This document shows, piece after piece, positions 1-64,000 of a DNA stretch of 64,000 nt. Position numbers and translations under genes: made by a program. The DNA lies in NCBI RefSeq assembly GCF_006152065.1, contig NZ_VDFW01000006.1:124001-188000 (forward strand), read 5' to 3'. This stretch comes from Amycolatopsis alkalitolerans (GTDB lineage Bacteria > Actinomycetota > Actinomycetes > Mycobacteriales > Pseudonocardiaceae). Position 1 is the stretch's first letter. Each line of letters starts with the position of its first letter. The notes beneath the pieces were generated by a model. That model made no database searches. It was not told the DNA's origin and was given only the letters and a program-made list of their open reading frames with translations.

Positions 1-762
1 GACCTGGTCGGGCTCGACCCGAAACAGTTCCACGGCCGCTACCCGCGCCAGCTCTCCGGCGGCCAGCAGCAGCGTGTCGGCGTCGCGCGGGCGCTCGCCG
101 CGGACCCGCCGGTGCTGCTGATGGACGAACCGTTCGGCGCGGTCGACCCGATCACCCGTGGCAACCTGCAGGACGAGTTGCTGCGCCTGCAGTCCGACCT
201 GCACAAGACGATCGTGTTCGTCACGCACGACTTCGACGAGGCCGTGAAGCTCGGCGACAAGATCGCGGTGCTGGGCAACCAGTCGAAGATCCTGCAGTAC
301 GACACCCCGGACGCGATCCTCGCCAATCCGGCCGACGACACGGTGGCCGGGTTCGTCGGCGCCGGTGCGTCGTTGAAGCAGCTGACCTTGCTGCGTGTCC
401 GGGACGTCGAACTCGACCAGGCGCCGCTGACCGCGTCGATCAGCGAGTCCCCGGCCTCCGTGCGGCAGAAGCTCGCCGAGAAGAACGCCAAGTACGTGCT
501 CGTGCTCGACGAGCGGCGGCGTCCCGTCCGGTGGGTGCACCTTCGTGAGCTCGGCGGCGCGTCCTCGCTGGGCACGGCCGGTAAACCGCTGTCCGATCTG
601 GTGAGCCTGCAGTCGACGCTGCAGGACGCGCTCGAGGCGATGCTCGTCGAGGGCGGTGGGGTGCCGGTGACCGGTTCGCGTGGCGAGTATGTCGGGACGA
701 TCCACCTCGACACCGTGATGGCGACGATCCAGCGTCTCCGTGAGGAGCACGCCGAATCATGA
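1..762 (+). CDS. Glycine betaine/choline-type ABC transporter ATPase (5' end outside window)
   Basis: Energises uptake of a quaternary amine or similar compatible solute together with the next two genes. The open frame runs from the first base, so the N-terminus and Walker A are missing. Visible are the signature LSGGQQQR, a Walker B region ending LLMDEPFGAVDP, and a switch histidine in FVTHDFDEA. The last ~110 residues form a CBS-like region (AEKNAKYVLVLDERRRPVRWV), as in ProV/OpuCA ATPases where CBS domains sense ionic strength. The stop overlaps the next start (ATGA), so translation is coupled. Family assignment is firm; the substrate is inferred from the partner genes. Confidence 0.93.
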   Translation, partial: DLVGLDPKQFHGRYPRQLSGGQQQRVGVARALAADPPVLLMDEPFGAVDPITRGNLQDELLRLQSDLHKTIVFVTHDFDEAVKLGDKIAVLGNQSKILQYDTPDAILANPADDTVAGFVGAGASLKQLTLLRVRDVELDQAPLTASISESPASVRQKLAEKNAKYVLVLDERRRPVRWVHLRELGGASSLGTAGKPLSDLVSLQSTLQDALEAMLVEGGGVPVTGSRGEYVGTIHLDTVMATIQRLREEHAES

Positions 763-1538
763 CGACCACCACCATCGAACGCGGTTTCTCGACCGAATCC
801 GGTTCGCGGCGCGCCGACCGCGGCCGGTTCATCGCCCAGCCGCTCGCCGTGGTCGTCATCGTCGCCGCGGTGCTCATCTGGGCGCTGAACCGGGACAACG
901 ACGCGATCGAAGCGAAGAACCTGAACCTCCCCACGCTGCTGCATGCCACCTGGCAGCATCTGCTGATCACCGTCGCGGTGGCGGCGATCGTGGTGGTGGT
1001 CGCGGTGCCGCTGGGCATGCTGCTGACCCGTCCACGCGCGCGCCGTGTCGCACCGGTGTTCCTGGTCATCGCGAACATCGGCCAGGCCGCGCCCGCGCTC
1101 GGCATGATCGTGCTGTTCTTCCTGTGGACCAGCTGGGAAGGCTTCTGGTGCGCGGTGCTGCCGCTCGCCTTCTATTCGCTGCTTCCCGTGCTGCGCAACA
1201 CGATCGTCGGTATCGAGGCGGTCGATCCGGCGCTCATCGACGCCGGTCGGGGGATCGGGATGTCGGGTGCTTCGGTGTTGCTGCGGATCGAAATGCCGCT
1301 GGCGGTACCGCTGATCCTGGCCGGTCTGCGGACTTCCCTCGTGCTGGCTGTCGGCACCGCGACACTCGCGTTCTTCGTCAACGGCGGTGGGCTCGGCGAG
1401 CTGATCGACACCGGGTACAAGCTCAACCGCGTGCCCGTCCTGATCACCGGCGCGGTACTCGCGGTGGGCCTGGCGCTGCTGGTCGACTGGATCGGCGCCG
1501 TGCTCGAGCAGGTATTCGGACCTAGGGGGCTCAAGTGA
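759..1538 (+). CDS. Glycine betaine/choline-type ABC transporter permease
   Basis: Inner-membrane permease of the ProW/OpuCB type, 259 aa with about six hydrophobic segments. The coupling loop is recognisable around ALIDAGRGIGMSGASVLLRIEMPLAVP, matching the EAA motif of binding-protein-dependent permeases. A hydrophilic N-terminus of ~28 residues precedes the first membrane segment. It overlaps the ATPase gene by four bases and its own stop overlaps the following GTG start, so the three genes form one coupled operon. A second permease, typical of OpuC systems, may lie upstream outside the window. Confidence 0.93.
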   Translation: MTTTTIERGFSTESGSRRADRGRFIAQPLAVVVIVAAVLIWALNRDNDAIEAKNLNLPTLLHATWQHLLITVAVAAIVVVVAVPLGMLLTRPRARRVAPVFLVIANIGQAAPALGMIVLFFLWTSWEGFWCAVLPLAFYSLLPVLRNTIVGIEAVDPALIDAGRGIGMSGASVLLRIEMPLAVPLILAGLRTSLVLAVGTATLAFFVNGGGLGELIDTGYKLNRVPVLITGAVLAVGLALLVDWIGAVLEQVFGPRGLK

Positions 1539-2497
1539 AGCATCGGCTCAAGGCGCTGTTCGGCACGGTACTGCTGGCTTCGTCGCTGACCGCCTGTGGT
1601 CTGGACGTCAACGCGGCCCTGCCGTACAACGTGCAACCGGGCTCGATCCGCCCGGTGCCGAGCCTGGAGGGGCTGAAGGTGACGGTGGGGTCGAAGGACT
1701 TCACCGAGAACATCATCCTCGGCTACCTGGCGGAACTCGCGTTGTCGGCGGCGGGCGCGCACGTGATCGACCTGACGAACATCTCCGGTTCCAACAGCGC
1801 GCGGCAGGCCTTGCTCAACGGGCAGATCAACCTGTCCTGGGAGTACACCGGCACCGGCTGGATCTCGTATCAGGGCAACACCACGCCGATCCCCGACGAG
1901 CAAGCCCAGTACGACGCGGTGAAAGCGGCTGACGAGAAAGAGTTCGGCATCACCTGGCTCCCCTACTCGCCGCTGAACGACACGTACGCGTTCGGCACCA
2001 CCGAGGCCTACGCCGCCGCGCACAATCTCAAGACCAATTCGGACATGACGGCGTTCCTCAAGCAGCATCCCGACCAGGCGGTGTTCTGCGTGGAGACCGA
2101 GTTCGCGAGCCGGCAGGACGGGATGCCGGGCGTGCAGAAGACCTACGGGTTCCCGACCACGAACATCAAGACGTTCGGCACCGGCGCGGTCTACGCCGCG
2201 ATCGCGAACGGCACCTGCAACTTCGGCGAGATCTTCACGACCGACGGCCGGATCGCCGGGCTGCACCTGCGCGTGTTGCAGGACGACAAGAAGTTCTTCC
2301 CGCAGTACAACGCCGCGGTGACGATGAAGAAGTCCTATCTGCAGGCGCACCCCGCGCTCGCCGGCGTGCTCGTCCCGGTGGGGAAGGCCATGGACAACGA
2401 GCAGATGATCGAACTCTGCAAGGAGGTCGACGTCGACGGCAAGGACCCCGGTGAGGTCGCCCGCGACTGGATGATCTCCAAGGGCTTCATCAAGTGA
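1535..2497 (+). CDS. Substrate-binding lipoprotein of the glycine betaine-type ABC transporter
   Basis: Extracytoplasmic solute receptor of 320 aa. A lipoprotein signal is clear: KHRLKALFG, a hydrophobic stretch, then SSLTAC with the lipidated cysteine at about residue 21. The mature part begins with VTVGSKDFTENIILGYLAE, the conserved opening of OpuAC/ProX-type binding proteins (PF04069). The GTG start overlaps the permease stop. Whether the ligand is glycine betaine, choline or another compound cannot be told from sequence; the aromatic cage residues would need alignment. The gene ends three bases before a convergent neighbour, with no terminator hairpin visible between them. Confidence 0.92.
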   Translation: MKHRLKALFGTVLLASSLTACGLDVNAALPYNVQPGSIRPVPSLEGLKVTVGSKDFTENIILGYLAELALSAAGAHVIDLTNISGSNSARQALLNGQINLSWEYTGTGWISYQGNTTPIPDEQAQYDAVKAADEKEFGITWLPYSPLNDTYAFGTTEAYAAAHNLKTNSDMTAFLKQHPDQAVFCVETEFASRQDGMPGVQKTYGFPTTNIKTFGTGAVYAAIANGTCNFGEIFTTDGRIAGLHLRVLQDDKKFFPQYNAAVTMKKSYLQAHPALAGVLVPVGKAMDNEQMIELCKEVDVDGKDPGEVARDWMISKGFIK

Positions 2498-2500
2498 CGG

Positions 2501-2962
2501 TCACACCCCGAGGCGTTTGAGGATTTGGGTTTCCAGGCGCTCCAGTTCGGTGGTCACGGCCTGGTGGGCGGCCTTGCGACGGGCGGCAGGCATGCGTTCC
2601 GCCGCGCGTACCGCGGCCGTCAGTTGTTCGAGCGTCGCCTGCGCGTCGGCGGCGAACTTCTGGTCGTCCTCGCTCGCGCGTTCGGACTTGCGCAGGTCCG
2701 CCACCGCCTCGGACACGCCGGCGATGCGGGCCAGCAGCCCCGCGCCGCGGCCGGTGAACTCGGGCAGCCGTTCGACGGGCACACCGAGCCGGCGCGCCTG
2801 GTACCGGTCGTAGGCGTCGCGCGCGGCGCCGGCCGCGCGTACCGCGAAAGGCGCGAGCACCGGCGCCACCGCCGGCACGATGATCTTGGCGACGGAGACG
2901 GCGTTGCGGGCCTTCTTCGGCGTCAGACCCTTGCTCGCCTCGCCGGACTTCTTGCGTGCCAT
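2501..2962 (-). CDS. DUF6474-like conserved actinobacterial protein
   Basis: A 153-aa basic, alanine-rich, probably helical protein with no enzyme motif. It opens with a lysine-rich tail (ARKKSGEASKGLTPKKA), followed by an amphipathic or weakly hydrophobic stretch (AKIIVPAVAPVLAPFAV) and two long charged helices likely to form a coiled coil (residues ~85-150). The pattern matches proteins catalogued as DUF6474 in Actinobacteria, recalled from family knowledge. Function is unknown. It is convergent with the ABC operon and divergent from the nuclease-like gene, so its promoter lies within about 80 bases. Confidence 0.85.
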   Translation of the reverse strand: MARKKSGEASKGLTPKKARNAVSVAKIIVPAVAPVLAPFAVRAAGAARDAYDRYQARRLGVPVERLPEFTGRGAGLLARIAGVSEAVADLRKSERASEDDQKFAADAQATLEQLTAAVRAAERMPAARRKAAHQAVTTELERLETQILKRLGV

Positions 2963-3046
2963 GGCTAGAACTTACTGGTCGTCCTGCCCGCGGGCACGCC
3001 GGACGCAGGTCAATTCTTGTCGGTGGGTGCTTCTACAGTGGTGAAC

Positions 3047-4678
3047 ATGGAAACAGAGGTGCTGCTCGACGCCGGGGCGGTGACGCGCTGCCGGCGCCGG
3101 GTGCACCTCGAAGCCGATCCGTCGATGCGCGGCACCCCGCTCGCACCGCCCGATCCGGCCGGTGAGCAGCGCCGGGCCGACGCCGCCGCGCACCGGATGG
3201 AGATCCGGCGGCGGCTCGTCGAGGCCGTCCCGGGTGACTGGGTGACGGTGCCGCGCGAACTGCCCGCGCGCGAACGCGCCCGCATCACCGAGCAGGCGCT
3301 GGCCGACGGCGCCTCCCGTATCTGGGGCGCGTTGCTGCCGGCGGATCAGGTGGGGCATCGCCGCGGTGGTGCCGAGCTGCTGATCCGCGCCGGCGAGGGG
3401 TACCTGCCGCTGCTCGTCGTCCGGCACCGCATCACCGATCCCGGTGCGGGAGCGGTCACCGCGCCGCCCACCGAACTCGATCCGGCGCGCGCGGTCGTCG
3501 ACGAGCAGCGCAAGGTCCGCTCCCAGCCGAGGGATCAGCTCCGGCTCGCGCACCTGCGCCGCATGCTCGAGGCGCTGGGCCTCGCCGCGCACCAGCCGCT
3601 CGGCGGGGTCATCGGGCTCGATGCCGACGTGGTGCTCTGGCACGACCTGGCCGCGCCCACCTGGCCAGGCGGCCGCAGCGCGCTGGCGGAGTACGACGCC
3701 CGCTTCGCCGACCGGGTGGCGGTCGCGCGGGCGGCGGCCACCGGTGCGCCCGCGCTCGCCGAGCCGTCGCGCATCCTCGAATGCCGCAGCTGCCCCTGGT
3801 GGCCGACGTGCGAGGCCGAGCTGCGCGCGGTCCGGGACGTGAGCCTGGTCGTGCGCGGCGAGGACGCGGTGGAGCTGCGCCGTGCCGGGGTGTCCACTGT
3901 GGACAAGCTGGCCGCGCTCGACCCGGCGGACGAGCCGCCCATCGTCTGGACCTCGGGCCCCTTCGCCGACGCGGTCGCGCTCGCGCGGGCGTGGCTCGCG
4001 GATCTGACGGTGGTGCGCCGGGTCCCCGAGGTCACGGTCCCGCGCGGCGACGTCGAGGTCGACGTGGACATGGAAAGCTTCGGCGAGTCGGGTGCGTACC
4101 TGTGGGGTTGCCTGCTGTCCGGGGCCGATATCGGGATGGCCAGGGGTTACCGCTCGTTCGTCACCTGGGATCCACTGCCCACAGTGGACGAAGCCAGGTC
4201 GTTCGCCGAGTTCTGGGCCTGGCTGCGGGAAGTGCGGGAGCGTACGGCCGCGGCGGGCCTGACGTTCCGCGCGTACTGCTACAACGCGATGGCCGAGAAC
4301 CGCTGGCTGTTCGGCTCGGTGGACCGGTTCGCGGGTCTGGACGGCATCCCGGCCAAGCGCGAGGTCCAGTCGTTTGTGGACTCCGCAGAGTGGGTGGACC
4401 TGTTCCGCGCGGTGTCGGACCAGTTCCTGTGCTCGCGCGGTAAGGGGCTGAAGGTGGTCGCCCCGGTGGCCGGGTTCAGCTGGCGCGATCCGGAAGCGGG
4501 CGGCGAGGCCTCGATGCGCTGGTACCGCGATGCCGTCGGCATGGACGGCGCCGAACTCGACCAGGCGCAGCGCAAGCGCCTGCTGCGCTACAACGAGGAC
4601 GACGTGCGCGCCACCCAGGTGCTACGCCACTGGATGTCCGGCCCCGCCAACGAAATCCCCTACATGAACGACCTATAA
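3047..4678 (+). CDS. TM0106-family RecB-like putative nuclease with C-terminal RNase H-like domain
   Basis: Large 543-aa protein joining a Cas4/RecB-like N-terminal half to a C-terminal RNase H-like (YprB/DEDD) half. Four cysteines sit where Cas4/AddB-type iron-sulfur nucleases place them: C15 near the start and C246, C249, C255 in ECRSCPWWPTCE. The C-terminal half shows acidic positions of an exonuclease fold in VDVDMESFGE, WVDLFRAV and YNEDDVRAT. Odd: the PD-(D/E)XK core near residues 110-128 reads AELLIRAGEGYLPLLVVRHR, with no lysine of the ExK motif. The ATG start was chosen over an upstream TTG/GTG because the conserved family sequence begins there. Role in DNA metabolism is inferred only. 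Confidence 0.88.
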   Translation: METEVLLDAGAVTRCRRRVHLEADPSMRGTPLAPPDPAGEQRRADAAAHRMEIRRRLVEAVPGDWVTVPRELPARERARITEQALADGASRIWGALLPADQVGHRRGGAELLIRAGEGYLPLLVVRHRITDPGAGAVTAPPTELDPARAVVDEQRKVRSQPRDQLRLAHLRRMLEALGLAAHQPLGGVIGLDADVVLWHDLAAPTWPGGRSALAEYDARFADRVAVARAAATGAPALAEPSRILECRSCPWWPTCEAELRAVRDVSLVVRGEDAVELRRAGVSTVDKLAALDPADEPPIVWTSGPFADAVALARAWLADLTVVRRVPEVTVPRGDVEVDVDMESFGESGAYLWGCLLSGADIGMARGYRSFVTWDPLPTVDEARSFAEFWAWLREVRERTAAAGLTFRAYCYNAMAENRWLFGSVDRFAGLDGIPAKREVQSFVDSAEWVDLFRAVSDQFLCSRGKGLKVVAPVAGFSWRDPEAGGEASMRWYRDAVGMDGAELDQAQRKRLLRYNEDDVRATQVLRHWMSGPANEIPYMNDL

Positions 4679-4691
4679 CCCACGCGAATCC

Positions 4692-4706
4692 CCCGCGCCG
4701 CGCGGG
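4692..4706. terminator. GC hairpin between convergent genes
   Basis: CCCGCG, a 3-nt loop and CGCGGG form a perfect six-pair stem in the 32-bp gap between the nuclease stop and the convergent SDR stop. There is no T-run, which is usual in high-GC actinomycetes. A shared bidirectional terminator is plausible but unproven. Confidence 0.4.
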
Positions 4707-4710
4707 TGCG

Positions 4711-5469
4711 CTACCGCGGTGCCATCCGGATCGCGCCGTCCATGCGGATGACCTCGCCGTTGAGGTAGTCGTGCTCGATGATGTCGACGGCCAGTTGCGC
4801 ATATTCGCCCGGCCGCCCGAGCCGCTTCGGGAAAGGCACGCTCGCGGCGAGCCCCGCCCGGAACTCCTCGCTGATCGTCGCGAGCATCGGGGTTTCGACG
4901 ATGCCGGGCGCGATGGTCACCACGCGGACGCCCTGCGAAGCGAGGTCACGCGCAGCAGGCAGGGTCATGCTCACGACCCCGCCCTTCGAGGCCGAATACG
5001 CGACCTGCCCGATCTGCCCGTCGAACGCCGCGACGGACGCGGTGTTGACGATGACCCCGCGAGCGTCGTCCTCGAGCGGCTCGGTCTTGGCGATCGCCTC
5101 GGCCGCGAGCGTGATGACGTTGAACGTGCCGATCAGGTTGATCTCGATGACCTTCCGGAACAGGTCGAGATCATGCGTGCCCCGCTTCGACAGGATGCGC
5201 GCCGACGGGCCGATGCCCGCGCAGTTGACGACGGTGCGCAGCGGCACCCCCGCCGAGGACGCCCGCTCGACGGCGGCCTGCACCTGATCGGGCACGGTCA
5301 CGTCGGTCTCGACATAGGTCACGCCGGCCACCTCGGGCGCCTTCTCGATCCCACCCGCGAGGTCGAGCGCGAACACCCGCGCACCCTTGGCCGCCAGCGC
5401 CGTCGCGGTCGCCCCGCCGAGGCCGGAAGCGCCACCGGTGACGATCGCCGCCGTGTCCGTGATCCGCAT
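4711..5469 (-). CDS. SDR-family dehydrogenase (3-hydroxyacyl-CoA dehydrogenase type 2-like)
   Basis: NAD(P)-dependent short-chain dehydrogenase of 252 aa. It shows the Rossmann motif TGGASGLGGATA near residue 9, NCAGIG in the middle, a catalytic serine in NTASVAA, and the YSASKGG tyrosine-lysine pair. The overall pattern resembles type 2 3-hydroxyacyl-CoA dehydrogenases (HSD17B10-like) used in fatty-acid or branched-chain oxidation; this substrate class is inferred. The start MRITDTAAIV was chosen over an upstream GTG-type extension because GGAGAGGAACGAC gives a good ribosome-binding site just before it. The gene is monocistronic and divergent from the UDP-glucose dehydrogenase gene. Confidence 0.92.
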   Translation of the reverse strand: MRITDTAAIVTGGASGLGGATATALAAKGARVFALDLAGGIEKAPEVAGVTYVETDVTVPDQVQAAVERASSAGVPLRTVVNCAGIGPSARILSKRGTHDLDLFRKVIEINLIGTFNVITLAAEAIAKTEPLEDDARGVIVNTASVAAFDGQIGQVAYSASKGGVVSMTLPAARDLASQGVRVVTIAPGIVETPMLATISEEFRAGLAASVPFPKRLGRPGEYAQLAVDIIEHDYLNGEVIRMDGAIRMAPR

Positions 5470-5616
5470 GTCGTTCCTCTCCGAGTCCGCTGGAAACCTC
5501 AGGTTAACGTTCGTTCGCATACGCGCTGCGTGGCCCTCCTCACCCGTCGCGCTAAGTATTCGGGGCGGACCCCTGCAGTTAGCACGGTCGTCAACTCCGG
5601 ATGCGACCTTCGCACC
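5470..5616. promoter_or_regulatory. Divergent promoter region, SDR / UDP-glucose dehydrogenase
   Basis: 147-bp region serving two divergent genes. It contains TTAACGTTCGTTCGCATACG close to the SDR start, with two CGTTCG-type repeats that could be a TetR-family operator. No confident -10/-35 pair could be assigned to either gene. Confidence 0.3.
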
Positions 5617-6915
5617 ATGGGCTCAGCTCGGATCGTCGTCATCGGCACCGGATACGTCGGCCTGACCACCGGGGCGTGCCTCGCCAGCCTCGGGCACCAG
5701 GTCACCTGCGTGGACGTCGACGGGGCGAAGGTGGCCAGACTCGCGGCCGGGCAGGTCGACATCCTCGAACCCGGGCTCGAAGAACTCGTCGCCCGCGGGC
5801 TCGCGACCGGGCGGCTGCACTTCGTGCTCAGTTCCCGCAGCGCGGTCGTCGAGGCGGAGGGCGTGTTCCTGTGCGTGCCGACGCCGATGGGCGCGGGCGG
5901 CGCCGCCGACCTGCGCGCGGTCGAAGCCGTCATCGACGAGATCTCCGGCTCGCTGCCCGCCGGATGTGCCGTGATCACCAAGTCGACCGTCCCGGTCGGC
6001 ACCGCGCAGCGTATCCGCGCGCTCCTCGGCCGCGGTGACGTGCCGGTCGTGGCGAACCCCGAGTTCCTGCGCGAGGGCACCGCGGTCAGCGACTTCCTCA
6101 ACCCCGACCGGATCGTGGTCGGCTCGGACGAGGAGCACGCCGCCCGCTGGGTCGCCGAGCTGTACACCGATCTCGCCGCGCCGAGTGTGGTCACCGACGC
6201 GGCGAGCGCCGAACTCGTCAAGTACGCGGCGAACTGCTTCCTCGCGATGAAACTGTCCTATGTGAACGCCGTCGCCGAACTGTGCGAGCGCCTCGGCGCG
6301 GACATCGAGTCGGTCACCGAGGGCATGGGCTACGACCGGCGGATCGGCCGGTCCTTCCTCAAACCCGGTCCGGGCTGGGGCGGCTCCTGCCTGCCGAAGG
6401 ACACGCACGCGCTCGTCCAGGTCGCGGAGTCGGTCGGCTTCGACTTCTCCCTGCTTTCGGCCGCGATCGGGGAGAACATCGCGCAGCGGGACCGGATCGT
6501 CGCGAAGATCGCCGGCACCGTCGGCGGCAGCCTCACCGGGGCCCGCGTCGGCGTGCTCGGCCTCGCGTTCAAGGCGGGCACCAACGACCTGCGTGATTCG
6601 CCGGCGCTGTCGGTGACCGCGATGCTTGCCGCACACGGCGCCGAAGTCACCGCCTACGACCCGGCGGTCGGCGGCGAGCTTCCCGGGATGCGTATCGTGG
6701 ACGATCCGTACCAGACGGCGAAGGGCGCGGACGCGATCGTCGTGCTGACCGAGTGGGACGAATTCTGCCGGCTCGACTGGACCTACATCGCGGACCTCAT
6801 GCACGGCGATTCCGTTGTGGACACTCGCAACCTCCTCGACCCGCAGGCAGTCCTCGGCGCCGGGCTCACCTGGCTCGGCCTCGGCCGCCCGCGCGCCCGC
6901 GTCCTGGCCCGCTAA
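5617..6915 (+). CDS. UDP-glucose 6-dehydrogenase
   Basis: Oxidises UDP-glucose to UDP-glucuronate with two NAD+, supplying a precursor for surface polysaccharides or glycosylated products. The 432-aa protein starts with the NAD-binding motif VVIGTGYVGLTTGACLA, has the substrate/hinge region VKYAANCFLAMKLSYVNAVAE, the catalytic cysteine in GWGGSCLPKD, and the C-terminal nucleotide-binding region GLAFKAGTNDLRDSPA. The frame stays open ~280 codons further upstream, but that is antisense to the SDR gene. The first ATG that directly precedes the Rossmann strand was therefore taken. No polysaccharide genes adjoin it; the nearest lie ~6 kb away. Confidence 0.95.
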   Translation: MGSARIVVIGTGYVGLTTGACLASLGHQVTCVDVDGAKVARLAAGQVDILEPGLEELVARGLATGRLHFVLSSRSAVVEAEGVFLCVPTPMGAGGAADLRAVEAVIDEISGSLPAGCAVITKSTVPVGTAQRIRALLGRGDVPVVANPEFLREGTAVSDFLNPDRIVVGSDEEHAARWVAELYTDLAAPSVVTDAASAELVKYAANCFLAMKLSYVNAVAELCERLGADIESVTEGMGYDRRIGRSFLKPGPGWGGSCLPKDTHALVQVAESVGFDFSLLSAAIGENIAQRDRIVAKIAGTVGGSLTGARVGVLGLAFKAGTNDLRDSPALSVTAMLAAHGAEVTAYDPAVGGELPGMRIVDDPYQTAKGADAIVVLTEWDEFCRLDWTYIADLMHGDSVVDTRNLLDPQAVLGAGLTWLGLGRPRARVLAR

Positions 6916-7772
6916 GGCTGTTGGAGCAACCAGAACTCGATGCCCTGGTTGTCCACGCAGTCCGCCGTCAGGCCATAGGGATACTGCTCCGCGTCACCGG
7001 CTTGCCCGCCGAGTTCGCGTACACGGGCGAGAGCGGCTTCGAGGTCGTCGACGGCGTACATCAGCTTCCAGCCGACCTGCCGTCCCGGGCCGCCCCACAA
7101 CCCGCCGAAGAGGCCGTTGCCCTGGACATTCCAGCCGCCTTCGACGGTGCCCGGCGAGAACTGCCAGCCCAGCACGCCGCGGTAGAACCGCTTGGCGGCC
7201 TCGTCATCCGGCACCTGGAACGTGAAGTACGCCGCTTCGCCGTGTCGCGGCCCGGTGCCGGCCGGTGTGCGGGGCGAGACCAGCCACCGCTGGCCGAACG
7301 GGTCGCGGAGGCGGCCGGTGCGCCCGTGCCCACGGTCCTCGACCGGACCGATCTGCTCCGCGCCCCGTGCCACCGCCCGCTCGACCACATCGTCCACATC
7401 GGACACCTCAACCCGGATGGACGCGCCACCGGGCGAGGCGACATGGCCGATCTCCGGGGACTCGTCCGCCAGCATCAGCACCGCGTCGCCGATCGCCAGT
7501 TCCGCGTGGCCGATCCGGCCGTCGTGCATCACGATCGGCTCGCCGCGCCGGGTCGCGCCGAACACCTCGACGTAGAACTCGATCGCCCGCCGCGTGTCGG
7601 ACACCGCCAGGTACGGGGTCAGGGAATGCAGTTGCGCCGGTGCTTCGGTCGTCGTCATCTCTCCTCCATCCAGGATCGCGTGCTGCAACCTCTCGCGTAG
7701 TTCGGCGGCGAACCGGGGTTCGGGATCGACCGGGCGCACCGGCGCGCGGAGGGCGTCGAACGGATCAGTCAT
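6912..7772 (-). CDS. Two-domain VOC (glyoxalase/bleomycin-resistance fold) protein
   Basis: A 286-aa protein with two tandem vicinal-oxygen-chelate domains (about residues 45-165 and 175-285). The first opens SLTPYLAVSDTRRAIEFYVEVFGA and ends GRLRDPFGQRWLV, typical of PhnB-like repeats; the second has AAYFTFQVPDDEAAKRFYRGVLGW. The ~35 residues before domain 1 (DPFDALRAPVRPVDPEPRFAAELRERLQ) are not VOC. The gene overlaps the stop of the upstream sigma factor gene by eight bases, so the two are co-translated. Starts GTG or ATG are adjacent; ATG was used. Ligand and reaction unknown. Confidence 0.9.
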   Translation of the reverse strand: MTDPFDALRAPVRPVDPEPRFAAELRERLQHAILDGGEMTTTEAPAQLHSLTPYLAVSDTRRAIEFYVEVFGATRRGEPIVMHDGRIGHAELAIGDAVLMLADESPEIGHVASPGGASIRVEVSDVDDVVERAVARGAEQIGPVEDRGHGRTGRLRDPFGQRWLVSPRTPAGTGPRHGEAAYFTFQVPDDEAAKRFYRGVLGWQFSPGTVEGGWNVQGNGLFGGLWGGPGRQVGWKLMYAVDDLEAALARVRELGGQAGDAEQYPYGLTADCVDNQGIEFWLLQQP

Positions 7773-8283
7773 CACGGCCCTCCTTCTCCAGGTAGGCGGC
7801 GCGGAACGCGGCCCGCGCCCGCACCAGCAAGGCTTCCGTCGCGTGCACCGTCCGGCCCAGCAGGTGCGCCACCTCCGGCACGCCGAGCCCGTCGAGATAC
7901 CGCAACGTCAAGGCGGCCCGGTGGTGCGCACCGAGTTCGGCGAGCACCTCCCGGGCCAGCAACGCGTCGAGTTCGGAATCCCACGGGTCCACGGTCTCGG
8001 CCTCCCGCACGAGACGCAGCCCGCGCTCCTCCCGCTCCCGCCGGCGCCAGTGGTCGACCAGTTTGTGCCGGGCGACGCCGATGAGCCACGGCGTGCTCAC
8101 CGGCGGCGCGCCCGCCCTCCGGCAGGCGGTCACCGCGCCGAGGAACGTCTCCGAAGTCAGTTCCTCGGCCACGGCGCGATTCCCGCACCGGGACAGCAGG
8201 TACCCGTACACCTCCGGCAGCGCCGCCTCGTACACCTCGAGCAGCGCGAACGCCGGGTCCGGTCGCACCTGCGGTTCGCTCAC
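7765..8283 (-). CDS. ECF-family RNA polymerase sigma factor
   Basis: A 172-aa group-4 sigma factor. Region 2 is visible at residues ~15-75 (YGYLLSRCGNRAVAEELTSETFLGAV, then PWLIGVARHKLVDHWRR), and region 4 at ~110-165 (HHRAALTLRYLDGLGVPEVAHLLGRTVHATEALLVRARAAF). No anti-sigma gene adjoins it. Instead the downstream overlapping gene encodes a VOC protein carrying an extra N-terminal segment, which may be the functional partner. This pairing is inference. Its regulon cannot be told from the window. Confidence 0.93.
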   Translation of the reverse strand: MSEPQVRPDPAFALLEVYEAALPEVYGYLLSRCGNRAVAEELTSETFLGAVTACRRAGAPPVSTPWLIGVARHKLVDHWRRREREERGLRLVREAETVDPWDSELDALLAREVLAELGAHHRAALTLRYLDGLGVPEVAHLLGRTVHATEALLVRARAAFRAAYLEKEGRDD

Positions 8284-8336
8284 ATCCCCATCGTCGTCCG
8301 GGAGCGGGCTTCTCCGACGGGCCGAACCGGACTTTT

Positions 8337-9749
8337 TCAGCCGCGCGGGTCAGGCAGCCGCCGCGCGGCGACCGCGACGAGTGCGGTCATCGCCGCCTGC
8401 ACGAGCGTGACCGTCACGAGAGCGTTCCCATAGCCGGAGACGCTGAGCGTCGCGAACAACGTGCCGAGTGTCGCGACCCCGAGTGCGAGGAAGGTCTGCT
8501 GGGTCGTGGTCAGCACCCCGCTGCCGGCCCCCGCGCTGCCCGCGGGCACCCGCGACAGGATCACCCGGAACATCGTCGGCGCGACCAGGCCCTGCCCGGC
8601 GCCGGTGATGAGCGTGCCGGGCGCGAGGTCGGCGACGTTGACGTGCGGCCAGGCCACGAGCACCGTCGCGACCAGCGTCAGCAACCCGAGCAGTTGCACG
8701 GACAGGCCGAGCACCACGACGCGGTGCCCGATCCGCGCGACCAGCCTGCTGCTGAGCAGCGAGGCCACCAGGAACGCGACCGCCATCGGGGTCAGCGCGA
8801 GCCCCGAGCCGAGCGGCCCGAGGTGCAGGCCGTCCTGCAGGGTCAGCGCGTAGACGAACAGGAACCCGCCGAACCCGGTGAAGAACGGCGCGGCGATGCC
8901 GAGTCCCCGTCGCATCGCCGGGGTGGACAGCAGCGACATCGGCAGCAGCGGGACCCCGCCCCTCGCTTCGAGCCGCCGCTCGACGGCGACGAACGCGGCC
9001 ACGGCGAACGGGAAGACGCCGATCAGCACCCAGCACCAGACCGGCCAGCCGAGCGCGCGGCCTTCCATCAGCGGGATCAGCAGCGTGAGCAGGGCGAGCC
9101 CGAGCAGCGGGGTGCCGGCCCTGTCGATGCCGATCGGGTCGGTCGCCCTGGTCTCGGGCAGGGTTCTCATGGCGAGCAGCACACCGAGGATCCCGATCGG
9201 TACGTTGACCAGGAAGATCGGCCGCCAGCCTTCGCCGGCGACGTTCGCGGTGACGAGGACGCCGCCGAGCAACTGGCCGACGACCATCGCGATGCCCCCG
9301 GTGGCGCCGTAGTAGCCGAGCGTCCGCGCGCGGTGCTCACCGGTCGTGGTGGCCTGGATGATCGACAGCGCCTGCGGCACCATCATCGCGGCGGCGGCGC
9401 CCTGCGCCACGCGTGCGATGACGAGCGTGGTCACGCCCGGCGCGATCCCGCAGGCCAGCGAGGTGACGGTGAACGCGGACAGGCCCGCGACGAACAGGCG
9501 CCGCCGGCCGAACGCGTCGCCGAGCCGTCCGCCGACGACGAGCAGCAGGGCGAACGCGATGCCGTAACCGGCGACGATCCATTGGAGGGTGGCGGTGGAG
9601 GCGTGGAGGTCGGCGTCGATGGTGGGAAGCGCGACGTTGACGATGAACATGTCGATCGGGGCCAGCGCCGCACCGAGCAGCACGGTCCCCAGCCCGGCCC
9701 GGCTCAGCGACCGGGTCCCGGCCGCTGTGAGCGTGGTGGTGGTCGTCAT
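8337..9749 (-). CDS. MFS drug/metabolite exporter, DHA2-like
   Basis: Proton-coupled exporter of 470 aa with ~14 hydrophobic segments. The first segments carry DMFIVNVALPTIDADL (motif D1 of the 14-TM DHA2 family) and the loop 2-3 motif GRLGDAFGRRRLFVAG. Motif C, with GATGGIAMVVGQLLGGVL, marks an antiporter. The ATG start was preferred over a GTG three codons upstream. It diverges from a MmyB-type regulator; two identical palindromes lie in the ~100-bp gap, so repression by that regulator is likely. The substrate is unknown; a toxic small molecule is the usual case. Confidence 0.94.
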   Translation of the reverse strand: MTTTTTLTAAGTRSLSRAGLGTVLLGAALAPIDMFIVNVALPTIDADLHASTATLQWIVAGYGIAFALLLVVGGRLGDAFGRRRLFVAGLSAFTVTSLACGIAPGVTTLVIARVAQGAAAAMMVPQALSIIQATTTGEHRARTLGYYGATGGIAMVVGQLLGGVLVTANVAGEGWRPIFLVNVPIGILGVLLAMRTLPETRATDPIGIDRAGTPLLGLALLTLLIPLMEGRALGWPVWCWVLIGVFPFAVAAFVAVERRLEARGGVPLLPMSLLSTPAMRRGLGIAAPFFTGFGGFLFVYALTLQDGLHLGPLGSGLALTPMAVAFLVASLLSSRLVARIGHRVVVLGLSVQLLGLLTLVATVLVAWPHVNVADLAPGTLITGAGQGLVAPTMFRVILSRVPAGSAGAGSGVLTTTQQTFLALGVATLGTLFATLSVSGYGNALVTVTLVQAAMTALVAVAARRLPDPRG

Positions 9750-9774
9750 GGATACCACGATCCAGCGAGATGGA

Positions 9775-9788
9775 ACCTGGTACCAGGT
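9775..9788. promoter_or_regulatory. Palindromic operator 1 of the MFS/MmyB intergenic region
   Basis: ACCTGGTACCAGGT is a perfect 14-bp palindrome 26 bp upstream of the exporter ATG. The core CCTGGTACCAGG recurs once more 38 bp away (centre to centre). This is a typical arrangement for a dimeric regulator acting on both divergent promoters. Confidence 0.7.
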
Positions 9789-9813
9789 GGAGGTTATCCA
9801 GGTATTGGGACTA

Positions 9814-9825
9814 CCTGGTACCAGG
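9814..9825. promoter_or_regulatory. Palindromic operator 2 of the MFS/MmyB intergenic region
   Basis: CCTGGTACCAGG repeats the core of operator 1 exactly and lies 25 bp before the regulator ATG. Between the two sits an imperfect half-site (CCAGGTATTGG). Confidence 0.68.
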
Positions 9826-9850
9826 AATCAGCTTGTGCGACAGTGGCAGC

Positions 9851-10687
9851 ATGACCACCGCTTTACCTGCGCCCGACGTCATCCGCCGCCGTGAGCTGGC
9901 CGGGTTCCTGCGCAGCCGCCGCGAGCGGATCACGCCCGAGCAGGTCGGCCTGCCCGTGATCGGCCGGCGCCGGACGCCCGGTCTGCGGCGCGAGGAGGTC
10001 GCGCAACTCGCCGGGGTCGGCGTCACCTGGTACACGTGGCTCGAACAGGGCCGTGACATCAACGCCTCCGAGCAGGTGCTGCAGGCCATCGCGAGCACTC
10101 TGCGGCTGGACCCGTACGAGCGCGCGCACCTGTTCACCCTGGCCGGGGTGCCCGAGCCCGCGGTGGAGAAGGAATGCAAGGCGGTCACTCCGGTCGTGCA
10201 CGCGATGCTGGAGAAGCTGGAGCCGTACCCGGCGGCGGTTTACAACGCGCGCACCGACATCCTCGCCCACAACGGGGCCTTCAACTGGCTGCACAAGATC
10301 GACGACCTGCCGTTCGAGGAGCGTAACTCGCTGTTGCAGGCCTTCACGAACCCGGCGTGGCGAGCGCGAATCGTGGACTGGGAAGAGAACGTGCCACGGG
10401 TCGTCGCGGAGTTCCGTGCGGCGATGGCCGAGCACGTCGGTGAACCGGCGTGGAAGCACCTGGTCAAGCGGCTGCGGCGGGAGTCGGCCGAGTTCGGGGA
10501 CCTGTGGAACCGGCATGACGTGCGGCCGATGCTCAACCTCACCAAGCGGTTCAGGCACGACGAGGCGGGGCTGCTGCTGTTCGACTACACGCATATGTGG
10601 TTCGGCCGCAATTCGGAGACGCGGATGACGACCTACGTGCCGGCCGACGACGAGACCAGGGAAAAGCTCGACCGCTACTGGTCGTAG
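9851..10687 (+). CDS. XRE-family regulator with MmyB-like ligand-binding domain
   Basis: A 278-aa regulator. The helix-turn-helix lies at about residues 40-85 (TPGLRREEVAQLAGVGVTWYTWLEQGR), the hallmark of the actinobacterial MmyB family. Residues ~105-270 form the MmyB ligand-binding domain, a PAS-like fold shown in a homologue to bind a fatty acid. The in-frame extension upstream runs through the operators and was rejected in favour of the ATG before TTALPAPDV. It is divergent from the MFS exporter, which is the probable target; autoregulation through the twin palindromes is likely. Confidence 0.93.
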   Translation: MTTALPAPDVIRRRELAGFLRSRRERITPEQVGLPVIGRRRTPGLRREEVAQLAGVGVTWYTWLEQGRDINASEQVLQAIASTLRLDPYERAHLFTLAGVPEPAVEKECKAVTPVVHAMLEKLEPYPAAVYNARTDILAHNGAFNWLHKIDDLPFEERNSLLQAFTNPAWRARIVDWEENVPRVVAEFRAAMAEHVGEPAWKHLVKRLRRESAEFGDLWNRHDVRPMLNLTKRFRHDEAGLLLFDYTHMWFGRNSETRMTTYVPADDETREKLDRYWS

Positions 10688-10747
10688 GCGCGAAAGCCGC
10701 TTTTCGACCGACGCGCGGCGAACGGGAGTGCCGTAGCTTCTCAAAGC

Positions 10748-11857
10748 GTGTGGCGAGGGAACCGGATCGCGGCCGCGATACTGCTGACGCTCGCGCCGAT
10801 GGCGATCGTGCTCGGTGCGACGACGGCGGCCGGGCATTTCCAGACCACCGGCCACCCACTCGACGCGGCCGGGTACGGCTGGCTGGCCGGGGCCGCCCTC
10901 CCGCTGCTGCTCGTCCGCCGGTTCCCGTTGCCCGTGTTCGTCGTCGTGTACGGCGCGGTCCTCGCCTACTACTGGTCGGACTATCCGAACGGCCCGGCGC
11001 TGCTGCTGCCGACGGTCGCCCTGTTCGTGCTGACCCGGCGGCGTGGACCGCTGGTCGCGGGCATCGCCGGGATCGCGGTCCTGCTGGTCGCCGGCGGGAT
11101 CTATCTGGCCGCAGGTGGCACGGTCGCGATGGACGCGAGCGCGGCCCTGGTCGTGGCGTGGCTCGCCGCGGTCATCGGCATCGGGACGGCCTCGCGGAAC
11201 CGGTACGCGGCGATCCGCGCCGCGCGCGAGCGGGCCGCGGAGCAGCAGTACCGGATGGCCGAGAGCGAGCGGTTGCGGATCGCCCGCGAGGTGCACGACG
11301 TGGTCGCGCACAGCCTCGCGATGATCAACGTGCAGGCCGGGGTCGCCGCCCACGTCGCGGACCGGCGGCCCGAGCAGGCGGTCGAGGCGTTACGCGCGAT
11401 CAAGGAAGCGAGCGCGTCGGCGCTGGCCGATCTGCGGGCGACGGTCGCCGTACTGCGATCCGGGCAGGGCCTCGGGCCCGCGCCGAGCCTGCGCCAGCTC
11501 GAAGAGCTCGTCGAACGTGCGCGAGCCGCGGGGCTGACTGTCCGGGTGCACGGATCGGCGGGCGAGCTGCCCGCGCCGGTCGACGGCGCCGCGTACCGGA
11601 TCCTCCAGGAGTCGCTGACGAACGTCGTGCGGCACGCACGCGAACCCTCCGAAGTGGATATTTCGTTCGAAAGATCGGATGGGAGGCTGTCCGTGCGGAT
11701 CCGGGACAACGGGCGCGAGGCCGTGGCGCCCGAACCGGGGAACGGCCTGCGTGGCATGTGTGAACGCGCCGCGGCGCTGGGCGGCCAGGTGCGGGCCGAG
11801 CCGGTGAATGGTGGTTTCGAAGTCCGGGCAGAGCTGCCGTTGAAGGAGCGACGATGA
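10748..11857 (+). CDS. NarL-type sensor histidine kinase
   Basis: Membrane-bound kinase of 369 aa. Four to five transmembrane segments fill residues ~5-155, followed by a short linker, the HisKA_3 phosphoacceptor helix (LRIAREVHDVVAHSLAMI, His in EVHD) and an HATPase domain with LQESLTNVVRHA and DNGREA. There is no large sensory domain, so the signal is probably perceived in or near the membrane, as in DesK-like kinases. GTG start. The gene contains one TTA leucine codon (11390-11392). Its stop overlaps the cognate response regulator start (ATGA). Confidence 0.94.
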   Translation: MWRGNRIAAAILLTLAPMAIVLGATTAAGHFQTTGHPLDAAGYGWLAGAALPLLLVRRFPLPVFVVVYGAVLAYYWSDYPNGPALLLPTVALFVLTRRRGPLVAGIAGIAVLLVAGGIYLAAGGTVAMDASAALVVAWLAAVIGIGTASRNRYAAIRAARERAAEQQYRMAESERLRIAREVHDVVAHSLAMINVQAGVAAHVADRRPEQAVEALRAIKEASASALADLRATVAVLRSGQGLGPAPSLRQLEELVERARAAGLTVRVHGSAGELPAPVDGAAYRILQESLTNVVRHAREPSEVDISFERSDGRLSVRIRDNGREAVAPEPGNGLRGMCERAAALGGQVRAEPVNGGFEVRAELPLKERR

Positions 11858-12519
11858 CGATCCGTGTGGTGCTGGCCGACGACCAGGCGCTCGTGCGGGC
11901 GGGCTTCCGGGTGCTGCTGGAGACCGAGGACGGGTTCGAGGTCTGCGGCGAGGCGAACGACGGCGCCGAGGCGGTCGAGCTGGCGCGGCGGCACCGGCCG
12001 GACGTGGTCGTCATGGACATCCGCATGCCCGGGGTCGACGGGCTCGAAGCGACCCGCCGGATCACCGCCGACGAGGAGCTCGCGGCGGTGAAGGTGCTGG
12101 TGCTCACGACGTTCGACGTCGACGAGTACGTCTACGACGCGCTGCGTGCCGGGGCCAGCGGGTTCCTGCTGAAGGACACCGACCCGGTCGAACTGCTGCG
12201 GGCGCTGCGCGTCATCGCCGACGGGGAGTCCCTGCTGGCGCCGACCGTCACCCGGCGGCTGATCGCCGAGTTCGTCGGGCGCCCGGAGAACCGGCGCGTG
12301 GACGCCCGTGCGGTCGGGCAGATCACCGATCGCGAACGTGAGGTGCTGGCGCTCGTCGCCGGCGGTCTGTCCAACGACGAGATCGCGGAGCATCTGGTGA
12401 TCTCGACGGCCACCGCCCGCACGCACGTCAGCCGCATCATGACCAAGGTCGGCGCGCGCGACCGCGCCCAGCTCGTCGTGCTCGCCTACGAATCCGGCCT
12501 CGTCACGCCTGGTCGCTGA
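11854..12519 (+). CDS. NarL/LuxR-type response regulator
   Basis: DNA-binding partner of the preceding kinase, 221 aa. The receiver domain (residues 1-~120) shows the acidic pair in VVLADDQALV, the phospho-acceptor aspartate in PDVVVMDIRMPG, the threonine in LVLTTFD and the lysine in LLKDTDP. The C-terminal LuxR helix-turn-helix reads LTDREREVLALVA-like, with NDEIAEHLVISTATARTHVSRI. Translation is coupled to the kinase. Targets are not evident. A convergent 28-codon gene ends one base after its stop. Confidence 0.95.
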   Translation: MTIRVVLADDQALVRAGFRVLLETEDGFEVCGEANDGAEAVELARRHRPDVVVMDIRMPGVDGLEATRRITADEELAAVKVLVLTTFDVDEYVYDALRAGASGFLLKDTDPVELLRALRVIADGESLLAPTVTRRLIAEFVGRPENRRVDARAVGQITDREREVLALVAGGLSNDEIAEHLVISTATARTHVSRIMTKVGARDRAQLVVLAYESGLVTPGR

Positions 12520-12606
12520 CTACTTACCCGGCGAGCGCAACCGGGCGACCAGCCGCACCAGGAACACGACGGCCACGGCGACGAGAATCACGATCTGAAC
12601 CCACAT
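12520..12606 (-). CDS. 28-aa single-pass membrane microprotein (candidate)
   Basis: Encodes a 28-residue peptide with one hydrophobic helix (QIVILVAVAVVFLVRLVARL) and a short basic tail. Support: ATG with a strong ribosome-binding sequence (GGAAGGGGG) about five bases upstream, 25 of 28 codons ending in G or C, and a stop fitting exactly against the convergent response-regulator stop. It resembles the small membrane modulators found beside two-component systems and transporters, but no homologue is recognised. It is too short for standard gene callers. Confidence 0.55.
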   Translation of the reverse strand: MWVQIVILVAVAVVFLVRLVARLRSPGK

Positions 12607-12709
12607 CTGGCCCCCTTCCGACCCCGATGCTCACCCAGAAGGCGCATCGGGTGGGGAGGAGGTTGTGCGACACGGTGAATCTCACCTATTGGGCGTACTG
12701 CGCTGATCG

Positions 12710-12799
12710 TTACCAAGCCGACCGGCAGCCACGGCGATCGGCGAAACGTAGGTCGGCTACCGGTAGGTCAGTTCGGCCTACTTCTGGTCGGCTTGGTAA
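12710..12799. repeat. Long-range perfect 14-bp inverted repeat at the acyltransferase 3' end
   Basis: TTACCAAGCCGACC (12710-12723) and its exact reverse complement (12786-12799) flank ~62 bp. The second arm is the 3' coding end of the acyltransferase gene. Between the arms are further GTAGG/CCTAC-type partial repeats. It could fold at the 3' end of the acyltransferase mRNA as a terminator or stability element, or be a remnant of a mobile sequence; neither is proven. Confidence 0.55.
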
Positions 12800-14106
12800 G
12801 CATGGTGCCGAGGCGCGGCATGACGTCCCTGCGCCACCCGGCGGACCGGCCGCATGATCGCCGTTTCCTCGGTTGCGTTGGGCCGTGGCTGGGGTTTCGG
12901 CGGCGCGGCACGCGGGGGCCTCGGCCGCGGCCGGGGCGGGACAGGCGGCAGTTCGATGGTGATCTCCGCGCTGACCGGGATCGGCTCCGGCTTCGGCTGC
13001 GAGCCGTGCGACAGGCGGCGTGCCAGTGTGTGGCTCGGCCGCTCGACGTAGCGGTAGCTCAGTTCGACCACGCCGAATACCGCGGCGATCGCGAGCACCA
13101 GCGCGATCGGGAGCGGGATCGCGGGGCGCATCAGGTCCAGCAGGACGAACGCGACCAGCGAATGCAGCAGGTAGATCGAGTAGCTCCGCTCCGACAGCGC
13201 CGTCCAGCCCCGGCGCTGCCTCAGCTTCGGCTCGGCGAACATGCCCAGCAGGAAGCACAGCACCGCGAAGGCCAGCGACAGGTTGTACGAACTGTCGATG
13301 CGGCCCACGTTGATGACGTCGCCGAGCACGTAGAGCGCCCACGCGGTACCGATGAAGATCCCGCCGGCCCACAGCGGGATCTTCTTGGCGGTGGCGGCCC
13401 AGATGATCTGCCCGATCAGCGGGATCGCCAGGTAGGACACGTTCACCGCGAACAGGAAATACGATGCGGAGAACTGCCGCGCGCTCATCAGCACCACGAA
13501 GACGAAGGTCAGTTCGACCGCGATGGTGAGCCACACCGACCGGCGCAGCAGCGGCAGCACGGCCAGCAGCACCAGGTAGAACAGCACTTCGACGATCATC
13601 GACCAGGCGACCGGGATCAGCACCACCTGCGGCACGATCAGGTAGTTCACCAGCAGGCTGTTGGTCAGCACCGTCAGCGGGTTCAGCGTCTGCGGCTGGC
13701 CCGTCGACGGAGGGTGCAGGTGCACGAGAATCACGACCGTGGTCAGCAGGACCACGAACACGATCGGCACGTACACCCGGATCAGCCGGTTGGCGGAGAA
13801 CCGCCGGATGCCCTGCCGCAGCGCGATCGGGGTCACTACGAAGCCGCTGACCAGGAAGAAGAACGGCACCGCGACCTCGCCGATGCCCTGCTTGGCCATA
13901 TGCATCGGGTTGCTGGTCAGCGCCTCGAGAAAGCTGATGTACGGCGCGTGCTCGCCCTTGGTCTCGACCCACTCGTGCGCGATATGGCTGTAGAACACGA
14001 GCAGCGCGCCCACGGCGCGGCCGATGTCGATGAAGACGATCCGGGTCTTCTTCGGTGCCTGCTTCTCCGCCGGTTTCGAGGGCGTGGACTCGGCCAGTGC
14101 CCTCAC
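12778..14106 (-). CDS. Membrane acyltransferase, OafA/YrhL-like (Acyl_transf_3)
   Basis: A 442-aa integral membrane O-acyltransferase with ~10 hydrophobic segments. The N-terminal block reads FIDIGRAVGALLVFYSHIAHEW, where the family's catalytic histidine lies in the SHI segment, and the FFFLVSGFVV motif follows. Such enzymes add acetyl or other acyl groups to cell-surface sugars, antibiotics or lipids. A proline-, arginine- and glutamate-rich cytosolic tail of ~75 residues (PPVPPRPRPRPPRAAPP) is unusual. GTG start. It lies next to the giant glycosyltransferase on the same strand with a ~75-bp gap, suggesting one surface-glycan locus. Confidence 0.9.
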   Translation of the reverse strand: MRALAESTPSKPAEKQAPKKTRIVFIDIGRAVGALLVFYSHIAHEWVETKGEHAPYISFLEALTSNPMHMAKQGIGEVAVPFFFLVSGFVVTPIALRQGIRRFSANRLIRVYVPIVFVVLLTTVVILVHLHPPSTGQPQTLNPLTVLTNSLLVNYLIVPQVVLIPVAWSMIVEVLFYLVLLAVLPLLRRSVWLTIAVELTFVFVVLMSARQFSASYFLFAVNVSYLAIPLIGQIIWAATAKKIPLWAGGIFIGTAWALYVLGDVINVGRIDSSYNLSLAFAVLCFLLGMFAEPKLRQRRGWTALSERSYSIYLLHSLVAFVLLDLMRPAIPLPIALVLAIAAVFGVVELSYRYVERPSHTLARRLSHGSQPKPEPIPVSAEITIELPPVPPRPRPRPPRAAPPKPQPRPNATEETAIMRPVRRVAQGRHAAPRHHAYQADQK

Positions 14107-14182
14107 CCCCAGCTCGTTCGTGGCTTTCTACCCCTCAAGGAGTGTAACCATGAACCGGTGGGTGGTTTTCGTGCTCGGTGAA

Positions 14183-17100
14183 TCAGGCGTTGGGTGATTC
14201 CCGTGGATCGAGCCAGAGTGTGAGGAATTCCTTCTCGTTCGCCCGTGCCGCCGCGATCAGTTCGGGGTCGCCGCGAAGGCGCTCGACCGGCCCTTTCTCA
14301 CCCACCTCGATCAGCCGGTAGCCCAGCTCGCGGTACCCGGCGAGCACCGCGGCGGGATCGTCGCCGAGCTCCTCGATGGCACTGGGGCAGAATTCGCACA
14401 CGACGTGCGGCCGGTCCCGGCGCAGGACGCCCGCGAGCCCGGCGAGCGCACGGTGATCACGGCCCTGCAGGTCCACCTTGACCAGCGTGACCGGCTGAGC
14501 GCCGACCTCGGGCAGGTCGTCGAGCCGCAGCGCGCGGACCTCGATGCCCGGCCCTTCGGCGCTGACCCGGTTGTCCCCGCTGTTGCCCGGCGAAGCCTGC
14601 GCCAGCCGGACCGTCGTCTCGGTGTCCCACGCCGCGGATTCCACGACGGTGACCAGTTCCGCGGTCTCGGCCGGGAGGTTGACCCGCAGGTTCCGCCGCA
14701 GGTACTCCGCGTTGACCGGATGCGCCTCGACGGCGATCGCACCGGTCACTTCGGGACACGAGCGCAGTAGGCGCAGCGTGTGGTAGCCGACGTGCGCGCC
14801 GATGTCGAGGATCGCGCCGGACCGGCCGGCGGCCAGGCGCGCCATCAGCTCGGCCTCGCTGTCCTCCCAGGACCGGTTGAACACGATCCACGGGAGCATG
14901 ACCTCGTCGACCGGCATCAGCAGCGCGCCGACGTCACACGGCACGACGTCCGCGTCGCGCGGCACCGGGGCGTGCGCCATGCGGGCGGCGTCGCGGATCG
15001 CGACGAGGTCGATCGATACTCGCTGCAGCGCTTCTTCGTCGTTGTCGAGGCGCTTGTCGCGGGCCTCGAACATATGGTGCGTCGCGGCTGTCGCTGCCTG
15101 AAGCTCGGCGGTGAACCCGTCCGCCAGCTTCGCCACGTCGGCTTCCATGTTGTGCAGCGCCAGATCGGTTTCCGGCAGCTGGGCCCGCAGCGCGGCCAGC
15201 GAGGACTCGACCGCATTCAGCCGCCTGTCCACCACGCCCTTCACCGACTCGATCCGCTCGCTGACCCGGCGGCCGGTCTCGGCCGCGCGCCGCGCGTCGT
15301 CGAGCCGCGCCTCGATCGACTCCAGCCGGGCGAGCAGCCGCTGCGCGGTGTCCTCGGTGCCGCTGAGCAGGGCGCCCATCACCCGCCGCTGGTGCACGTC
15401 GTAATGGTCGATCGCGCGGAGTACGGCCTTGCGCATCGCCGGCGCCAGCGGGACGCGGGAGGCCGCGTCGGGTTCGGGCCGCCAGCGCAGCGCTTCGCTC
15501 GCCTGCCGGACCGGAGTAAGCGGATGTTCCGGCGCCGGGGCGACGTGGCGGGCCTGCCAGAGCCGGTACGCCGTCTCGAGTTCCGCGCGGATCCACTCGG
15601 CGGCCGTGTCCATCGACCGGGTCCGCAGGATGTGCTCGCGCGCCTGCCTGCCGCGCCGGCCCGCTTCGGCCGGATCGTCGGCGACCTGCCGCATGGCCGC
15701 CGCGGCGGCGTCGAGATCCGGTTCCGCCCAGCTCGACTCCGCCTCGTACGGCCCGCAGCCCTTGCCGACCTTGACCAGCTCGTACGGGATCGGCCAGCCG
15801 GTGTGCTCGTCGAGGAACTCCGTGGTGCTCGAATAATCCGTCGAGATGACCGGCATCGCGCGAGCCATCGCCTCGGCGACGGTGAGCCCGAAGCCCTCGC
15901 TGCGGTGCAGCGAAACGTAGCAGGAGCTGTCCTCGTACAGTTGGTGCAGCTCGTCGAGGCTCAGATAGTGCTCGATCAGCTCGATCCGGCCGTCCCCGGC
16001 GACCGCGGCGCGCAGGCGCTCGGCCTCGAGCGGATGCGACCTGCCGTTGATCGTCTTGATGGTCAGGCGCACGTCTTCCCGGCCGGGGAAGGCCTTCTGG
16101 AACGCCGCGACCGCGCCCCACGGGTTCTTCCGCTGCGCGACGCTGTTGAAGTCGAACGCGAAGAGGAACCGCACCGGATCACCCGGTGTACGCTCCGGCC
16201 GCGCGGGCTCACCCGGATCGCGGACCGGCACCGGGATCGTCTTGACCGGGATCGGGGCGTGTTTCGCGAACGCCGTCCGGCAGAAGTCGCTGACCGTCCA
16301 CACCTCGTCGAGCAGCCCGAAGGCCTCGTGCATCCAGCCGGGAAAGTCCTCCAGCTCCCAGGCCCACAGCCCGATCCGGTACCGGTCGTGCCCGACCTCC
16401 CGGTGGGCGCCCAACAGCGGGCGGGTCATGTCCGCGTTGACGGCGAGCACGCTGATCGGGAACCGCGGTTCGCCCAGCGTCGCCGGACGCTCGACGCCGG
16501 TGCGGTTGAACACCGAACGCTCTTCGAGCACCGAGGCCATCGGGACACCGGCCGACTCGATCGCGTCGTGCACGATCCGGCCCATCTCGCCGACCCCGAG
16601 CTCGGCGGTCAGGTAGCCGAGCAGGTTGACGCCGAACTCGTCGCCGGGCGGGCGCGGCACGGGCGGGTGTTCCGGCACGGCCCAGCCGGCGAGCTCGCCC
16701 TCGCTGATCCCGGAGGTCAGGCACCAGGCGCGGAAGGCCTCCGCGTCGCCGCCCGTCGGGTCGGGAAAGGCGGTGCGCAGATCGGCACGCGCCGACCAGA
16801 CCGCGAGCGCCATCCGGTTGAGCCCGGCGGCCGCCTGCGCCTCGTTGCCCGGCTCCGCGAGCCACTCCCGCAGCGCCTCACCGCCGTCCGTGCCGTACGC
16901 GTGCGGCGGCAGGCTCTTCTTCTTGCGTTCCGCCTTGATCCACGCCTCGCGGAACGCGCGGCGCGCGAGCCGGGGCAGCGGCAAACCGTCACCGAAGGCG
17001 AGGAACCCGTACGGCACGGCTTCGAGCGTCTCGGCGTACCCGGCGGCACGCAGGGCGGCGCCGTACTCGTCGCACAGCTCGCGCAGGTCAGGGTTCTCCG

Positions 17101-17896
17101 ACAGCATGACCCGCGGTTTGCGGATGCAGTACATGGTCAGCAGCCACGGCTGCTCCGGCCGGTAGCCGCTGAAGTGGAAGAACCGGAGGCCGGCGCCGCC
17201 GGCGGTGAGCCGACCGTCGTCCGCACGCCGCAGGGGCCGCTCGTGCAGGTTCCAGTAGGCGACGTTGAACCCCGGATCACGGAGCACGTGATGACCGAAC
17301 AGCGCGGGCACGTTGTCCACCCACCGCTGGTCGGTGAACAGTTGCCGCTCCGGTGCGACGATCGCGTCGTGGCGGAGGCGTTCGGCCCAGAAGTCGAGGA
17401 ACTCGCCGGAGCCGGGGCCGACCCCGATGAAGCCGAGGTTGAAGATCCCGGAGCCCATGATGCCGGCCTCGTCCGGCTCGCAGCCGTCGCGCGGCAGCGG
17501 CGAAAGCACGTGCGGGGTGAGGACGATGCTGTGCGCCACCGCCAGTTCGGCGACCTCGGGCATCGGGGCGAACACCTGGATGTCGGGGTCGAGGTAGATC
17601 GCCACGTCGTACTCGCGGCGCAGTTCGCGCAGCAGGTACGGCTTGACCGACGTGGCCAGTTCGGTGACCGAGTAGGCGGTCGCCATCCGGAGGTAGTCGT
17701 CCTCCGCGATGCCGAAGGCCTCCCAGCCCACGACGCGGAATCCCTCCTGCGCCGCCGGTTCGTCATGCGCGTCGATGACGGCGATCACGAAGTCGTTGCC
17801 GGGGTGATGCGCCAGGTACGACCGGGCCAGCACCTTCGCCGCGGGCAGGTAGTTGCGTGCGACGATCGTGCACGCGGTGACTCGCCGGTCAGCCAT
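14183..17896 (-). CDS. Three-domain glycosyltransferase-glycosyltransferase-FkbM methyltransferase fusion
   Basis: A 1237-aa cytosolic protein of three enzyme modules. Residues ~1-280 are a GT-A-like domain with the metal-binding DxD in YLDPDIQVF (D103, D105). Residues ~425-790 are a GT4-type GT-B domain with the retaining-enzyme motif in SEGFGLTVAEAMARAMPV. Residues ~850-980 are rich in heptad-like charged helices, probably a coiled-coil spacer. Residues ~1015-1215 are a SAM-dependent FkbM methyltransferase with ILDIGAHVGYHTL (residue 1029) and IAVEAHPVNAEYL. It likely builds and O-methylates a surface glycan; acceptor and sugars are unknown. Its start overlaps the upstream membrane protein gene by eight bases. 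Confidence 0.9.
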   Translation of the reverse strand: MADRRVTACTIVARNYLPAAKVLARSYLAHHPGNDFVIAVIDAHDEPAAQEGFRVVGWEAFGIAEDDYLRMATAYSVTELATSVKPYLLRELRREYDVAIYLDPDIQVFAPMPEVAELAVAHSIVLTPHVLSPLPRDGCEPDEAGIMGSGIFNLGFIGVGPGSGEFLDFWAERLRHDAIVAPERQLFTDQRWVDNVPALFGHHVLRDPGFNVAYWNLHERPLRRADDGRLTAGGAGLRFFHFSGYRPEQPWLLTMYCIRKPRVMLSENPDLRELCDEYGAALRAAGYAETLEAVPYGFLAFGDGLPLPRLARRAFREAWIKAERKKKSLPPHAYGTDGGEALREWLAEPGNEAQAAAGLNRMALAVWSARADLRTAFPDPTGGDAEAFRAWCLTSGISEGELAGWAVPEHPPVPRPPGDEFGVNLLGYLTAELGVGEMGRIVHDAIESAGVPMASVLEERSVFNRTGVERPATLGEPRFPISVLAVNADMTRPLLGAHREVGHDRYRIGLWAWELEDFPGWMHEAFGLLDEVWTVSDFCRTAFAKHAPIPVKTIPVPVRDPGEPARPERTPGDPVRFLFAFDFNSVAQRKNPWGAVAAFQKAFPGREDVRLTIKTINGRSHPLEAERLRAAVAGDGRIELIEHYLSLDELHQLYEDSSCYVSLHRSEGFGLTVAEAMARAMPVISTDYSSTTEFLDEHTGWPIPYELVKVGKGCGPYEAESSWAEPDLDAAAAAMRQVADDPAEAGRRGRQAREHILRTRSMDTAAEWIRAELETAYRLWQARHVAPAPEHPLTPVRQASEALRWRPEPDAASRVPLAPAMRKAVLRAIDHYDVHQRRVMGALLSGTEDTAQRLLARLESIEARLDDARRAAETGRRVSERIESVKGVVDRRLNAVESSLAALRAQLPETDLALHNMEADVAKLADGFTAELQAATAATHHMFEARDKRLDNDEEALQRVSIDLVAIRDAARMAHAPVPRDADVVPCDVGALLMPVDEVMLPWIVFNRSWEDSEAELMARLAAGRSGAILDIGAHVGYHTLRLLRSCPEVTGAIAVEAHPVNAEYLRRNLRVNLPAETAELVTVVESAAWDTETTVRLAQASPGNSGDNRVSAEGPGIEVRALRLDDLPEVGAQPVTLVKVDLQGRDHRALAGLAGVLRRDRPHVVCEFCPSAIEELGDDPAAVLAGYRELGYRLIEVGEKGPVERLRGDPELIAAARANEKEFLTLWLDPRESPNA

Positions 17897-19091
17897 TGGC
17901 GGGCAGGGCCTTCAGCTGCGAGTTCAGGATCGAGGTGAAATCGGCCTGCGCGGCCTGCGCGTCCTGGTTGTTGACCTCGATGCGGACCACCACGTTGTCG
18001 TGCGCGTAGTGCGCGCGGACCTGGGCCGGGTTGCCGTTCTTGCTGTCGATGGCCGAGGCGTACACGTTGTCGGGCACGTTCGAGTAGCGGGCGGCGCCGT
18101 TGCGGATCTGGATCTGCAGCAGGTCACTGGCCGCCCGGCCGGCGCTCTGCGGATCGCTCACCTGCGTGATGATCATCAGCAGGCGGCTGCCGTCGGCGAG
18201 CTGGCGGGCGACGAACTTCGTGTCCCCGGCACCCGCGGACGTGTAGACCGACGCCTCCGCCGAGGTCAGATAGTGCAGGTTGGGGATCTGCGAGAAGTTC
18301 TTGATCTGGTCGAAGTTCTGGGCCGTGCCCGGCAGGTCGGGGGCCACCGCGAGCGGGTCCGGCGGCGCGGTCGGGGACGGCGGAGGGGCCTGCGAGGTCT
18401 GCGCCTGGCCGCCGTCGGCCGACGTGCTGCTGCTCTTGCCCCACAGGAAGTACGCGCCGACCGCGATCCCGGCCAGCACCACGACGGCCGCGATGATCGC
18501 CCCGATCTTCGCGCCGTTGCCCTTCTTGGGCTTGTTGTCGAAGGACTCCGGGCCCTGCTGGACCCAGCCGGCTTCGCCACCGCCCGGGCTCAGCGGCGGC
18601 AGGTCACCGCCACCCCACGGCGGGCTCTGGTCGGTCTCCGGCGCGTGCCACGGCGCCTGCGGGAAACCGCCGGGCGGCGAGGAAGGAGTGGCCTGCGGGA
18701 AGCCGCCCGCGGGCGAGGCGGGACCGGCCTGCGGGAAGCCACCGGGCGGGGAGTAGGGCACCTGCGGTTGCTGGGGCGGCGCCACGTACTCGGTGCGACC
18801 CGGGTCCGCGGGTTGTTGCGGCTGTTGCTGCTGCCACTGCTGCGACACCGCTTGTGTGCGTTCGGCGCTGTTGTCCTGGGTCGGGGAAGGCGAGGGCGTG
18901 CCGGAAGGCGGGCTGATCGGCGCGATTACCTGGGTCGAGTCCGCGTTGCTCTCCGGCTGGCTTGGCTCCGAGTCGGGCTGCCCGACCGCGGACGACAGCA
19001 CCTGGTCACGTCGTACCCGGTAGTCATCCGCGGAGAGTCGGCCGGACGCAAGCTCCTCGTCCAGCTTGCGCAGCTCCTCCTGCCAAGACAC
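17889..19091 (-). CDS. SHOCT-like-headed single-pass membrane protein
   Basis: A 400-aa protein of unknown function. The first ~32 residues (WQEELRKLDEELASGRLSADDYRVRRD) resemble a SHOCT-type short helical domain. Then comes a ~150-residue Pro/Gln/Gly-rich region with repeated PxGGFPQA units, one transmembrane helix (IGAIIAAVVVLAGIAVGAYFLWG), and a ~165-residue extracytoplasmic domain. The GTG start was set by alignment with the paralogue immediately upstream, which also begins [VM][ST]WQE[ED]LR. Its stop overlaps the giant glycosyltransferase start, so the two are translationally coupled. Confidence 0.87.
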   Translation of the reverse strand: MSWQEELRKLDEELASGRLSADDYRVRRDQVLSSAVGQPDSEPSQPESNADSTQVIAPISPPSGTPSPSPTQDNSAERTQAVSQQWQQQQPQQPADPGRTEYVAPPQQPQVPYSPPGGFPQAGPASPAGGFPQATPSSPPGGFPQAPWHAPETDQSPPWGGGDLPPLSPGGGEAGWVQQGPESFDNKPKKGNGAKIGAIIAAVVVLAGIAVGAYFLWGKSSSTSADGGQAQTSQAPPPSPTAPPDPLAVAPDLPGTAQNFDQIKNFSQIPNLHYLTSAEASVYTSAGAGDTKFVARQLADGSRLLMIITQVSDPQSAGRAASDLLQIQIRNGAARYSNVPDNVYASAIDSKNGNPAQVRAHYAHDNVVVRIEVNNQDAQAAQADFTSILNSQLKALPANG

Positions 19092-19144
19092 CAGGGGCCC
19101 CCTATCTGTCGGCGCATCGCCATGACCCGAGTGGATAGCGACCT

Positions 19145-19157
19145 TGCACATTGTGCA
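19145..19157. promoter_or_regulatory. 13-bp palindrome upstream of the SHOCT-like membrane protein gene
   Basis: TGCACATTGTGCA has 6-bp perfect arms around one base and lies ~54 bp upstream of the GTG start, downstream of an AT-richer stretch that on the minus strand reads GATAACAATACG and could be a -10 region. A possible operator; no regulator is assigned. Confidence 0.35.
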
Positions 19158-19219
19158 CGGTTACGGCCCTGCGCGGCCTCGCGGGTCGTATTGTTATCTG
19201 CCAACCGCTACCTGGTGTT

Positions 19220-20242
19220 TCACGTCGCCGGGAAAGCGCCCGTGACCTGCGTCCGGATCTGTTCGAGGCGGGTGCGCAGCTGCGCCGGATCGCCGGTCGG
19301 CGACTGCGAAACGCCCATCCCGACAGCCAGCGTGCTCGAGGGGTACCACAAGGCGCCGACCCGGCCCTGCGCGTTGCTGCCCGTGTACATCAGATCGGCG
19401 CCGGCCGGCCCGAGCGGTGTGGCCACGAAACCGGTGCCGGCAAGGTTCTCGCGCAGCGCGTCGGCGAGTTTGGTGGCTTGGGCGGCCGACGACGCCGGGA
19501 CCACGAGGAGCATCGCGCCGTTCGGGCTGTTCGCCGGATCGGAGGACGCGCGGTAGATGATCTCGCTCGCGCCCGCCGCCCGCATCAGGTCGGCGTCGGC
19601 CTGGGTGACCAGGTGGAGTTCGAGGGCCTTGTCGATGGACAAGGTCGCGTTCTCGGGGTTCGCGGCGCCGGGCAACGTCGGCAGCTTCGCCTCGGCGCGC
19701 TCGATGGCGTCGGACGGGCTCAGCGTCTGCGCCGGGCCGGTGACCGCCGAACCCGGTGCGTCCGGCTCGTTCCGCGAGCTGAAGAACAACGTCGCGCCGA
19801 TGATCATGGCCAGCACCAGTACCACCCCGAGCGCGAGGATCGCCCAGGTCGGCTTGCGGCCGGTACGGCGTACCGGGTGGGTGGGCAACGGCGGGACCTG
19901 CCGCCGGGACCGCGGCGGCGTCAGGTCGGGCAGGGGGCCCAGGGCGCGCGTGACGATCGTCGGTGCTTCGTGGATCGTCGGGTAGCGCATCGACTCGGTG
20001 GCGCGTTCGTCGGCCGGGCTGGGTGCGGTCGTCTGCCGGTCGGTCGCGAGGAGCGCGGCGGAGCGGCTCACCGGCGGTTCGTCCACCGGGACGGGCTCGG
20101 TCGTGGCCGCCACGGGTGACGACGCGAAACCCCCGGAAGCGGCGGCGAGCAGCTCCTCGCGCTGCTTGCGATGCTCGCGCAGGCTGATCTCACCGCCGGC
20201 CAGCTGCACGTCCAGGCGGCGAAGATCTTCCTGCCAGGTCAT
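19220..20242 (-). CDS. SHOCT-like-headed single-pass membrane protein (paralogue)
   Basis: A 340-aa paralogue of the downstream protein with the same layout. It has a SHOCT-like head (TWQEDLRRLDVQLAGGEISLREHRKQREELL), an ~85-residue Pro/Thr/Ala-rich cytosolic region, one transmembrane helix at ~residues 132-153 (ILALGVVLVLAMIIGATLFF) and an extracytoplasmic domain of ~185 residues. The outer domains of the two proteins share little recognisable sequence, while the heads are clearly related. The order suggests a small membrane complex associated with the downstream glycosyltransferase. Function unknown; no catalytic motif seen. Confidence 0.87.
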   Translation of the reverse strand: MTWQEDLRRLDVQLAGGEISLREHRKQREELLAAASGGFASSPVAATTEPVPVDEPPVSRSAALLATDRQTTAPSPADERATESMRYPTIHEAPTIVTRALGPLPDLTPPRSRRQVPPLPTHPVRRTGRKPTWAILALGVVLVLAMIIGATLFFSSRNEPDAPGSAVTGPAQTLSPSDAIERAEAKLPTLPGAANPENATLSIDKALELHLVTQADADLMRAAGASEIIYRASSDPANSPNGAMLLVVPASSAAQATKLADALRENLAGTGFVATPLGPAGADLMYTGSNAQGRVGALWYPSSTLAVGMGVSQSPTGDPAQLRTRLEQIRTQVTGAFPAT

Positions 20243-20309
20243 GACGGCTCCTCGGGTCTCACGTCCGGCCCGGTCCTTACGTTAGCGCTATCGGGTGAGG
20301 CTTGGGCGG

Positions 20310-21113
20310 TCACCACAGGGTCAGCGGGCCGGTGGGGAGCGGCTCGAGCTGGGGCAGGCGGGCGCGCACCTCGTCGTGGAAGCGGCGGGCGAGCACCAGC
20401 GCGTGCGCGTTGTCCGGGGTGTGGACGAAAACCGTGGGAGAGCGGCCTTCGCGCAGCCAGCCGACGACGGTGTCGAGCCAGTGGTGCCAGCCCTCGACCG
20501 TCCGCGCGTCGTCGTCGCGCCCGATGTACCGGACGACAGGGTGCGCGCCGAGTGCTTGGGAGCGGCGAGGCAAGCGCGGCTTCTTCTGCCACGCCTCCTC
20601 TTCCGCGGGGCTGTTAGGCGCCGCATCGAACAGAACGGTGGTGTCGAACAGGACCCACTCGGCGCCGGCATCGCCGAGCACTCGCTCCAGCCGGCCCGGC
20701 TCGGCGAAGAACGCGGGATGCCGCACCTCCACGGCCGTCCGGTACTCGCGCGGCATCCGCCGCAGGAACGCGGCGAGCGCACCGAGATCGGGCGGGCCGA
20801 ACGACGCCGGCAGCTGAACCCACAGCGCGTGCGCCCGCGCGCCGAGGGGTTCGATCGTGTCCAGGAAGCTCCGGACGAGCCCGGCGACGTCGCTCAGCCG
20901 GCGTTCGTGGGTGATCGTCTTCGGCAGTTTGAGCAGGAACCGGAAGTCCGGCGACGTCTGCCGCGCCCACGACGCCACCGTGCTCGCGGCCGGTGTCGCG
21001 TAGAAGGTCGTGTTGCCCTCGACCGCATTGCACCAGTCCGCGTATGAGCGCAACCCGTCGTGCACCGGCCAGGCCGGGTGGGTCCACATCGCGCAGCCGA
21101 CGTGCATCTTCAC
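20310..21113 (-). CDS. DUF72 (YecE-like) TIM-barrel protein
   Basis: A ~267-aa member of DUF72, a family with a TIM-barrel fold and no settled biochemical role. Typical features are HVGCAMWTHPAWPV at the start, NTTFYATPAASTVASWARQTSPDFRFLLKLPK, and VEVRHPAFF in the middle. The start is uncertain: GTG at 21113, just before KMHVG, is preferred; ATG at 21107 and GTG at 21131 are in frame. It is transcribed behind the ABC transporter gene, which stops within a few bases of the start, so read-through from the TetR-controlled operon is likely. Confidence 0.88.
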   Translation of the reverse strand: MKMHVGCAMWTHPAWPVHDGLRSYADWCNAVEGNTTFYATPAASTVASWARQTSPDFRFLLKLPKTITHERRLSDVAGLVRSFLDTIEPLGARAHALWVQLPASFGPPDLGALAAFLRRMPREYRTAVEVRHPAFFAEPGRLERVLGDAGAEWVLFDTTVLFDAAPNSPAEEEAWQKKPRLPRRSQALGAHPVVRYIGRDDDARTVEGWHHWLDTVVGWLREGRSPTVFVHTPDNAHALVLARRFHDEVRARLPQLEPLPTGPLTLW

Positions 21114-21123
21114 GGCCGGGACG

Positions 21124-23079
21124 CTACTCACCCTCGTCCAGGTACGCCGCCGCTTGGAGGGTGAACAGGTCCGCGTAGTCGCCGCCGAGACGCATCAGTT
21201 CCTCGTGCGTGCCCTGTTCGGCGAGCTTGCCGTGGTCGAGCAGCACGATCTTCTCCGCCTGCCGGACCGTGGAGAACCGGTGCGAGATGTACAGCGTGGT
21301 CCGGCCCGAGGCCAGCGCGCGCAGGCGCGAGAACAGTTCGTGCTCCGCCTGGGCGTCCAGCGCCGAGGTCGGTTCGTCCAGGATCAGGATGGGCGCGTCC
21401 CGCATGAAGGCCCGCGCCAGCGCCACCTTCTGCCATTCGCCACCGGACAGGCTCACGCCCTGGTCGAACCAGCGCCCGAGCGGGCTGTCGTACCCCTTCG
21501 GCAGCCGTTCGATCCGCTCGGCCGCCCCCGCGCGATGAGCCGAGGCGGCGATCCGCTCGCGATCGTCCAGATCGGACAGCTGGCCGAGGCCGATGTTCTC
21601 CGCGGCCGTGCCCTGGTAGGTCACGTAGTCCTGGAACATCGCGCTGATCCGCGCCCGCAACTCGTCCGGGTCGAACTCCCTGACGTCCACGCCGTCGAGC
21701 AGGATCCGCCCGCCCGTCGGGTCGTACAGCCGGCACAGCAGCTTGATCAGGGTCGACTTCCCGGCGCCGTTGCGGCCGACGACGGCCACCGTCTCGCCCG
21801 GCCGGATCTCGAAGTTCACGCTGTCCAGCGCGGGCTCGTCGGCCCCGGGATAGGAGAACGAGACGTCCTGGAACTGGATATGCCCGCGCACCTTCTCCGG
21901 GAGCGGCCGCGGCTGCGCGGGAGCGGTGATCGCCGGCCGGGTGCCGAGGAACTGGTACAGCGTGTCGAGATAGAGATTGTTCTCGTACATCCCGGAAAAC
22001 CCGGTGAACAGGCCCTGCACGGAGGTCTGCACCGCGGTCGCGGCGCTCGTGTACAGCGCGAGGTCGCCGATGGTCAGCCGGCCGTGCACCGCCTCGAGCG
22101 CGATGTACAGCGCGATCCCGGACCCGGCCGCCGTCGACAGGAAGCTCCACGCCGTCCCGACCAGGTTCCGCTTCGTGGTCAGCTTGCGTTCGCGGGCGTA
22201 GTAGGTCTGGCCGAGCCGCAGGAACCGGTCGGTCAGGTAGTTCCCGAGCCCGAAGAGCTTGGTCTCCTTCGCGTAGGTGTCGGTCGTGACCAGCGAGGAC
22301 AGGTAGTCCATCCGCCGCCGGATCGGGGAGATGTACAGCGCCAGCATGAAGGCCCGCGAGCCGTATTTCGACTGCGAGATGAACGCGGGGATGGGCGCCA
22401 GCAACGCGATCAGCGCGAGCAGCGGGCTCACCGCGATCAGCAGTGCGACCATGCTCGCGAAGGTGATGCCCGTGCGCACCAGGCTCAGCGCCGAGGTCAG
22501 CATGGAAACCGGGCGCGCGGGCGCCTCCTGCGAGGCCTGCCGCAGCAGGTCGTAGGACTCGGAACCCTCGAAGAACGCGAGATCCAGCTTCGCCGCGTGC
22601 GACATCACCTGATGCCGGATGGACAGCGTCATCCGCTCCTGCAACAGGTTCTGCGCCACGTTCGTGATCGCGGTGGTGATCGCGGTCGCGGTGAACAGTG
22701 CCAGCTGGAAGCCGGTGATCTCGACGATCCGGCCGATCGACCCGCGCCCCTGAACCGCCGCGACGACGGAGTCCAGCAGCAGCTTCGCGACGTACGCGGT
22801 GATCGTCGGCGTCAACCCGCTGGCCACTGTGGACAGTACGATGAGGACGGTCATGACCGGGCTGGCCTGCCAGGTCAGCCGGAGCACCTTCGGCAGCCCG
22901 CGCACCGTGCCGCCGGCCGAGGTGCGCAACCGGTGCAGCCGGGCTCGCAGGTCCTTCGGCTCGCCGGACGGCGTCGGGTCGGGGATCTCGATGGGGCCGG
23001 TCAACCCGCTGTCCGGCACGGTGCTGCTCGCCTGCCGCAGCCGCCGTCTCAGCCCCATCGGCTGCCCGCCGCCGTGCAT
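21124..23079 (-). CDS. Exporter-type ABC transporter, fused membrane and ATPase domains
   Basis: A 651-aa half-transporter. Residues ~75-360 hold six transmembrane helices; residues ~405-640 are the nucleotide-binding domain with Walker A VVGRNGAGKST, signature LSGGEWQKVALARAF and Walker [13 protein letters not shown], then the H-loop YISHRFST. The SGGEWQ variant is known from peptide/lipid exporters. It probably works as a homodimer exporting a hydrophobic or peptide compound. The start overlaps the stop of the TetR gene (TGATG), so regulator and transporter form one coupled operon under the palindrome upstream of the TetR gene. Confidence 0.93.
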   Translation of the reverse strand: MHGGGQPMGLRRRLRQASSTVPDSGLTGPIEIPDPTPSGEPKDLRARLHRLRTSAGGTVRGLPKVLRLTWQASPVMTVLIVLSTVASGLTPTITAYVAKLLLDSVVAAVQGRGSIGRIVEITGFQLALFTATAITTAITNVAQNLLQERMTLSIRHQVMSHAAKLDLAFFEGSESYDLLRQASQEAPARPVSMLTSALSLVRTGITFASMVALLIAVSPLLALIALLAPIPAFISQSKYGSRAFMLALYISPIRRRMDYLSSLVTTDTYAKETKLFGLGNYLTDRFLRLGQTYYARERKLTTKRNLVGTAWSFLSTAAGSGIALYIALEAVHGRLTIGDLALYTSAATAVQTSVQGLFTGFSGMYENNLYLDTLYQFLGTRPAITAPAQPRPLPEKVRGHIQFQDVSFSYPGADEPALDSVNFEIRPGETVAVVGRNGAGKSTLIKLLCRLYDPTGGRILLDGVDVREFDPDELRARISAMFQDYVTYQGTAAENIGLGQLSDLDDRERIAASAHRAGAAERIERLPKGYDSPLGRWFDQGVSLSGGEWQKVALARAFMRDAPILILDEPTSALDAQAEHELFSRLRALASGRTTLYISHRFSTVRQAEKIVLLDHGKLAEQGTHEELMRLGGDYADLFTLQAAAYLDEGE

Positions 23080-23657
23080 CACTGGGCCTTCACCGCCCCG
23101 TGCAGGAAGACGTCGATCAGCGCGCCGGTCCCCAGGCCGGCCTGGTCGTCGCGGGAACGGCTGAGCAGCAGCGATAGGAAGATCCCACCGAGTTGCCCCG
23201 GGGACAGTCGCAGCTTCTCGCGTTCCGGCTCGAACAACTCCGCGAGCGCCGCGCGCATCGCCTCGAACGAGGCCTTTCGGTCGCCCCGCTGGCCTCGCTT
23301 CCGCGTCCCCGAGCGGTGGATCGCACCCGCGATCGCGCCGAGCCGTTCGAGGTGCGCGGACAGCACGTCGGCGGCGTCCGCCAGCCGCTTCTCCAACGGT
23401 TCGTCGAGCGGGATCTCCGAAAGCAGTTCGAGCATCCCGTCCGGCCGTGTGGCCTCGAACACGCACGCCTCGACCAGTTCGTCCTTGTCCTTGAAAGCGC
23501 GGAAGATCGTGCCCTCGCCGATCCCGGCCGTGCGCGCGATCTGCGCTGTGGTCACCGCGGAGCCGTGCTCGGCGATCAGCGGCAGCACGGCTTGAATGAT
23601 CATCTTCCGGCGGTCCTCGGGACTCATCCCCGGCGCGCGCCGCTTGGTCTCGGTCAC
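23079..23657 (-). CDS. TetR-family regulator
   Basis: A 192-aa repressor. The helix-turn-helix lies at residues ~35-60 (VTTAQIARTAGIGEGTIFRAFKDKDELVEA), standard for TetR/AcrR proteins. The C-terminal ~130 residues are the variable ligand-binding and dimerisation domain. It is the first gene of an operon with an ABC exporter (TGATG overlap) and has a 20-bp inverted repeat 12 bp upstream of its ATG. It is therefore expected to repress itself and the exporter until an exported compound binds. Confidence 0.94.
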   Translation of the reverse strand: MTETKRRAPGMSPEDRRKMIIQAVLPLIAEHGSAVTTAQIARTAGIGEGTIFRAFKDKDELVEACVFEATRPDGMLELLSEIPLDEPLEKRLADAADVLSAHLERLGAIAGAIHRSGTRKRGQRGDRKASFEAMRAALAELFEPEREKLRLSPGQLGGIFLSLLLSRSRDDQAGLGTGALIDVFLHGAVKAQ

Positions 23658-23669
23658 GAGCCCAGTCTG

Positions 23670-23689
23670 CGGAGTGAGTGCTCACTCCG
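23670..23689. promoter_or_regulatory. TetR operator (inverted repeat)
   Basis: CGGAGTGAG-TG-CTCACTCCG has perfect 9-bp arms and a 2-bp spacer, 12 bp upstream of the tetR ATG. The GAGTGAG/CTCACTC core closely resembles operators known for AcrR-like TetR regulators, so autoregulation of the tetR-exporter operon is likely. Confidence 0.8.
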
Positions 23690-23704
23690 TCAAGCGGATA
23701 AAAG

Positions 23705-23732
23705 AAACCGGCCCTCACGGGAGGGCCGGTTT
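23705..23732 (-). terminator. Strong hairpin terminator of the 2-oxoacid dehydrogenase operon
   Basis: AAACCGGCCCTC and GAGGGCCGGTTT form a perfect 12-bp stem with a 4-base loop, six bases past the E2 stop codon. Read on the minus strand it ends with TTT, giving a short U-run. It separates the operon from the downstream tetR promoter. Confidence 0.85.
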
Positions 23733-23738
23733 CCCTGG

Positions 23739-24971
23739 TCAGTACGTGATCGCGAGCGCCGGATCGGCCAGCAGCGCGCCGACGTCGGCGAGGAACTGCG
23801 AGCCCTGCTGCCCGTCGACCAGCCGGTGGTCGAAGCTCAGCGCGAGCTGCAGCACCTTGCGGACGGCGAGTTCACCGTCCACGACCCACGGCATGTCCTT
23901 GATCGCGCCGAAGGCCAGGATCGCCGCCTCGCCGGGGTTGATGATCGGCGTCCCGGTGTCGACGCCGAACACGCCGACGTTGGTGATCGTGATCGTGCCG
24001 TTCACCATGTCCTCGGGCGGCGTCCTGCCTTCGCGTGCGGTCGCCGTCAGCTGCTCGAGCGCGGCCGCGAGCTCCGGCAGTGACATGGCGTCCGCGTCGC
24101 GGATCTTCGGCACCATCAGCCCGCGCGGGGTCGCCGCGGCGATGCCGAGGTGCACGTAGTCCTGGTAGACGATCTCGCCCGCGGCCTCGTCCCAGGACGC
24201 GTTCACGTCCGGAGTCCGTTTCGCCGCAAGGCAAACGGCCTTCGCCGCGAACGCCAGCGGGGTGAGTTTCACGCTCGCGAAGGGCGGATGGTTCTTCAGC
24301 CGCTCACGCAGTTCCATCATCGGCGTCACGTCGATGGTCAGGAACTCCGTGACATGGGGTGCGGTGAACGCGCTCGCCACCATCGCCTGCGCGGTCGCCT
24401 TGCGGACGCCCTTGATCGGGACCCGCCGCTCGCGGGCGCCGGTCTGCGGAGGCTTCGCAGGGGCAGCCGCGCGCTGGACGTCCTCGCGCGTGATGACGCC
24501 GTCGGCCGAACCGGTCAGCGCGGTCAGGTCCACGCCGAGATCCTTCGCGAGCTTGCGCACGGGCGGTTTCGCCAGCGGGACGTAGCCCCCCTTGACGGCG
24601 ACCGGCGCCGCCGGCGTCGCCTCACGGCGGGCACGGCGCTTCGCGGCGACCTTTTTCGAGCCGTAGCCGACGAGCGGTTTCATCTCCTCTTCGGCGGCGG
24701 CCCCGTTCGCCGACGAGGCGCCTGCAGGGTCCACGTCGATCGTCAGGATCGGTGCCCCGACCTCGACCGTCTGCCCGGGCTCCACGAGGATCTCGGTGAC
24801 CTTGCCCGCCCACGGGATGGGCAGCTCGACCGCCGCCTTCGCCGTCTCGACCTCGACCACGATCTGGTTGACGGTCACCTCGTCGCCCGGTTTCACCCGC
24901 ACCCCAAGGATTTCGGCCTCGGTGAGACCTTCGGCGGTGTCGGCGAGCAGGAACTGTTTGAAGTCCGGCAC
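23739..24971 (-). CDS. bkdC: Branched-chain 2-oxoacid dehydrogenase E2 (dihydrolipoyl acyltransferase)
   Basis: Core acyltransferase of a 2-oxoacid dehydrogenase complex, 410 aa. One N-terminal lipoyl domain carries the lipoylated lysine in VEVETAKAAVELP. A peripheral-subunit-binding domain follows at ~residues 130-165 (VRKLAKDLGVDLTALTGSADGVITREDV). The C-terminal catalytic domain ends with SFDHRLVDGQQG, holding the active-site histidine and aspartate. A single lipoyl domain and the E1-alpha/E1-beta neighbours fit a branched-chain keto-acid dehydrogenase better than a pyruvate dehydrogenase, but substrate is inferred. It is last in the operon, three bases after E1 beta, and followed by a hairpin. 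Confidence 0.9.
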   Translation of the reverse strand: MPDFKQFLLADTAEGLTEAEILGVRVKPGDEVTVNQIVVEVETAKAAVELPIPWAGKVTEILVEPGQTVEVGAPILTIDVDPAGASSANGAAAEEEMKPLVGYGSKKVAAKRRARREATPAAPVAVKGGYVPLAKPPVRKLAKDLGVDLTALTGSADGVITREDVQRAAAPAKPPQTGARERRVPIKGVRKATAQAMVASAFTAPHVTEFLTIDVTPMMELRERLKNHPPFASVKLTPLAFAAKAVCLAAKRTPDVNASWDEAAGEIVYQDYVHLGIAAATPRGLMVPKIRDADAMSLPELAAALEQLTATAREGRTPPEDMVNGTITITNVGVFGVDTGTPIINPGEAAILAFGAIKDMPWVVDGELAVRKVLQLALSFDHRLVDGQQGSQFLADVGALLADPALAITY

Positions 24972-24974
24972 CGC

Positions 24975-26003
24975 TCACCACCCCAGCGATCGGTCGACGG
25001 CGTGCAGCACCCGGTCCAGGCCCGGCAGGTAGTGTTCCTCCAGTTTGGACGGTGGGTACGGCGTGTCGAAGCCGGTCACCCGCAGCACCGGCGCCTCCAG
25101 CGAGTAGAAGCACTCCTGCTGCACCCGCGCCGCGATCTCGGACGTGACCGAGGATTCCGACGGCGCCTCGGTGACCGCGATGAGCCGGCCGGTGCGGCGC
25201 ACCGACTCGAACACCGGGCCGAGGTCCAGCGGCGAGATCGTGCGCAGGTCGATGACCTCCAGCGAGCGGCCTTCCTCCTGCGCCGCGGTGGCCGCGTCGA
25301 GGCAGACCTTCACCGAAGGCCCGTACGCGACGAGCGTCGCGTCCGTGCCCGTGCGCACGACCCGGGATGCGAACAGCGGGCCCGGCGGTGTTGTGGTGTC
25401 CACTTCGGACTTGAGCTGCCCGTTGTGGTACAGGCGCTTCGGCTCGAAGAAGAGCACCGGATCGTCCGACGCGATGGCCTGCTGGATCATCCAGTAGGCG
25501 TCGGCCGGGTTCGAGCACGAGACGACCTTCAGCCCGGCGATATGCGCGAACAGCGACTCGGGCGACTCCGAGTGGTGCTCGACGGCACCGATCCCGCCGC
25601 CGAAGGGCACCCGCACCACGACCGGCACCTTGATCTTGCCCTGCGTGCGGTAGTGCAGTTTGGCGAGCTGGCTGGAGATCTGGTCGAAACCGGGGAAGAT
25701 GAACCCCTCGAACTGGATCTCGCACACCGGGCGGAACCCGCGTACGGCGAGGCCCACCGCGGTGCCGATGATGCCGGACTCGGCCAGCGGCGTGTCGAGC
25801 ACGCGCTGCTCGCCGAAGTCCTTCTGCAGCCCGTCGGTGATCCGGAAGACGCCGCCGAGCTTGCCGACGTCCTCCCCGAGAATGATGACCTTGTCGTCCG
25901 CCTCCATCGCGGCTCGCAGGCCGAGGTTCAGGGCCTTGCCGATGGTCAGCGTCTGTACGGGGGACACGGTTTCGTCGATTCGCGATTTCACGGGGGCGGC
26001 CAT
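24975..26003 (-). CDS. bkdB: Branched-chain 2-oxoacid dehydrogenase E1 beta subunit
   Basis: A 342-aa beta subunit of the thiamine-diphosphate-dependent E1. It shows LTIGKALNLGLRAAMEADDKVIILGEDVGKLGGVF at the start, the conserved LAESGIIGTAVGLAVRGFRPV and the C-terminal transketolase domain with VIDLRTISPLD and VTGFDTPYP. It pairs with E1 alpha to decarboxylate branched-chain keto acids and transfer the acyl group to lipoyl-E2, providing starter units for branched fatty acids. Its start overlaps the E1-alpha stop (TGATG). The E3 (lipoamide dehydrogenase) gene is not in the window. Confidence 0.9.
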   Translation of the reverse strand: MAAPVKSRIDETVSPVQTLTIGKALNLGLRAAMEADDKVIILGEDVGKLGGVFRITDGLQKDFGEQRVLDTPLAESGIIGTAVGLAVRGFRPVCEIQFEGFIFPGFDQISSQLAKLHYRTQGKIKVPVVVRVPFGGGIGAVEHHSESPESLFAHIAGLKVVSCSNPADAYWMIQQAIASDDPVLFFEPKRLYHNGQLKSEVDTTTPPGPLFASRVVRTGTDATLVAYGPSVKVCLDAATAAQEEGRSLEVIDLRTISPLDLGPVFESVRRTGRLIAVTEAPSESSVTSEIAARVQQECFYSLEAPVLRVTGFDTPYPPSKLEEHYLPGLDRVLHAVDRSLGW

Positions 26004-27211
26004 CAGCCCTCACCCGCCCCGACGAAACCGGACAGGTACGCGAGGTACTCGTCGCGTTCGGCGTCCAGCACCGGCGACGGCTCCGCGTAGACGTTCGCGA
26101 AGACCCGTTCCGGCGGCGGTTCGGGCATGTTGAACGTGAACTCGCGCAACTCGGCGGCGAACGTGTCCGCGTCGGCCTGGACCTGGTCGAAGAACGACTG
26201 ATCCGCGTGGCCGCCGCGGGCGAGGTACGCGCGCACGCGCTCGATCGGGTCCTTCAGCTTCCACGCCTCCAGTTCGTCCGAGAGGCGGTAGCGCGTCGGG
26301 TCGTCGGTCGTGGTGTGCGCGTCCATGCGGTAGGTGAAGGCCTCGATCAGCACGGGACCGTTGCCGTGGCGGCATTCGTCGAGCGCCCACCGGGTGACCG
26401 CGAGGCAGGCGAGCACGTCGTTGCCGTCGACGCGGATACCGGGGAAGCCGTAGCCGCGGGCGCGCTGGTACAGCGGCAGGCGCGACTGGCGTTCGGTCGG
26501 CTCCGAAATGGCCCACTGGTTGTTCTGGCAGAAGAAGACCAGCGGCGCGTCGTACACGGCGGACCAGACGAAGCCCTCGTGCACGTCGCCCTGCGAAGTG
26601 GCGCCGTCGCCGAAGTAGACGATGGTGGCTTCACCGTCGTCGTCACCGACTCTGCCCTCGAACTTCTGCCCCATCGCGTAACCGGCGGCGTTGAGGACCT
26701 GGTTGCCGATGACGATCGTGTACGGGTGGAAGCGGTGCTTCTGGTAATCCCAGCCGCCCTGGTCGGTGCAGCGGAAGATGCCCATCAGCTCGCGCATGTC
26801 CACGCCGCGCGCATACGCGACACCGTGCTCGCGATAGCTGGGAAAGGCCATGTCCTGTTTCCGCAGGGCTCTTCCGGAGCCGATCTGCGCGGCCTCCTGG
26901 CCCAGCAGCGGAACCCAGATGCCGAGCTGGCCCTGGCGCTGCATGGCGTTGGCCTCGCGGTCGGCGCGGCGGACCAGCACCATGTCGCGGTACAGCCCGC
27001 GCAATGCCTCGCTGTCGATATCGCCGATGTACCGGTCGAACCGGGGTGAGGCGACTCGCTCACCCTCCGGCGTGAGCAGCTGGGTCAGCTCAGCGCCACC
27101 TTCGGTCGTTGCTCGCAAACCCGCGATCACCTGCTCCGGGGACGGTTGCGCCGCTCGCGCGGCCGGTCCTTCACCGGGCTCCGGGTGCGTCCACTGTTCT
27201 GGGGACGACAT
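26003..27211 (-). CDS. bkdA: Branched-chain 2-oxoacid dehydrogenase E1 alpha subunit
   Basis: A 402-aa alpha subunit, first gene of the operon. The thiamine diphosphate motif runs from GDGATSQGDVHEG to FCQNNQWAIS. The phosphorylation-loop-like region SYREHGVAYARG and YRMDAHTTTDDPTRYR are conserved in this family. The N-terminal ~75 residues are specific and include a proline-rich leader (HPEPGEGPAARAAQPSPEQ). Expression probably starts in the 367-bp gap upstream, which it shares divergently with a peptidase gene. No Lrp/BkdR regulator adjoins. Confidence 0.9.
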   Translation of the reverse strand: MSSPEQWTHPEPGEGPAARAAQPSPEQVIAGLRATTEGGAELTQLLTPEGERVASPRFDRYIGDIDSEALRGLYRDMVLVRRADREANAMQRQGQLGIWVPLLGQEAAQIGSGRALRKQDMAFPSYREHGVAYARGVDMRELMGIFRCTDQGGWDYQKHRFHPYTIVIGNQVLNAAGYAMGQKFEGRVGDDDGEATIVYFGDGATSQGDVHEGFVWSAVYDAPLVFFCQNNQWAISEPTERQSRLPLYQRARGYGFPGIRVDGNDVLACLAVTRWALDECRHGNGPVLIEAFTYRMDAHTTTDDPTRYRLSDELEAWKLKDPIERVRAYLARGGHADQSFFDQVQADADTFAAELREFTFNMPEPPPERVFANVYAEPSPVLDAERDEYLAYLSGFVGAGEG

Positions 27212-27578
27212 GCGCGTCTCTCCTCGGTGTCGTGCCGCGAAGCCACTTGTGGCGGCTACGGCGGCGGCGCCGGCGGCCGCCTGCGCCTCGGGTCCGGAGC
27301 GCTCGGGCAGCCGTCGGCCGTGACGGCTTACGCGGCCATCCTGACACGAACGAGACCCGGCCGGTCAGTATCGACAGCTGATTTGTTGCCGAGAAAGATG
27401 CGCTGAGCTGCGAAAACCCTAGGACGCCCGATGATCAGAGCGCCGAAGGTCGGTCCCGCAACCGAGGGTTGAGCAGTACCTTGGCTCCGGCACCGCGCAC
27501 CGATGCGGGCTCGGCGCCACAGCTTCGTGACTCGTTGTGACCTGCGTCACTGCCGAGAATGGCTGGCAGAATAGCCGC
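27212..27578. promoter_or_regulatory. 367-bp divergent intergenic region, bkd operon / M20 peptidase
   Basis: No convincing gene in either strand: the short open frames lack ribosome-binding sites and third-position GC bias. The right end holds a CRP-like dyad (separate entry). The centre is AT-richer around 27355-27420 and may carry the bkd promoter, but no clear -10/-35 pair was identified. Confidence 0.5.
27536..27551. promoter_or_regulatory. CRP/GlxR-like binding site
   Basis: TGTGACCTGCGTCACT matches the actinobacterial CRP/GlxR consensus TGTGA-N6-TCACA at nine of ten fixed positions. It lies 28-43 bp upstream of the peptidase GTG, where it would overlap the core promoter and act as a repressor site, while being far enough from bkdA to activate there. 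Confidence 0.5.
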
Positions 27579-28997
27579 GTGGAGCAGACGAGCGTGCGTG
27601 AAACCGTGTCCAGGCTGTGGGAGACCGAGGTCGTGCCGAGCCTGTCGGAGCTGGTGAGGATTCCCGCCCTGTCGCAGGCGTTCGACGCGGACTGGGCAGC
27701 GAACGGGCATCTGGCCGCGGCTGTCGGGCATGTGCGCGGGTGGATCGCGGGGCGCGGGCTGCCCGGCGCAAAGCTCGATGTGGTGAGCATCGACGGCCGG
27801 AGCCCGGTGCTGCTGGTGGACGTGCCCGCGTCGCCCGGCGCGGAGGATCGCGGCACGGTGCTGCTCTACGGGCATCTCGACAAGCAGCCGCCGGTGGGCG
27901 GCTGGTCGGAGGGCCTCGGGCCGTGGAAGCCGGTGGTGCGCGGAGAAAAGCTGTTCGGCCGCGGCTCGGCGGACGACGGGTACGCGGGGTATGCGGCGAC
28001 GACGGCGTTGGAGGCGGTGCACGCGGCGGGCGGGCAGCACGCGCGTGCCGTGGTGCTGCTGGAAACCGGTGAGGAGTCGGGCAGCCCGGACCTGCCGGCG
28101 TACCTGGAGCACCTGTCGGCCCGGCTCGGCGAGGTCTCGCTGGTGATCTGCCTGGACTCCGGCGGCAACGACTACGAGCGGCTGTGGCTGACCTCCAGCC
28201 TGCGCGGCCTGGTGCAGGTGCACGCGACCGTGCGGGTGCTGGAGTCCGCGCAGCACTCGGGTCTGGCGAGCGGGGTCGTGCCCAGCTCGTTCCGCGTACT
28301 GCGGCAGTTGCTGGACCGGATCGAGGACGCGGAGACCGGACAGCTCAAGCTGGCCGAGCTGAACGTGGAAATCCCGGCGAACCGGCTGGAGGAGACGCGC
28401 GCGAGCGCTGCCGTCGCGCCCGGCGCGATGCGCTCGGCGTTCCCCTTGGCCGACGGGATGCATCCGGTCTCGGACGACGAACTCGAGCTGATGCTGAACA
28501 ACAGCTGGCGGCCGACGCTGTCCGTGATCGGCGGAGCGGGCTTCCCGGAACCCGCGAACGCGGGCAACGTGCTGCGCGAGTCGACGACGCTCGCATTGAG
28601 CTTCCGCCTGCCCCCGACGGCCGACTCGGCGGCGGCGCTGAACGCGGTGGAGAAGGCGCTGACCACCGGTGTCCCATATGGCGCGCACGTGGAGCTGTCG
28701 GGCGTCGAGCACGCGGGCGGCTGGAACGCCCCCGACGCGGCGCCGTGGCTGGCGGCCGTGCTGGACAAGGTGAGCACGGAGGTCTTCGGCGCGCCATGGC
28801 GCAGCGTCGGCCTCGGCGGGTCGATCCCGTTCATGGGGCTGCTGGCGGAGAAGTACCCGCAGGCGCAGTTCCTGGTCACCGGCGCACTCGGCCCGGACTC
28901 GAACGCCCACGTCCCGGACGAGTGGCTACACCTGGGCCAAGCGCGCCGCGTATCGGAGACGGTGGCCCACACGCTGGACGCGCACGCCCGCGGCTGA
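27579..28997 (+). CDS. M20-family metallopeptidase (dipeptidase/carnosinase-like)
   Basis: Cytosolic di-zinc aminoacylase/dipeptidase of 472 aa. Metal ligands are visible: His in LLYGHLDKQP, the bridging Asp in GRGSADDGYAG, the catalytic Glu-Glu in LETGEESGSPD, Asp in ICLDSGGND and a C-terminal His in DSNAHVPDEW. The ~110-residue dimerisation lid lies between ~residues 205 and 320. Such enzymes cleave dipeptides or N-acyl amino acids. GTG was chosen because it precedes the conserved start (EQTSVRETVSRLWETEVVP); the frame extends 14 codons further. An amino-acid ABC operon follows downstream. Confidence 0.93.
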   Translation: MEQTSVRETVSRLWETEVVPSLSELVRIPALSQAFDADWAANGHLAAAVGHVRGWIAGRGLPGAKLDVVSIDGRSPVLLVDVPASPGAEDRGTVLLYGHLDKQPPVGGWSEGLGPWKPVVRGEKLFGRGSADDGYAGYAATTALEAVHAAGGQHARAVVLLETGEESGSPDLPAYLEHLSARLGEVSLVICLDSGGNDYERLWLTSSLRGLVQVHATVRVLESAQHSGLASGVVPSSFRVLRQLLDRIEDAETGQLKLAELNVEIPANRLEETRASAAVAPGAMRSAFPLADGMHPVSDDELELMLNNSWRPTLSVIGGAGFPEPANAGNVLRESTTLALSFRLPPTADSAAALNAVEKALTTGVPYGAHVELSGVEHAGGWNAPDAAPWLAAVLDKVSTEVFGAPWRSVGLGGSIPFMGLLAEKYPQAQFLVTGALGPDSNAHVPDEWLHLGQARRVSETVAHTLDAHARG

Positions 28998-29159
28998 GGA
29001 CGTGCACCCGGACTGACCGTCGTTGAATTAACCGGCTGTTACCTGCTCGTTGCCCGCGTCGTCGACATCACGCCGTGACCTCCCTGGTGCTGCGCACAGA
29101 CCCATCCGGATGGCAGGATGCGTGGACTCACACGGTATGACCTACTAGGAGTGACCAAC

Positions 29160-30092
29160 GTGGCGCGTGCAACACAAATCAAGGCGCTTGCCCTGCTGCC
29201 GGCCTTCGCGCTGGCCGGGCTGACCATGGCCTGCGGTGCGGGCGGCAACGGTTCCGGTGGCACGCAGCCCAGCAGCGGCGCCCCGGCCTCCTCGGCGATC
29301 CCCGCCGAGGCCAAGGACGCCAAGCTCGCCGCGCTGGTCCCGGCCGACATCGCCGGCGACGGCAAGATCGTCGTCGGGCAGGACCAGACCTATCCGCCGA
29401 ACGAGTTCGTCGACTCCAACGGCAAGGTCGTCGGCTTCGACGTCGACCTCGGCAACGCGATCGGGCAGAAGCTCGGCCTGACCATGGAGTACCAGAACGC
29501 CGACTTCAGCGGCATCCTCGCGGGCCTCGCGGCGAGCAAGTACGAAATGGCGATGTCCTCGTTCACGGTCAACTCCGAGCGGGAGCAGACCGTCGACATG
29601 GTGACCTACTACTCGGCGGGCACCTCGCTGGGCGTGCTGAAGGGCAACCCCGAGAACCTCTCGCCGGACAACCTGTGCGGCAAGAACCTCGCCGTGCAGA
29701 AGGGCACCGTCCAGGTGGACGACGCGACCGCGCGCTCGCAGGACTGCACCAAGGCGGGCAAGCCCGCGATCAACATCCAGCAGTTCCAGGCGCAGACCGA
29801 CGTGAACCTGCAGCTGACCACGAAGCGCAGCGACGCGATGCTGGCCGACTCGCCGGTCGTCGACTACGCGGTGACGCAGACCAACGGTGCGGTCGAGGTG
29901 GTCGGCCAGCCGTACGACACCGCGCCCTACGGGATCGCGCTCAAGAAGGGCTCGGGCCAGTTCGCGCAGGCCATCCAGGGCGCCGTGCAGGCGCTCATCG
30001 ATGACGGCACCTACGCGAAGATCATCGCGAAGTGGAACCTGAGCACCGCGGGCGCCGTCCAGAAGTCGGAAATTAACCCGGCCGTGAGCTGA
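29160..30092 (+). CDS. Polar amino-acid ABC transporter substrate-binding lipoprotein
   Basis: Extracytoplasmic receptor of 310 aa (SBP_bac_3). A signal peptide ends in LAGLTMACG, with the lipid-anchored cysteine at about residue 24, followed by a Gly/Ser linker. The ligand fold has [22 protein letters not shown] and [22 protein letters not shown], typical of amino-acid receptors. The GTG start is supported by GGAG eight bases upstream. It is the first of three overlapping genes for an importer. The exact amino acid is not predictable here. Confidence 0.93.
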
Positions 30093-31030
30093 TGACCGGA
30101 ACGAACGAACGCACCGGCACCACCCCGGACGAGATCCGCGCGGTGCCGGTGCGGCACTACGGCCGGTGGGTCGCCGGCGTGGTCATCGTGTTCGCGGCGG
30201 TGCTCGTCCTGCGCAGTGTGGCGACCAACGCCAACATGGAATGGGGCGTGGTCGGCGACTACCTGTTCAACGACCGGGTCATCCGCGGGCTGCAGAACAC
30301 CCTGATCCTGACCGCGATCTCGATGGTGATCGGGGTCGCCGGCGGGATCGTCCTCGCGGTGATGCGGATGTCGCCCAACCCGCTGACCTCGGGCGCCGCG
30401 GGGATCTACATCTGGCTGTTCCGCGGCACGCCGCTGATCACGCAGCTGGTCATCTGGAACTACCTCGCGCTGTTCTACCCCCGGCTGGGCATCGGGATCC
30501 CGTTCGGGCCCGAGTTCGCCGGGGCGAACACCAACTCGCTGATCACCCCGTTCATGGCGGCCCTGCTGGGACTCGGCCTGAACGAAGCCGCGTACATGGC
30601 CGAGATCGTGCGCGGCGGCATCCTGTCGGTCGACGCCGGCCAATTGGAGGCGGCGAGCGCGCTGGGCATGTCGCGCGGCAAGACGCTGCGGCGGATCATC
30701 CTGCCGCAGGCGATGCGCGTGATCATCCCGCCGACCGGCAACGAGACGATCGCGATGCTCAAGACCACCTCGCTCGTGGTCGTCATCGGGTACTTCGAGC
30801 TGATGACCGCGGTACAGCAGATCTACGCGCAGAACTACAAGATCGCCCCGCTGCTGATCGTCGCCGCGCTGTGGTACCTGTTCCTGACGTCGGTGCTGAC
30901 GCTGATCCAGATGCAGATCGAGAAGCACTTCGCCCGCGGCACGTCGCGTGCCGAGGCGACACGCGTGACCTGGGCGAACCGCATGCTCGGCTTCCGGTTC
31001 GGCAACCGCGACCAGGGAGGGCAGCGGTGA
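30092..31030 (+). CDS. Polar amino-acid ABC transporter permease
   Basis: Permease of the HisM/GlnP type, 312 aa, with ~5-6 membrane helices. The coupling motif is [29 protein letters not shown], and [15 protein letters not shown] is the conserved N-terminal signature of this family. An N-terminal cytosolic segment of ~25 residues and a basic C-terminal tail ([15 protein letters not shown]) flank the membrane part. Start overlaps the receptor stop (TGATG) and stop overlaps the ATPase start (GTGA), so the transporter is translationally coupled throughout. Confidence 0.94.
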
Positions 31031-31800
31031 CGCCCATCGTGCAGGCGCAGGGCATCCACAAGCGGTTCGGCCGCCTGGAGGTGCTCAAGGGCATCGATTT
31101 CGAGGTGACCGAACGGGAGGTCGCCTGCCTGATCGGCCCGTCGGGGTCCGGCAAGTCGACGCTGCTGCGGTGCATCAACCACCTCGAGAAGATCAACGCC
31201 GGGCGGCTGTTCGTGAACGGCCATCTCGTCGGCTACCGGCAACGCGGGGACAAGCTCTACGAGCTGCGGGAAAAGGAGATCGCCGAGCAGCGCCGGGAAA
31301 TCGGCATGGTGTTCCAGCGGTTCAACCTGTTCCCGCATATGACCGCGCTGGACAACGTCATCGAGGCGCCCGTGCAGGTCCGCGGCGAGAACAGGGCGCA
31401 GGCCCGGGCGCGCGGCCGTGCGCTGCTTGCGCAGGTCGGCTTGGCGGACAAGGAAAAGTCCTATCCCGGCCAGCTGTCGGGCGGTCAGCAGCAACGGGTC
31501 GCGATCGCGCGGGCGCTCGCCATGCAGCCGAAACTGATGCTGTTCGACGAGCCGACCTCGGCGCTGGACCCGGAGCTCGTCGGCGACGTGCTCGGCGTGA
31601 TGCGGCAGCTCGCGGCGGACGGGATGACGATGATCGTGGTCACGCACGAGATGCAGTTCGCCCGCGAGGTCGCGGACAAGGTCCTGTTCATGGACGGCGG
31701 TGTCGTGGTCGAGGAGGGCCCGCCGGATCAGGTCGTCGGCGAGCCGCGGCATGAGCGGACACGGGCGTTCCTGTCCCGCGTGCTCAATCCGAACGCCTGA
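31027..31800 (+). CDS. Polar amino-acid ABC transporter ATPase
   Basis: A 257-aa ATPase of the GlnQ/HisP type. Walker A is [11 protein letters not shown]-loop [13 protein letters not shown], signature [15 protein letters not shown], Walker [15 protein letters not shown] and H-loop VVTHEMQFA, all intact. An insertion before the Q-loop ([21 protein letters not shown]) is a known feature of one actinobacterial branch. The GTG start lies inside the permease stop. Its 3' end overlaps the convergent next gene by 17 bases, so antisense transcription is possible. Confidence 0.95.
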
Positions 31801-32794
31801 CGTCGTAGGTCGACGGTGCCACGCGAACCAGGCGTGGTGACGCGTTGAGGGCGTTGCGCAGGCCTTCGCGGGTGATGGGCCTGGTGAGCTTGGCCCGGAT
31901 CTCGTCGAGGTGCAGCGGCCTGCCGGCGCTCGTGATGAGGCGGACGGCGTTGTCCGTGCTCGACGTACTGGGTTCGGCGTACGGCTCCAGATGCCAGGAT
32001 TCGAGCGCGAACGTGCTCGGCGCGACGCGCACGAACCGGCTGTCGGCGTTGAGCCGGTTGTACAGCGGGCCGCGGCTGTAGGGCCGGTCCATCCGGTGCA
32101 GCAGTTCGTCGAGATGCAGCGGTGCACCGGCCTGCGACAGCAGTTCGGCCGCCGTGTCGGTCGCGGTCGGGCCGCGTGCCGCGCGCCGGCCTGCTGAGAC
32201 GCGTTCGACGATCCGGTGCAGTGCCCGCCGCGGTTGGCGCAGTTCCGCCGCCGAAATGCGGTACCCGCAGTGCGCGAGCCAGGCGACGAGTTCGTCGTCG
32301 GTGAGCATGAAACCGCGTGCGGCGAACAGTTCCGCCGGGGTTTCCGCGCGCAGCGCCTCGCCGAGCGCCGTCACCGCCTCCCTGGTCCTGGCGACCGCCG
32401 TCACCACATCCGGCACCGTCGCCCACCCGTGATCGACCTCGAACACCCCGCCGAACCGGGCGAGCACTCGCCAGGCGGCGACATTCGGGGCTATCACGGG
32501 ATAGTCCAGCTCGGGATGGCGCTCGAGCAACCGCGCCAGCGGCAGTACGGGGGCGATCTCCGCGCGCAGCCGTTCGGCCCACTCGGTCAGCGCGCCGCCG
32601 CGCGCGAGCGCCACCCTGACCCGGTCGGCGAACTCGGCTTCGATCACGCTTCGCTGTTCCGGCGCGGGTAGGTACTGGCCGAACCAGCGGTAGGCGCCCT
32701 CCTCGTCCGCCCACAACCGGCGCCTCAGCGCGGCCAGCTCTCCGTAGGTCACCTTGTCGGTGACCTCCCTCAGCTGTCCGAGGGCCTCCTCCAT
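31784..32794 (-). CDS. Protein with two tandem winged-helix (HARE/RpoE-delta-like) repeats
   Basis: A 336-aa protein not recognised as a named family. The C-terminal ~135 residues contain two similar ~52-residue units: [21 protein letters not shown] then [19 protein letters not shown], and [21 protein letters not shown] then [19 protein letters not shown]. The pattern resembles winged-helix domains of the HARE-HTH/RNA polymerase delta kind. The N-terminal ~190 residues are helical and charged with no motif. It may be a DNA- or RNA-polymerase-binding factor; this is inference. It overlaps the ATPase gene tail-to-tail. Confidence 0.85.
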
Positions 32795-32900
32795 CCCTTC
32801 GACGATAGCCGCGAAACCCAGTGACCTCAGCGAAACTGCCCTACCGGAGTAATGGGGCGACTAAGGTCGGTTCGGACCTCGAAAGAAGGAGAACGTGCGG

Positions 32901-35258
32901 ATGGCGAATGGCCAGGCGGGACCGGCGGAACGCGAACTGCCACCGCTCGACCCGTTCGCCGGAGTGCCGGACGCGCGGTACCACCTGTCGGCGGAGGAGC
33001 TGCTCCGGCCGCTGCTGGAACCGGGCAGCGGCGGCCTGCTGCGATGGCGCAGGCAGGCCAGCAACGCGCCCATCGTGCCGGTCGAAAACGCCTACGTGAC
33101 GGGCAGGCTGGACCTGCGCGGCGCGGATCTCGACTGCCTGTTCCGCTTCGAGAACTGCCGGTTCGACCAAGCGCCGGACGTGCGCGAGGCGAAGCTGCTG
33201 GGGCTCGTGTTCCGCCGGTGCTGGCTGCCCGGGCTCAAGGCCCGTAACCTCCGCAGCCGCAATGACGTCCGGCTCATCCGCAGTGTCGTGCAGCCGTTCC
33301 CCGGCGGTACGGACGACGGCGAAACGGCGGTACAGCGCGGGGACACGCGCGAACGCGGGGTGCCGGACGCGGCCATCAACCTGACCGACGCGGTCATCGA
33401 GGGTTCGCTCGTGCTGACCCGCACCCGGATCGCCTCCGCGTTCGGCCGCGCCATCCAGGCCGACCGGCTCCAGATCAACGGAGCGCTGCTCGCGTACCGG
33501 CTCAAAGCGGACGGGCAGGTGCGCGTCCCCGGCATGCGGACCGGCGGCAACGTCAACTTTTCCGGCGCCACGCTGAGAAATCCGGGCGGGTTCGCACTCG
33601 ACGCGAACGGGGTGCAGGTCGGCGGCAGCCTGCTGTGCGAGGTCGACAACTTCGGCGCTGGTGACCAGCGGCAGGCCTTCAGCGCCCGCGGCATCCTGCA
33701 CCTGCCGAGCGCCCGCGTCGACGGGGACATCGTGTTCCGCGGCGCGGATCTGGCGAGTCCCCAGCGCGGTGCGATCGCCGTGGAGGCCTGGGATTCCAGC
33801 GATCCCTACGTCGATCCGTGGCCTGCGGTGGTCGCCGACCGGATGCGGGTCGAGGGCAACGTCGAGCTGTCCGACGGGCTCTCGGCCGTCGGCACGCTGC
33901 GCATGATCAACGTGCGCATCGGCGGCACGCTGCGGCTCGCGCGGGCCCGGGTGAAGGTGACGCGCGGCAAGATCGAGCCGTTCTACGACCGTGCGTTACA
34001 TCTCGACGGCAGCGAGATCGACGGGGACCTCGAAGCGACCGGGCTGGACGTGCCTTCGGGCCAGCTGCGCCTCGCGGACGTGCGCGTCGGCGGCAACGTG
34101 CTGGCCGCGCACGCGCAGCTGCGGCACGGCGGGCGGGACGTGCTGTCCGCGCGGCGGTTGAAGGTCGCCGGCAACCTGCAGCTCACCGACGCGACGATCG
34201 AGGGCACGCTGCGGTTGCAGGGCACGGAGGTCGGCGGCAGCGTCGAGCTGTACGGCACCGATGTCAGCGCGCCCAACGTGCGGGAGCAGACGAGCTACTC
34301 GGTGGACGTGCGGACGGTCCGGGCCGGGCGCAACGTCAGCCTCACCACCTCCGGGGACCGGCATTTCCGCGCGACCGGCGGGGTCAACATGGACGGGGCG
34401 AGGGTGGCCCGCCGGGTGGACCTGACCGGTGCGGAGCTGGATTCCGTGCCAGGGCACGACGTCGCGCTCGACGCGAGCGATCTCACCGCCGACGAGCTGC
34501 TGCTGAACCCAGGGACGATCCCGCGCGGCCGGATCGTGCTGCGGCACGCGCACTGCCGCACCCTCGACGACAACGACGAGTTCTGGGAGACCACGGGCGG
34601 GATCGAGCTCGAGGACTTCCAGTACGACATGCTCCGCCGGCCGATCGAGATGAAGAACGACCGCGCGGTGAACGTCCGGATCCGGCAGCTGCGCGCCGCG
34701 ATGGCGGGCTACCGGCCCGGCCCGTACGACCAGCTGGCGGCGATGCTGCGGGCGAGCGGGAACGAGGAGCATGCGGACACGGTGCTGTTCCGCAAGCAGC
34801 AGTACCGGTACGAAGCGCTCGCGCAGGGCTATCGCGTGTTCGGGCCGGGTGTGCGGTTGTGGAGCTGGCTGCAGCGCTGGATGGTCGGCTACGGGTACCG
34901 GCCGGTGCGGGCGCTGGGCTGGCTGGTCGGCCTGCTGGCCGCCGGCAGCCTGTATTTCTGGTTGGGCAACGACTCGTGCGTGCACGACGTGCGGGAAGGG
35001 GTGAACCAGTTGCTCGTGCTGGGTCCCCGCTGCGCGATCAACTCACAGGACAGCGGTATGCAGTGGAACCCGGTGCTGTACACGCTGGACCTGCTGGTGC
35101 CGATCGTGGACTTCGGCAACAAGTCACGGTGGTACATGCATGGTCTGGACAAGTGGGTCAGTGGCGGGTTCATCGCGATGGGCTGGATCTTCGCGACCAC
35201 GGTCGCGGCGGGCGCCGGCCGGATGATCCGGCGCGACGCCCCCAGCAACCCCCGCTGA
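32901..35258 (+). CDS. Beta-helix-like repeat membrane protein of unknown function
   Basis: A ~785-aa protein dominated (residues ~60-600) by ~20-residue repeats of the form xVGGNVxLxGxxI, for example IEGTLRLQGTEVGGSVEL and VDGDIVFRGADL. These predict a right-handed beta-solenoid as in pentapeptide-repeat or bactofilin-like proteins. Two transmembrane helices follow: near residue 680 (LGWLVGLLAAGSLYFWLG) and near 765 (FIAMGWIFATTVAAGA), bracketing the block TLDLLVPIVDFG. Homologues in actinomycetes are sometimes labelled membrane oxidoreductase without evidence. ATG is preferred over GTG six bases upstream for better spacing from AAGGAG. One TTA codon at 33996. Confidence 0.87.
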   Translation: MANGQAGPAERELPPLDPFAGVPDARYHLSAEELLRPLLEPGSGGLLRWRRQASNAPIVPVENAYVTGRLDLRGADLDCLFRFENCRFDQAPDVREAKLLGLVFRRCWLPGLKARNLRSRNDVRLIRSVVQPFPGGTDDGETAVQRGDTRERGVPDAAINLTDAVIEGSLVLTRTRIASAFGRAIQADRLQINGALLAYRLKADGQVRVPGMRTGGNVNFSGATLRNPGGFALDANGVQVGGSLLCEVDNFGAGDQRQAFSARGILHLPSARVDGDIVFRGADLASPQRGAIAVEAWDSSDPYVDPWPAVVADRMRVEGNVELSDGLSAVGTLRMINVRIGGTLRLARARVKVTRGKIEPFYDRALHLDGSEIDGDLEATGLDVPSGQLRLADVRVGGNVLAAHAQLRHGGRDVLSARRLKVAGNLQLTDATIEGTLRLQGTEVGGSVELYGTDVSAPNVREQTSYSVDVRTVRAGRNVSLTTSGDRHFRATGGVNMDGARVARRVDLTGAELDSVPGHDVALDASDLTADELLLNPGTIPRGRIVLRHAHCRTLDDNDEFWETTGGIELEDFQYDMLRRPIEMKNDRAVNVRIRQLRAAMAGYRPGPYDQLAAMLRASGNEEHADTVLFRKQQYRYEALAQGYRVFGPGVRLWSWLQRWMVGYGYRPVRALGWLVGLLAAGSLYFWLGNDSCVHDVREGVNQLLVLGPRCAINSQDSGMQWNPVLYTLDLLVPIVDFGNKSRWYMHGLDKWVSGGFIAMGWIFATTVAAGAGRMIRRDAPSNPR

Positions 35259-35268
35259 AAGCGCTTTC

Positions 35269-35391
35269 TCACTGGGGCAGGTGCGGGCGGTTGCCCGGCT
35301 CCTGCGAGGGCGGGGTCTGCGTCGCGGGCAGGTTCGCCGCCTCGTAGCGGGACAGGGTGAGCGGGCCCGAGGTGTCCGGCAGCAGCGCCAT
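35269..35391 (-). CDS. Candidate small protein, 40 aa
   Basis: An ORF of 40 codons, MALLPDTSGPLTLSRYEAAN to GNRPHLPQ. All 40 sense codons end in G or C, with roughly 70% GC at first and lower GC at second positions, which is the coding signature of high-GC actinomycetes. No other gene overlaps, so it is not a shadow. An in-frame ATG at 35430 would add 13 residues, but those codons lose the bias. The peptide is proline-rich, hydrophilic and has no signal peptide. No family recognised; a ribosome-binding site is weak. Confidence 0.5.
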   Translation of the reverse strand: MALLPDTSGPLTLSRYEAANLPATQTPPSQEPGNRPHLPQ

Positions 35392-35489
35392 CCTTGACCC
35401 GCCGCGCCCCCCGCTGAAAGCGCCAAGCATCGAAACGACGCCCCCGCGCGGGTCAACGCAACCAAACAACGCAACCGGCACCGAGTGTG

Positions 35490-35545
35490 GGGGGTCCAGG
35501 GGGGCGAAGCCCTCCCTGGCGGGGGGTTGGGGGTCCGACCCCCAA
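35490..35545. repeat. G-run/C-run hairpin element downstream of tRNA-Gly
   Basis: Two adjacent stems: CCAGGGGGGCGAAGCCCTCCCTGG and TTGGGGGTCCGACCCCCAA. On the minus strand these follow the tRNA 3' end by ~60-110 bases. Similar GGGTCCAGGGGGCGAAGCCC-type elements are common as dispersed intergenic repeats in actinomycetes (from memory). They may end the tRNA transcript. Confidence 0.55.
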
Positions 35546-35604
35546 AGGCAATGGCGAGGGACGCTCGGCTCGCGCTTTCCGCGAGCACAGCTCACCCCGT
35601 CCCG

Positions 35605-35677
35605 AGCGGACGACGGGATTCGAACCCGCGACCCTCACCTTGGCAAGGTGATGCGCTACCAGCTGCGCTACGTCCGC
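35605..35677 (-). tRNA. tRNA-Gly (anticodon GCC)
   Basis: 73-nt cloverleaf on the minus strand. Acceptor stem GCGGACG pairs with CGTCCGC, with discriminator U. The D arm is GCGCAGCTGGTAGCGC, the anticodon stem-loop CACC-TTGCCAA-GGTG gives anticodon GCC, and the T arm contains GGGTTCGAATCCC. CCA is not encoded. Anticodon GCC reads GGC and GGT, the main glycine codons of this genome. Confidence 0.97.
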
Positions 35678-35704
35678 ATGCCCCGTTCGCGAGGCGTTGT
35701 TTAC

Positions 35705-35710
35705 TCTATA
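35705..35710 (-). promoter_or_regulatory. -10 element of the tRNA-Gly promoter
   Basis: On the minus strand GGTATAGAGTAA contains TATAGA, close to the TATAAT consensus, ~28 bases before the mature tRNA 5' end, in an otherwise GC-rich region. A -35 (CTGTCA, 18-bp spacing) is weak. Confidence 0.5.
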
Positions 35711-35860
35711 CCGTGGCCTTCAGGGGCGTGACAGGCACCCGGTCGGAGGTAACTCTGTCACTCCCGGAGTACAAGGGGTGACGGCAAGCGTTTCGCTCCG
35801 TATGGTGTCCCCATTCAACCGAACGGGTCAATCCCGCCCGGGGAGGAGGTGCCTGGCCGG

Positions 35861-37345
35861 ATGACGGAAGAAGCAACGGTACCGGAGCAACGCACGGTAT
35901 CGGCCGATGAACAGGCACTTCTGCGTCGCCTCCGGGCCGGGGAGGATCGGGCGTTCAGTGAGCTCTTCGAGCAGCACTCGGGCGCCGTGCGGCGGCTGGC
36001 TCGTGGGATAGCCAGCGACGCTTCCGAGGCGGAGGACATCACCGCCGAAACCTTCTTCCGGGTGCTCCAGGCGCTCCGGCGCGGGTCGGGCCCGCGTGAT
36101 CACATCCGCGCTTACCTGCTCACCGTCGCCCGCCGGGTGTCCTGGGAGTGGCATGGGTCGCGCCGTGACGTTCCGGTCACCGACGACGAGTTGACGGTCC
36201 GCGTGGGCGCCGGTGTGGACGCGCATGCCCGCACCGCGGAGCACACGTTGATCGCGACCGCCTTCACGAGCCTTCCGGAGCGCTGGCGCACGGTCCTGTG
36301 GCAGACGGAGGTCGAAGGTGAGCAGCCGGCGGTCGTCGCCCCGCATTTCGGGTTGAGCGCGAACGCGACGGCGGCGCTCGCCCGCCGCGCCCGGCAGGGG
36401 TTGCGCGCGGCGTATCTGCAGGCCCATCTCGCGATGAACCGTACCTCGGACGTCAGCTGCCGCGGCGTGATCGAGAAGCTGGGCGGGTACACCGCGGGCA
36501 GCGTGACCGGGTCGGAGGCCGCCCGCATCCGCACCCACCTTCTCGGCTGCGCTTCGTGTCGCGCGATGCACGCCGAACTGCGGGACGTCTGCTCCTCCCT
36601 GCGGTCGCACGCCGGGGTGCTGGCGATGCTGGTGCCTTCGACTGCGGCGGTCGCCGCGTCGGGACATGGCGCGCTCGCCACGCTCAAGGGGCTCGTGCTC
36701 TCGAAGCTCAAGGTCGGGATCGCGCTCGTGTCCACGGCGGCGGCCGGGGTCGTCGGCGTCACCGTGGGCCCGGCGCTGATCAACCCCGACCACGCGCAGA
36801 CCGTTGGCCTGCCGCAGAGCGGGATCGAACTGCGGATCGCGCCGACCGAGCCCTCGCTGCTGAGCCCGCCGCCGCAGCAGCCCGTGACGCCGGACGAAGC
36901 GACGCTGCGGCTGCCCGGGGCTCCGGTGATCGTGCAGCGGGAAGCCCAGGCGCCGCCCCCGGCCGGCGCGGTCGCGACGGCGCCGGCCGGGCCCAAGCAG
37001 GCACCGGCCGCGCCCAAGCAGGTGCCCGCCGCGCCGCCGCAGAGCCAGCAGGGGCGCAGCGATCCACCGGCCACGTCGTCGCCGTCCTCGTCGAGCGGCA
37101 CCGCGCGCGACGACCTCGACTCGACGTCCAGCACCCCGCCCAGCAGCACGAAGCCGGGCAAAGCCCGTAACGGGAACAAGAACAACAACTCGCGGGCCGG
37201 CACCGCGCCGAACAACAACCTCCGTGCGGACCCGCCGCCGGCCGATGCCGACGTGACGGCGACCCAGGCGGCGAAGCCGTCCGGGGAACACAGCACGTTC
37301 TTCTGGTGGTTGTTCGGCCCTGGCGCGCGTAACGCCTCCGGTTGA
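35861..37345 (+). CDS. ECF sigma factor fused to zinc-finger anti-sigma-like and membrane module
   Basis: A 494-aa protein. Residues ~20-180 are an ECF sigma factor: region 2 with AFSELFEQHSGAVRRLARG and AEDITAETFFRVLQAL, region 4 with LPERWRTVLWQTEVEGEQ and GLSANATAALARRARQGL. Residues ~205-245 are a zinc-finger anti-sigma motif, with HLLGCASCRAMH giving the H-x3-C-x2-C pattern. A transmembrane helix follows at ~285-310 (VGIALVSTAAAGVVGVTVG), then a ~180-residue Pro/Ser/Asn-rich extracytoplasmic tail ending STFFWWLFG. The sigma factor is thus tethered to the membrane by its own anti-sigma-like half. ATG was chosen with GGAGGAGG upstream; an in-frame GTG is four codons earlier. Confidence 0.92.
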   Translation: MTEEATVPEQRTVSADEQALLRRLRAGEDRAFSELFEQHSGAVRRLARGIASDASEAEDITAETFFRVLQALRRGSGPRDHIRAYLLTVARRVSWEWHGSRRDVPVTDDELTVRVGAGVDAHARTAEHTLIATAFTSLPERWRTVLWQTEVEGEQPAVVAPHFGLSANATAALARRARQGLRAAYLQAHLAMNRTSDVSCRGVIEKLGGYTAGSVTGSEAARIRTHLLGCASCRAMHAELRDVCSSLRSHAGVLAMLVPSTAAVAASGHGALATLKGLVLSKLKVGIALVSTAAAGVVGVTVGPALINPDHAQTVGLPQSGIELRIAPTEPSLLSPPPQQPVTPDEATLRLPGAPVIVQREAQAPPPAGAVATAPAGPKQAPAAPKQVPAAPPQSQQGRSDPPATSSPSSSSGTARDDLDSTSSTPPSSTKPGKARNGNKNNNSRAGTAPNNNLRADPPPADADVTATQAAKPSGEHSTFFWWLFGPGARNASG

Positions 37346-37435
37346 TCTTGGTGCGGATCTCGCGCCACGGGCCCGGGCCACGCTACCGTTGAGCACGCTC
37401 ACGAACGACGGAGCGTGTCCAGGAGGCCACGAAGC

Positions 37436-37876
37436 ATGAACCGCCGGGTGCAGGGGCTGGACGGCCGCGAATGGACGGTCCGGGCGCAGATGGAGTGGCG
37501 CCGCCCCGTGACCGTCGAGGATTTCGAGCATGACGTGGCGGGCAGCCCGGCGCCAGGCGTCGCGATGCTCTCGGTCACCCTGGTGCTCGCGGTTATCCTG
37601 GTCGCATGGCTACCCGAAGGGGTCGTCGTGCCGGCCTGGGTGATCTGGGGCCTGCTGCTGATCGCGCTGTTCTTCCCGCTGCGGTGGGTGCTGAACCGGC
37701 CGTGGGGCGTGGTCGCGGAGACCGACGGCGACGCGCTGGGCGATCACCCGCCCGAGCGCTGGGTCGGCGTGGTGTCCGGGATGTTCCGGGTGCGCGGCGA
37801 GGTGGCGAAGGTCGTCAAGGCCATCCGGACCGAGGGCCTGCCGGACTTCGACGGCCCCCTGCATCCCATGGAGTGA
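37436..37876 (+). CDS. Small two-helix membrane protein
   Basis: A 146-aa protein with a hydrophilic N-terminus (RRVQGLDGREWTVRAQMEWRRP), two adjacent transmembrane helices at ~residues 43-82 (SVTLVLAVILVAWLP and WVIWGLLLIALFFPL), and a C-terminal cytosolic part. Similar actinobacterial proteins carry the label DUF983, an assignment I recall only weakly. ATG at this position has AGGAGG 12 bases upstream. It stops three bases before the glycosylase gene on the same strand, so the two are probably co-transcribed. Function unknown. Confidence 0.85.
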   Translation: MNRRVQGLDGREWTVRAQMEWRRPVTVEDFEHDVAGSPAPGVAMLSVTLVLAVILVAWLPEGVVVPAWVIWGLLLIALFFPLRWVLNRPWGVVAETDGDALGDHPPERWVGVVSGMFRVRGEVAKVVKAIRTEGLPDFDGPLHPME

Positions 37877-37879
37877 CCG

Positions 37880-38731
37880 ATGCCCGAGTTACCTGAGGTC
37901 GAGGCGCTCGCACACCACCTGCGCGAGCACGCGGTCGGCCGGACGGTGACGCGGGTGGACGTGGCGTCGTTCGGTGTGCTGAAGACCGTGAGCCCGCAGT
38001 GGACGGAACTGCACGGGCGCACCGTGACCGGCGCCGGCCGCTACGGCAAGCATCTCGATCTCGACTGCGACGGGATCCATCTCGTGATCCACCTGGCCCG
38101 CGCGGGCTGGCTGCGCTGGTCCGATCAGCTCTCGCCGACGCCACCCAAACCGGGTCGCGGTCCGCTGGCGCTGCGGGTCCACCTTGGGGGGCCGGGGTTC
38201 GACCTGACCGAGGCCGGCACGAAGAAGGGGCTCGCGGTGTGGATCGTGCACGATCCGAAGGACGTGCCGAGCGTCGCGCGGCTTGGGCCCGATGCCCTGG
38301 AGCTCACCCGCGAGAGGCTCGGCGAGTTGTTCACCGGCCGCACGGAACGGCTCAAGACCGCGCTGACCGACCAGCCGCTGATCGCCGGCATCGGCAACGC
38401 CTACTCCGACGAGATCATGCACGCCGCGAAGCTGTCGCCGTATGCGACGCCGGGCAAGCTCTCCGAGGAGGCGCTGGACCGGTTGTTCGACGCGATGCAC
38501 GAGGTGCTCACGAACGCCGTAGAACGGTCGGTCGGCCAGGACGCGGCACGCCTGAAGGGCGAGAAGCGATCCGGCCTCAAGGTGCACGCGCGGGCGGGTC
38601 TGCCGTGCCCGGTCTGCGGGGACACGGTGCGCGAGATCTCGTTCGCGGACAAGGCGTTCCAGTACTGCCCGACCTGCCAGACAGGCGGCAAGCCGCTTGC
38701 GGACCGCAGAATGTCGCGGCTGCTGAAGTAG
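37880..38731 (+). CDS. Fpg/Nei-family DNA glycosylase
   Basis: Base-excision repair glycosylase/AP lyase of 283 aa. After Met removal the catalytic proline begins PELPEVEALAHHL. The helix-two-turn-helix segment is seen in QPLIAGIGNAYSDEIMHAA, and a C-terminal CxxC...CxxC zinc finger runs CPVCGDTVREI to YCPTCQTGG. It removes oxidised bases; whether Fpg-like (8-oxoG) or Nei-like (pyrimidines) cannot be settled by eye. Codon 4 is the rare leucine codon TTA, followed by CCT, unusual in this genome. Confidence 0.94.
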   Translation: MPELPEVEALAHHLREHAVGRTVTRVDVASFGVLKTVSPQWTELHGRTVTGAGRYGKHLDLDCDGIHLVIHLARAGWLRWSDQLSPTPPKPGRGPLALRVHLGGPGFDLTEAGTKKGLAVWIVHDPKDVPSVARLGPDALELTRERLGELFTGRTERLKTALTDQPLIAGIGNAYSDEIMHAAKLSPYATPGKLSEEALDRLFDAMHEVLTNAVERSVGQDAARLKGEKRSGLKVHARAGLPCPVCGDTVREISFADKAFQYCPTCQTGGKPLADRRMSRLLK

Positions 38732-38869
38732 CAGACGGTAGGGGCGCCGTTCACCCGTTCATCGTCTAATTGCGACACTTGGCTGGCGGATACGGCGCCG
38801 TTCTCGCGTTGGGTAAGGTGCGCCCTGCCCCAGGGTGTCGGTATCTACACAGAAAGTGGGCCCGAAGCC

Positions 38870-40171
38870 TTGCACCCGGCTGACCGAGCGCAGAGCATTG
38901 ACGCCGTGTCCGAGTTGCCGATCGCGCAGATCATCCCGTGGACTCTCGCGGGCTTGCTGCTGATCGTCGTGGTGGTACTCCTCGTCCGGTCCCGCAAACC
39001 GAGCAGTTTCGTGGACGACGCGGTGCTCGAAGCCGTGTACCACATGTCGAAGGCCACCCCGGACCTCCGCGAGGGCTTCGACCAGGTCGCGGCCGACAGG
39101 ATCACCTCGCAGCTGCTCGAACTCCTCAAATGCGTCGCGGTCGGGATCACCGACCCCGAGGGCACCCTCGCGTCCTGGGACGGGGAGGCCAACGACCACT
39201 ACGTCGACCTCACCACCGCCATCGGGATGGCGATCCGCAAGAGCCGGCGTGAGGTCGTCAACCACGACGACGTCCCCTGTGACCACCGCGGCACCTGCAA
39301 GATGAAGACCGCCGTGATCGTCCCCCTGATCGTCGACGGCGAGGTGGAGGCCGCGCTCGTCGTGGTCGGCCGCTCGAAGGGCAAGCGCCTGGTGCAGATG
39401 GCCGACGCGGTCGCCCAGTTCGTCTGCACCCAGTTCGAACTGGCCCGCCTCGACGAGTCGAAACTGCAGTTGCAGCAGGCCGAGATCAAGGCATTGCGCG
39501 CGCAGATCTCACCCCACTTCATCTACAACGCCCTCAACACGATCTCCTCGCTCATCCGCACCGATCCCGAAGAGGCGCGAGAGCTGCTGCAGGAGTTCGC
39601 CGACTTCACCCGGTACTCGTTCCGCACCTCGGGCATGTTCACGTCGCTCGCCGACGAGCTGCGCAATATCGACCGCTACCTCACCATCGAGCGCGCCCGG
39701 TTCGGCGGCCGGCTCGAGGTGCGGCTGAAGATCGCGCCTGAGGTGCTCTCGGTCGTGGTGCCGTTCCTGATCATCCAGCCGCTCGTGGAGAACGCCGTCC
39801 AGCACGGGCTCGCGAGCAAGCCGAGCGGCGGCATGGTCACCGTGACCGCGCAAGACTACGGCAGCGAGGCACTGATCAGCGTCGAGGACGACGGGATCGG
39901 CATGGACCCGGCGCGCCTAGCGGACCTGCGCAACTCCCACCGCACTGGCGCGCATGTCGGGCTCGGCAACATCAACGCCCGGATGCGGCAGCTGTTCGGC
40001 GACGAGTACGCGCTGATGGTCGAGACCGCGCCCGGTGCGGGGATGAAGGTGACCCTGCGCGTGCCGAAGTTCGCCCCCGGCGTACGCACCGAGCTGCCGG
40101 ACTACTCGGCCGCGGTCCCCGCGCAGGCATCGCGCAACGGCTCACCTGCGCACGCGAAGAAAGGTCCGTAA
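38870..40171 (+). CDS. LytS/BtsS-like sensor histidine kinase
   Basis: A 433-aa (or 421-aa) kinase. One N-terminal transmembrane helix (IIPWTLAGLLLIVVVVLLV), a GAF-like sensor at ~residues 55-190 with two cysteines in VPCDHRGTCKMK, then the PF06580 histidine domain (ALRAQISPHFIYNALNTISS) and an HATPase domain (PLVENAVQHGLASKP, VEDDGIGMD). The start may be TTG at 38870 or GTG at 38906. A GGCGCCGTTC motif appears twice upstream (38743 and 38794). The matching LytTR regulator lies one gene downstream, beside two carboxylate symporters. Confidence 0.92.
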   Translation: MHPADRAQSIDAVSELPIAQIIPWTLAGLLLIVVVVLLVRSRKPSSFVDDAVLEAVYHMSKATPDLREGFDQVAADRITSQLLELLKCVAVGITDPEGTLASWDGEANDHYVDLTTAIGMAIRKSRREVVNHDDVPCDHRGTCKMKTAVIVPLIVDGEVEAALVVVGRSKGKRLVQMADAVAQFVCTQFELARLDESKLQLQQAEIKALRAQISPHFIYNALNTISSLIRTDPEEARELLQEFADFTRYSFRTSGMFTSLADELRNIDRYLTIERARFGGRLEVRLKIAPEVLSVVVPFLIIQPLVENAVQHGLASKPSGGMVTVTAQDYGSEALISVEDDGIGMDPARLADLRNSHRTGAHVGLGNINARMRQLFGDEYALMVETAPGAGMKVTLRVPKFAPGVRTELPDYSAAVPAQASRNGSPAHAKKGP

Positions 40172-40180
40172 CCTGGCGGC

Positions 40181-41023
40181 ATGCCATCCGTGACCGAGTT
40201 GACGAGCAGGATCCCACGAATCGGTGACCGGGGTGACCGCACCGACGTCGTCGCGGTCGTCAAGCTGCACGGTGTCATCACGCCGACCCCGTCGCCGCTT
40301 GCGCGGGGCACGATCAACCTCGCGGCCGTCGAGTCGGCGCTGACCAGGGCGTTCGATCACGACCGGCTCAAGGCCGTCGCGCTGCTGATCAACTCGCCCG
40401 GCGGCGCCCCCACCCAGTCGGGGCTGGTCGCGGAGCGTATCCGGCAGCTGGCCGCGAAGAAGAAGGACGTGCCGGTGCTGGCGTTCTGCGAGGACGTCAC
40501 GGCGTCGGGCGGGTACTGGCTCGCATGCGCGGCGGACGAGATCTACGCGCACCGCACTTCGATCGTCGGGTCGATCGGCGTGATCAGCGGCGGGTTCGGG
40601 TTCACCGGGCTGCTGGAGCGGTTCGGCATCGAGCGGCGGCTGCACACCGCTGGCGCGAACAAGTCCCGGCTCGACCCGTTCAGCCCGGAGAAGCCCGAGG
40701 ACGTCGAATGGCTCAAGAAAATGCATGCCCAGCTGCACGAACTGTTCGTGAGCTGGGTCCAGGAGCGCCGCGGCGACCGGCTCGCCCAGACCGAGGACCT
40801 GTTCACCGGTGACGTCTGGCTCGGCGCGAAGGCGAAGGAACTCGGCCTCATCGACGGGCTGGGCAACCTGCGCGAGACGATCGCGGAACGGTTCCCTGGC
40901 GCGGAGATCAAGATGGCCGAACCGAAGAAGCCGTTGCTCGCCCGGCTCGGCGTCGGGGCGCCGGCCGCGGCGATCTTGGAAGCGGTGTCACACAAAGCGA
41001 TTTGGAGCCGGTACGGGTTGTAG
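40181..41023 (+). CDS. S49-family peptidase (SppA-like)
   Basis: A 280-aa ClpP-fold serine protease. The nucleophile serine lies in EDVTASGGYWLACAADEIYA, and the general-base lysine is likely in TAGANKSRLDPFSPEK, the Ser-Lys dyad of short SppA and SohB-type enzymes. The oxyanion strand is in LLINSPGGAPTQS. No signal peptide or transmembrane helix is visible, so it is probably cytosolic, unlike classical SppA. It sits between the LytS-like kinase and the LytTR gene, ten bases after the kinase; whether it joins that signalling pathway is unknown. Confidence 0.92.
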   Translation: MPSVTELTSRIPRIGDRGDRTDVVAVVKLHGVITPTPSPLARGTINLAAVESALTRAFDHDRLKAVALLINSPGGAPTQSGLVAERIRQLAAKKKDVPVLAFCEDVTASGGYWLACAADEIYAHRTSIVGSIGVISGGFGFTGLLERFGIERRLHTAGANKSRLDPFSPEKPEDVEWLKKMHAQLHELFVSWVQERRGDRLAQTEDLFTGDVWLGAKAKELGLIDGLGNLRETIAERFPGAEIKMAEPKKPLLARLGVGAPAAAILEAVSHKAIWSRYGL

Positions 41024-41071
41024 CGTGTTCGCCCAAGCGCGGTATGGACAGTAAGGTCGGCTCTAGGCAGG

Positions 41072-41899
41072 ATGCGAACCACTGTGAGTGCGCAAACTGA
41101 CACACGGCGACTGGTCGTCCTCGCCGTGGACGACGAACCCCACGGGCTGAACCTGCTCGTCGAGGGCCTGCAGGCGAACCACCATATCGGCCGGGTCTTC
41201 GCCGCGGTCGACGCCGCGGAGGCGCTGCGCCTGCTCGCCTCCGACGACGACGAGTTGCGCAACCGCAAGGAACGCGGGCTCCCCGCGATCGACGCGGTGT
41301 TCGCGGACCTGCAGATGCCCGGGTTGTCGGGGATGGAGATGGCGCGGGTGTTCTCCGCGCTCAACCCGGCGCCGGTACTGGTGTTCGTCACCGGGCACGC
41401 CTCCGAAGCGGTGAACGCCTTCGATCTCGGCGCCGTGGACTACCTGCTCAAGCCGTGCAACCAGAACAGGCTGGACCGCGCCGTGGACCGGGTGCTGGAC
41501 AAGCTCAGCAGCACGCCGGCCGCCAGCAGTCCCTCGGGCGCGGCGGCCCCGGCGAAAGCGGACGACGACGAGGTGATCCCAGTCGAGCTGGCCGGCACCA
41601 CGAAGCTGGTCCCGCGCTCGACGGTGCGGTGGGTCGAGGCGCAGGGCGACTACGCGCGCCTGTTCACCACGGACGGAAACAGTCACCTGGTCCGGATCCC
41701 GTTGACACAGCTGGAAGAACGCTGGGAGAAGGCCGGGTTCGTGCGGATCCACCGGTCGTTCCTGGTCGCGCTCAGCCTGATCACCGAGCTGCGGATGGGG
41801 CAGGGCGGGTACCAGGTGGTGATCGGCAACGACGAGAAGCTCCTGCCGGTCTCGCGCCGGCACACCCGTGAACTCAAGGATCGCTTGACCGGGCGATGA
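41072..41899 (+). CDS. LytTR-type response regulator
   Basis: A 275-aa regulator with a receiver domain (residues ~10-135: VVLAVDDEPHGLN, phospho-aspartate in DAVFADLQMPG, FVTGHAS, DYLLKPCN) and a C-terminal LytTR DNA-binding domain (~170-270: VRWVEAQGDYARLF, GFVRIHRSFLVALSLI). This pairs naturally with the LytS-like kinase two genes upstream. Known LytS/LytTR pairs such as BtsSR and YpdAB control uptake of pyruvate and other carboxylates, so the symporters downstream are the probable targets. The stop overlaps the following start by four bases. Confidence 0.94.
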   Translation: MRTTVSAQTDTRRLVVLAVDDEPHGLNLLVEGLQANHHIGRVFAAVDAAEALRLLASDDDELRNRKERGLPAIDAVFADLQMPGLSGMEMARVFSALNPAPVLVFVTGHASEAVNAFDLGAVDYLLKPCNQNRLDRAVDRVLDKLSSTPAASSPSGAAAPAKADDDEVIPVELAGTTKLVPRSTVRWVEAQGDYARLFTTDGNSHLVRIPLTQLEERWEKAGFVRIHRSFLVALSLITELRMGQGGYQVVIGNDEKLLPVSRRHTRELKDRLTGR

Positions 41900-42402
41900 A
41901 CGAGGACTACTACCAGCAGGTCGACGGGGTACGGGAGCCCGATCCCACCCTCGGGAAGAACTTCGCGACGCACGAGCCCGCGACGGTGGAGCGCGTGCCG
42001 CCGGTCCCCGCCGAACAGCCGGCCGAGACCCCGGCGAAACCGCTCAAGCGGCAACGGGTGGTGCTGGCGGATCCGCACTCGCGGTCGTCGACGCCGACGC
42101 TGCGCGCGAGGGTCGAGCTCGAGGAGCAGACGAGCTGGGGTGCGCTGCTCGTCGACGACCTGGTCAAGCACCAGTTGCGCGCCGGGCTCATGCTCGCCGC
42201 GCTCGTGGTGGTCGTGCTCGGCGGGCTGCCGCTCGCGTTCTACCTCTCGCCCGCCTTCGCCGGGCTGCGCGTGATCGGCGTGCCGCTGGCCTGGCTCCTG
42301 CTGGCCATCCTGCCGTTTCCACTGCTCCTGCTGGCCGGTCTGCTGTACAACCGGCTGGCCGAAGGAAACGAACGCGACTTCGTCGACATGATCGAAAATT
42401 AG
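41896..42402 (+). CDS. Small membrane protein, partner of symporter locus
   Basis: A 168-aa protein with a ~90-residue hydrophilic, Pro/Glu-rich N-terminus and two transmembrane helices (~residues 98-122 and ~130-152: LMLAALVVVVLGGLPLAFYL, LAWLLLAILPFPLLLLAG). The layout is reminiscent of DUF485-type partners of SSS symporters, though the sequence is not clearly in that family. It overlaps the LytTR gene (ATGA) and precedes the first symporter by ~110 bp containing a repeat. Probably a transporter accessory subunit; inferred. Confidence 0.85.
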   Translation: MNEDYYQQVDGVREPDPTLGKNFATHEPATVERVPPVPAEQPAETPAKPLKRQRVVLADPHSRSSTPTLRARVELEEQTSWGALLVDDLVKHQLRAGLMLAALVVVVLGGLPLAFYLSPAFAGLRVIGVPLAWLLLAILPFPLLLLAGLLYNRLAEGNERDFVDMIEN

Positions 42403-42414
42403 ACAGTGAAGTGG

Positions 42415-42475
42415 TTTGCGTGGCGGTGCTGGCGGTGCAAGCTGACGGCCCACGGCAAGCGGCTGCCGCCGCTTA
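42415..42475. repeat. Dispersed intergenic repeat, copy A
   Basis: A 61-bp element that aligns at roughly three positions in four with copy B at 53889-53950. Shared blocks include GCGGTGC, CGGCCCAC and GCAAGCGGCT, followed by CCGCCGCTT. It contains complementary GCGG/CCGC arms able to fold. It lies between the small membrane protein and the symporter genes. Confidence 0.6.
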
Positions 42476-42511
42476 TGAGCGCTGCCAAGCGGCAGTGCCA
42501 CACTATCGACC

Positions 42512-44293
42512 GTGCAGCTGAACGCGTGGGTGCTGACCGGTGTCGTGCTGGTCGCCGCGATGACCTTCTACCTGGGCCATCGCTCCTCGCGGTTCGCCAG
42601 TTCCACCCATGACTTCCTGGTCGCCCGCCGCACGGTGCGTTCCCGCCGGAACGCGGCCGCCATCTCCGGTGAGTACCTCTCGGCCGCGTCGTTCCTCGGC
42701 GTCGCGGGGATCGTGCTCAAGGAGGGCGCCGACGGGCTGTGGTACCCGATCGGCTTCACCGCGGGCTACCTCGCGCTGATGCTGTTCGTCGCGGCACCGT
42801 TGCGGCGTTCGGGCGCGTACACCCTGCCCGACTTCATCGAGGCCCGGCTCGGTTCGGTCACGCTTCGCCGGTGCGCCACGGCCTTCGTGATCGTGATCGG
42901 CATCCTCTACCTGGTGCCGCAACTGCAGGGCGCGGGGCTCGCGTTGACCACCGTGCTGCCGGTGCCGCTGTGGGTCGGCGCGGTCGGGGTGACCGTGATC
43001 GTCGCCGGCAACGTACTCGCCGGCGGGATGCGCGCGATCACCGTGGTCCAGGCGTTCCAGTACTGGTTCAAGCTCTTCGCCCTCGCCGTGCCGGCGTTCG
43101 TGCTGTGCGCCGTCTTCGTGACCGGCGGGCACGGCGGGCCCGCCGGTGCGCTCGGCTCGTCGGCCGCGCCGAAGTTCACCGCGGACACCACCGTGACGAT
43201 CAAGACCGACGTGAACCTGCGGGTCGACGCGCTGACCCCGGTTACCGTGCGCGATCCGGGCGCGACCGCGGAGCGGACGGCGGGCTGGGTCAAGGGCTCG
43301 ACCGAGCACGTGCTGAAGGGCACCGTGCTGCGGTTCCCCGCGGGCACCCCGGTTCCGGTGGTCACGGATGCCGTCCCGGCCAACGGAGAGTGGCTCCGTC
43401 CCGGCAGTTCCGGGCTGCCGGATCTGCTGCAGACCTACTCGCTGATCCTCGCGCTGTTCCTCGGCACGATGGGCCTGCCGCATGTGCTGGTCCGCTTCTA
43501 CACCAACCCCGACGGCAAGGCCGCCCGCCGCACGGCGGTGCACGTGCTGTTGCTGCTGGGCCTGTTCTACGTGTTCCCGACGGTGCTCGGCGCGATGTCC
43601 CGGATGTACGTGCCCGAACTGCTGGTCACGGGTCAGACCGACGCCGCCGTGCTGCTGCTGCCGCACGCGGTGCTGCCCGGCGTGGGCGGGGAGATCCTGA
43701 CCGCGGTGGTCATGGCGGGCGCCTTCGCCGCGTTCCTGTCCACCTCGTCCGGGCTGCTGGTGAGCGTCGCCGGGGTGGTGTCGACCGACGTGTTCAAGGG
43801 ACGGGTGCGTGATTTCCGGTGGGCGACGGTGATCGTCGGCATCGTGCCGGCGGCGCTCGCGCTCGCGATGCGCCCGACCGATCTCTCGCTCAGCGTCGGG
43901 ATGTCCTTCGCGCTGGCGGCGTCGACCTTCGCGCCCGTGCTCGTGCTGGGTATCTGGTGGCGCGGGCTGACCTGGCCGGGCGCGATGGCCGGCATGATCG
44001 TCGGCGGCGGGCTGGTCGTCGCGGCGCTCGCGGTCCACACGGTCAGCGGGTACACCGGCAACTGGGCGCCGTGGCTGGCCGATCAGCCTGCGCTGGTCAC
44101 CGTCCCGGCCGCGTTCGCGGTGACCGTGCTGGTCAGCCTCGGCACCCGCGCGGGCCGCCCGGCCGACGTCAACGCCGTGATGCTGCGGCTGCACGCGCCC
44201 GATCCGCTGGGTTTCATGCGGGACCGTGCGGTCGCCCGGTTCGGCCAGGTCGACAGCCGCCACCGCTCTGGCCGCGGCCGGCACCGCAAGTAG
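42512..44293 (+). CDS. SSS-family sodium/carboxylate symporter with extra extracytoplasmic domain
   Basis: A 593-aa sodium:solute symporter related to ActP/MctC (about 540-550 aa). The family opening AAISGEYLSAASFLGVAGIV and GTMGLPHVLVRFYTNP are present, with ~13 helices. Unusual is an ~85-residue hydrophilic insertion at ~residues 215-305 (FTADTTVTIKTDVNLRVDAL to WLRPGSSG), rich in beta-forming residues and expected on the outer face. GTG start. With the LytS/LytTR pair upstream, monocarboxylate uptake is the likely role; substrate unproven. Confidence 0.92.
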   Translation: MQLNAWVLTGVVLVAAMTFYLGHRSSRFASSTHDFLVARRTVRSRRNAAAISGEYLSAASFLGVAGIVLKEGADGLWYPIGFTAGYLALMLFVAAPLRRSGAYTLPDFIEARLGSVTLRRCATAFVIVIGILYLVPQLQGAGLALTTVLPVPLWVGAVGVTVIVAGNVLAGGMRAITVVQAFQYWFKLFALAVPAFVLCAVFVTGGHGGPAGALGSSAAPKFTADTTVTIKTDVNLRVDALTPVTVRDPGATAERTAGWVKGSTEHVLKGTVLRFPAGTPVPVVTDAVPANGEWLRPGSSGLPDLLQTYSLILALFLGTMGLPHVLVRFYTNPDGKAARRTAVHVLLLLGLFYVFPTVLGAMSRMYVPELLVTGQTDAAVLLLPHAVLPGVGGEILTAVVMAGAFAAFLSTSSGLLVSVAGVVSTDVFKGRVRDFRWATVIVGIVPAALALAMRPTDLSLSVGMSFALAASTFAPVLVLGIWWRGLTWPGAMAGMIVGGGLVVAALAVHTVSGYTGNWAPWLADQPALVTVPAAFAVTVLVSLGTRAGRPADVNAVMLRLHAPDPLGFMRDRAVARFGQVDSRHRSGRGRHRK

Positions 44294-44335
44294 CACCTGC
44301 TTCTTTCGCTCATCTGGCGACTGAACTCGTCAATC

Positions 44336-44363
44336 GGTCAAAGTACTTGTACCCGGATAAAAT
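44336..44363 (+). promoter_or_regulatory. Promoter of the DUF485-symporter operon
   Basis: GGTCAA (44336-44341), a 16-bp spacer and TAAAAT (44358-44363) form a plausible housekeeping-type promoter in an AT-richer island, giving a leader of ~43 nt to the GTG start. Direct-repeat-like CGTCAAT/CGGTCAA just upstream might bind LytTR, which is speculative. Confidence 0.42.
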
Positions 44364-44412
44364 CCTGCTCTACTGTCAGTGCTTCCGTTCACTCGAAAGG
44401 GAATGACTACCC

Positions 44413-44784
44413 GTGAGTACTACCGAACAGGGCCTGACGGGATCGGGTCCCGGCGGCGACTGGAAAAAGGTGCAGGCCAGTCCCGAGTTCGCCCAGTTGC
44501 GACGGCGGTTGCGCACCTTCGTCTTCCCGATGACCGCCCTCTTCCTGGCCTGGTATCTGGTCTACGTCCTGCTCGCCGACTACGCGCACGCCTTCATGGC
44601 GACGAAGATCGCCGGGAACTTCAACGTCGGTCTGCTCATCGGCCTGCTGCAGTTCGTGTCCACGTTCCTGATCACCTGGCTGTACGTCCGATACGCGAAC
44701 CGGAGGCTCGACCCCATCTCGGACAAGATCCGTGACGAGGTGGAGAGCGAGAAGCTCGAGACCGTCGAAGGAGACGCCGAGTGA
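44413..44784 (+). CDS. DUF485 membrane protein
   Basis: A 123-aa DUF485 protein with two transmembrane helices (~residues 42-62 and ~75-95) and the conserved SPEFAQLRRRLRTFVFPMTALFLAWYLVYVLL opening. In corynebacteria the equivalent gene precedes mctC, encoding a monocarboxylate transporter, and is co-transcribed with it; here it overlaps the following symporter gene by four bases (GTGA). It probably stabilises or modulates the symporter. GTG start with AAAGGGAA upstream. Confidence 0.93.
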   Translation: MSTTEQGLTGSGPGGDWKKVQASPEFAQLRRRLRTFVFPMTALFLAWYLVYVLLADYAHAFMATKIAGNFNVGLLIGLLQFVSTFLITWLYVRYANRRLDPISDKIRDEVESEKLETVEGDAE

Positions 44785-46397
44785 AGACACTTGCGGCGGG
44801 CGTCGAGGGCAGCAACCCCACGCTCAACATCGTCATCTTCGCGGTCTTCGTCGCGATCACCCTGGTGATCGTGTTCTGGGCGAGCCGGAACACCAGGACG
44901 GCCTCCGACTACTACGCGGCGGGGCGGGCGTTCACCGGTCCGCAGAACGGAGTCGCGATCTCCGGTGACTACCTGTCCGCGGCCTCGTTCCTCGGGATCG
45001 CCGGGGCGATCGCGGTCTACGGCTACGACGGCTTCCTGTACTCGATCGGCTTCCTGGTCGCGTGGCTGGTCGCGCTGCTGCTAGTCGCCGAACTGCTGCG
45101 CAACACGGGCAAGTTCACCATGGGCGACGTGCTCGCGTTCCGGATGAAGCAGCGTCCGGTCCGGGCGGCGGCCGCGGTGTCCACGCTGATCGTGTCGCTG
45201 TTCTACCTGCTCGCGCAGATGACCGGCGCCGGTGGCCTGGTCAACCTGCTGCTCGGCGTCGAGGGCAACGTCGGCCAGGACCTCGTGATCGCCGTCGTCG
45301 GCGTGATCATGGTGCTGTACGTGCTGATCGGCGGGATGAAGGGCACCACCTGGGTGCAGATCGTCAAGGCGGCGCTGCTGATCGTCGGCGCGCTCGCGAT
45401 GACGCTGTGGGTGCTCGGCAAGTACGGGTTCAACTTCTCCAGCCTGCTGCAGCACGCGGTGGACCGCGCCGGCGGCGGGGCGAAGGGTGAGGCGCTGCTC
45501 GGGCCTGGCAAGCAGTACGGCAAGAGCAGCACCACGAAGCTGGACTTCCTGTCCCTGAGCATCGCGCTGGTGCTCGGCACCGCGGGCCTGCCGCATGTGC
45601 TGATGCGCTTCTACACCGTGCCGACCGCCAAGGAAGCCCGGCGGTCCGTGGTGTGGGCGATCGTGCTGATCGGCGTGTTCTACCTGTTCACGCTGGTGCT
45701 CGGCTACGGCGCGGGCGCGCTGGTGGGCGCGGAAACGATCAACGGCGCACCGGGCAAGACCAACTCCGCGGCGCCGCTGCTCGCGCTGGAACTCGGCGGG
45801 CCGGTGCTGCTCGGGTTCATCGCCGCGGTCGCGTTCGCGACGATCCTGGCCGTGGTCGCCGGGCTCACCATCACCGCGTCGGCCTCCTTCGCACACGACG
45901 TGTACGCGAACGTGATCAAGAAGGGCCAGGTGGACAGCAAGAACGCGGAGGTGCGGGTCGCCCGGATCACGGCCCTCGTGATCGGTGCGGTCGCCATCGT
46001 GGGCGGCATCCTCGCGAAGAACCAGAACGTCGCGTTCCTCGTCGCGCTTGCCTTCGCGATCGCCGCCTCGGCGAACCTGCCGACGCTGGTGTACTCGCTG
46101 TTCTGGAAGCGGTTCAACACCCGGGGCGCGCTGTACTCCATGTACGGCGGGCTGGCGGTGTCCCTGGTGCTGATCATCTTCTCGCCCGCGGTGTCCGGCT
46201 CCTCGACCGCGATGGTCAAGGGTGCCGACTTCGCCTGGTTCCCGTTGCAGAACCCGGGCCTGGTGTCCATCCCGGCTTCGTTCCTGCTCGGCTGGCTCGG
46301 GGCGGTCACCTCGAAGGAGAGCGACGAGGACAAGTACGCCGAGATGGAGGTCCGGGCGCTCACCGGTGCGCACGCGGAGAAAGCCGTAGCGCACTAG
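44781..46397 (+). CDS. MctC/ActP-like monocarboxylate:cation symporter
   Basis: A 538-aa SSS-family symporter with ~13 membrane helices. It shows the family motif VAISGDYLSAASFLGIAGAIAVYGYDG, AQMTGAGGLVNLLLG, and GTAGLPHVLMRFYTVPTAKEAR. In the DUF485-symporter arrangement it matches the acetate/pyruvate/propionate carrier MctC of corynebacteria and E. coli ActP. Unlike the first symporter it lacks the outer insertion. It probably takes up acetate, pyruvate or propionate under control of the adjoining LytS/LytTR pair; control is inferred. Confidence 0.94.
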   Translation: MKTLAAGVEGSNPTLNIVIFAVFVAITLVIVFWASRNTRTASDYYAAGRAFTGPQNGVAISGDYLSAASFLGIAGAIAVYGYDGFLYSIGFLVAWLVALLLVAELLRNTGKFTMGDVLAFRMKQRPVRAAAAVSTLIVSLFYLLAQMTGAGGLVNLLLGVEGNVGQDLVIAVVGVIMVLYVLIGGMKGTTWVQIVKAALLIVGALAMTLWVLGKYGFNFSSLLQHAVDRAGGGAKGEALLGPGKQYGKSSTTKLDFLSLSIALVLGTAGLPHVLMRFYTVPTAKEARRSVVWAIVLIGVFYLFTLVLGYGAGALVGAETINGAPGKTNSAAPLLALELGGPVLLGFIAAVAFATILAVVAGLTITASASFAHDVYANVIKKGQVDSKNAEVRVARITALVIGAVAIVGGILAKNQNVAFLVALAFAIAASANLPTLVYSLFWKRFNTRGALYSMYGGLAVSLVLIIFSPAVSGSSTAMVKGADFAWFPLQNPGLVSIPASFLLGWLGAVTSKESDEDKYAEMEVRALTGAHAEKAVAH

Positions 46398-46437
46398 CTC
46401 ACATGCACGCGACGGAGGCGCGTGGGAAACTGGCGGG

Positions 46438-46785
46438 GTGAATCCGGCTCAGCTTCCTACCGCCTCTGTCTCCGAACTTCCTGATGCCGACCTCACCCTG
46501 GTTGACGTGCGGGAGCACGACGAGTGGGCGGCCGGGCACGCGCCCGGCGCGGTGCACATCCCGCTCGGCGAGTTGCCCGCCCGGCTCGAGGAGCTCGCGG
46601 AACTGCCCGACGACCAGCCCCTGTACATCGTGTGCCGCACCGGAGGCCGGTCCGCGCGGGCGACGGCCTGGCTCAACGCCAGCGGCTGGGAAGCGGTGAA
46701 CGTGGCCGGCGGCATGAAGTCCTGGCGTACCGAAGGGCGCCCGGTCGTCGCAGAGCGTCCGAACGCGGCGCCGGAGATCCTGTAG
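46438..46785 (+). CDS. Single-domain rhodanese-like protein
   Basis: A 115-aa rhodanese fold. It has the conserved VDVREHDEWAAGHAPGAVHIPLGEL and the active-site loop YIVCRTGGRSA with catalytic cysteine (six-residue loop, sulfurtransferase type), ending with the NVAGGMKSW motif. It transfers sulfane sulfur to an unknown acceptor. GTG start. It stops five bases before the DUF4328 gene and may share its transcript. Confidence 0.94.
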   Translation: MNPAQLPTASVSELPDADLTLVDVREHDEWAAGHAPGAVHIPLGELPARLEELAELPDDQPLYIVCRTGGRSARATAWLNASGWEAVNVAGGMKSWRTEGRPVVAERPNAAPEIL

Positions 46786-46790
46786 GCCCC

Positions 46791-47702
46791 ATGCGTCCCG
46801 GCCAGTACCACTTCCGCCCGCGCGTGCGCTGGGTCGCGTCACCCCCGCCCGGCTCGCAGCCGCCGCGTCGCGCCCGGCGGGCCGAGCCCTACACCGGCCC
46901 GCCCGCCTATCCCGTCCCGCCGCGCTGGGGGTTCCCGAACCTGACCTGGCGCGCGCCGACGCTGGTGCCGGGCACGCCGTCGAGTTATCCGCGCCCGGTG
47001 GAGCGGGTGCGGCTGCTCTCGCGCAACGCGGTCACGGTCCTGTGGTTCCTCGCCGGGCTGGCGCTCGCCGGTGCGGTGGCCGAGTTCTGGCGGTACGCGC
47101 TGCTGGTGATCAGCCGGAACTCCGCGCTGAGCTCCGGGGTCGTGGCGATGTCGGACGCGCTGGAGATCATCGCCTCGTTGCTGAGCGTCGTGTTCGGCCT
47201 GCTGGCCATCGGCTCGGTGCTGTGGTGGCTCGTGGTCGCCCGCCAGGCCGCGGCGGACGAGAGCGGCCACGAGCCGCCGCGTTCGGCGCGCCAGGTGGTG
47301 ATCGGCGCGCTCGTACCGGGGTTCAACCTGGTCATGGCCGGCTCGATCCTCGCCGAATTGGAGCACGCGATCCTGCGCCAGTCCCCGGACCGGCGGCCGC
47401 GGCCCTCGCGGCTCGTGCTCGCGTGGTGGGCCGCTTGGGTGGTCGACGCCGTGCTGATGGTCCTGGTGATCGTGTGGCGGTTCCGCTCCGGTATCCAGGC
47501 ACAGGCGGACGGGGTGTTCCTGTCCGGGCTGCTCGACCTGTCGGCGGTGGTGCTCGCCGTGCTGACCGCGGTCGTGGTGCAGCGGCTGACGAGCCTGCTC
47601 GCCCCGATTTCGCTCGACCGGCTGCGGGTGCGCCGGGTGGTCGCGGTCAAGGGCGCGCCGGCGCCCGCGCTGCGCCCGGTCCGGCCGACGACCTCACGCT
47701 GA
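46791..47702 (+). CDS. DUF4328 membrane protein
   Basis: A 303-aa protein with a ~75-residue proline/arginine-rich cytosolic N-terminus and about four transmembrane helices at ~residues 82-105, 125-150, 205-225 and 240-262. The pattern (LAGAVAEFWRYALLVI, LGSVLWWLVVARQAA-like, GALVPGFNLVMAGSILAELEHA) fits DUF4328, whose function is unknown. The ATG used here begins after the rhodanese stop; the frame is open further upstream only as a shadow. Its 3' end overlaps the P450 remnant by nine bases. Confidence 0.88.
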   Translation: MRPGQYHFRPRVRWVASPPPGSQPPRRARRAEPYTGPPAYPVPPRWGFPNLTWRAPTLVPGTPSSYPRPVERVRLLSRNAVTVLWFLAGLALAGAVAEFWRYALLVISRNSALSSGVVAMSDALEIIASLLSVVFGLLAIGSVLWWLVVARQAAADESGHEPPRSARQVVIGALVPGFNLVMAGSILAELEHAILRQSPDRRPRPSRLVLAWWAAWVVDAVLMVLVIVWRFRSGIQAQADGVFLSGLLDLSAVVLAVLTAVVVQRLTSLLAPISLDRLRVRRVVAVKGAPAPALRPVRPTTSR

Positions 47703-48006
47703 GACGGGCAACGTCCGCAGTCCGCGGATCACGAACTCCGGCCGCCGTTCGGGTTCGCCGGCGAGCTGGAGTCCCGGCAGGCGAGCGGTCAGCGCGCGCA
47801 GAGCGGCGCCGATCTCGATCCGGGCGAGCGGGGCGCCGACGCAGTAGTGGATGCCGGCGCCGAAACCCAGGTGCCGAGGCCGCGCTGTGCGACACGGCGA
47901 TCGCGAGCCCCAGCCCTTCGTGCCGGTGCACCTCGCCGCGCGCCCGTAGCCGGGCGAACTCGGGATAGGGATCGGCGAGGAACTCAGGATCCCGGGGATC
48001 GAACAC
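47694..48006 (-). pseudogene. Cytochrome P450 remnant (internal deletion and frameshift)
   Basis: Only the two ends of a ~400-aa P450 survive. The first ~43 codons read FDPRDPEFLADPYPEFARLRARGEV to AIAVSHSA, a genuine P450 N-terminus with a GTG start. After a junction near 47880, in another frame, come RHLGFGAGIHYCVGAPLARIEIGAALRAL, the haem-binding loop with its cysteine, and the normal C-terminus ending in TLPVSA. About 290 codons, including the I-helix and ExxR, are missing, so no functional enzyme can be made. Confidence 0.85.
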
Positions 48007-48108
48007 GTTTCGACATTACTGCCGGTGGCCGATCCGGCTCGCGCCCCGTGAGCGGGACACGGGCGCGGATTCGGTAGCGTCTGCGGCCAAGCCGTTCGAG
48101 GAGGGCAT

Positions 48109-48969
48109 ATGGGCAAGGCCGCGCGCAAGAAGAACAAGGCGCCGAAGGTGCGCGAGGTGTTCGTGGCGCAGCCCTTCGAGGGGCTGGCCGCCGAGCCGGA
48201 GCTGGTCGCGCTGCGCGAGTTCGTGCCGTCCGCGACGGCTCCGTTGACGCTGAAGGACTCCACTCGCGAGGTCACGCTGGCGACCGTCCTGCCGGGCGCC
48301 GCGGCCGCGTTCGTCCGTTCCGACGAGCGGGTGTTCGTCGGCCTGCAGGTGCAGACCCGCTCCTCCGACGTCAGCCGCGACCTCGGCCGTTCGCTCCGGT
48401 GGGCTCTGGACGCCAAGCCCGGCGACGTGCTGTCCGTGCCCGACACCACCACACCGGGCGGTGCAGGGGAACGGCTGCAGGATCTGCTGGTCGCGGAGGC
48501 GGAACTCGACGTCACGCTGCACGAGAACTTCGACTGGTGGCTGCCCGCGGACGCCGACGCGGAAGGCGAGGTCAAGCTCTCGCTGGACCGCGCGAACGAG
48601 GCGATCATGCCCACCGAACGTCTCGGCACCGGGTCGTACTGGGTGCTCGCCGGGGAGAAGGCGCACCTGCGCTGGGTCCGCCCGGAACCGGAGAACGCCG
48701 TGCTGCAGGCGCTCGCGCGGCTGTCGGCCGCCGGTGAGCTGGGGCTCGGCGAGGGCTCCCGCTACGCCGGTTCGTTCCGCGCCCACGGCCTGCTGGTGCC
48801 GGTGTGGGACCTCGATCCGGAGGCGCACGCGCGCGAGTGGGCCGAGCCGGCCAGGCAGCTCGGCACCCGTCTCGACAACGCGCTGGCGTCCCTCGGCTCC
48901 GAACCACTCGACGCGACCGAGCGCCGGGCCCGCGACGGCCTGATCGGGCGCCAGCTGACCCTGCGGTGA
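48109..48969 (+). CDS. DUF5926 family protein
   Basis: A 286-aa cytosolic protein found throughout Actinobacteria. It begins with a lysine-rich tail (GKAARKKNKAPKVREVF) followed by PFEGLAAEPELVALREFVPSATAPL, which typifies DUF5926. The body has alternating alpha/beta segments and no catalytic motif. The basic tail suggests ribosome or nucleic-acid contact, which is inference. The stop overlaps the next gene by four bases (GTGA). Confidence 0.9.
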   Translation: MGKAARKKNKAPKVREVFVAQPFEGLAAEPELVALREFVPSATAPLTLKDSTREVTLATVLPGAAAAFVRSDERVFVGLQVQTRSSDVSRDLGRSLRWALDAKPGDVLSVPDTTTPGGAGERLQDLLVAEAELDVTLHENFDWWLPADADAEGEVKLSLDRANEAIMPTERLGTGSYWVLAGEKAHLRWVRPEPENAVLQALARLSAAGELGLGEGSRYAGSFRAHGLLVPVWDLDPEAHAREWAEPARQLGTRLDNALASLGSEPLDATERRARDGLIGRQLTLR

Positions 48970-49316
48970 TCCTCCACATCTGCTCGCGCGCGGACTGGTC
49001 GGGCAGAAAAGGCACCGCGTACCGTTCCTCCTCGCTCGATTCGGCCGGGTTCGTCCACTGCTCCGACCCGGGGACCGCGCACCTCGCCGCGAACGCGCAC
49101 TACGCCGGGCGCACCGACCTCGTCCTACTGGAAATCGACCCAGCAAGGCTCGACGTGCCCGTTCGCTGGGAAGAGGGCGAGCCTCCGCATCCCGCGGGGA
49201 TCTGGTTCCCGCATGTCTACGGACCGATCGGGGCGCACGCGGTCGTCGCCGTGCACCCGTTCCCGCCCGGACCGGACGGCGCCTTCCGGCTTCCGGCCTC
49301 CCTCGCCAACCGGTAG
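48966..49316 (+). CDS. DUF952 family protein
   Basis: A 116-aa DUF952 protein: ILHICSRADW at the start, AYRSSSLDSAGFVHCSDPG in the middle, and HPAGIWFPHVYGPIG near the end, the conserved pattern of this family, whose members are related in fold to ADP-ribosyl-transferase-like domains. No function is established. The GTG start lies within the DUF5926 stop, so the two proteins are co-translated. Confidence 0.92.
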   Translation: MILHICSRADWSGRKGTAYRSSSLDSAGFVHCSDPGTAHLAANAHYAGRTDLVLLEIDPARLDVPVRWEEGEPPHPAGIWFPHVYGPIGAHAVVAVHPFPPGPDGAFRLPASLANR

Positions 49317-49417
49317 CCCCCCTCACGCGTCCCCTGAACGAGGAACAAGGCGAGGGGACTGCCATGCGAGGCGTTACGGTGACCACGACCGTCCCGGTCA
49401 CGGGAAGGGAAACGTCG

Positions 49418-49912
49418 ATGGCGGGTGAGCTCACGGACTTCGAGGAGTTCGTGCACGCGAGCCTTCCTGGCCTGCTCCGCTACGGGCACGCGCTCACCGG
49501 CAACCCGCACGACGCGGCCGACCTCGTGCAGACCGTGCTGGAGAAGATCGGCTCGCGCTGGACCCATGTGCAGCGCAAGACCGGAGACCCGCTCGCCTAC
49601 ATCCGCAGATCGATGGCGAACGCGCATATCAGCCGCTGGCGCCGGATCCGCCGGGAAACGCTGGTCGCGGACCTCCCCGACGGCCAGGTCGCCTCCCCGC
49701 CGGACCCGTTCGAGCACGAACCGCTATGGCAGGCCCTGCGAGAATTGCCGCCGAGGCAACGTGCCGTCATCGTGCTGCGTTACTACGAAGGACTGTCCGA
49801 GGCCGAGATCGCGCAGACGCTCGGGATCAGCCAGGGCACGGTGAAGAGCCAGGCCAGCAAGGCCATCGCGAACCTGCGGACCAAGATCACCGGAGGGAGG
49901 GAAGTGGGTTGA
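49418..49912 (+). CDS. SigE-family ECF sigma factor
   Basis: A 164-aa sigma factor of the SigE-family type common in Actinobacteria. Region 2: FEEFVHASLPGLLRYGHALTGNPHDAADLVQTVLEKI; region 4: LPPRQRAVIVLRYYEGLSEAEIAQTLGISQGTVKSQASKAI. The ATG used has GGAAGGGAAA upstream, while an in-frame ATG 18 codons earlier has none. Translation is coupled to the next gene (TTGA overlap), which encodes a single-pass membrane protein likely to control it. Confidence 0.94.
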   Translation: MAGELTDFEEFVHASLPGLLRYGHALTGNPHDAADLVQTVLEKIGSRWTHVQRKTGDPLAYIRRSMANAHISRWRRIRRETLVADLPDGQVASPPDPFEHEPLWQALRELPPRQRAVIVLRYYEGLSEAEIAQTLGISQGTVKSQASKAIANLRTKITGGREVG

Positions 49913-50736
49913 CCGAACACGACGAACTCGACACGGAGCTGCGCCGGTTGTTCGCGGACGACCGGCTGGACATCCGGCCGGACGAGGCCGCCCCCGCCCG
50001 CGTCCTCGCCGGTGCGCGCCGGATCCGCCGGCGCCGGGCCGCGCTGACCGCGACCGGCGGCACACTCACCGCCGTGGTCCTGGTGACCGCCGGGCTGCTG
50101 CTGGGGCCGCTGCGCCCGGCCAGCACCAACACGGCCGCCCCGGTCGAGGACTCGACGACTCGCGCCACCGGATCGTCTGCGCCGCTCACCGCGAACCCGG
50201 TCAACCCGGCGCCGGGCAGCCAGTCCACCGCCGAGTCCACCGGCAGCACGGGGCAGTCGGAGCCGTCGCGGACCCCGGCACGGTCGTCGTCCTCGGCCGC
50301 TCCGCCGACGACCGCGTCGTCACGCGGCCAGACCGCACCGCTGATGACCGGAGCGGTCCTCGGCCCGGATGGCTACAGCAAGCTCGTGCTCGGCATGTCC
50401 TTCGCCGACGCCAAGAAGACCGGGCTGCTCGCGGGCGCCGGCACCGCGCCGAGCGGCTGCGCGGGCTACCGGCTCACCGAAGGCTCGGCGAGCGTCAGCG
50501 TCGTGACGATCTCGGACACGAACGGCGTCGTCGGCTTCGACGCGACCGGCGCGCACACGCCCGAGCGGATCCGCATCGGTTCCACCAAGGACGAGCTGGA
50601 GGCGGCCTACCCGGGCCTGAGCAAGAACGGCAGCACGTACACGGCCGACGCGGGCGGAGGCGGCAGCTACGTCTTCGCTGTCGATGACAGCAACCACGTC
50701 AGCACGCTCCAGCTGGTCGCCTCCACCAGCTGCTGA
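49909..50736 (+). CDS. Single-pass membrane partner of the SigE-family sigma factor
   Basis: A 275-aa protein starting TTG inside the sigma-factor stop. Residues 1-~45 are charged (EHDELDTELRRLFADDRLDIRPDEA), one transmembrane helix is at ~46-68, then a ~90-residue Ser/Thr/Pro-rich spacer and a ~125-residue outer domain with two cysteines (GCAGYR and the terminal STSC) that could form a disulfide. This position and layout are typical of membrane anti-sigma regulators in this family, though no zinc finger is present. The signal is unknown. Confidence 0.87.
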   Translation: MTEHDELDTELRRLFADDRLDIRPDEAAPARVLAGARRIRRRRAALTATGGTLTAVVLVTAGLLLGPLRPASTNTAAPVEDSTTRATGSSAPLTANPVNPAPGSQSTAESTGSTGQSEPSRTPARSSSSAAPPTTASSRGQTAPLMTGAVLGPDGYSKLVLGMSFADAKKTGLLAGAGTAPSGCAGYRLTEGSASVSVVTISDTNGVVGFDATGAHTPERIRIGSTKDELEAAYPGLSKNGSTYTADAGGGGSYVFAVDDSNHVSTLQLVASTSC

Positions 50737-50737
50737 C

Positions 50738-51286
50738 CTAGAGTGCGCCGCCGGCCACAGCGGGCATGCTCGCGTCTTCGCCGGGAGCGACCGACTCGCG
50801 GGCGAGCCAGTTCTCGATCTCGAACAGGTTGCCTTCGGCGCGCTCGACCACGGTGCGCAGCGTGGTCATCGTGGCGACCTCTTCGATCTGCTCGGCGAGG
50901 AACCACTGGAGGAACTGCTCACCCTGGTAGTCGTCCTCGTCGCGGGCGGCCTTGACGAGCGCGCGGAAGTCGGCGGTGACGCCCCTCTCCTGCTCGAGCG
51001 CGAGCTCGACCAGGTCGGCGACCTTTTCGAAGTCGTTGCGGATCTCACCCGTGCCGGGGATTTCCACATGGTGGTCGGTATCCATCAGGTACCGCGTGAT
51101 CGCGAGCGCGTGATTGCGTTCCTCGACCGCCTGCCGGTAAAAGAACTTCGCGAGCTGCGGCAGATCCGAGTTGTCGGCCCAGACCGCGATCGCGACATAC
51201 TGCTGCGAGGCGTTGAACTCGGTGTGGATCTGCTGTTGCAGCAGCTCATAGAACTTGGAACGGGGTTCTTTCCGCTTGGTGGCCAT
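50738..51286 (-). CDS. Ferritin (24-mer iron-storage protein)
   Basis: A 182-aa non-haem ferritin. Ferroxidase ligands are visible: Glu in IHTEFNASQQY, the ExxH pair in EERNHALAI, Glu in VELALEQERG and the EQIEEVATM helix. It stores iron as ferric mineral and protects against Fenton chemistry. An IdeR/DtxR-type iron box lies 63-81 bp upstream of the ATG, matching activation of the ferritin gene bfrB by IdeR in mycobacteria. It is convergent with the membrane-protein gene and follows arginine deiminase on the same strand. Confidence 0.95.
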   Translation of the reverse strand: MATKRKEPRSKFYELLQQQIHTEFNASQQYVAIAVWADNSDLPQLAKFFYRQAVEERNHALAITRYLMDTDHHVEIPGTGEIRNDFEKVADLVELALEQERGVTADFRALVKAARDEDDYQGEQFLQWFLAEQIEEVATMTTLRTVVERAEGNLFEIENWLARESVAPGEDASMPAVAGGAL

Positions 51287-51348
51287 GTCCCCGAGAATAG
51301 AGGAAAGGAAATTGCTTCGCCCGCCTGCCCGATAGCGGCTCCGCCTTA

Positions 51349-51367
51349 TTCGGTAAGGCTTTCCTTA
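51349..51367. promoter_or_regulatory. IdeR/DtxR iron box upstream of ferritin
   Basis: TTCGGTAAGGCTTTCCTTA matches the 19-bp consensus TWAGGTWAGSCTWACCTWA at 17 positions (mismatches at 3 and 14). The distal location fits activation under iron sufficiency, as known for IdeR at bfrB. Confidence 0.72.
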
Positions 51368-51373
51368 TTGCGC

Positions 51374-52576
51374 TCACGCTATCGGGTCACGCGCTATCGG
51401 GCAGGACATGCAGCGTGGGCCGCCTCGGCCGGAGCCCAGTTCCGAGCCCGCGATCGGCAGCACCTCGACTCCGGCGTCTTCGAGCCGCGCGTTCGTTTCG
51501 GTATTGCGCTCGTAGCCCACGACCACACCGGGCGCGAGGGCGAGCGTGTTGTTGCCGTCGTCCCACTGCTCGCGTTCCGCGGTGACCGGGTCGAGCCCCG
51601 TGTCGATCACGCGCAGTTTCTCGATGCCCATCGCGTCGGCGGCCGCGTGCAGGAACGGCTCCGGACCGCTGACGGTCAAGGAGCCGTCGCCGCCGGGGCG
51701 CATCGTGAAGGCGACCAGCGAGTCGCGCGCGAGCGGGTACATCACCACGGCGTCCCGGTCGACCATCGTGCACACGGTGTCGAGGTGCATCGTGGCGCGT
51801 TCCTGCGCGATCGGCACCGCGAGCACGGTATGCGCGAGATGGTCGGCGAACACCGAGCGCGCGAGCGACTCCGCACCGGCCGCGGTGGTCCGCTCACCGA
51901 CCCCGACCGCCAGCACGCCCGGGGCGAGCAGCATCACATCGCCGCCCTCGACCGGCGCCGAATGCGCCCCGTAGGCGCGGGCCGCGCGGCGGAACCGCGG
52001 ATGGTAGGCGTAGATCAGATCGAGCAAGGCCGTCTCGCGGCGGCGGGCCGGCATCGCGAGCGACGAGATCGCCACCCGGTCCGCGATCCACACCGACGAG
52101 TCGCGCGTGAACAGCAGGTTCGGCAGCGGATCGACGGCGAAGTCGTGCGGGTGATGCATCTTCCGCACCAGCGAAGCGCCTTCGGCGGCGGGCAGCTCCT
52201 CGAAGGTGACGCCGCAGGTCAGCACTTCGGCAAGGGTGGCCGCATCGACTCCCGACAGGTGCGAGCGCAGTGTGTCCGCGAGCGCCTGGCCGAGCCGCAA
52301 CTCGTCGACGGCGGCGTGCACTCCCGCGGCATGCGCCCGGTCGTCTTCGAGGGCGGCCCGGAGCACCTCGGTGAGCAGGAGCACCTCGACGCCGCGGCCG
52401 CGCAGCACCTCGGCGAACGCGTCGTGCTCCTGCTGTGCGCGGTCCACCCAGGGGATCGAGTCGAACAGCAGCTGGTCGTTGTTGCGCGGGGTGAGCCTTT
52501 TTAGCTCGTTACCCGGCCGGTGCAGCAGGACGGCGCGCAGCGGCCCGACCTCGCTGTCCACCCGTGGTTCGGTCAT
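51374..52576 (-). CDS. arcA: Arginine deiminase
   Basis: Converts L-arginine to citrulline and ammonia. The 400-aa sequence has the guanidino-group-modifying pattern: [21 protein letters not shown] at the start, [32 protein letters not shown], the catalytic His in [12 protein letters not shown] and the catalytic Cys near the C-terminus in [10 protein letters not shown]. The gene stands alone: no ornithine carbamoyltransferase, carbamate kinase or antiporter is adjacent, so ATP generation by the complete pathway is not supported here. Its stop lies seven bases from the ferritin iron box. Confidence 0.96.
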
Positions 52577-52586
52577 GGCTCGCAGA

Positions 52587-53393
52587 TTACGGGAGGAACG
52601 GGAGTTTGCCCTTCAGCAGCGAGTATCCGACGAACGACACCACGTCGAGGAGCGTGTGCGCGACGATCAGCGGCCACAGCCGGTTCGTCCGTTGCCATAC
52701 CCGCCCGAACACCAGCCCCATGATCAGGTTACCGACGAACCCGCCGAAGCCCTGGTAGAGGTGGTACGAACCGCGCAGTACGGCCGCCGCGAACAGGGCG
52801 GTGTTCTCGCGGAACGCCAGCTGCCGCAACCGGGTCAGCAGGTAGCCGATGACGAGCATCTCCTCGGCGAAGGCGTTGCCGAACGCCGAGAGCGTGAGCA
52901 CGATCGGGCGCCACCACGTGTCGCTCAGCGTCGAAGGCGCGACGGCGAGGTTGAAGCCGAGCTTCCAGGCGACGAAGTACAGCGCGAGCCCGGGAATCCC
53001 GATCAGCGCGGCGAGCCCCGCTCCCCACAGCGCGTCGCGGCCGCGCCAGGTCAGGCCGACCGACTTCAGCCGGATCCCGGCCCGCACGAGCAGGTAGGCG
53101 CCGAGCGCACCCCAGCCGACGAGTTGCGCGACGCTCAGCAGTTGCGCCAGCAGGTCGATCAGGCTGAGCGCGGCCTGCGGCGCGTTGAGCGCGACGTGCT
53201 GCTTGCTGAGCGGGGTCGGCTGGAGCAGTGAGTCCAGGAGCGAGAGCAGGCTGCGCGCGCCGGACAGGCCGAGGGTGATCCCGAAGACGATCAGGATCTC
53301 CAGCTTGATGCGGCGCCGCTCAGGCTCGTCGCCGACCTGTTCGGGCAGGTCGGGACGTTCCGGACGTAACCAGTCGCGGGCGAGTGACGTCAC
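52587..53393 (-). CDS. CPBP-family intramembrane metalloprotease
   Basis: A 268-aa integral membrane protein with ~7-8 helices. The family motifs are present: the EE pair in [19 protein letters not shown], a second histidine motif in [24 protein letters not shown], and the C-terminal [10 protein letters not shown]. Members of this Abi/CPBP group cleave membrane substrates or act in bacteriocin self-protection and prenyl-protein processing. The role here is unknown. It starts near the divergent PPOX gene and is separated from arcA by ten bases. Confidence 0.92.
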
Positions 53394-53417
53394 GCGCGCA
53401 CGCTACCGTTCGTACTC

Positions 53418-53882
53418 ATGGCACCGAAAATAGCGACGGCGGACCGGGTCGGACGTGAAGAGTTGCTGGAGTTCCTCCGTCCCCGCCACCGAGCCATCCT
53501 GATGACCACCCGCGCCGACGGCACCCCGCAGCTTTCGCCGGTCACCGCCGGCATCGACACCGACGGCCGGTTCGTGGTCGCCACCTATCCGAAGCGCGCG
53601 AAGGCGGTCAACGCGCGCCGCAACCCGGCGGTGTCGGCGTGCGTGGTCTCCGACGAGTGGAACGGGGCGTACGTCCAGATCGACGGCCGGGCCGAGGTGC
53701 TCGACCTGCCGGACGCGCTGGAGCCGCTGGTGGAGTACTTCCGGTGCATCTCCGGCGAGCACCCCGACTGGGACGAGTACCGCGACGCGATGCGGAAGCA
53801 GAACAAGAGCCTGATCCGGCTCACGATCGACCGCTGGGGCCCCATCGCCACCGGGGGTTTCCCACCCGAAGAGACTGACTGA
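53418..53882 (+). CDS. PPOX-class/F420-type oxidoreductase
   Basis: A 154-aa split-beta-barrel flavin or F420-dependent oxidoreductase. Typical features are LRPRHRAILMTTRADGTPQLSPVTAGID and FVVATYPKRAKAVNARRNPAVSACVV, with a C-terminal LIRLTIDRWGPI. Such proteins reduce quinones or other small substrates in actinobacteria. Cofactor preference between FMN and F420 cannot be settled by inspection. It is divergent from the CPBP gene and followed by copy B of the intergenic repeat. Confidence 0.92.
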   Translation: MAPKIATADRVGREELLEFLRPRHRAILMTTRADGTPQLSPVTAGIDTDGRFVVATYPKRAKAVNARRNPAVSACVVSDEWNGAYVQIDGRAEVLDLPDALEPLVEYFRCISGEHPDWDEYRDAMRKQNKSLIRLTIDRWGPIATGGFPPEETD

Positions 53883-53888
53883 AAACGG

Positions 53889-53950
53889 CTTGCATAGCGG
53901 TGCGGGCAGCGGAACCTCAGGCGGCCCACCGCAAGCGGCTCCGCCGCTTC
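53889..53950. repeat. Dispersed intergenic repeat, copy B
   Basis: A 62-bp element aligned with copy A at 42415-42475: CTTGCATAGCGGTGCGGGC against TTTGCGTGGCGGTGCTGGC at the left, GCAAGCGGCT then CCGCCGCTT at the right. It sits between two convergent stop codons. Confidence 0.6.
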
Positions 53951-53959
53951 GAATACAAG

Positions 53960-54727
53960 CTAGCCCCGCCGCGAGCGGAACGGGCAGCCGACGAGGCGGC
54001 GCATCTCGCTCCCGAGTTCGGCGGGGTTCGACACCGGCCGTGAGAACGCCAGCCGGACGTCGTGATCCTCGCCCTCGGTTTCGATCCGCAGGCGCAGGCC
54101 GAACCGGTCGAGCCCGAGAGGGCGGATGCGGCCGCCGCGCAACTCGCCGGGGACGTGGCGGGCCAGGCTCGCGACCACGTCGGCGTGCTCGTGTGCGAGA
54201 TGCCGCAGCCAGGTGGTCTCGTACTCGGCGAATGGGTCCGGGCTCGCCGCGCTGAACACGTGCGGGCGCAGCGAATGCGTGCCCTCGGCGTCCGCGAGTA
54301 CGAGCGAGGCCGGGGTAAGGCGCAACAGGCTCGCCCCGTGCCCGAGGTCGAGCAGCCTCGGGTCGGGGCGGGTCTCGGCGACCGCGACGGCGCGGGCGCG
54401 GGCGGCGGCCGGGCCGAGCGGCCGGAGCCAGCCGGTGATCCACAGCAGCCCGCGCACCGGCTCGCGCAGGTCGACCGGGGCCTGATCGGTCAGTTCGAAC
54501 ATGACGGCGACCTCGGCTTCGGCCGCCCTGGCCAGCAACGGGTCGTCGTCGCCGAGCAGGATGCTCACGCTCCCGCTCGCGTGCACGTGGTGCAACTCGG
54601 GCACGACGCGTGCACCGCCGGCGTGCCTGGTCGGCATGAGCGAACCGGGGCACGCGCGAGCCGCGATGGTCTTCGCGCGCTCGGCCGGGGCCGGGGCGGG
54701 CGGGCGCCGGATGGAAGTCTCGGTCAC
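53960..54727 (-). CDS. HugZ-like protein with DUF2470 domain
   Basis: A 255-aa protein with an N-terminal split-barrel (PPOX-like) part (residues ~20-160) and a C-terminal DUF2470 domain (~170-250) containing HLAHEHADVVASLARH and GLDRFGLRLRIE. This two-domain layout occurs in HugZ-type haem-degrading enzymes, so release of iron from haem is plausible. A near-consensus IdeR iron box lies 16-34 bp upstream of the ATG, overlapping the expected core promoter, implying derepression when iron is scarce. Haem-binding residues were not confirmed. Confidence 0.88.
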   Translation of the reverse strand: MTETSIRRPPAPAPAERAKTIAARACPGSLMPTRHAGGARVVPELHHVHASGSVSILLGDDDPLLARAAEAEVAVMFELTDQAPVDLREPVRGLLWITGWLRPLGPAAARARAVAVAETRPDPRLLDLGHGASLLRLTPASLVLADAEGTHSLRPHVFSAASPDPFAEYETTWLRHLAHEHADVVASLARHVPGELRGGRIRPLGLDRFGLRLRIETEGEDHDVRLAFSRPVSNPAELGSEMRRLVGCPFRSRRG

Positions 54728-54742
54728 GAGGCCACCTCCTAG

Positions 54743-54761
54743 TTAGGTGAGCCTAACCTGA
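54743..54761. promoter_or_regulatory. IdeR/DtxR iron box upstream of the DUF2470 gene
   Basis: TTAGGTGAGCCTAACCTGA matches the iron-box consensus TWAGGTWAGSCTWACCTWA at 17 of 19 positions. Its position so close to the start indicates repression by iron-loaded IdeR. Confidence 0.82.
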
Positions 54762-54837
54762 GTTCTGGAAAAGGGGAAGTCGGGGCGGCAGTGTCCGCCT
54801 TGCGGACCCGTTTGTCCGGCTGCCGTACGCTACTAGC

Positions 54838-55713
54838 GTGTCCCTTGTGTCAAGCGCTGCGGAACTCACGCCCCCCGGCCCCCGTGGAATTCCTTCTCTC
54901 TTCGCGCGGCTCGTAGACGACTCGGCGCTGTTCCCCCCGGGAACGGCGACCATGACCGAAGCGCTGCGCGCGCATTTCGCGGCGATGACAGGCGATCATG
55001 CCGGGCTGCTCGGTGTCTTCCTCTGCCAGGCCTCCCGGTTGCCGGAGCTCATCACCGAGCTGATCAAGGTGAAGCCGAAGCAGCCCCTGCCGCTGTCGCT
55101 GATCATCGACACCGGGCTTGGCGGCGTGCCGAAGGCGATCTCGATCGTCGAGTCGCGCAGCGAACTGCTGTCCCTGCGCATGGTGGAGATGCCCGCACCG
55201 TCCGATGTGGACGAAGTGTGGCTCGAGCGGGTGTCGGAGTTCGTGCCGGAGGACGTGATCCGGGTGGTCGAGCCGCGCCGGGGCGTCGGCTGGCTCGACG
55301 GGGTGCGCAAGGTGATCGAGCACGGCAGCTGGCCGAAGATCCGCTGCGGTGGCGTGTCGACCGAGAACTTTCCCAGCATCGACGAGGTCGCCGATTTCCT
55401 GGCGGTGCTCGGCGGCGCGGCCGGTGCCTCCTTCAAGGCGACCAACAGCCTGCACCGCGCGGTCCGTCACGACGACCCGGAGACCGGCATCGCGCACCAC
55501 GGGTTCCTGAATCTGCTGGTCGCCGTCGGCCGGTGCCTCTCCGGTGGCGACGTGCGGGAGGCACTGGCCTCGACCGACGGGCAGAAGCTCGCCGACGAGG
55601 CGAGTGCGTTGTCGGAGCAGGCATCGAAAGCCGTCCGCGCGCTGTTCGCCTCCTACGCCTCCGCGACCTTCGACCAGCCGGTCGCCGATCTCAGGGTGCT
55701 CGGACTGCTGTGA
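54838..55713 (+). CDS. Conserved protein of unknown function, 291 aa
   Basis: No family recognised. It begins after a short Pro-rich leader with IPSLFARLVDDSALFPPGTATMTEALRAH, followed by alternating beta strands and helices compatible with a TIM-barrel-like fold, ending QPVADLRVLGLL. Charged residues cluster in SWPKIRCGGVSTENF and HRAVRHDDPETGIAHHGFLNLL, which may form an active site. The GTG is preceded at once by TACTAGC, suggesting a leaderless mRNA. It overlaps the IclR gene by four bases, so the regulator is co-translated with it. Confidence 0.85.
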   Translation: MSLVSSAAELTPPGPRGIPSLFARLVDDSALFPPGTATMTEALRAHFAAMTGDHAGLLGVFLCQASRLPELITELIKVKPKQPLPLSLIIDTGLGGVPKAISIVESRSELLSLRMVEMPAPSDVDEVWLERVSEFVPEDVIRVVEPRRGVGWLDGVRKVIEHGSWPKIRCGGVSTENFPSIDEVADFLAVLGGAAGASFKATNSLHRAVRHDDPETGIAHHGFLNLLVAVGRCLSGGDVREALASTDGQKLADEASALSEQASKAVRALFASYASATFDQPVADLRVLGLL

Positions 55714-56330
55714 CCGCCGAGGGGTCGCTGACCCTCGATCGCGGGCTGGCGTTGCTGCAGGCGGTGGCCGACGCGGGTGGCGAGGCGGCCACGATCTCGG
55801 AGCTGGCCGCCAGGATCGGCGCGAGCCGCGCCGCCGTCTACCGGCTGCTCGTCCCGCTGTCCGCCCGTGGCCTGGTCCGGCGCGACGGCAACAAGGTGCG
55901 GCTCGGGGTCGCCGTGCTGCGGCTGGCCGGCCAGGTCGTACCCCAGTTGCGTGAGGTGGCCCGGCCGGTGCTGCGGACGCTCGCCGAGACCTCCGGCGCG
56001 ACGGCGCATCTGTCGATCGCCGAGGGTGACGAGATCGAGTCCGTCGCGGTGGTCGAACCGTCGTCGACGAACCTGCACGTCTCGTACCGGGTCGGCACCC
56101 GGCAGCCGGTTGGCGTTGGCGCGGCTGGCAAGGCGTTGGGCCTGCGCCAGGGCGGGCGAGGCTGGGCGACCGCTTCGGAGCGCGGGGTCGCCGGGCTCGC
56201 CGCACCCGTGCGAGGTGTACCCGGGCTGCGGGCGAGTGTCGGCGTACTGGCGCTGGGCACGATCAAGGCGGAAACCGTTGGACCACAAGTACTCGCGGCG
56301 GCCTCGGAGCTGGCGGCCGCGTTCAGATAG
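55710..56330 (+). CDS. Short IclR-family regulator
   Basis: A 206-aa regulator, shorter than the usual ~250. The N-terminal winged helix reads TLDRGLALLQAVADAG, then ISELAARIGASRAAVYRLLVPLSARGLVRRDG. The effector domain (~residues 75-205) starts AVLRLAGQVVPQLREVARPVLRTLAETSGATAHLSIAEGD but is compact, with the central part of a normal IclR domain reduced. The GTG start lies within the stop of the upstream unknown gene. It may regulate that gene. It runs tail-to-tail into the GDT1 gene with an eight-base overlap. Confidence 0.9.
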   Translation: MTAEGSLTLDRGLALLQAVADAGGEAATISELAARIGASRAAVYRLLVPLSARGLVRRDGNKVRLGVAVLRLAGQVVPQLREVARPVLRTLAETSGATAHLSIAEGDEIESVAVVEPSSTNLHVSYRVGTRQPVGVGAAGKALGLRQGGRGWATASERGVAGLAAPVRGVPGLRASVGVLALGTIKAETVGPQVLAAASELAAAFR

Positions 56331-56928
56331 CGCTTACCGCCTGCCAGAGCGCGACCAGGGCGAGGCACGCGAAGGTGAACCCGGCAATGCGCTGGATCAG
56401 CCGTGGCTGGATCCGGCTGCGGATCTTTTGGCCCAGCAGCACGGCCACGCCCGCCACCGCGATCAGTGCGGCGAACGCGCCGACGCCCACGGCGACCGGC
56501 GCGCCGTAGCGGGCCGTCAGCCCAGCTGTCGCGAGCTGTGACGCGTCGCCCCATTCGGCGGCGAACAGCACGCCGAACGAGGTGAGCGCGGAGCGGAAGA
56601 AGGTTACCGGACGCGGCCCGGAACGCGCCGCGTCCTCGCTCCCGTCGCGCACGGTGGAAAATCCCTCACGCAGCAACAGGACGGCGCCGAGGCCGAACAA
56701 CACGGCCACCACGCCGGCCACCACGTTTTCCGGCAACAATGCCAGCACATGGCCGAACAGCACGGCGACCGCGCATTGCACCCCGAATGCGACGGTGACC
56801 CCGGTGAACACCGGCCACGCCCGGAACCGGGTGGTCAGCACGAGTGTCGCGACGAGTGTCTTGTCCGGCAATTCCACGGCCAGGACCAGCGCGAACGTGC
56901 TGATGAGCGCCAGCAGTGAGGCATCCAT
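56323..56928 (-). CDS. GDT1/TMEM165-family (UPF0016) Mn2+/Ca2+ transporter
   Basis: A 201-aa membrane protein with six helices in two homologous halves. Each half carries the cation-binding motif E-x-G-D-K/S type: LAVELPDKTLVATLVLTTRF and FAAEWGDASQLATAGLTARY. Family members export or move Mn2+ or Ca2+. The ATG used here follows AAAGGGGAG; a 15-codon in-frame extension upstream has no signal. The ribosome-binding site is embedded in a perfect hairpin, suggesting translational control. Confidence 0.92.
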   Translation of the reverse strand: MDASLLALISTFALVLAVELPDKTLVATLVLTTRFRAWPVFTGVTVAFGVQCAVAVLFGHVLALLPENVVAGVVAVLFGLGAVLLLREGFSTVRDGSEDAARSGPRPVTFFRSALTSFGVLFAAEWGDASQLATAGLTARYGAPVAVGVGAFAALIAVAGVAVLLGQKIRSRIQPRLIQRIAGFTFACLALVALWQAVSAI

Positions 56929-56940
56929 ATCGGCTTTGGC

Positions 56941-56968
56941 TCCCCTTTCACTGCAACGATAAAGGGGA
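56941..56968 (-). promoter_or_regulatory. Hairpin sequestering the GDT1 ribosome-binding site
   Basis: On the minus strand, TCCCCTTT and AAAGGGGA (perfect 8-bp arms, 12-nt loop) enclose the Shine-Dalgarno sequence 12 bases before the ATG. Folding would block initiation. No classical yybP-ykoY Mn2+ aptamer could be recognised upstream. Confidence 0.5.
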
Positions 56969-57132
56969 ATCACCGAGAATGCCAGCAGATGGGAATTGCG
57001 AATTGGCGGTCGAGGGTCGATGGAATTTGTTTTTCGGTGCGCCGAAACAATTTATGAGGCTAGCTAGTAGCTCCTTGATTCGCGGGGCGCTAGTTCCGGT
57101 TGTGACGATTCGGAACGATCGCCCCGGTTGTC

Positions 57133-57148
57133 CAGGACCTAGGTCCTG
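57133..57148. promoter_or_regulatory. Palindrome 1 upstream of cydA
   Basis: CAGGACCTAGGTCCTG is a perfect 16-bp palindrome, 59 bp before the cydA GTG. The GGACC/GGTCC core resembles DosR/DevR boxes (GGGACTWWAGTCCC) at 10 of 14 positions. Confidence 0.55.
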
Positions 57149-57153
57149 CCAAG

Positions 57154-57174
57154 ATCAGGACCCCGGGACCTGAT
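57154..57174. promoter_or_regulatory. Palindrome 2 upstream of cydA
   Basis: ATCAGG-A-CCC-C-GGG-A-CCTGAT, 21 bp with all pairs matching except one A/A pair. It shares AGGACC and GGACCT with palindrome 1 and lies 32 bp before the start codon. Confidence 0.5.
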
Positions 57175-57206
57175 GGCCGATCGCGCGTTCGAGCAGGCTG
57201 GACGGC

Positions 57207-58685
57207 GTGGACGTACTCCAGCTGGCGAGATGGCAGTTCGGGATCACGACCGTCTACCACTTCCTCATGGTTCCGCTCACGATCGGGCTGTCCGTGCTGG
57301 TCGCGGGCATGCAGACGGCGTGGGTGCGGACCGGGCACCGGCGTTACTACGAGATGACCAGGTTCTGGGGGAAGCTCCTGCTGGTCAACTTCGCGATGGG
57401 CGTCGTGACGGGTCTCGTGCAGGAGTTCCAGTTCGGGATGGCCTGGAACGCCTACTCGCGGTTCGTCGGCGACGTGTTCGGCGCGCCGCTCGCGATGGAG
57501 GGCCTGGTCGCGTTCTTCGTCGAGTCGACCTTCCTCGGGTTGTGGATCTTCGGCTGGGACCGGTTGCCGAAGAAGGTGCATCTGGGGTGTGCGTGGGCGT
57601 TCTCGCTCGCGACCGTGGCGTCGGCGTATTTCATCCTCGCGGCGAACTCGTGGATGCAGCATCCGGTGGGTGTGGACTTCGTCGACGGGAAGCCGACCAT
57701 GCGGTCGATCGGGGCGGTGCTGACGAACAGCACGGCGCTCGCCGCGATCCCGCACACGATCGCGGGTGCGTTCTCGGTGGCCGGGGCGTTCATCGTCGGG
57801 GTGGCCGCATGGCACCTGTGGCGCAAGCGCAAGAGCGACGACGAGCACCGCGCGACGTGGCGAACCTCGCTGCGGCTCGGCGGCTGGGTCGGTGTGGTCG
57901 CGTTCGCGGTGCTCACGATCACCGGTGACACGCAGGGCAAGCTGATGTTCGAGCAGCAGCCGATGAAGATGGCTTCGGCGGAGGCGTTGTGCCATACCGA
58001 ACAGCCGGCGAGCTTCTCGATCATCGCGATCGGCAACGTGAGCAAGCAGGACTGCGAGGACGTCAAGACGTTCACCGTGCCGGCGCTGCTGTCGTTCCTG
58101 GCGCACAACGACTTCAAGACGAAGGTGACCGGTGTCGAGGATCTGATCGGGCAGTATCAGGCGAAGTACGGCACGAACTACCCGGACGACCCGGCGCTGG
58201 GCAAGCTGGCCGGCAAGCCGATCGACTACACGCCGAACCTGCCGGTGACGTACTGGGGTTTCCGGGCGATGATCGGCTTCGGCGCGATGTCGGCGGGGAT
58301 CGGGGTGCTGGCGCTGTGGGCGACGCGGCGTGGTCGCATCCCCGAGTCGAAATGGTTCCCCCGGCTCGCGCTGCTGAGCATCGCGGCCCCGTTCATCGGT
58401 AACAGCGCCGGCTGGATCTTCACCGAGATGGGCCGCCAGCCATTCGTCGTGGCGCCGAACCCGTCGGGGGTGGACGGGGTCTGGATGTTCACCGCGCAGG
58501 CCGTGTCGGACCTGTCGACGGGGGAGCTGTGGACCTCTTTGCTCGCGCTGACCTCGCTGTACGCGGTGCTCGGGGTGGTCGAGGTGTTCCTCATGCGCAA
58601 GTACGTACGCGGCGGGGTCGAAGGCGTGCTACCGCCACCGCAGGAACCCAAGCACGACAACGACGAACTCGCCTTCGCCTACTAG
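57207..58685 (+). CDS. cydA: Cytochrome bd oxidase subunit I
   Basis: Quinol-oxidising subunit of the high-affinity, proton-motive-force-conserving bd oxidase. 492 aa, nine helices. It begins LQLARWQFGITTVYHFLMVP, in which the histidine near residue 18 is the b595 haem ligand; a second histidine (IPHTIAGAF) and a downstream methionine ligate haem b558. The Q-loop between helices 6 and 7 is of the short type, with NYPDDPALGKLAGKPIDYTP. GTG start. It is first of the cydA-cydB-cydDC operon; two palindromes lie directly upstream. Confidence 0.97.
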   Translation: MDVLQLARWQFGITTVYHFLMVPLTIGLSVLVAGMQTAWVRTGHRRYYEMTRFWGKLLLVNFAMGVVTGLVQEFQFGMAWNAYSRFVGDVFGAPLAMEGLVAFFVESTFLGLWIFGWDRLPKKVHLGCAWAFSLATVASAYFILAANSWMQHPVGVDFVDGKPTMRSIGAVLTNSTALAAIPHTIAGAFSVAGAFIVGVAAWHLWRKRKSDDEHRATWRTSLRLGGWVGVVAFAVLTITGDTQGKLMFEQQPMKMASAEALCHTEQPASFSIIAIGNVSKQDCEDVKTFTVPALLSFLAHNDFKTKVTGVEDLIGQYQAKYGTNYPDDPALGKLAGKPIDYTPNLPVTYWGFRAMIGFGAMSAGIGVLALWATRRGRIPESKWFPRLALLSIAAPFIGNSAGWIFTEMGRQPFVVAPNPSGVDGVWMFTAQAVSDLSTGELWTSLLALTSLYAVLGVVEVFLMRKYVRGGVEGVLPPPQEPKHDNDELAFAY

Positions 58686-58696
58686 GACCAGCGAAA

Positions 58697-58736
58697 TGTG
58701 GATAACTCCGGGATCTGTGCACAAATCTGTGGATAA
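58697..58736. other. DnaA-box cluster between cydA and cydB
   Basis: Two perfect DnaA boxes in the same orientation (TGTGGATAA at 58697-58705 and 58728-58736), separated by a near-box TGTGCACAA (58716-58724), with a further TGTGGAAGG at 58740. Such clusters normally mark DnaA binding at oriC or titration/regulatory sites. No oriC genes are nearby. Confidence 0.65.
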
Positions 58737-58754
58737 CCCTGTGGAAGGTGTCCG

Positions 58755-59762
58755 ATGAGCCTGGAAACGCTGTGGTTCTGCATCATCGCGCTCTTCTGGC
58801 TCGGCTACCTGTTCCTCGAAGGCTTCGACTTCGGCGTGGGCATGCTGCTGCCGATCCTCGGCCGCGACGACACCGAACGCCGGGTCATGATCAACACGAT
58901 CGGACCCGTCTGGGACGGGAACGAGGTGTGGCTCATCGTGGCCGCCGGTGCGATGTTCGCAGCCTTCCCGGACTGGTACGCGTCACTCTTCTCCGCCGCC
59001 TACCTGCCGCTGCTGCTCGTGCTGCTCGCGCTCATCGGGCGCGGCGTCGCGTTCGAGTACCGCGGCAAGGTCGACTCGCCGCGATGGCGCCGCAACTGGG
59101 ACCGGGCCATCATGGTCGGCTCGTGGATCCCGCCGCTGGGCGTCGGGCTCCTGCTCACCACCACGGTGCTCGGCCTGCCGCTCGACGCGCGCGGCGACCG
59201 GATCGGCTCGGCGTTCGAGACCATCCGCTGGGACACGCTGCTCGGCGCGCTCGCCGTAACCGGGTTCTCACTCGTGCACGGCGCCGCCTTCCTCGCCCTC
59301 AAGACCAGCGGCGAGTTCCGGGAGCGGGCCCGCCTGCTGGCCGTCCGGATACTGCCGGTCGCGCTCGCCCCGCTCGCCGCCCTCCTGCTGATCGTCCAGC
59401 TCCACGAGGGTGCACTGTGGACGATCGGGTCGCTCGCGATCTCCGTCTGCGGCGCGTTCTTCGCGTGGCGCAAGCTCGCCGCCGACCGCGACGGCCAGGC
59501 CTTCGCCGCGCTGGGCGTCACGCTCGCGGCAGCGGCAGTGACCCTGTTCGGCGCGCTCTACCCGGACGTGCTGCCGTCCACCGTGGATCACGCGAACTCG
59601 TTGACCGTGGCGAGCGCGGCGTCGAGCGACTACACGCTGAAGGTGATCAGCTGGGTCGGCGCGTTCGGTGCCCCGGCCGTGCTCGTCTACCAGGGCTGGA
59701 CGTACTGGGTGTTCCGCAAGCGGATCAGCACCGCGCACATCCCGCCGGTGCACACCCCATGA
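58755..59762 (+). CDS. cydB: Cytochrome bd oxidase subunit II
   Basis: 335-aa partner of CydA with about eight helices. The N-terminal pattern LETLWFCIIALFWLGYLFLEGFDFGVGML is typical of CydB. It binds no haem itself in most species but shapes the oxygen path. The ATG is 69 bp after cydA. Its stop overlaps the cydDC start (ATGA). Confidence 0.96.
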   Translation: MSLETLWFCIIALFWLGYLFLEGFDFGVGMLLPILGRDDTERRVMINTIGPVWDGNEVWLIVAAGAMFAAFPDWYASLFSAAYLPLLLVLLALIGRGVAFEYRGKVDSPRWRRNWDRAIMVGSWIPPLGVGLLLTTTVLGLPLDARGDRIGSAFETIRWDTLLGALAVTGFSLVHGAAFLALKTSGEFRERARLLAVRILPVALAPLAALLLIVQLHEGALWTIGSLAISVCGAFFAWRKLAADRDGQAFAALGVTLAAAAVTLFGALYPDVLPSTVDHANSLTVASAASSDYTLKVISWVGAFGAPAVLVYQGWTYWVFRKRISTAHIPPVHTP

Positions 59763-62700
59763 GGTTTCCCGGACGCACCACCCTTCCCGCCGAAGTGTCC
59801 AGAGTGGACACAGTGCGCCTGGGAAAGGGGCCGCTCGGCGCGCTGCCGGCTCTGTCCGTAGCCGCGCGCCGGGCGCTCGCCCTCGCCGCCGTACTCGCCC
59901 TGCTGAGCGCCGCCGCACTGGTGGCGCAGGCATTCCTGCTCGCATCGGCCTGCGCGACGATCGTCGCCGGGCACGTCCCGGAGACGGCCGAACTCGCCGC
60001 CATCGCCGCGATCGTGCTCGGCCGGGCGCTGATCACGTGGGCGATGCGGGTGGTCGCCGCCCGCGCCGCCGCCGGAGCCAAGGAGGAACTGCGCGCCAAG
60101 GCCGTCGACCACGCGATGCGCCTCGGCCCGGAATGGGTCGCCGAACAGGGCCCGGCCGAGCTGACGTCCTTGGCTACCAGAGGACTCGATGCGCTGGACG
60201 CCTACTTCACCGACTACCTGCCCGCGCTGGTCACCGCCGCGGTCGTGCCACTCGGTGCGGGCGCCGCGATCCTGTTCGCCGACTGGCCGTCCGCAGTGAT
60301 CATCGCGCTGACCGTGCCCCTGCTCCCGCTGTTCGCGATCCTCGTCGGCAAGTACACGGCGGCCCGCTCGGCCGCCGCCACCGACGCGCTGCACCGGCTT
60401 TCCGGGCAACTGCTGGAACTCGTGCGCTCGTTGCCGGTCCTCGCCGCCTTCCGGCGCGCCGAAGCGCAGGCGGAGACGGTCCGGCTGGTCTCCGACCGGC
60501 ACCGCCGTGCCACCCTGAAGACTCTCCGGGTCGCGTTCTCCTCGGCGTTCGTCTTGGAACTCGCCGCGACCCTGTCCGTCGCGCTGGTCGCCGTGCTCAT
60601 CGGGGTCCGGCTCGTCTCCGGCGACCTGCCGCTGGCGATCGGGCTCGGCGTGCTGATCCTGGCGCCCGAGTGCTACCAGCCGCTGCGCTCGGTCGGGGCG
60701 GCGTTCCACGCGAGCGAGGACGGGGTCGAGGCGGTCCGCCGGGTCGCGGACGTCCTCGCCCAGCCCCTCCCGCCCACCGGCACGGTGGACCCGGAGCGCG
60801 GCGAGGTTCGCGTCGAGGGGCTGCGCGTCGCGCGACGGAACGGGTTCGCACCGGACGGTGAGTCATTCGTCGTGCGTCCCGGCGAGATCACCTGGCTGCG
60901 TTCGCCGAGCGGCGCCGGGAAGTCGACGACCCTCGCGGTCCTGCTCGGTTTCGTCCAGCCGGCCGGCGGTCGGGCCACTGTTTCGGATGTCGATCTGACG
61001 AACATCCGGATGTCAACATTCAGACGGCAGACGGGCTGGGTGCCGCAGTCGCCGGTCTTCACCTGCGAAACGGTGCGTGAGGAGCTGGCCGGTGCGTCGC
61101 CCGAGCTTCTCGCCGAACTGAATCTCGCGGGGTTCGAGTCCGCGCGCCTGGACCAGCTGTCGCTGGGACAGCGGCAACGGGTCGCCGTCGCGAGAGCTCT
61201 GTCGCGCGACGCGTGGCTCCTGCTGTTCGACGAGCCGACCGCCCACCTCGACGCCGCGAATGCTGCCAAGGTCATGGCCGCGATCGAGGCCGCACGGCGC
61301 CGGGGCGCCGCGATCCTCATCGCCGCCCACGAACGTCCCGAAGCCACCGCGGTCTCCGGCGGCTCGCGGGCGGTGCTCCCGGCAGACCGGACCGTCCGCG
61401 CGTCGAGCCGGGTGCGCGGGCTGGTGGGTAAGCGCTTCCTCGGCGGGGCGGTGCTCGGCGCGCTCGCCTTGGTCGCGGGGCTCGCCCTGACCGCGACCTC
61501 GGGCTGGCTGATCGCGAAGGCTTCCCAGCAGCCACCGATCCTCACCCTGACCGTCGCCGTGGTCGGGGTGCGCGCGTTCGGCCTCGGCCGCGCGGGCCTC
61601 CGCTACGCCGAGCGCCTCACCACGCACGACGCGGCCTTCCGTATCGCCGGGCGGCTGCGCGTCGAGCTGTGGCAGACCCTCGTCCGCCTCGGCCCCGCGC
61701 ACAGCCTGCGGCACGGCGAAAGCCAGCGGCGGCTGGTCGCCGACGTCGACACCGTGCGCGACCTGCTGCCCCGCGTGCTCACCCCGCCGCTGATCGCCGG
61801 GATCGTGCTCGCCTGCGCGATCGCGGTGCAGGCGGTGCTGGTGCCACCGGCGGGACTCGTGCTCGCGGTCGCCGTGCTGATCGGTGCGGTCGCCGGTCCG
61901 CTGCTGGCATTGCGGCTGGAACGCCGCGCGACCTCATCGCTCGCACAGGGACGGCGCGCCGTGCACGCGAAGGTGTTCGAACTGTTCGAGCGCGCGGCGG
62001 AACTGCTGGCCTTCGACCGGTACCGCGCCCGCCGTGCCGACCTGGCCGCGACCGATGCCGGGCTGGTCGCCAAGGCGCGCCGGCAGGCGTTCGGCGCCGG
62101 CGCGGCCGACGGCCTGATCGTGCTGGTCACCGGCCTGGCGGCGGTGACCAGCACCTGGCTCGCGGTCGGCCGCCTGTCGCCGGCACTTGTGCCCGTGGTC
62201 GCGCTGGTGCCGCTCGTGCTCGCCGAGGTGCTCGCGTTCCTGCCGCCCGTCGCACAACACTGGGACACCCTGCGCGACGCCCGCGCGCGGCTGGAAATCG
62301 AGACACCGCCGGTCCGGCGACCCCAGCACGGCGACCACGTCGTCCTGCGCGGCGACATCGCTTGGCCGGATGCCCCGCCCGTGCTGCGAGACGTCGATCT
62401 GGAAATCCCGGCCGGGACACACGTCGCGGTGGTCGGGGAGTCAGGCGCGGGGAAGTCGACGCTGCTGGCCGCGCTCCTCGGCTTCCTCACCCCCGAGCAC
62501 GCGAGCGTCCCCGCGGAGGTCGCGTGGGCACCGCAGGACCCGTACCTGGTGTCGACGACCGTCGCGGAGAACCTGCGTCTCGCCGACCCGCGGGCGAGCG
62601 ATGAGCAACTGACCGAAGCCCTGCGCCTGGCGTGCCTCCCGGACCTGGAGCTCGACACCGTGCTCGGCAGCGCGGGCAGCGGGCTCTCCGGCGGCCAGGC

Positions 62701-62950
62701 CCAGCGGCTCGCGCTCGCGCGCGCTCTCGTGGCGGCGCCGAAGTCGCGGCTGGTCCTGCTCGACGAGCCCACCGCGCATCTCGACGAGCCGACGGCGCGG
62801 GCGCTCCGCGCGAACCTGTGCGCCGCACTCGCCGGGCACACCGTGGTGCAGGTGACGCACCATCCGGACGAAGCGGCCGCGGCGGACGTCGTGCTCGAGG
62901 TGTGCGACGGTCGGGTCACCGCCCGGGTTCCGGAAGGCGTCTACGCTTGA
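59759..62950 (+). CDS. cydDC: Fused CydDC thiol-reductant ABC exporter
   Basis: A 1063-aa fusion of CydD and CydC, normally two genes in enterobacteria. Half 1 has membrane helices at ~35-300 and an ATPase domain with Walker A SPSGAGKSTT, signature LSLGQRQRVAVARAL and Walker B LLLFDEPTAHLD. Half 2 has helices from ~565 and an ATPase domain with Walker A GESGAGKST, signature LSGGQAQRLALARAL and Walker B LVLLDEPTAHLD. Both sites look competent. It exports cysteine/glutathione-type thiols, or loads haem, and is needed for bd-oxidase assembly. The in-frame extension upstream is a shadow over cydB. Confidence 0.95.
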   Translation: MRFPGRTTLPAEVSRVDTVRLGKGPLGALPALSVAARRALALAAVLALLSAAALVAQAFLLASACATIVAGHVPETAELAAIAAIVLGRALITWAMRVVAARAAAGAKEELRAKAVDHAMRLGPEWVAEQGPAELTSLATRGLDALDAYFTDYLPALVTAAVVPLGAGAAILFADWPSAVIIALTVPLLPLFAILVGKYTAARSAAATDALHRLSGQLLELVRSLPVLAAFRRAEAQAETVRLVSDRHRRATLKTLRVAFSSAFVLELAATLSVALVAVLIGVRLVSGDLPLAIGLGVLILAPECYQPLRSVGAAFHASEDGVEAVRRVADVLAQPLPPTGTVDPERGEVRVEGLRVARRNGFAPDGESFVVRPGEITWLRSPSGAGKSTTLAVLLGFVQPAGGRATVSDVDLTNIRMSTFRRQTGWVPQSPVFTCETVREELAGASPELLAELNLAGFESARLDQLSLGQRQRVAVARALSRDAWLLLFDEPTAHLDAANAAKVMAAIEAARRRGAAILIAAHERPEATAVSGGSRAVLPADRTVRASSRVRGLVGKRFLGGAVLGALALVAGLALTATSGWLIAKASQQPPILTLTVAVVGVRAFGLGRAGLRYAERLTTHDAAFRIAGRLRVELWQTLVRLGPAHSLRHGESQRRLVADVDTVRDLLPRVLTPPLIAGIVLACAIAVQAVLVPPAGLVLAVAVLIGAVAGPLLALRLERRATSSLAQGRRAVHAKVFELFERAAELLAFDRYRARRADLAATDAGLVAKARRQAFGAGAADGLIVLVTGLAAVTSTWLAVGRLSPALVPVVALVPLVLAEVLAFLPPVAQHWDTLRDARARLEIETPPVRRPQHGDHVVLRGDIAWPDAPPVLRDVDLEIPAGTHVAVVGESGAGKSTLLAALLGFLTPEHASVPAEVAWAPQDPYLVSTTVAENLRLADPRASDEQLTEALRLACLPDLELDTVLGSAGSGLSGGQAQRLALARALVAAPKSRLVLLDEPTAHLDEPTARALRANLCAALAGHTVVQVTHHPDEAAAADVVLEVCDGRVTARVPEGVYA

Positions 62951-64000
62951 CCTCGCTCATGGAACCGACCCTCGCCGCGCACGCGCTGTCCGCGGCCACC
63001 GACATCACGACAGCCGCGCTCTCCGGCGACGAGCCCGACAGCGTCCTGGCCTCGGCTGTGCAGAAAGCGGTCGAGTTCGCCAGGGCCGACCTCGGCCTGA
63101 TCATGGTGCGCACGGACGACGGCGGCGTAGCCGTGGAAGCCGGGTACGGGTCGCAAACCGCCGAACTGCGAGGGTTGCTGCTGCCCGCGAACTCCGCCGC
63201 GGGACAGGTCGCGCGCGGCGGGGAGACCGTGGTGACCGACGATTTCACCGTCGATCCCCGCACGGCGCCGCACGTGCCGGCCGAGTTGCGGGAGTACGGC
63301 CCGTTCGCGGCCGTGCCGTTCGGTGCGGGCGGCCGGGTACTGGGCTCGCTCGCCGTCTACCGCAGCCACGGTGCCGAGGGCTTTTCCGCGGGCACGGTCG
63401 AGGTGCTGAGCGCGTTCGCCGCGCAGGTCGGCGTGGTGCTGGCGCTGGCAGAGGGCGCGAACGCGCGGCACCGGGTGACCCTGTACGAGGAGCGTGAGCG
63501 GATCGCGCGCGAGCTGCACGACGTGATCGTGCAGAGGTTGTACGCGGCGGGTATGCAGCTGGACCGCGTGCGGCGGCGGATGCGCAAGCGGTTCGCCGGC
63601 ACCGACGCGGCCCGGCTCGGCGACGCGATCGACCAGCTCGACCAGACCATCGAAGAGATCCGCGACACGGTACACAGCCTGCGGTCGCCCGCGCCGGAGC
63701 CGGAGGAGAAGCCGCAGACGGATCTCGCCGAATCGGCCCGGGGGGAGGTGCGCATCGCCGAGGAGCTGCTCGGCTTCCCGCCGACGCTCGAGCTGTCCGG
63801 AGAGTTCGCCGACATCCCGGCCGAACGCGCCGACCACATCCGCGCCGCGCTGCGCGAGGCACTGTCCAACGTGGTCCGCCACTCCGGTGCCAGCGAGACC
63901 CGCGTGACCCTGCACCGCGACGCGCGCGAGATACGGCTTCGCGTGCGGGACAACGGGTCCGGCGTGCCACAGGGCGTCGCGACGCGGGGCCTGCGGCACC
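62947..64000 (+). CDS. DevS/DosT-like GAF histidine kinase (3' end outside window)
   Basis: At least 350 residues are visible, open to the window end. A single GAF domain (residues ~25-165, with PFAAVPFGAGGRVLGSLAVYR) is followed by the HisKA_3 helix ERERIARELHDVIVQRLYAAGMQL (phospho-His in ELHD) and an HATPase domain (ALREALSNVVRHSGA, RVRDNGSGVP). No membrane segment. This matches DevS/DosT kinases that sense oxygen, NO or redox via haem in GAF. Start is TTG overlapping the cydDC stop or ATG 12 bases on. The response regulator is expected downstream. Confidence 0.9.
   Translation, partial: MTSLMEPTLAAHALSAATDITTAALSGDEPDSVLASAVQKAVEFARADLGLIMVRTDDGGVAVEAGYGSQTAELRGLLLPANSAAGQVARGGETVVTDDFTVDPRTAPHVPAELREYGPFAAVPFGAGGRVLGSLAVYRSHGAEGFSAGTVEVLSAFAAQVGVVLALAEGANARHRVTLYEERERIARELHDVIVQRLYAAGMQLDRVRRRMRKRFAGTDAARLGDAIDQLDQTIEEIRDTVHSLRSPAPEPEEKPQTDLAESARGEVRIAEELLGFPPTLELSGEFADIPAERADHIRAALREALSNVVRHSGASETRVTLHRDAREIRLRVRDNGSGVPQGVATRGLRH

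Follow-up and report, generated by a model that had tools for sequence, protein, structure and literature searches.

A protein with two glycosyltransferase domains, a predicted helical stalk and an FkbM methyltransferase domain in a conserved actinomycete operon

The gene at 14183..17896 and its domains

The window analysed here is a 64,000-nucleotide stretch of the genome of the soil actinomycete Amycolatopsis alkalitolerans. On its minus strand, positions 14183..17896 form a single uninterrupted open reading frame with an ATG start, which translates into 1237 amino acids. The initial annotation described this protein as a fusion of two glycosyltransferases with an FkbM methyltransferase, and three enzyme domains are indeed found in one intact frame. 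The locus comprises the following features:

14183..17896, minus strand: gene for the 1237-aa GT-A / GT4 / stalk / FkbM protein (open reading frame, Pfam, homologs, AlphaFold2)
16997..17896, minus strand: GT-A-like domain with weak GT8 kinship, residues 1-300 (model and profile comparison)
17582..17590, minus strand: DxD motif D103-P-D105 (group A alignment, 119 proteins)
15557..16639, minus strand: GT4 (GT-B) domain, residues 420-780
15872..15898, minus strand: EX7E motif EGFGLTVAE, residues 667-675 (group A alignment)
15386..15406, minus strand: HYDVHQR motif at the stalk base, residues 831-837 (pattern H[YF][DE]xHxR)
14975..15445, minus strand: helical stalk, residues 818-974 (AlphaFold2 helices)
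14186..14974, minus strand: FkbM methyltransferase domain, residues 975-1237 (profile matches and structure comparison)
14780..14812, minus strand: SAM-binding motif ILDIGAHVGYH, residues 1029-1039 (group A alignment)
17889..19091, minus strand: membrane protein n0 with a SHOCT-like N-terminus, one TM (198-216) and a C-terminal domain, GTG start
17889..17896, minus strand: 8-bp stop/start overlap of n0 and the gene, ATGGCTGA
19220..20242, minus strand: second n0-type membrane protein, one TM (135-153)
12778..14106, minus strand: Acyl_transf_3 membrane O-acyltransferase (Pfam E 2.9e-25)

Conservation was assessed in group A, which consists of 119 proteins (P0001-P0119, with the protein of the window as P0001); the 894-aa P0120, which lacks FkbM, was excluded, and alignment A3 still contains L149, a poorly aligned row. 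Each of the three enzymes retains its motif residues almost without exception, at the positions the initial annotation had given. In the DxD motif, D103 is found in 119/119 and D105 in 118/119 proteins, while in the EX7E motif E667 is found in 119/119 and E675 in 114/119. D1031, G1033, H1035, G1037 and Y1038 of the SAM motif are each present in all 119.

Structure prediction, which had been proposed as a check, gave confident AlphaFold2 models with the order GT-A-like domain, GT4, helical stalk and, at the far end of the stalk, FkbM; the GT4 and FkbM folds were recognised in these models. By profile, the C-terminal domain is an FkbM methyltransferase (PF05050 at residues 1031-1195, E 8.4e-15, 55.7 bits against a cut-off of 22.7; TIGR01444, 69.1 bits against 37.7), for which SAM-dependent O-methylation is predicted. 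GT4-type Pfam models match within residues 546-766, and both the GT-B fold and the EX7E motif of GT4 enzymes are present. The N-terminal part had no match in the whole-protein Pfam scan and, when scanned alone, matched Glyco_transf_8 below threshold (14.8 against 24.3 bits). Glyco_transf_8 was nevertheless found in 13 of 27 relatives at E <= 1 (best 3.6e-5), a profile built from the 27 relatives matches the GT8 structure 3tzt (E 1.4e-4), and the DxD of this domain aligns with those of 3tzt and LgtC, which suggests a weak but specific kinship with GT8. The matches listed in structure searches with the model of residues 1-800 were GT4, so these searches bear on the GT4 part. A search of viral structures returned GT4-type proteins, including two phage proteins named FkbM methyltransferase.

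Conserved neighbours, homologs and related branches

Neighbouring genes were predicted with our own codon-usage gene caller, independently of the annotation, and the names of neighbour clusters rest on BLAST linkage, some members being covered by a Pfam scan. The loci were found by exact peptide patterns, which biases them to close relatives, several from one genus. A gene of the n0 cluster immediately precedes the enzyme gene in 45 of the 46 full-length loci, with the exact 8-bp overlap in 35 of these 45 and in 6/6 FkbM-less loci; an n0 homolog matched the SHOCT-like DUF1707 below threshold. The suggestion that both upstream membrane proteins are co-translated with the enzyme agrees with the overlap of the nearer gene, but the farther one (19220-20242) ends 128 bp ahead of the n0 start. 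Downstream, the acyltransferase gene (12778-14106) begins 76 bp after the 14183..17896 gene on the same strand. The membrane O-acyltransferase noted earlier proved to be a constant neighbour, Acyl_transf_3-type genes (cluster n1) being downstream in 45/46 full-length loci; the c11 type of L040, an n1 member, was sub-threshold for Acyl_transf_3. A defence system, a candidate prompted by the Pfam name GT4-conflict, was rejected after PADLOC gave no match for four operon proteins.

Among the matches listed, at least 118 further homologs of 1171-1308 aa cover 96-100% of the protein. The genome surveys scored the two to four top candidates of each genome, which makes the counts lower bounds: by our own count, the full-length version occurs in at least 37 of 150 sampled genomes of the host family and at least 21 of 46 sampled genera. 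The three-domain order, for which a search in other genomes had been advised, is hence found in numerous genomes, and a second paralog group shares it. Within the genus, full-length copies were found in 6/19 genomes including our own, the other five at 72-87% identity, and the gene is patchy there. Three frames joined in error, or parts that are always separate and unrelated, had been named as results that would speak against a fusion; no frame join was found, and full-length homologs are common. A sequencing artefact or merged frames are ruled out by the further homologs together with 45 full-length named loci. A contaminating contig had been suspected because six congeners in the first genome sample were without a match among the matches listed, and was rejected because of the full-length copies in the genus. 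The probability that we assign to an artefact of either kind is negligible.

The tree included 30 of the 119 A proteins, 28 of 120 B, 18 FkbM-less versions, one full-length locus protein and nine others. FkbM-less versions nest within the full-length group (key node support 0.81), hence loss of FkbM is the simpler reading of how they may have arisen. Another methyltransferase lies nearby in 11 of 20 FkbM-less loci. In seven of these the next gene downstream is n22, which encodes a class I methyltransferase, and in two n22 lies directly upstream; one of these two was scanned downstream and has a methyltransferase-GT2 fusion there. Such a fusion alone is found in two more. In full-length loci n22 is directly downstream in just 1/46. 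Among the neighbours scanned, no methyltransferase above the cut-off was found near the remaining 9/20 FkbM-less loci, and methylation may therefore be dispensable.

Group B is a paralogous branch which shares the domain order of the 1237-aa protein. Its glycosyltransferase motifs are eroded while the SAM motif is kept, and its gene lies between glnA and an rRNA operon. Because its GT4 region aligns with gaps, the loss of motifs as a whole is more certain than any single residue. The H[YF][DE]xHxR pattern at the stalk base is present in 118/119 group A and 118/120 group B proteins. Group B and group A plus the FkbM-less versions each received a support of 1.0 and their sister relation 0.65, with an outgroup that was not monophyletic. 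By our own reading, group B occurs in at least 74 of the 150 genomes, full-length group A in at least 37 and both in at least 12, which rules out a dependence of group A on the eroded paralog and indicates that neither needs the other. In our own genome, both matches of the group B search correspond to fragments of the group A gene.

A putative trifunctional enzyme of surface-glycan synthesis

The probable task of the conserved gene set is to assemble and modify a sugar chain of the cell surface. Considering the domain content, the conserved motifs, the conserved operon and the frequent presence of another methyltransferase where FkbM is missing, the best explanation, which we find reasonably likely, is that the protein is a cytoplasmic trifunctional enzyme which takes part in the synthesis of a surface glycan and O-methylates it, the glycan being later acylated outside. 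The GT-A (GT8-like) and GT4 domains would transfer sugars onto a glycan attached to a lipid or carrier, and the FkbM domain at the far end of the stalk would O-methylate this glycan. The n0 protein, whose stop overlaps the gene start, could hold or regulate the enzyme at the membrane, and the exported glycan would then be acylated by the Acyl_transf_3 proteins. We infer the enzyme activities, the membrane tethering, the export and the acylation of the same glycan. The transfer of two sugars and the role of the methyl group as a cap, both proposed in the initial annotation, are likewise predictions. Counting against this explanation, no methyltransferase was seen among the scanned neighbours of 9/20 FkbM-less loci, no export gene was found among the recurrent neighbours, and the GT-A part is below the Pfam GT8 cut-off.

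The name FkbM goes back to the biosynthesis of FK506. Since the hosts are antibiotic producers, the protein might instead tailor a secreted natural product, by glycosylation and O-methylation of an antibiotic. However, a shared envelope function fits better, because the full-length gene keeps the same membrane-protein and acyltransferase neighbours in at least 21/46 genera. Furthermore, judged by gene size, no recurrent gene as large as a polyketide or peptide synthase lies within about eight genes on either side. Tailoring hence appears quite improbable.

The preferred reading of a surface-glycan enzyme has a more specific form, modelled on WbdD or Klebsiella O7 ORF6, in which the glycosyltransferases would build a polymer of repeats, its minimum length would be set by the stalk, and growth would stop once the chain end is methylated. 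In the predicted structure the methyltransferase is separated from the glycosyltransferase domains by a long helix, as in the ruler systems described in PMC11231755. AlphaFold2 predicts the stalk, about 157 residues, as two end-to-end helices (818-906 and 908-974). Its sequence drifts, with 0/132 invariant positions in 843-974 of the group A alignment, and aligned stalks are between 65 and 159 residues long, which speaks for a ruler. Helical periodicity exceeds about 95% of shuffles in 102 of 119 group A stalks, but the window's own stalk (818-974) reaches 41.0 against a 95% shuffle level of 51.4. The coiled-coil-like spacer of the initial annotation corresponds to the two predicted helices, and the periodicity of this stalk is not significant. 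Wzt_C is the export domain which reads the cap in several ruler systems. Our own genome gave no Wzt_C (PF14524) match, as compared with matches in 2 of 14 control genomes, and no wzm/wzt pair is found among the recurrent neighbours. We consider this ruler reading possible, on the doubtful side.

Alternatively, the product could be a methylated oligosaccharide that is short and of fixed structure, carried for instance by a glycolipid or a protein, with the stalk acting merely as a spacer or dimeriser. The viral enzyme A064R, which has the same GT-GT-methyltransferase order, makes a fixed glycan (PMC7019647), and the recurrent neighbours include no polymer export genes. A stalk of this length exceeds what a spacer would need, and we regard this alternative as tentative. 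Still less likely is the joint picture of a Gram-positive single-chain polymerase, ruler and methyl terminator working without a cap-reading Wzt, coupled to n0 and acting on a glycan acylated outside, with a sister branch that may act as a regulator by binding SAM.

Two sugar transfers, methylation and acylation encoded in one conserved operon would offer a handle on the surface glycans of an antibiotic-producing actinomycete family, in which deletion of one gene should mean loss of one glycan. The family itself provides natural experiments: its stalks differ in length, methyltransferase modules have been lost or exchanged, and the active sites of one branch are eroded. Should the stalk act as a ruler, the principle described for gram-negative O-antigens would also apply to Gram-positive bacteria.

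Comparison with known systems

No paper treating this protein family was found in the open-licence literature, which does not imply its absence from print. FkbM methyltransferases (PF05050, TIGR01444) are the relatives of the C-terminal domain, which differs from them in being joined to two glycosyltransferases via a stalk. The initial annotation over-stated that such enzymes are usually separate, as A064R, WsaE and Klebsiella O7 ORF6 are all single GT-GT-methyltransferase chains. In A064R of chlorovirus PBCV-1, a C-terminal methyltransferase follows two glycosyltransferase domains, and all three activities have been demonstrated biochemically (PMC7019647). The likeness considered here is one of architecture: A064R is viral, its glycosyltransferases are rhamnosyltransferases, its target is a capsid-protein glycan and it lacks the n0/acyltransferase operon. 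WsaE of Geobacillus stearothermophilus, in which two glycosyltransferase domains are combined with a methyltransferase acting on the chain end (PMC2943079), is likewise similar in architecture, but its methyltransferase is N-terminal and it belongs to an S-layer glycan cluster with wzm/wzt.

In Klebsiella pneumoniae O7 ORF6, a coiled-coil lies between the methyltransferase and glycosyltransferase modules, and in E. coli O9a WbdD the methyltransferase is part of a coiled-coil protein that recruits a glycosyltransferase (PMC11231755, PMC3482155). Both differ from the 1237-aa protein by an N-terminal methyltransferase with a kinase, and by their role in gram-negative O-antigens with ABC export. 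ORF6 has GT2 modules and WbdD a separate glycosyltransferase, whereas here a GT8-like and a GT4 domain precede a C-terminal FkbM. In the ruler systems (WbdD, WbbB and O7 ORF6) the terminator is held far from the glycosyltransferases by a coiled-coil, and in our model the methyltransferase would occupy the same position. Three-in-one GT-GT-methyltransferases are hence already known elsewhere, and the 1237-aa protein is a variant with a stalk and a conserved operon.

Distribution, conservation and gene neighbourhood

The three-part gene is real, conserved and functionally coherent. The initial annotation had read it as a single chain of two glycosyltransferases and an FkbM methyltransferase, and when this order was sought in other genomes, the fusion proved to be no accident: a protein search listing 120 matches (the window's own protein, P0120, which is without the FkbM part, and 118 others) gave at least 118 homologs with 96-100% query coverage and 49-87% identity. 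Among 150 genomes of the family, at least 35, own genome counted, have a single full-length match with an identity of at least 49%, at least 2 more have one split into two pieces, and matches of either kind occur in at least 21 of 46 genera. Beyond the family, no match spanning all three parts was among those listed for 296 phylum genomes, with two candidates scored per genome; the most extensive of them run over residues 5-897 and 7-865, and some sit in longer frames. Distant actinobacterial GT-A and GT4 matches at L071 and L074 belong to open frames 1643 and 1759 aa long, hence other fusions may exist. Two 398-aa Lichenibacterium proteins (L150:8487-9683 and L151:9992-11188) match the N-terminal GT-A-like domain only, and a Pfam scan of the first gave no match. 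The BFVD entries A0A6J5SUQ0 (936 aa) and A0A6J5M7M7 (787 aa), uncultured phage proteins named FkbM methyltransferase, match the structural model of the glycosyltransferase part, a hint that GT-FkbM fusions may occur in phages.

In the alignment of the 119 full-length proteins (group A, numbered as in the window's protein), D103, the FTD of FTDQRW, R589, K590, K614 and E667 are invariant, as are D1031, G1033, H1035, G1037 and Y1038 of the SAM motif, while D105 is present in 118 and E675 in 114. With motif residues so nearly invariant, selection appears to keep the GT-A, GT4 and FkbM parts all working.

Neighbourhoods were compared at 52 loci (51 named loci and the window; 46 full-length, 6 without FkbM), where the order runs from n0, a one-TM membrane protein, through the three-part gene to membrane acyltransferases. 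n0 lies directly upstream at 45/46 full-length loci, and overlaps the gene by exactly 8 bp at 35 of these 45 and at 6/6 FkbM-less loci. Acyl_transf_3-type genes (n1) are found within five genes downstream at 45/46 full-length loci (a single copy at 28 loci, two copies at 8 and three at 9). Because they recur in this way, the earlier suggestion that the product may be acylated gains support outside the own genome, on the basis of gene neighbourhood only. n1 is absent at all 6 FkbM-less loci, which carry n11, an AlgX-like SGNH gene also near 14/46 full-length loci. At full-length loci, n13, whose protein gave no match in a Pfam scan, lies within three genes downstream in 16/46, and a smaller second n0 copy follows directly in 18/46.

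Loss and replacement of the FkbM domain

In a tree built from the GT part, the FkbM-less genes fall into two clades within group A, each with a support of 1.0, their deeper nesting depending on nodes with support of 0.81 or less. Since both are nested in group A, the three-part fusion is probably the ancestral state, from which FkbM was probably lost two times. Twenty distinct FkbM-less loci were considered (6 from the 52-locus set and 14 further; L172 repeats L137). At seven of them (L129, L130, L136, L137, L140, L160 and L164), n22, a class I methyltransferase gene (Methyltransf_11/25 in the two downstream members scanned), lies directly downstream, as if it were an exchanged module; in contrast, n22 is directly downstream at 1/46 full-length loci and within six genes at 5/46. 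L136 is titled Rhodococcus rhodnii NRRL B-16535, and its tree position and gene order are with Kibdelosporangium, possibly reflecting a mislabelled record. At L169 and L170, n22 lies directly upstream, and a protein of 1171 aa is encoded downstream; the L169 copy, the one scanned, is a methyltransferase-GT2 fusion. L165 and L167 have such a fusion only.

Methyltransferase-GT2 fusions (1133-1182 aa; N-terminal methyltransferase, C-terminal GT2)
L165:12477-16025
L167:3358-6759
L169:3030-6545

L161-L163 encode a 365-386-aa protein at most two genes away; of two scanned, one gave a sub-threshold Methyltransf_23 match and the other none. No methyltransferase was seen near L138, L157-L159, L166 and L168, the large neighbour scanned in L157 and L166 giving a GT2 match only. 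That another methyltransferase so often lies close by speaks for methylation being part of the pathway.

An eroded paralog

At least 120 further proteins (group B, P0121-P0240), mostly of about 1170-1400 aa, have the three parts in group A order, with 31-38% identity to the window's protein in the GT part (35 sampled), and occur in at least 74 of the 150 family genomes among the matches listed. Group B looks like a pseudo-glycosyltransferase, judging from its aligned residues: D105 is replaced by S in 66/120 and W in 25/120, the four LFTD columns are gaps in 120/120, K590 is kept by no member, 97 have A, G or L in place of K614, and E667 and E675 are present in 44 and 59. It may still bind SAM, as D1031, G1033, G1037, Y1038 and E1057 are retained in 119/120; most members, however, differ from group A at Q1144, D1147 and E1168. 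Of the positions invariant in group A, at least 90% of group B keep 26/76 in the GT-A part and 26/45 in the FkbM part. A glutamine-synthetase-cluster gene (447 or 454 aa; label from one member scanned) lies upstream at 20/20 fetched loci (L051-L070), directly in 16, and an rRNA operon follows at 6/6 loci scanned for RNA.

The stalk and known single-chain relatives

GT4 and GT8 are retaining families, and two alpha-type linkages would therefore be the simplest guess for the two GT domains. In the helical stalk, which is about 157 residues long and has the methyltransferase at its distal end, 0/132 positions (843-974) are invariant in group A, the sequence drifting freely and its aligned length ranging from 65 to 159. 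While the stalk drifts, a motif at its base is near-invariant in groups A and B:

window 15386-15406, HYDxHxR motif, stalk base

That the stalk could be a ruler terminating the glycan at a set length is an attractive guess, since the position of the methyltransferase matches the layout of ruler systems described in PMC11231755, with the terminating enzyme and the GTs at opposite ends of a coiled-coil. Stalk periodicity is significant in 102/119 group A relatives; however, that of the window's own stalk is not significant taken alone, and Wzt_C has no match in the own genome. The genome has 23 ABC2_membrane matches, none tied to this locus. A fixed glycan, like that of PBCV-1 A064R, would be as likely as termination at a set length.

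Neither this protein family, the combination of GT8-like, GT4 and FkbM parts, nor the n0/acyltransferase operon was met in the open-licence papers searched. Published reports describe comparable chains: A064R has the same GT-GT-methyltransferase order as the window's protein (PMC7019647), WsaE of Geobacillus joins two GTs and a methyltransferase, the chain end being methylated (PMC2943079), Klebsiella O7 ORF6 combines a methyltransferase-kinase, a coiled-coil and two GT2 modules (PMC11231755), and WbdD, with methyltransferase, kinase and coiled-coil, recruits the polymerase (PMC3482155). This kind of multi-enzyme glycan protein is thus already known.
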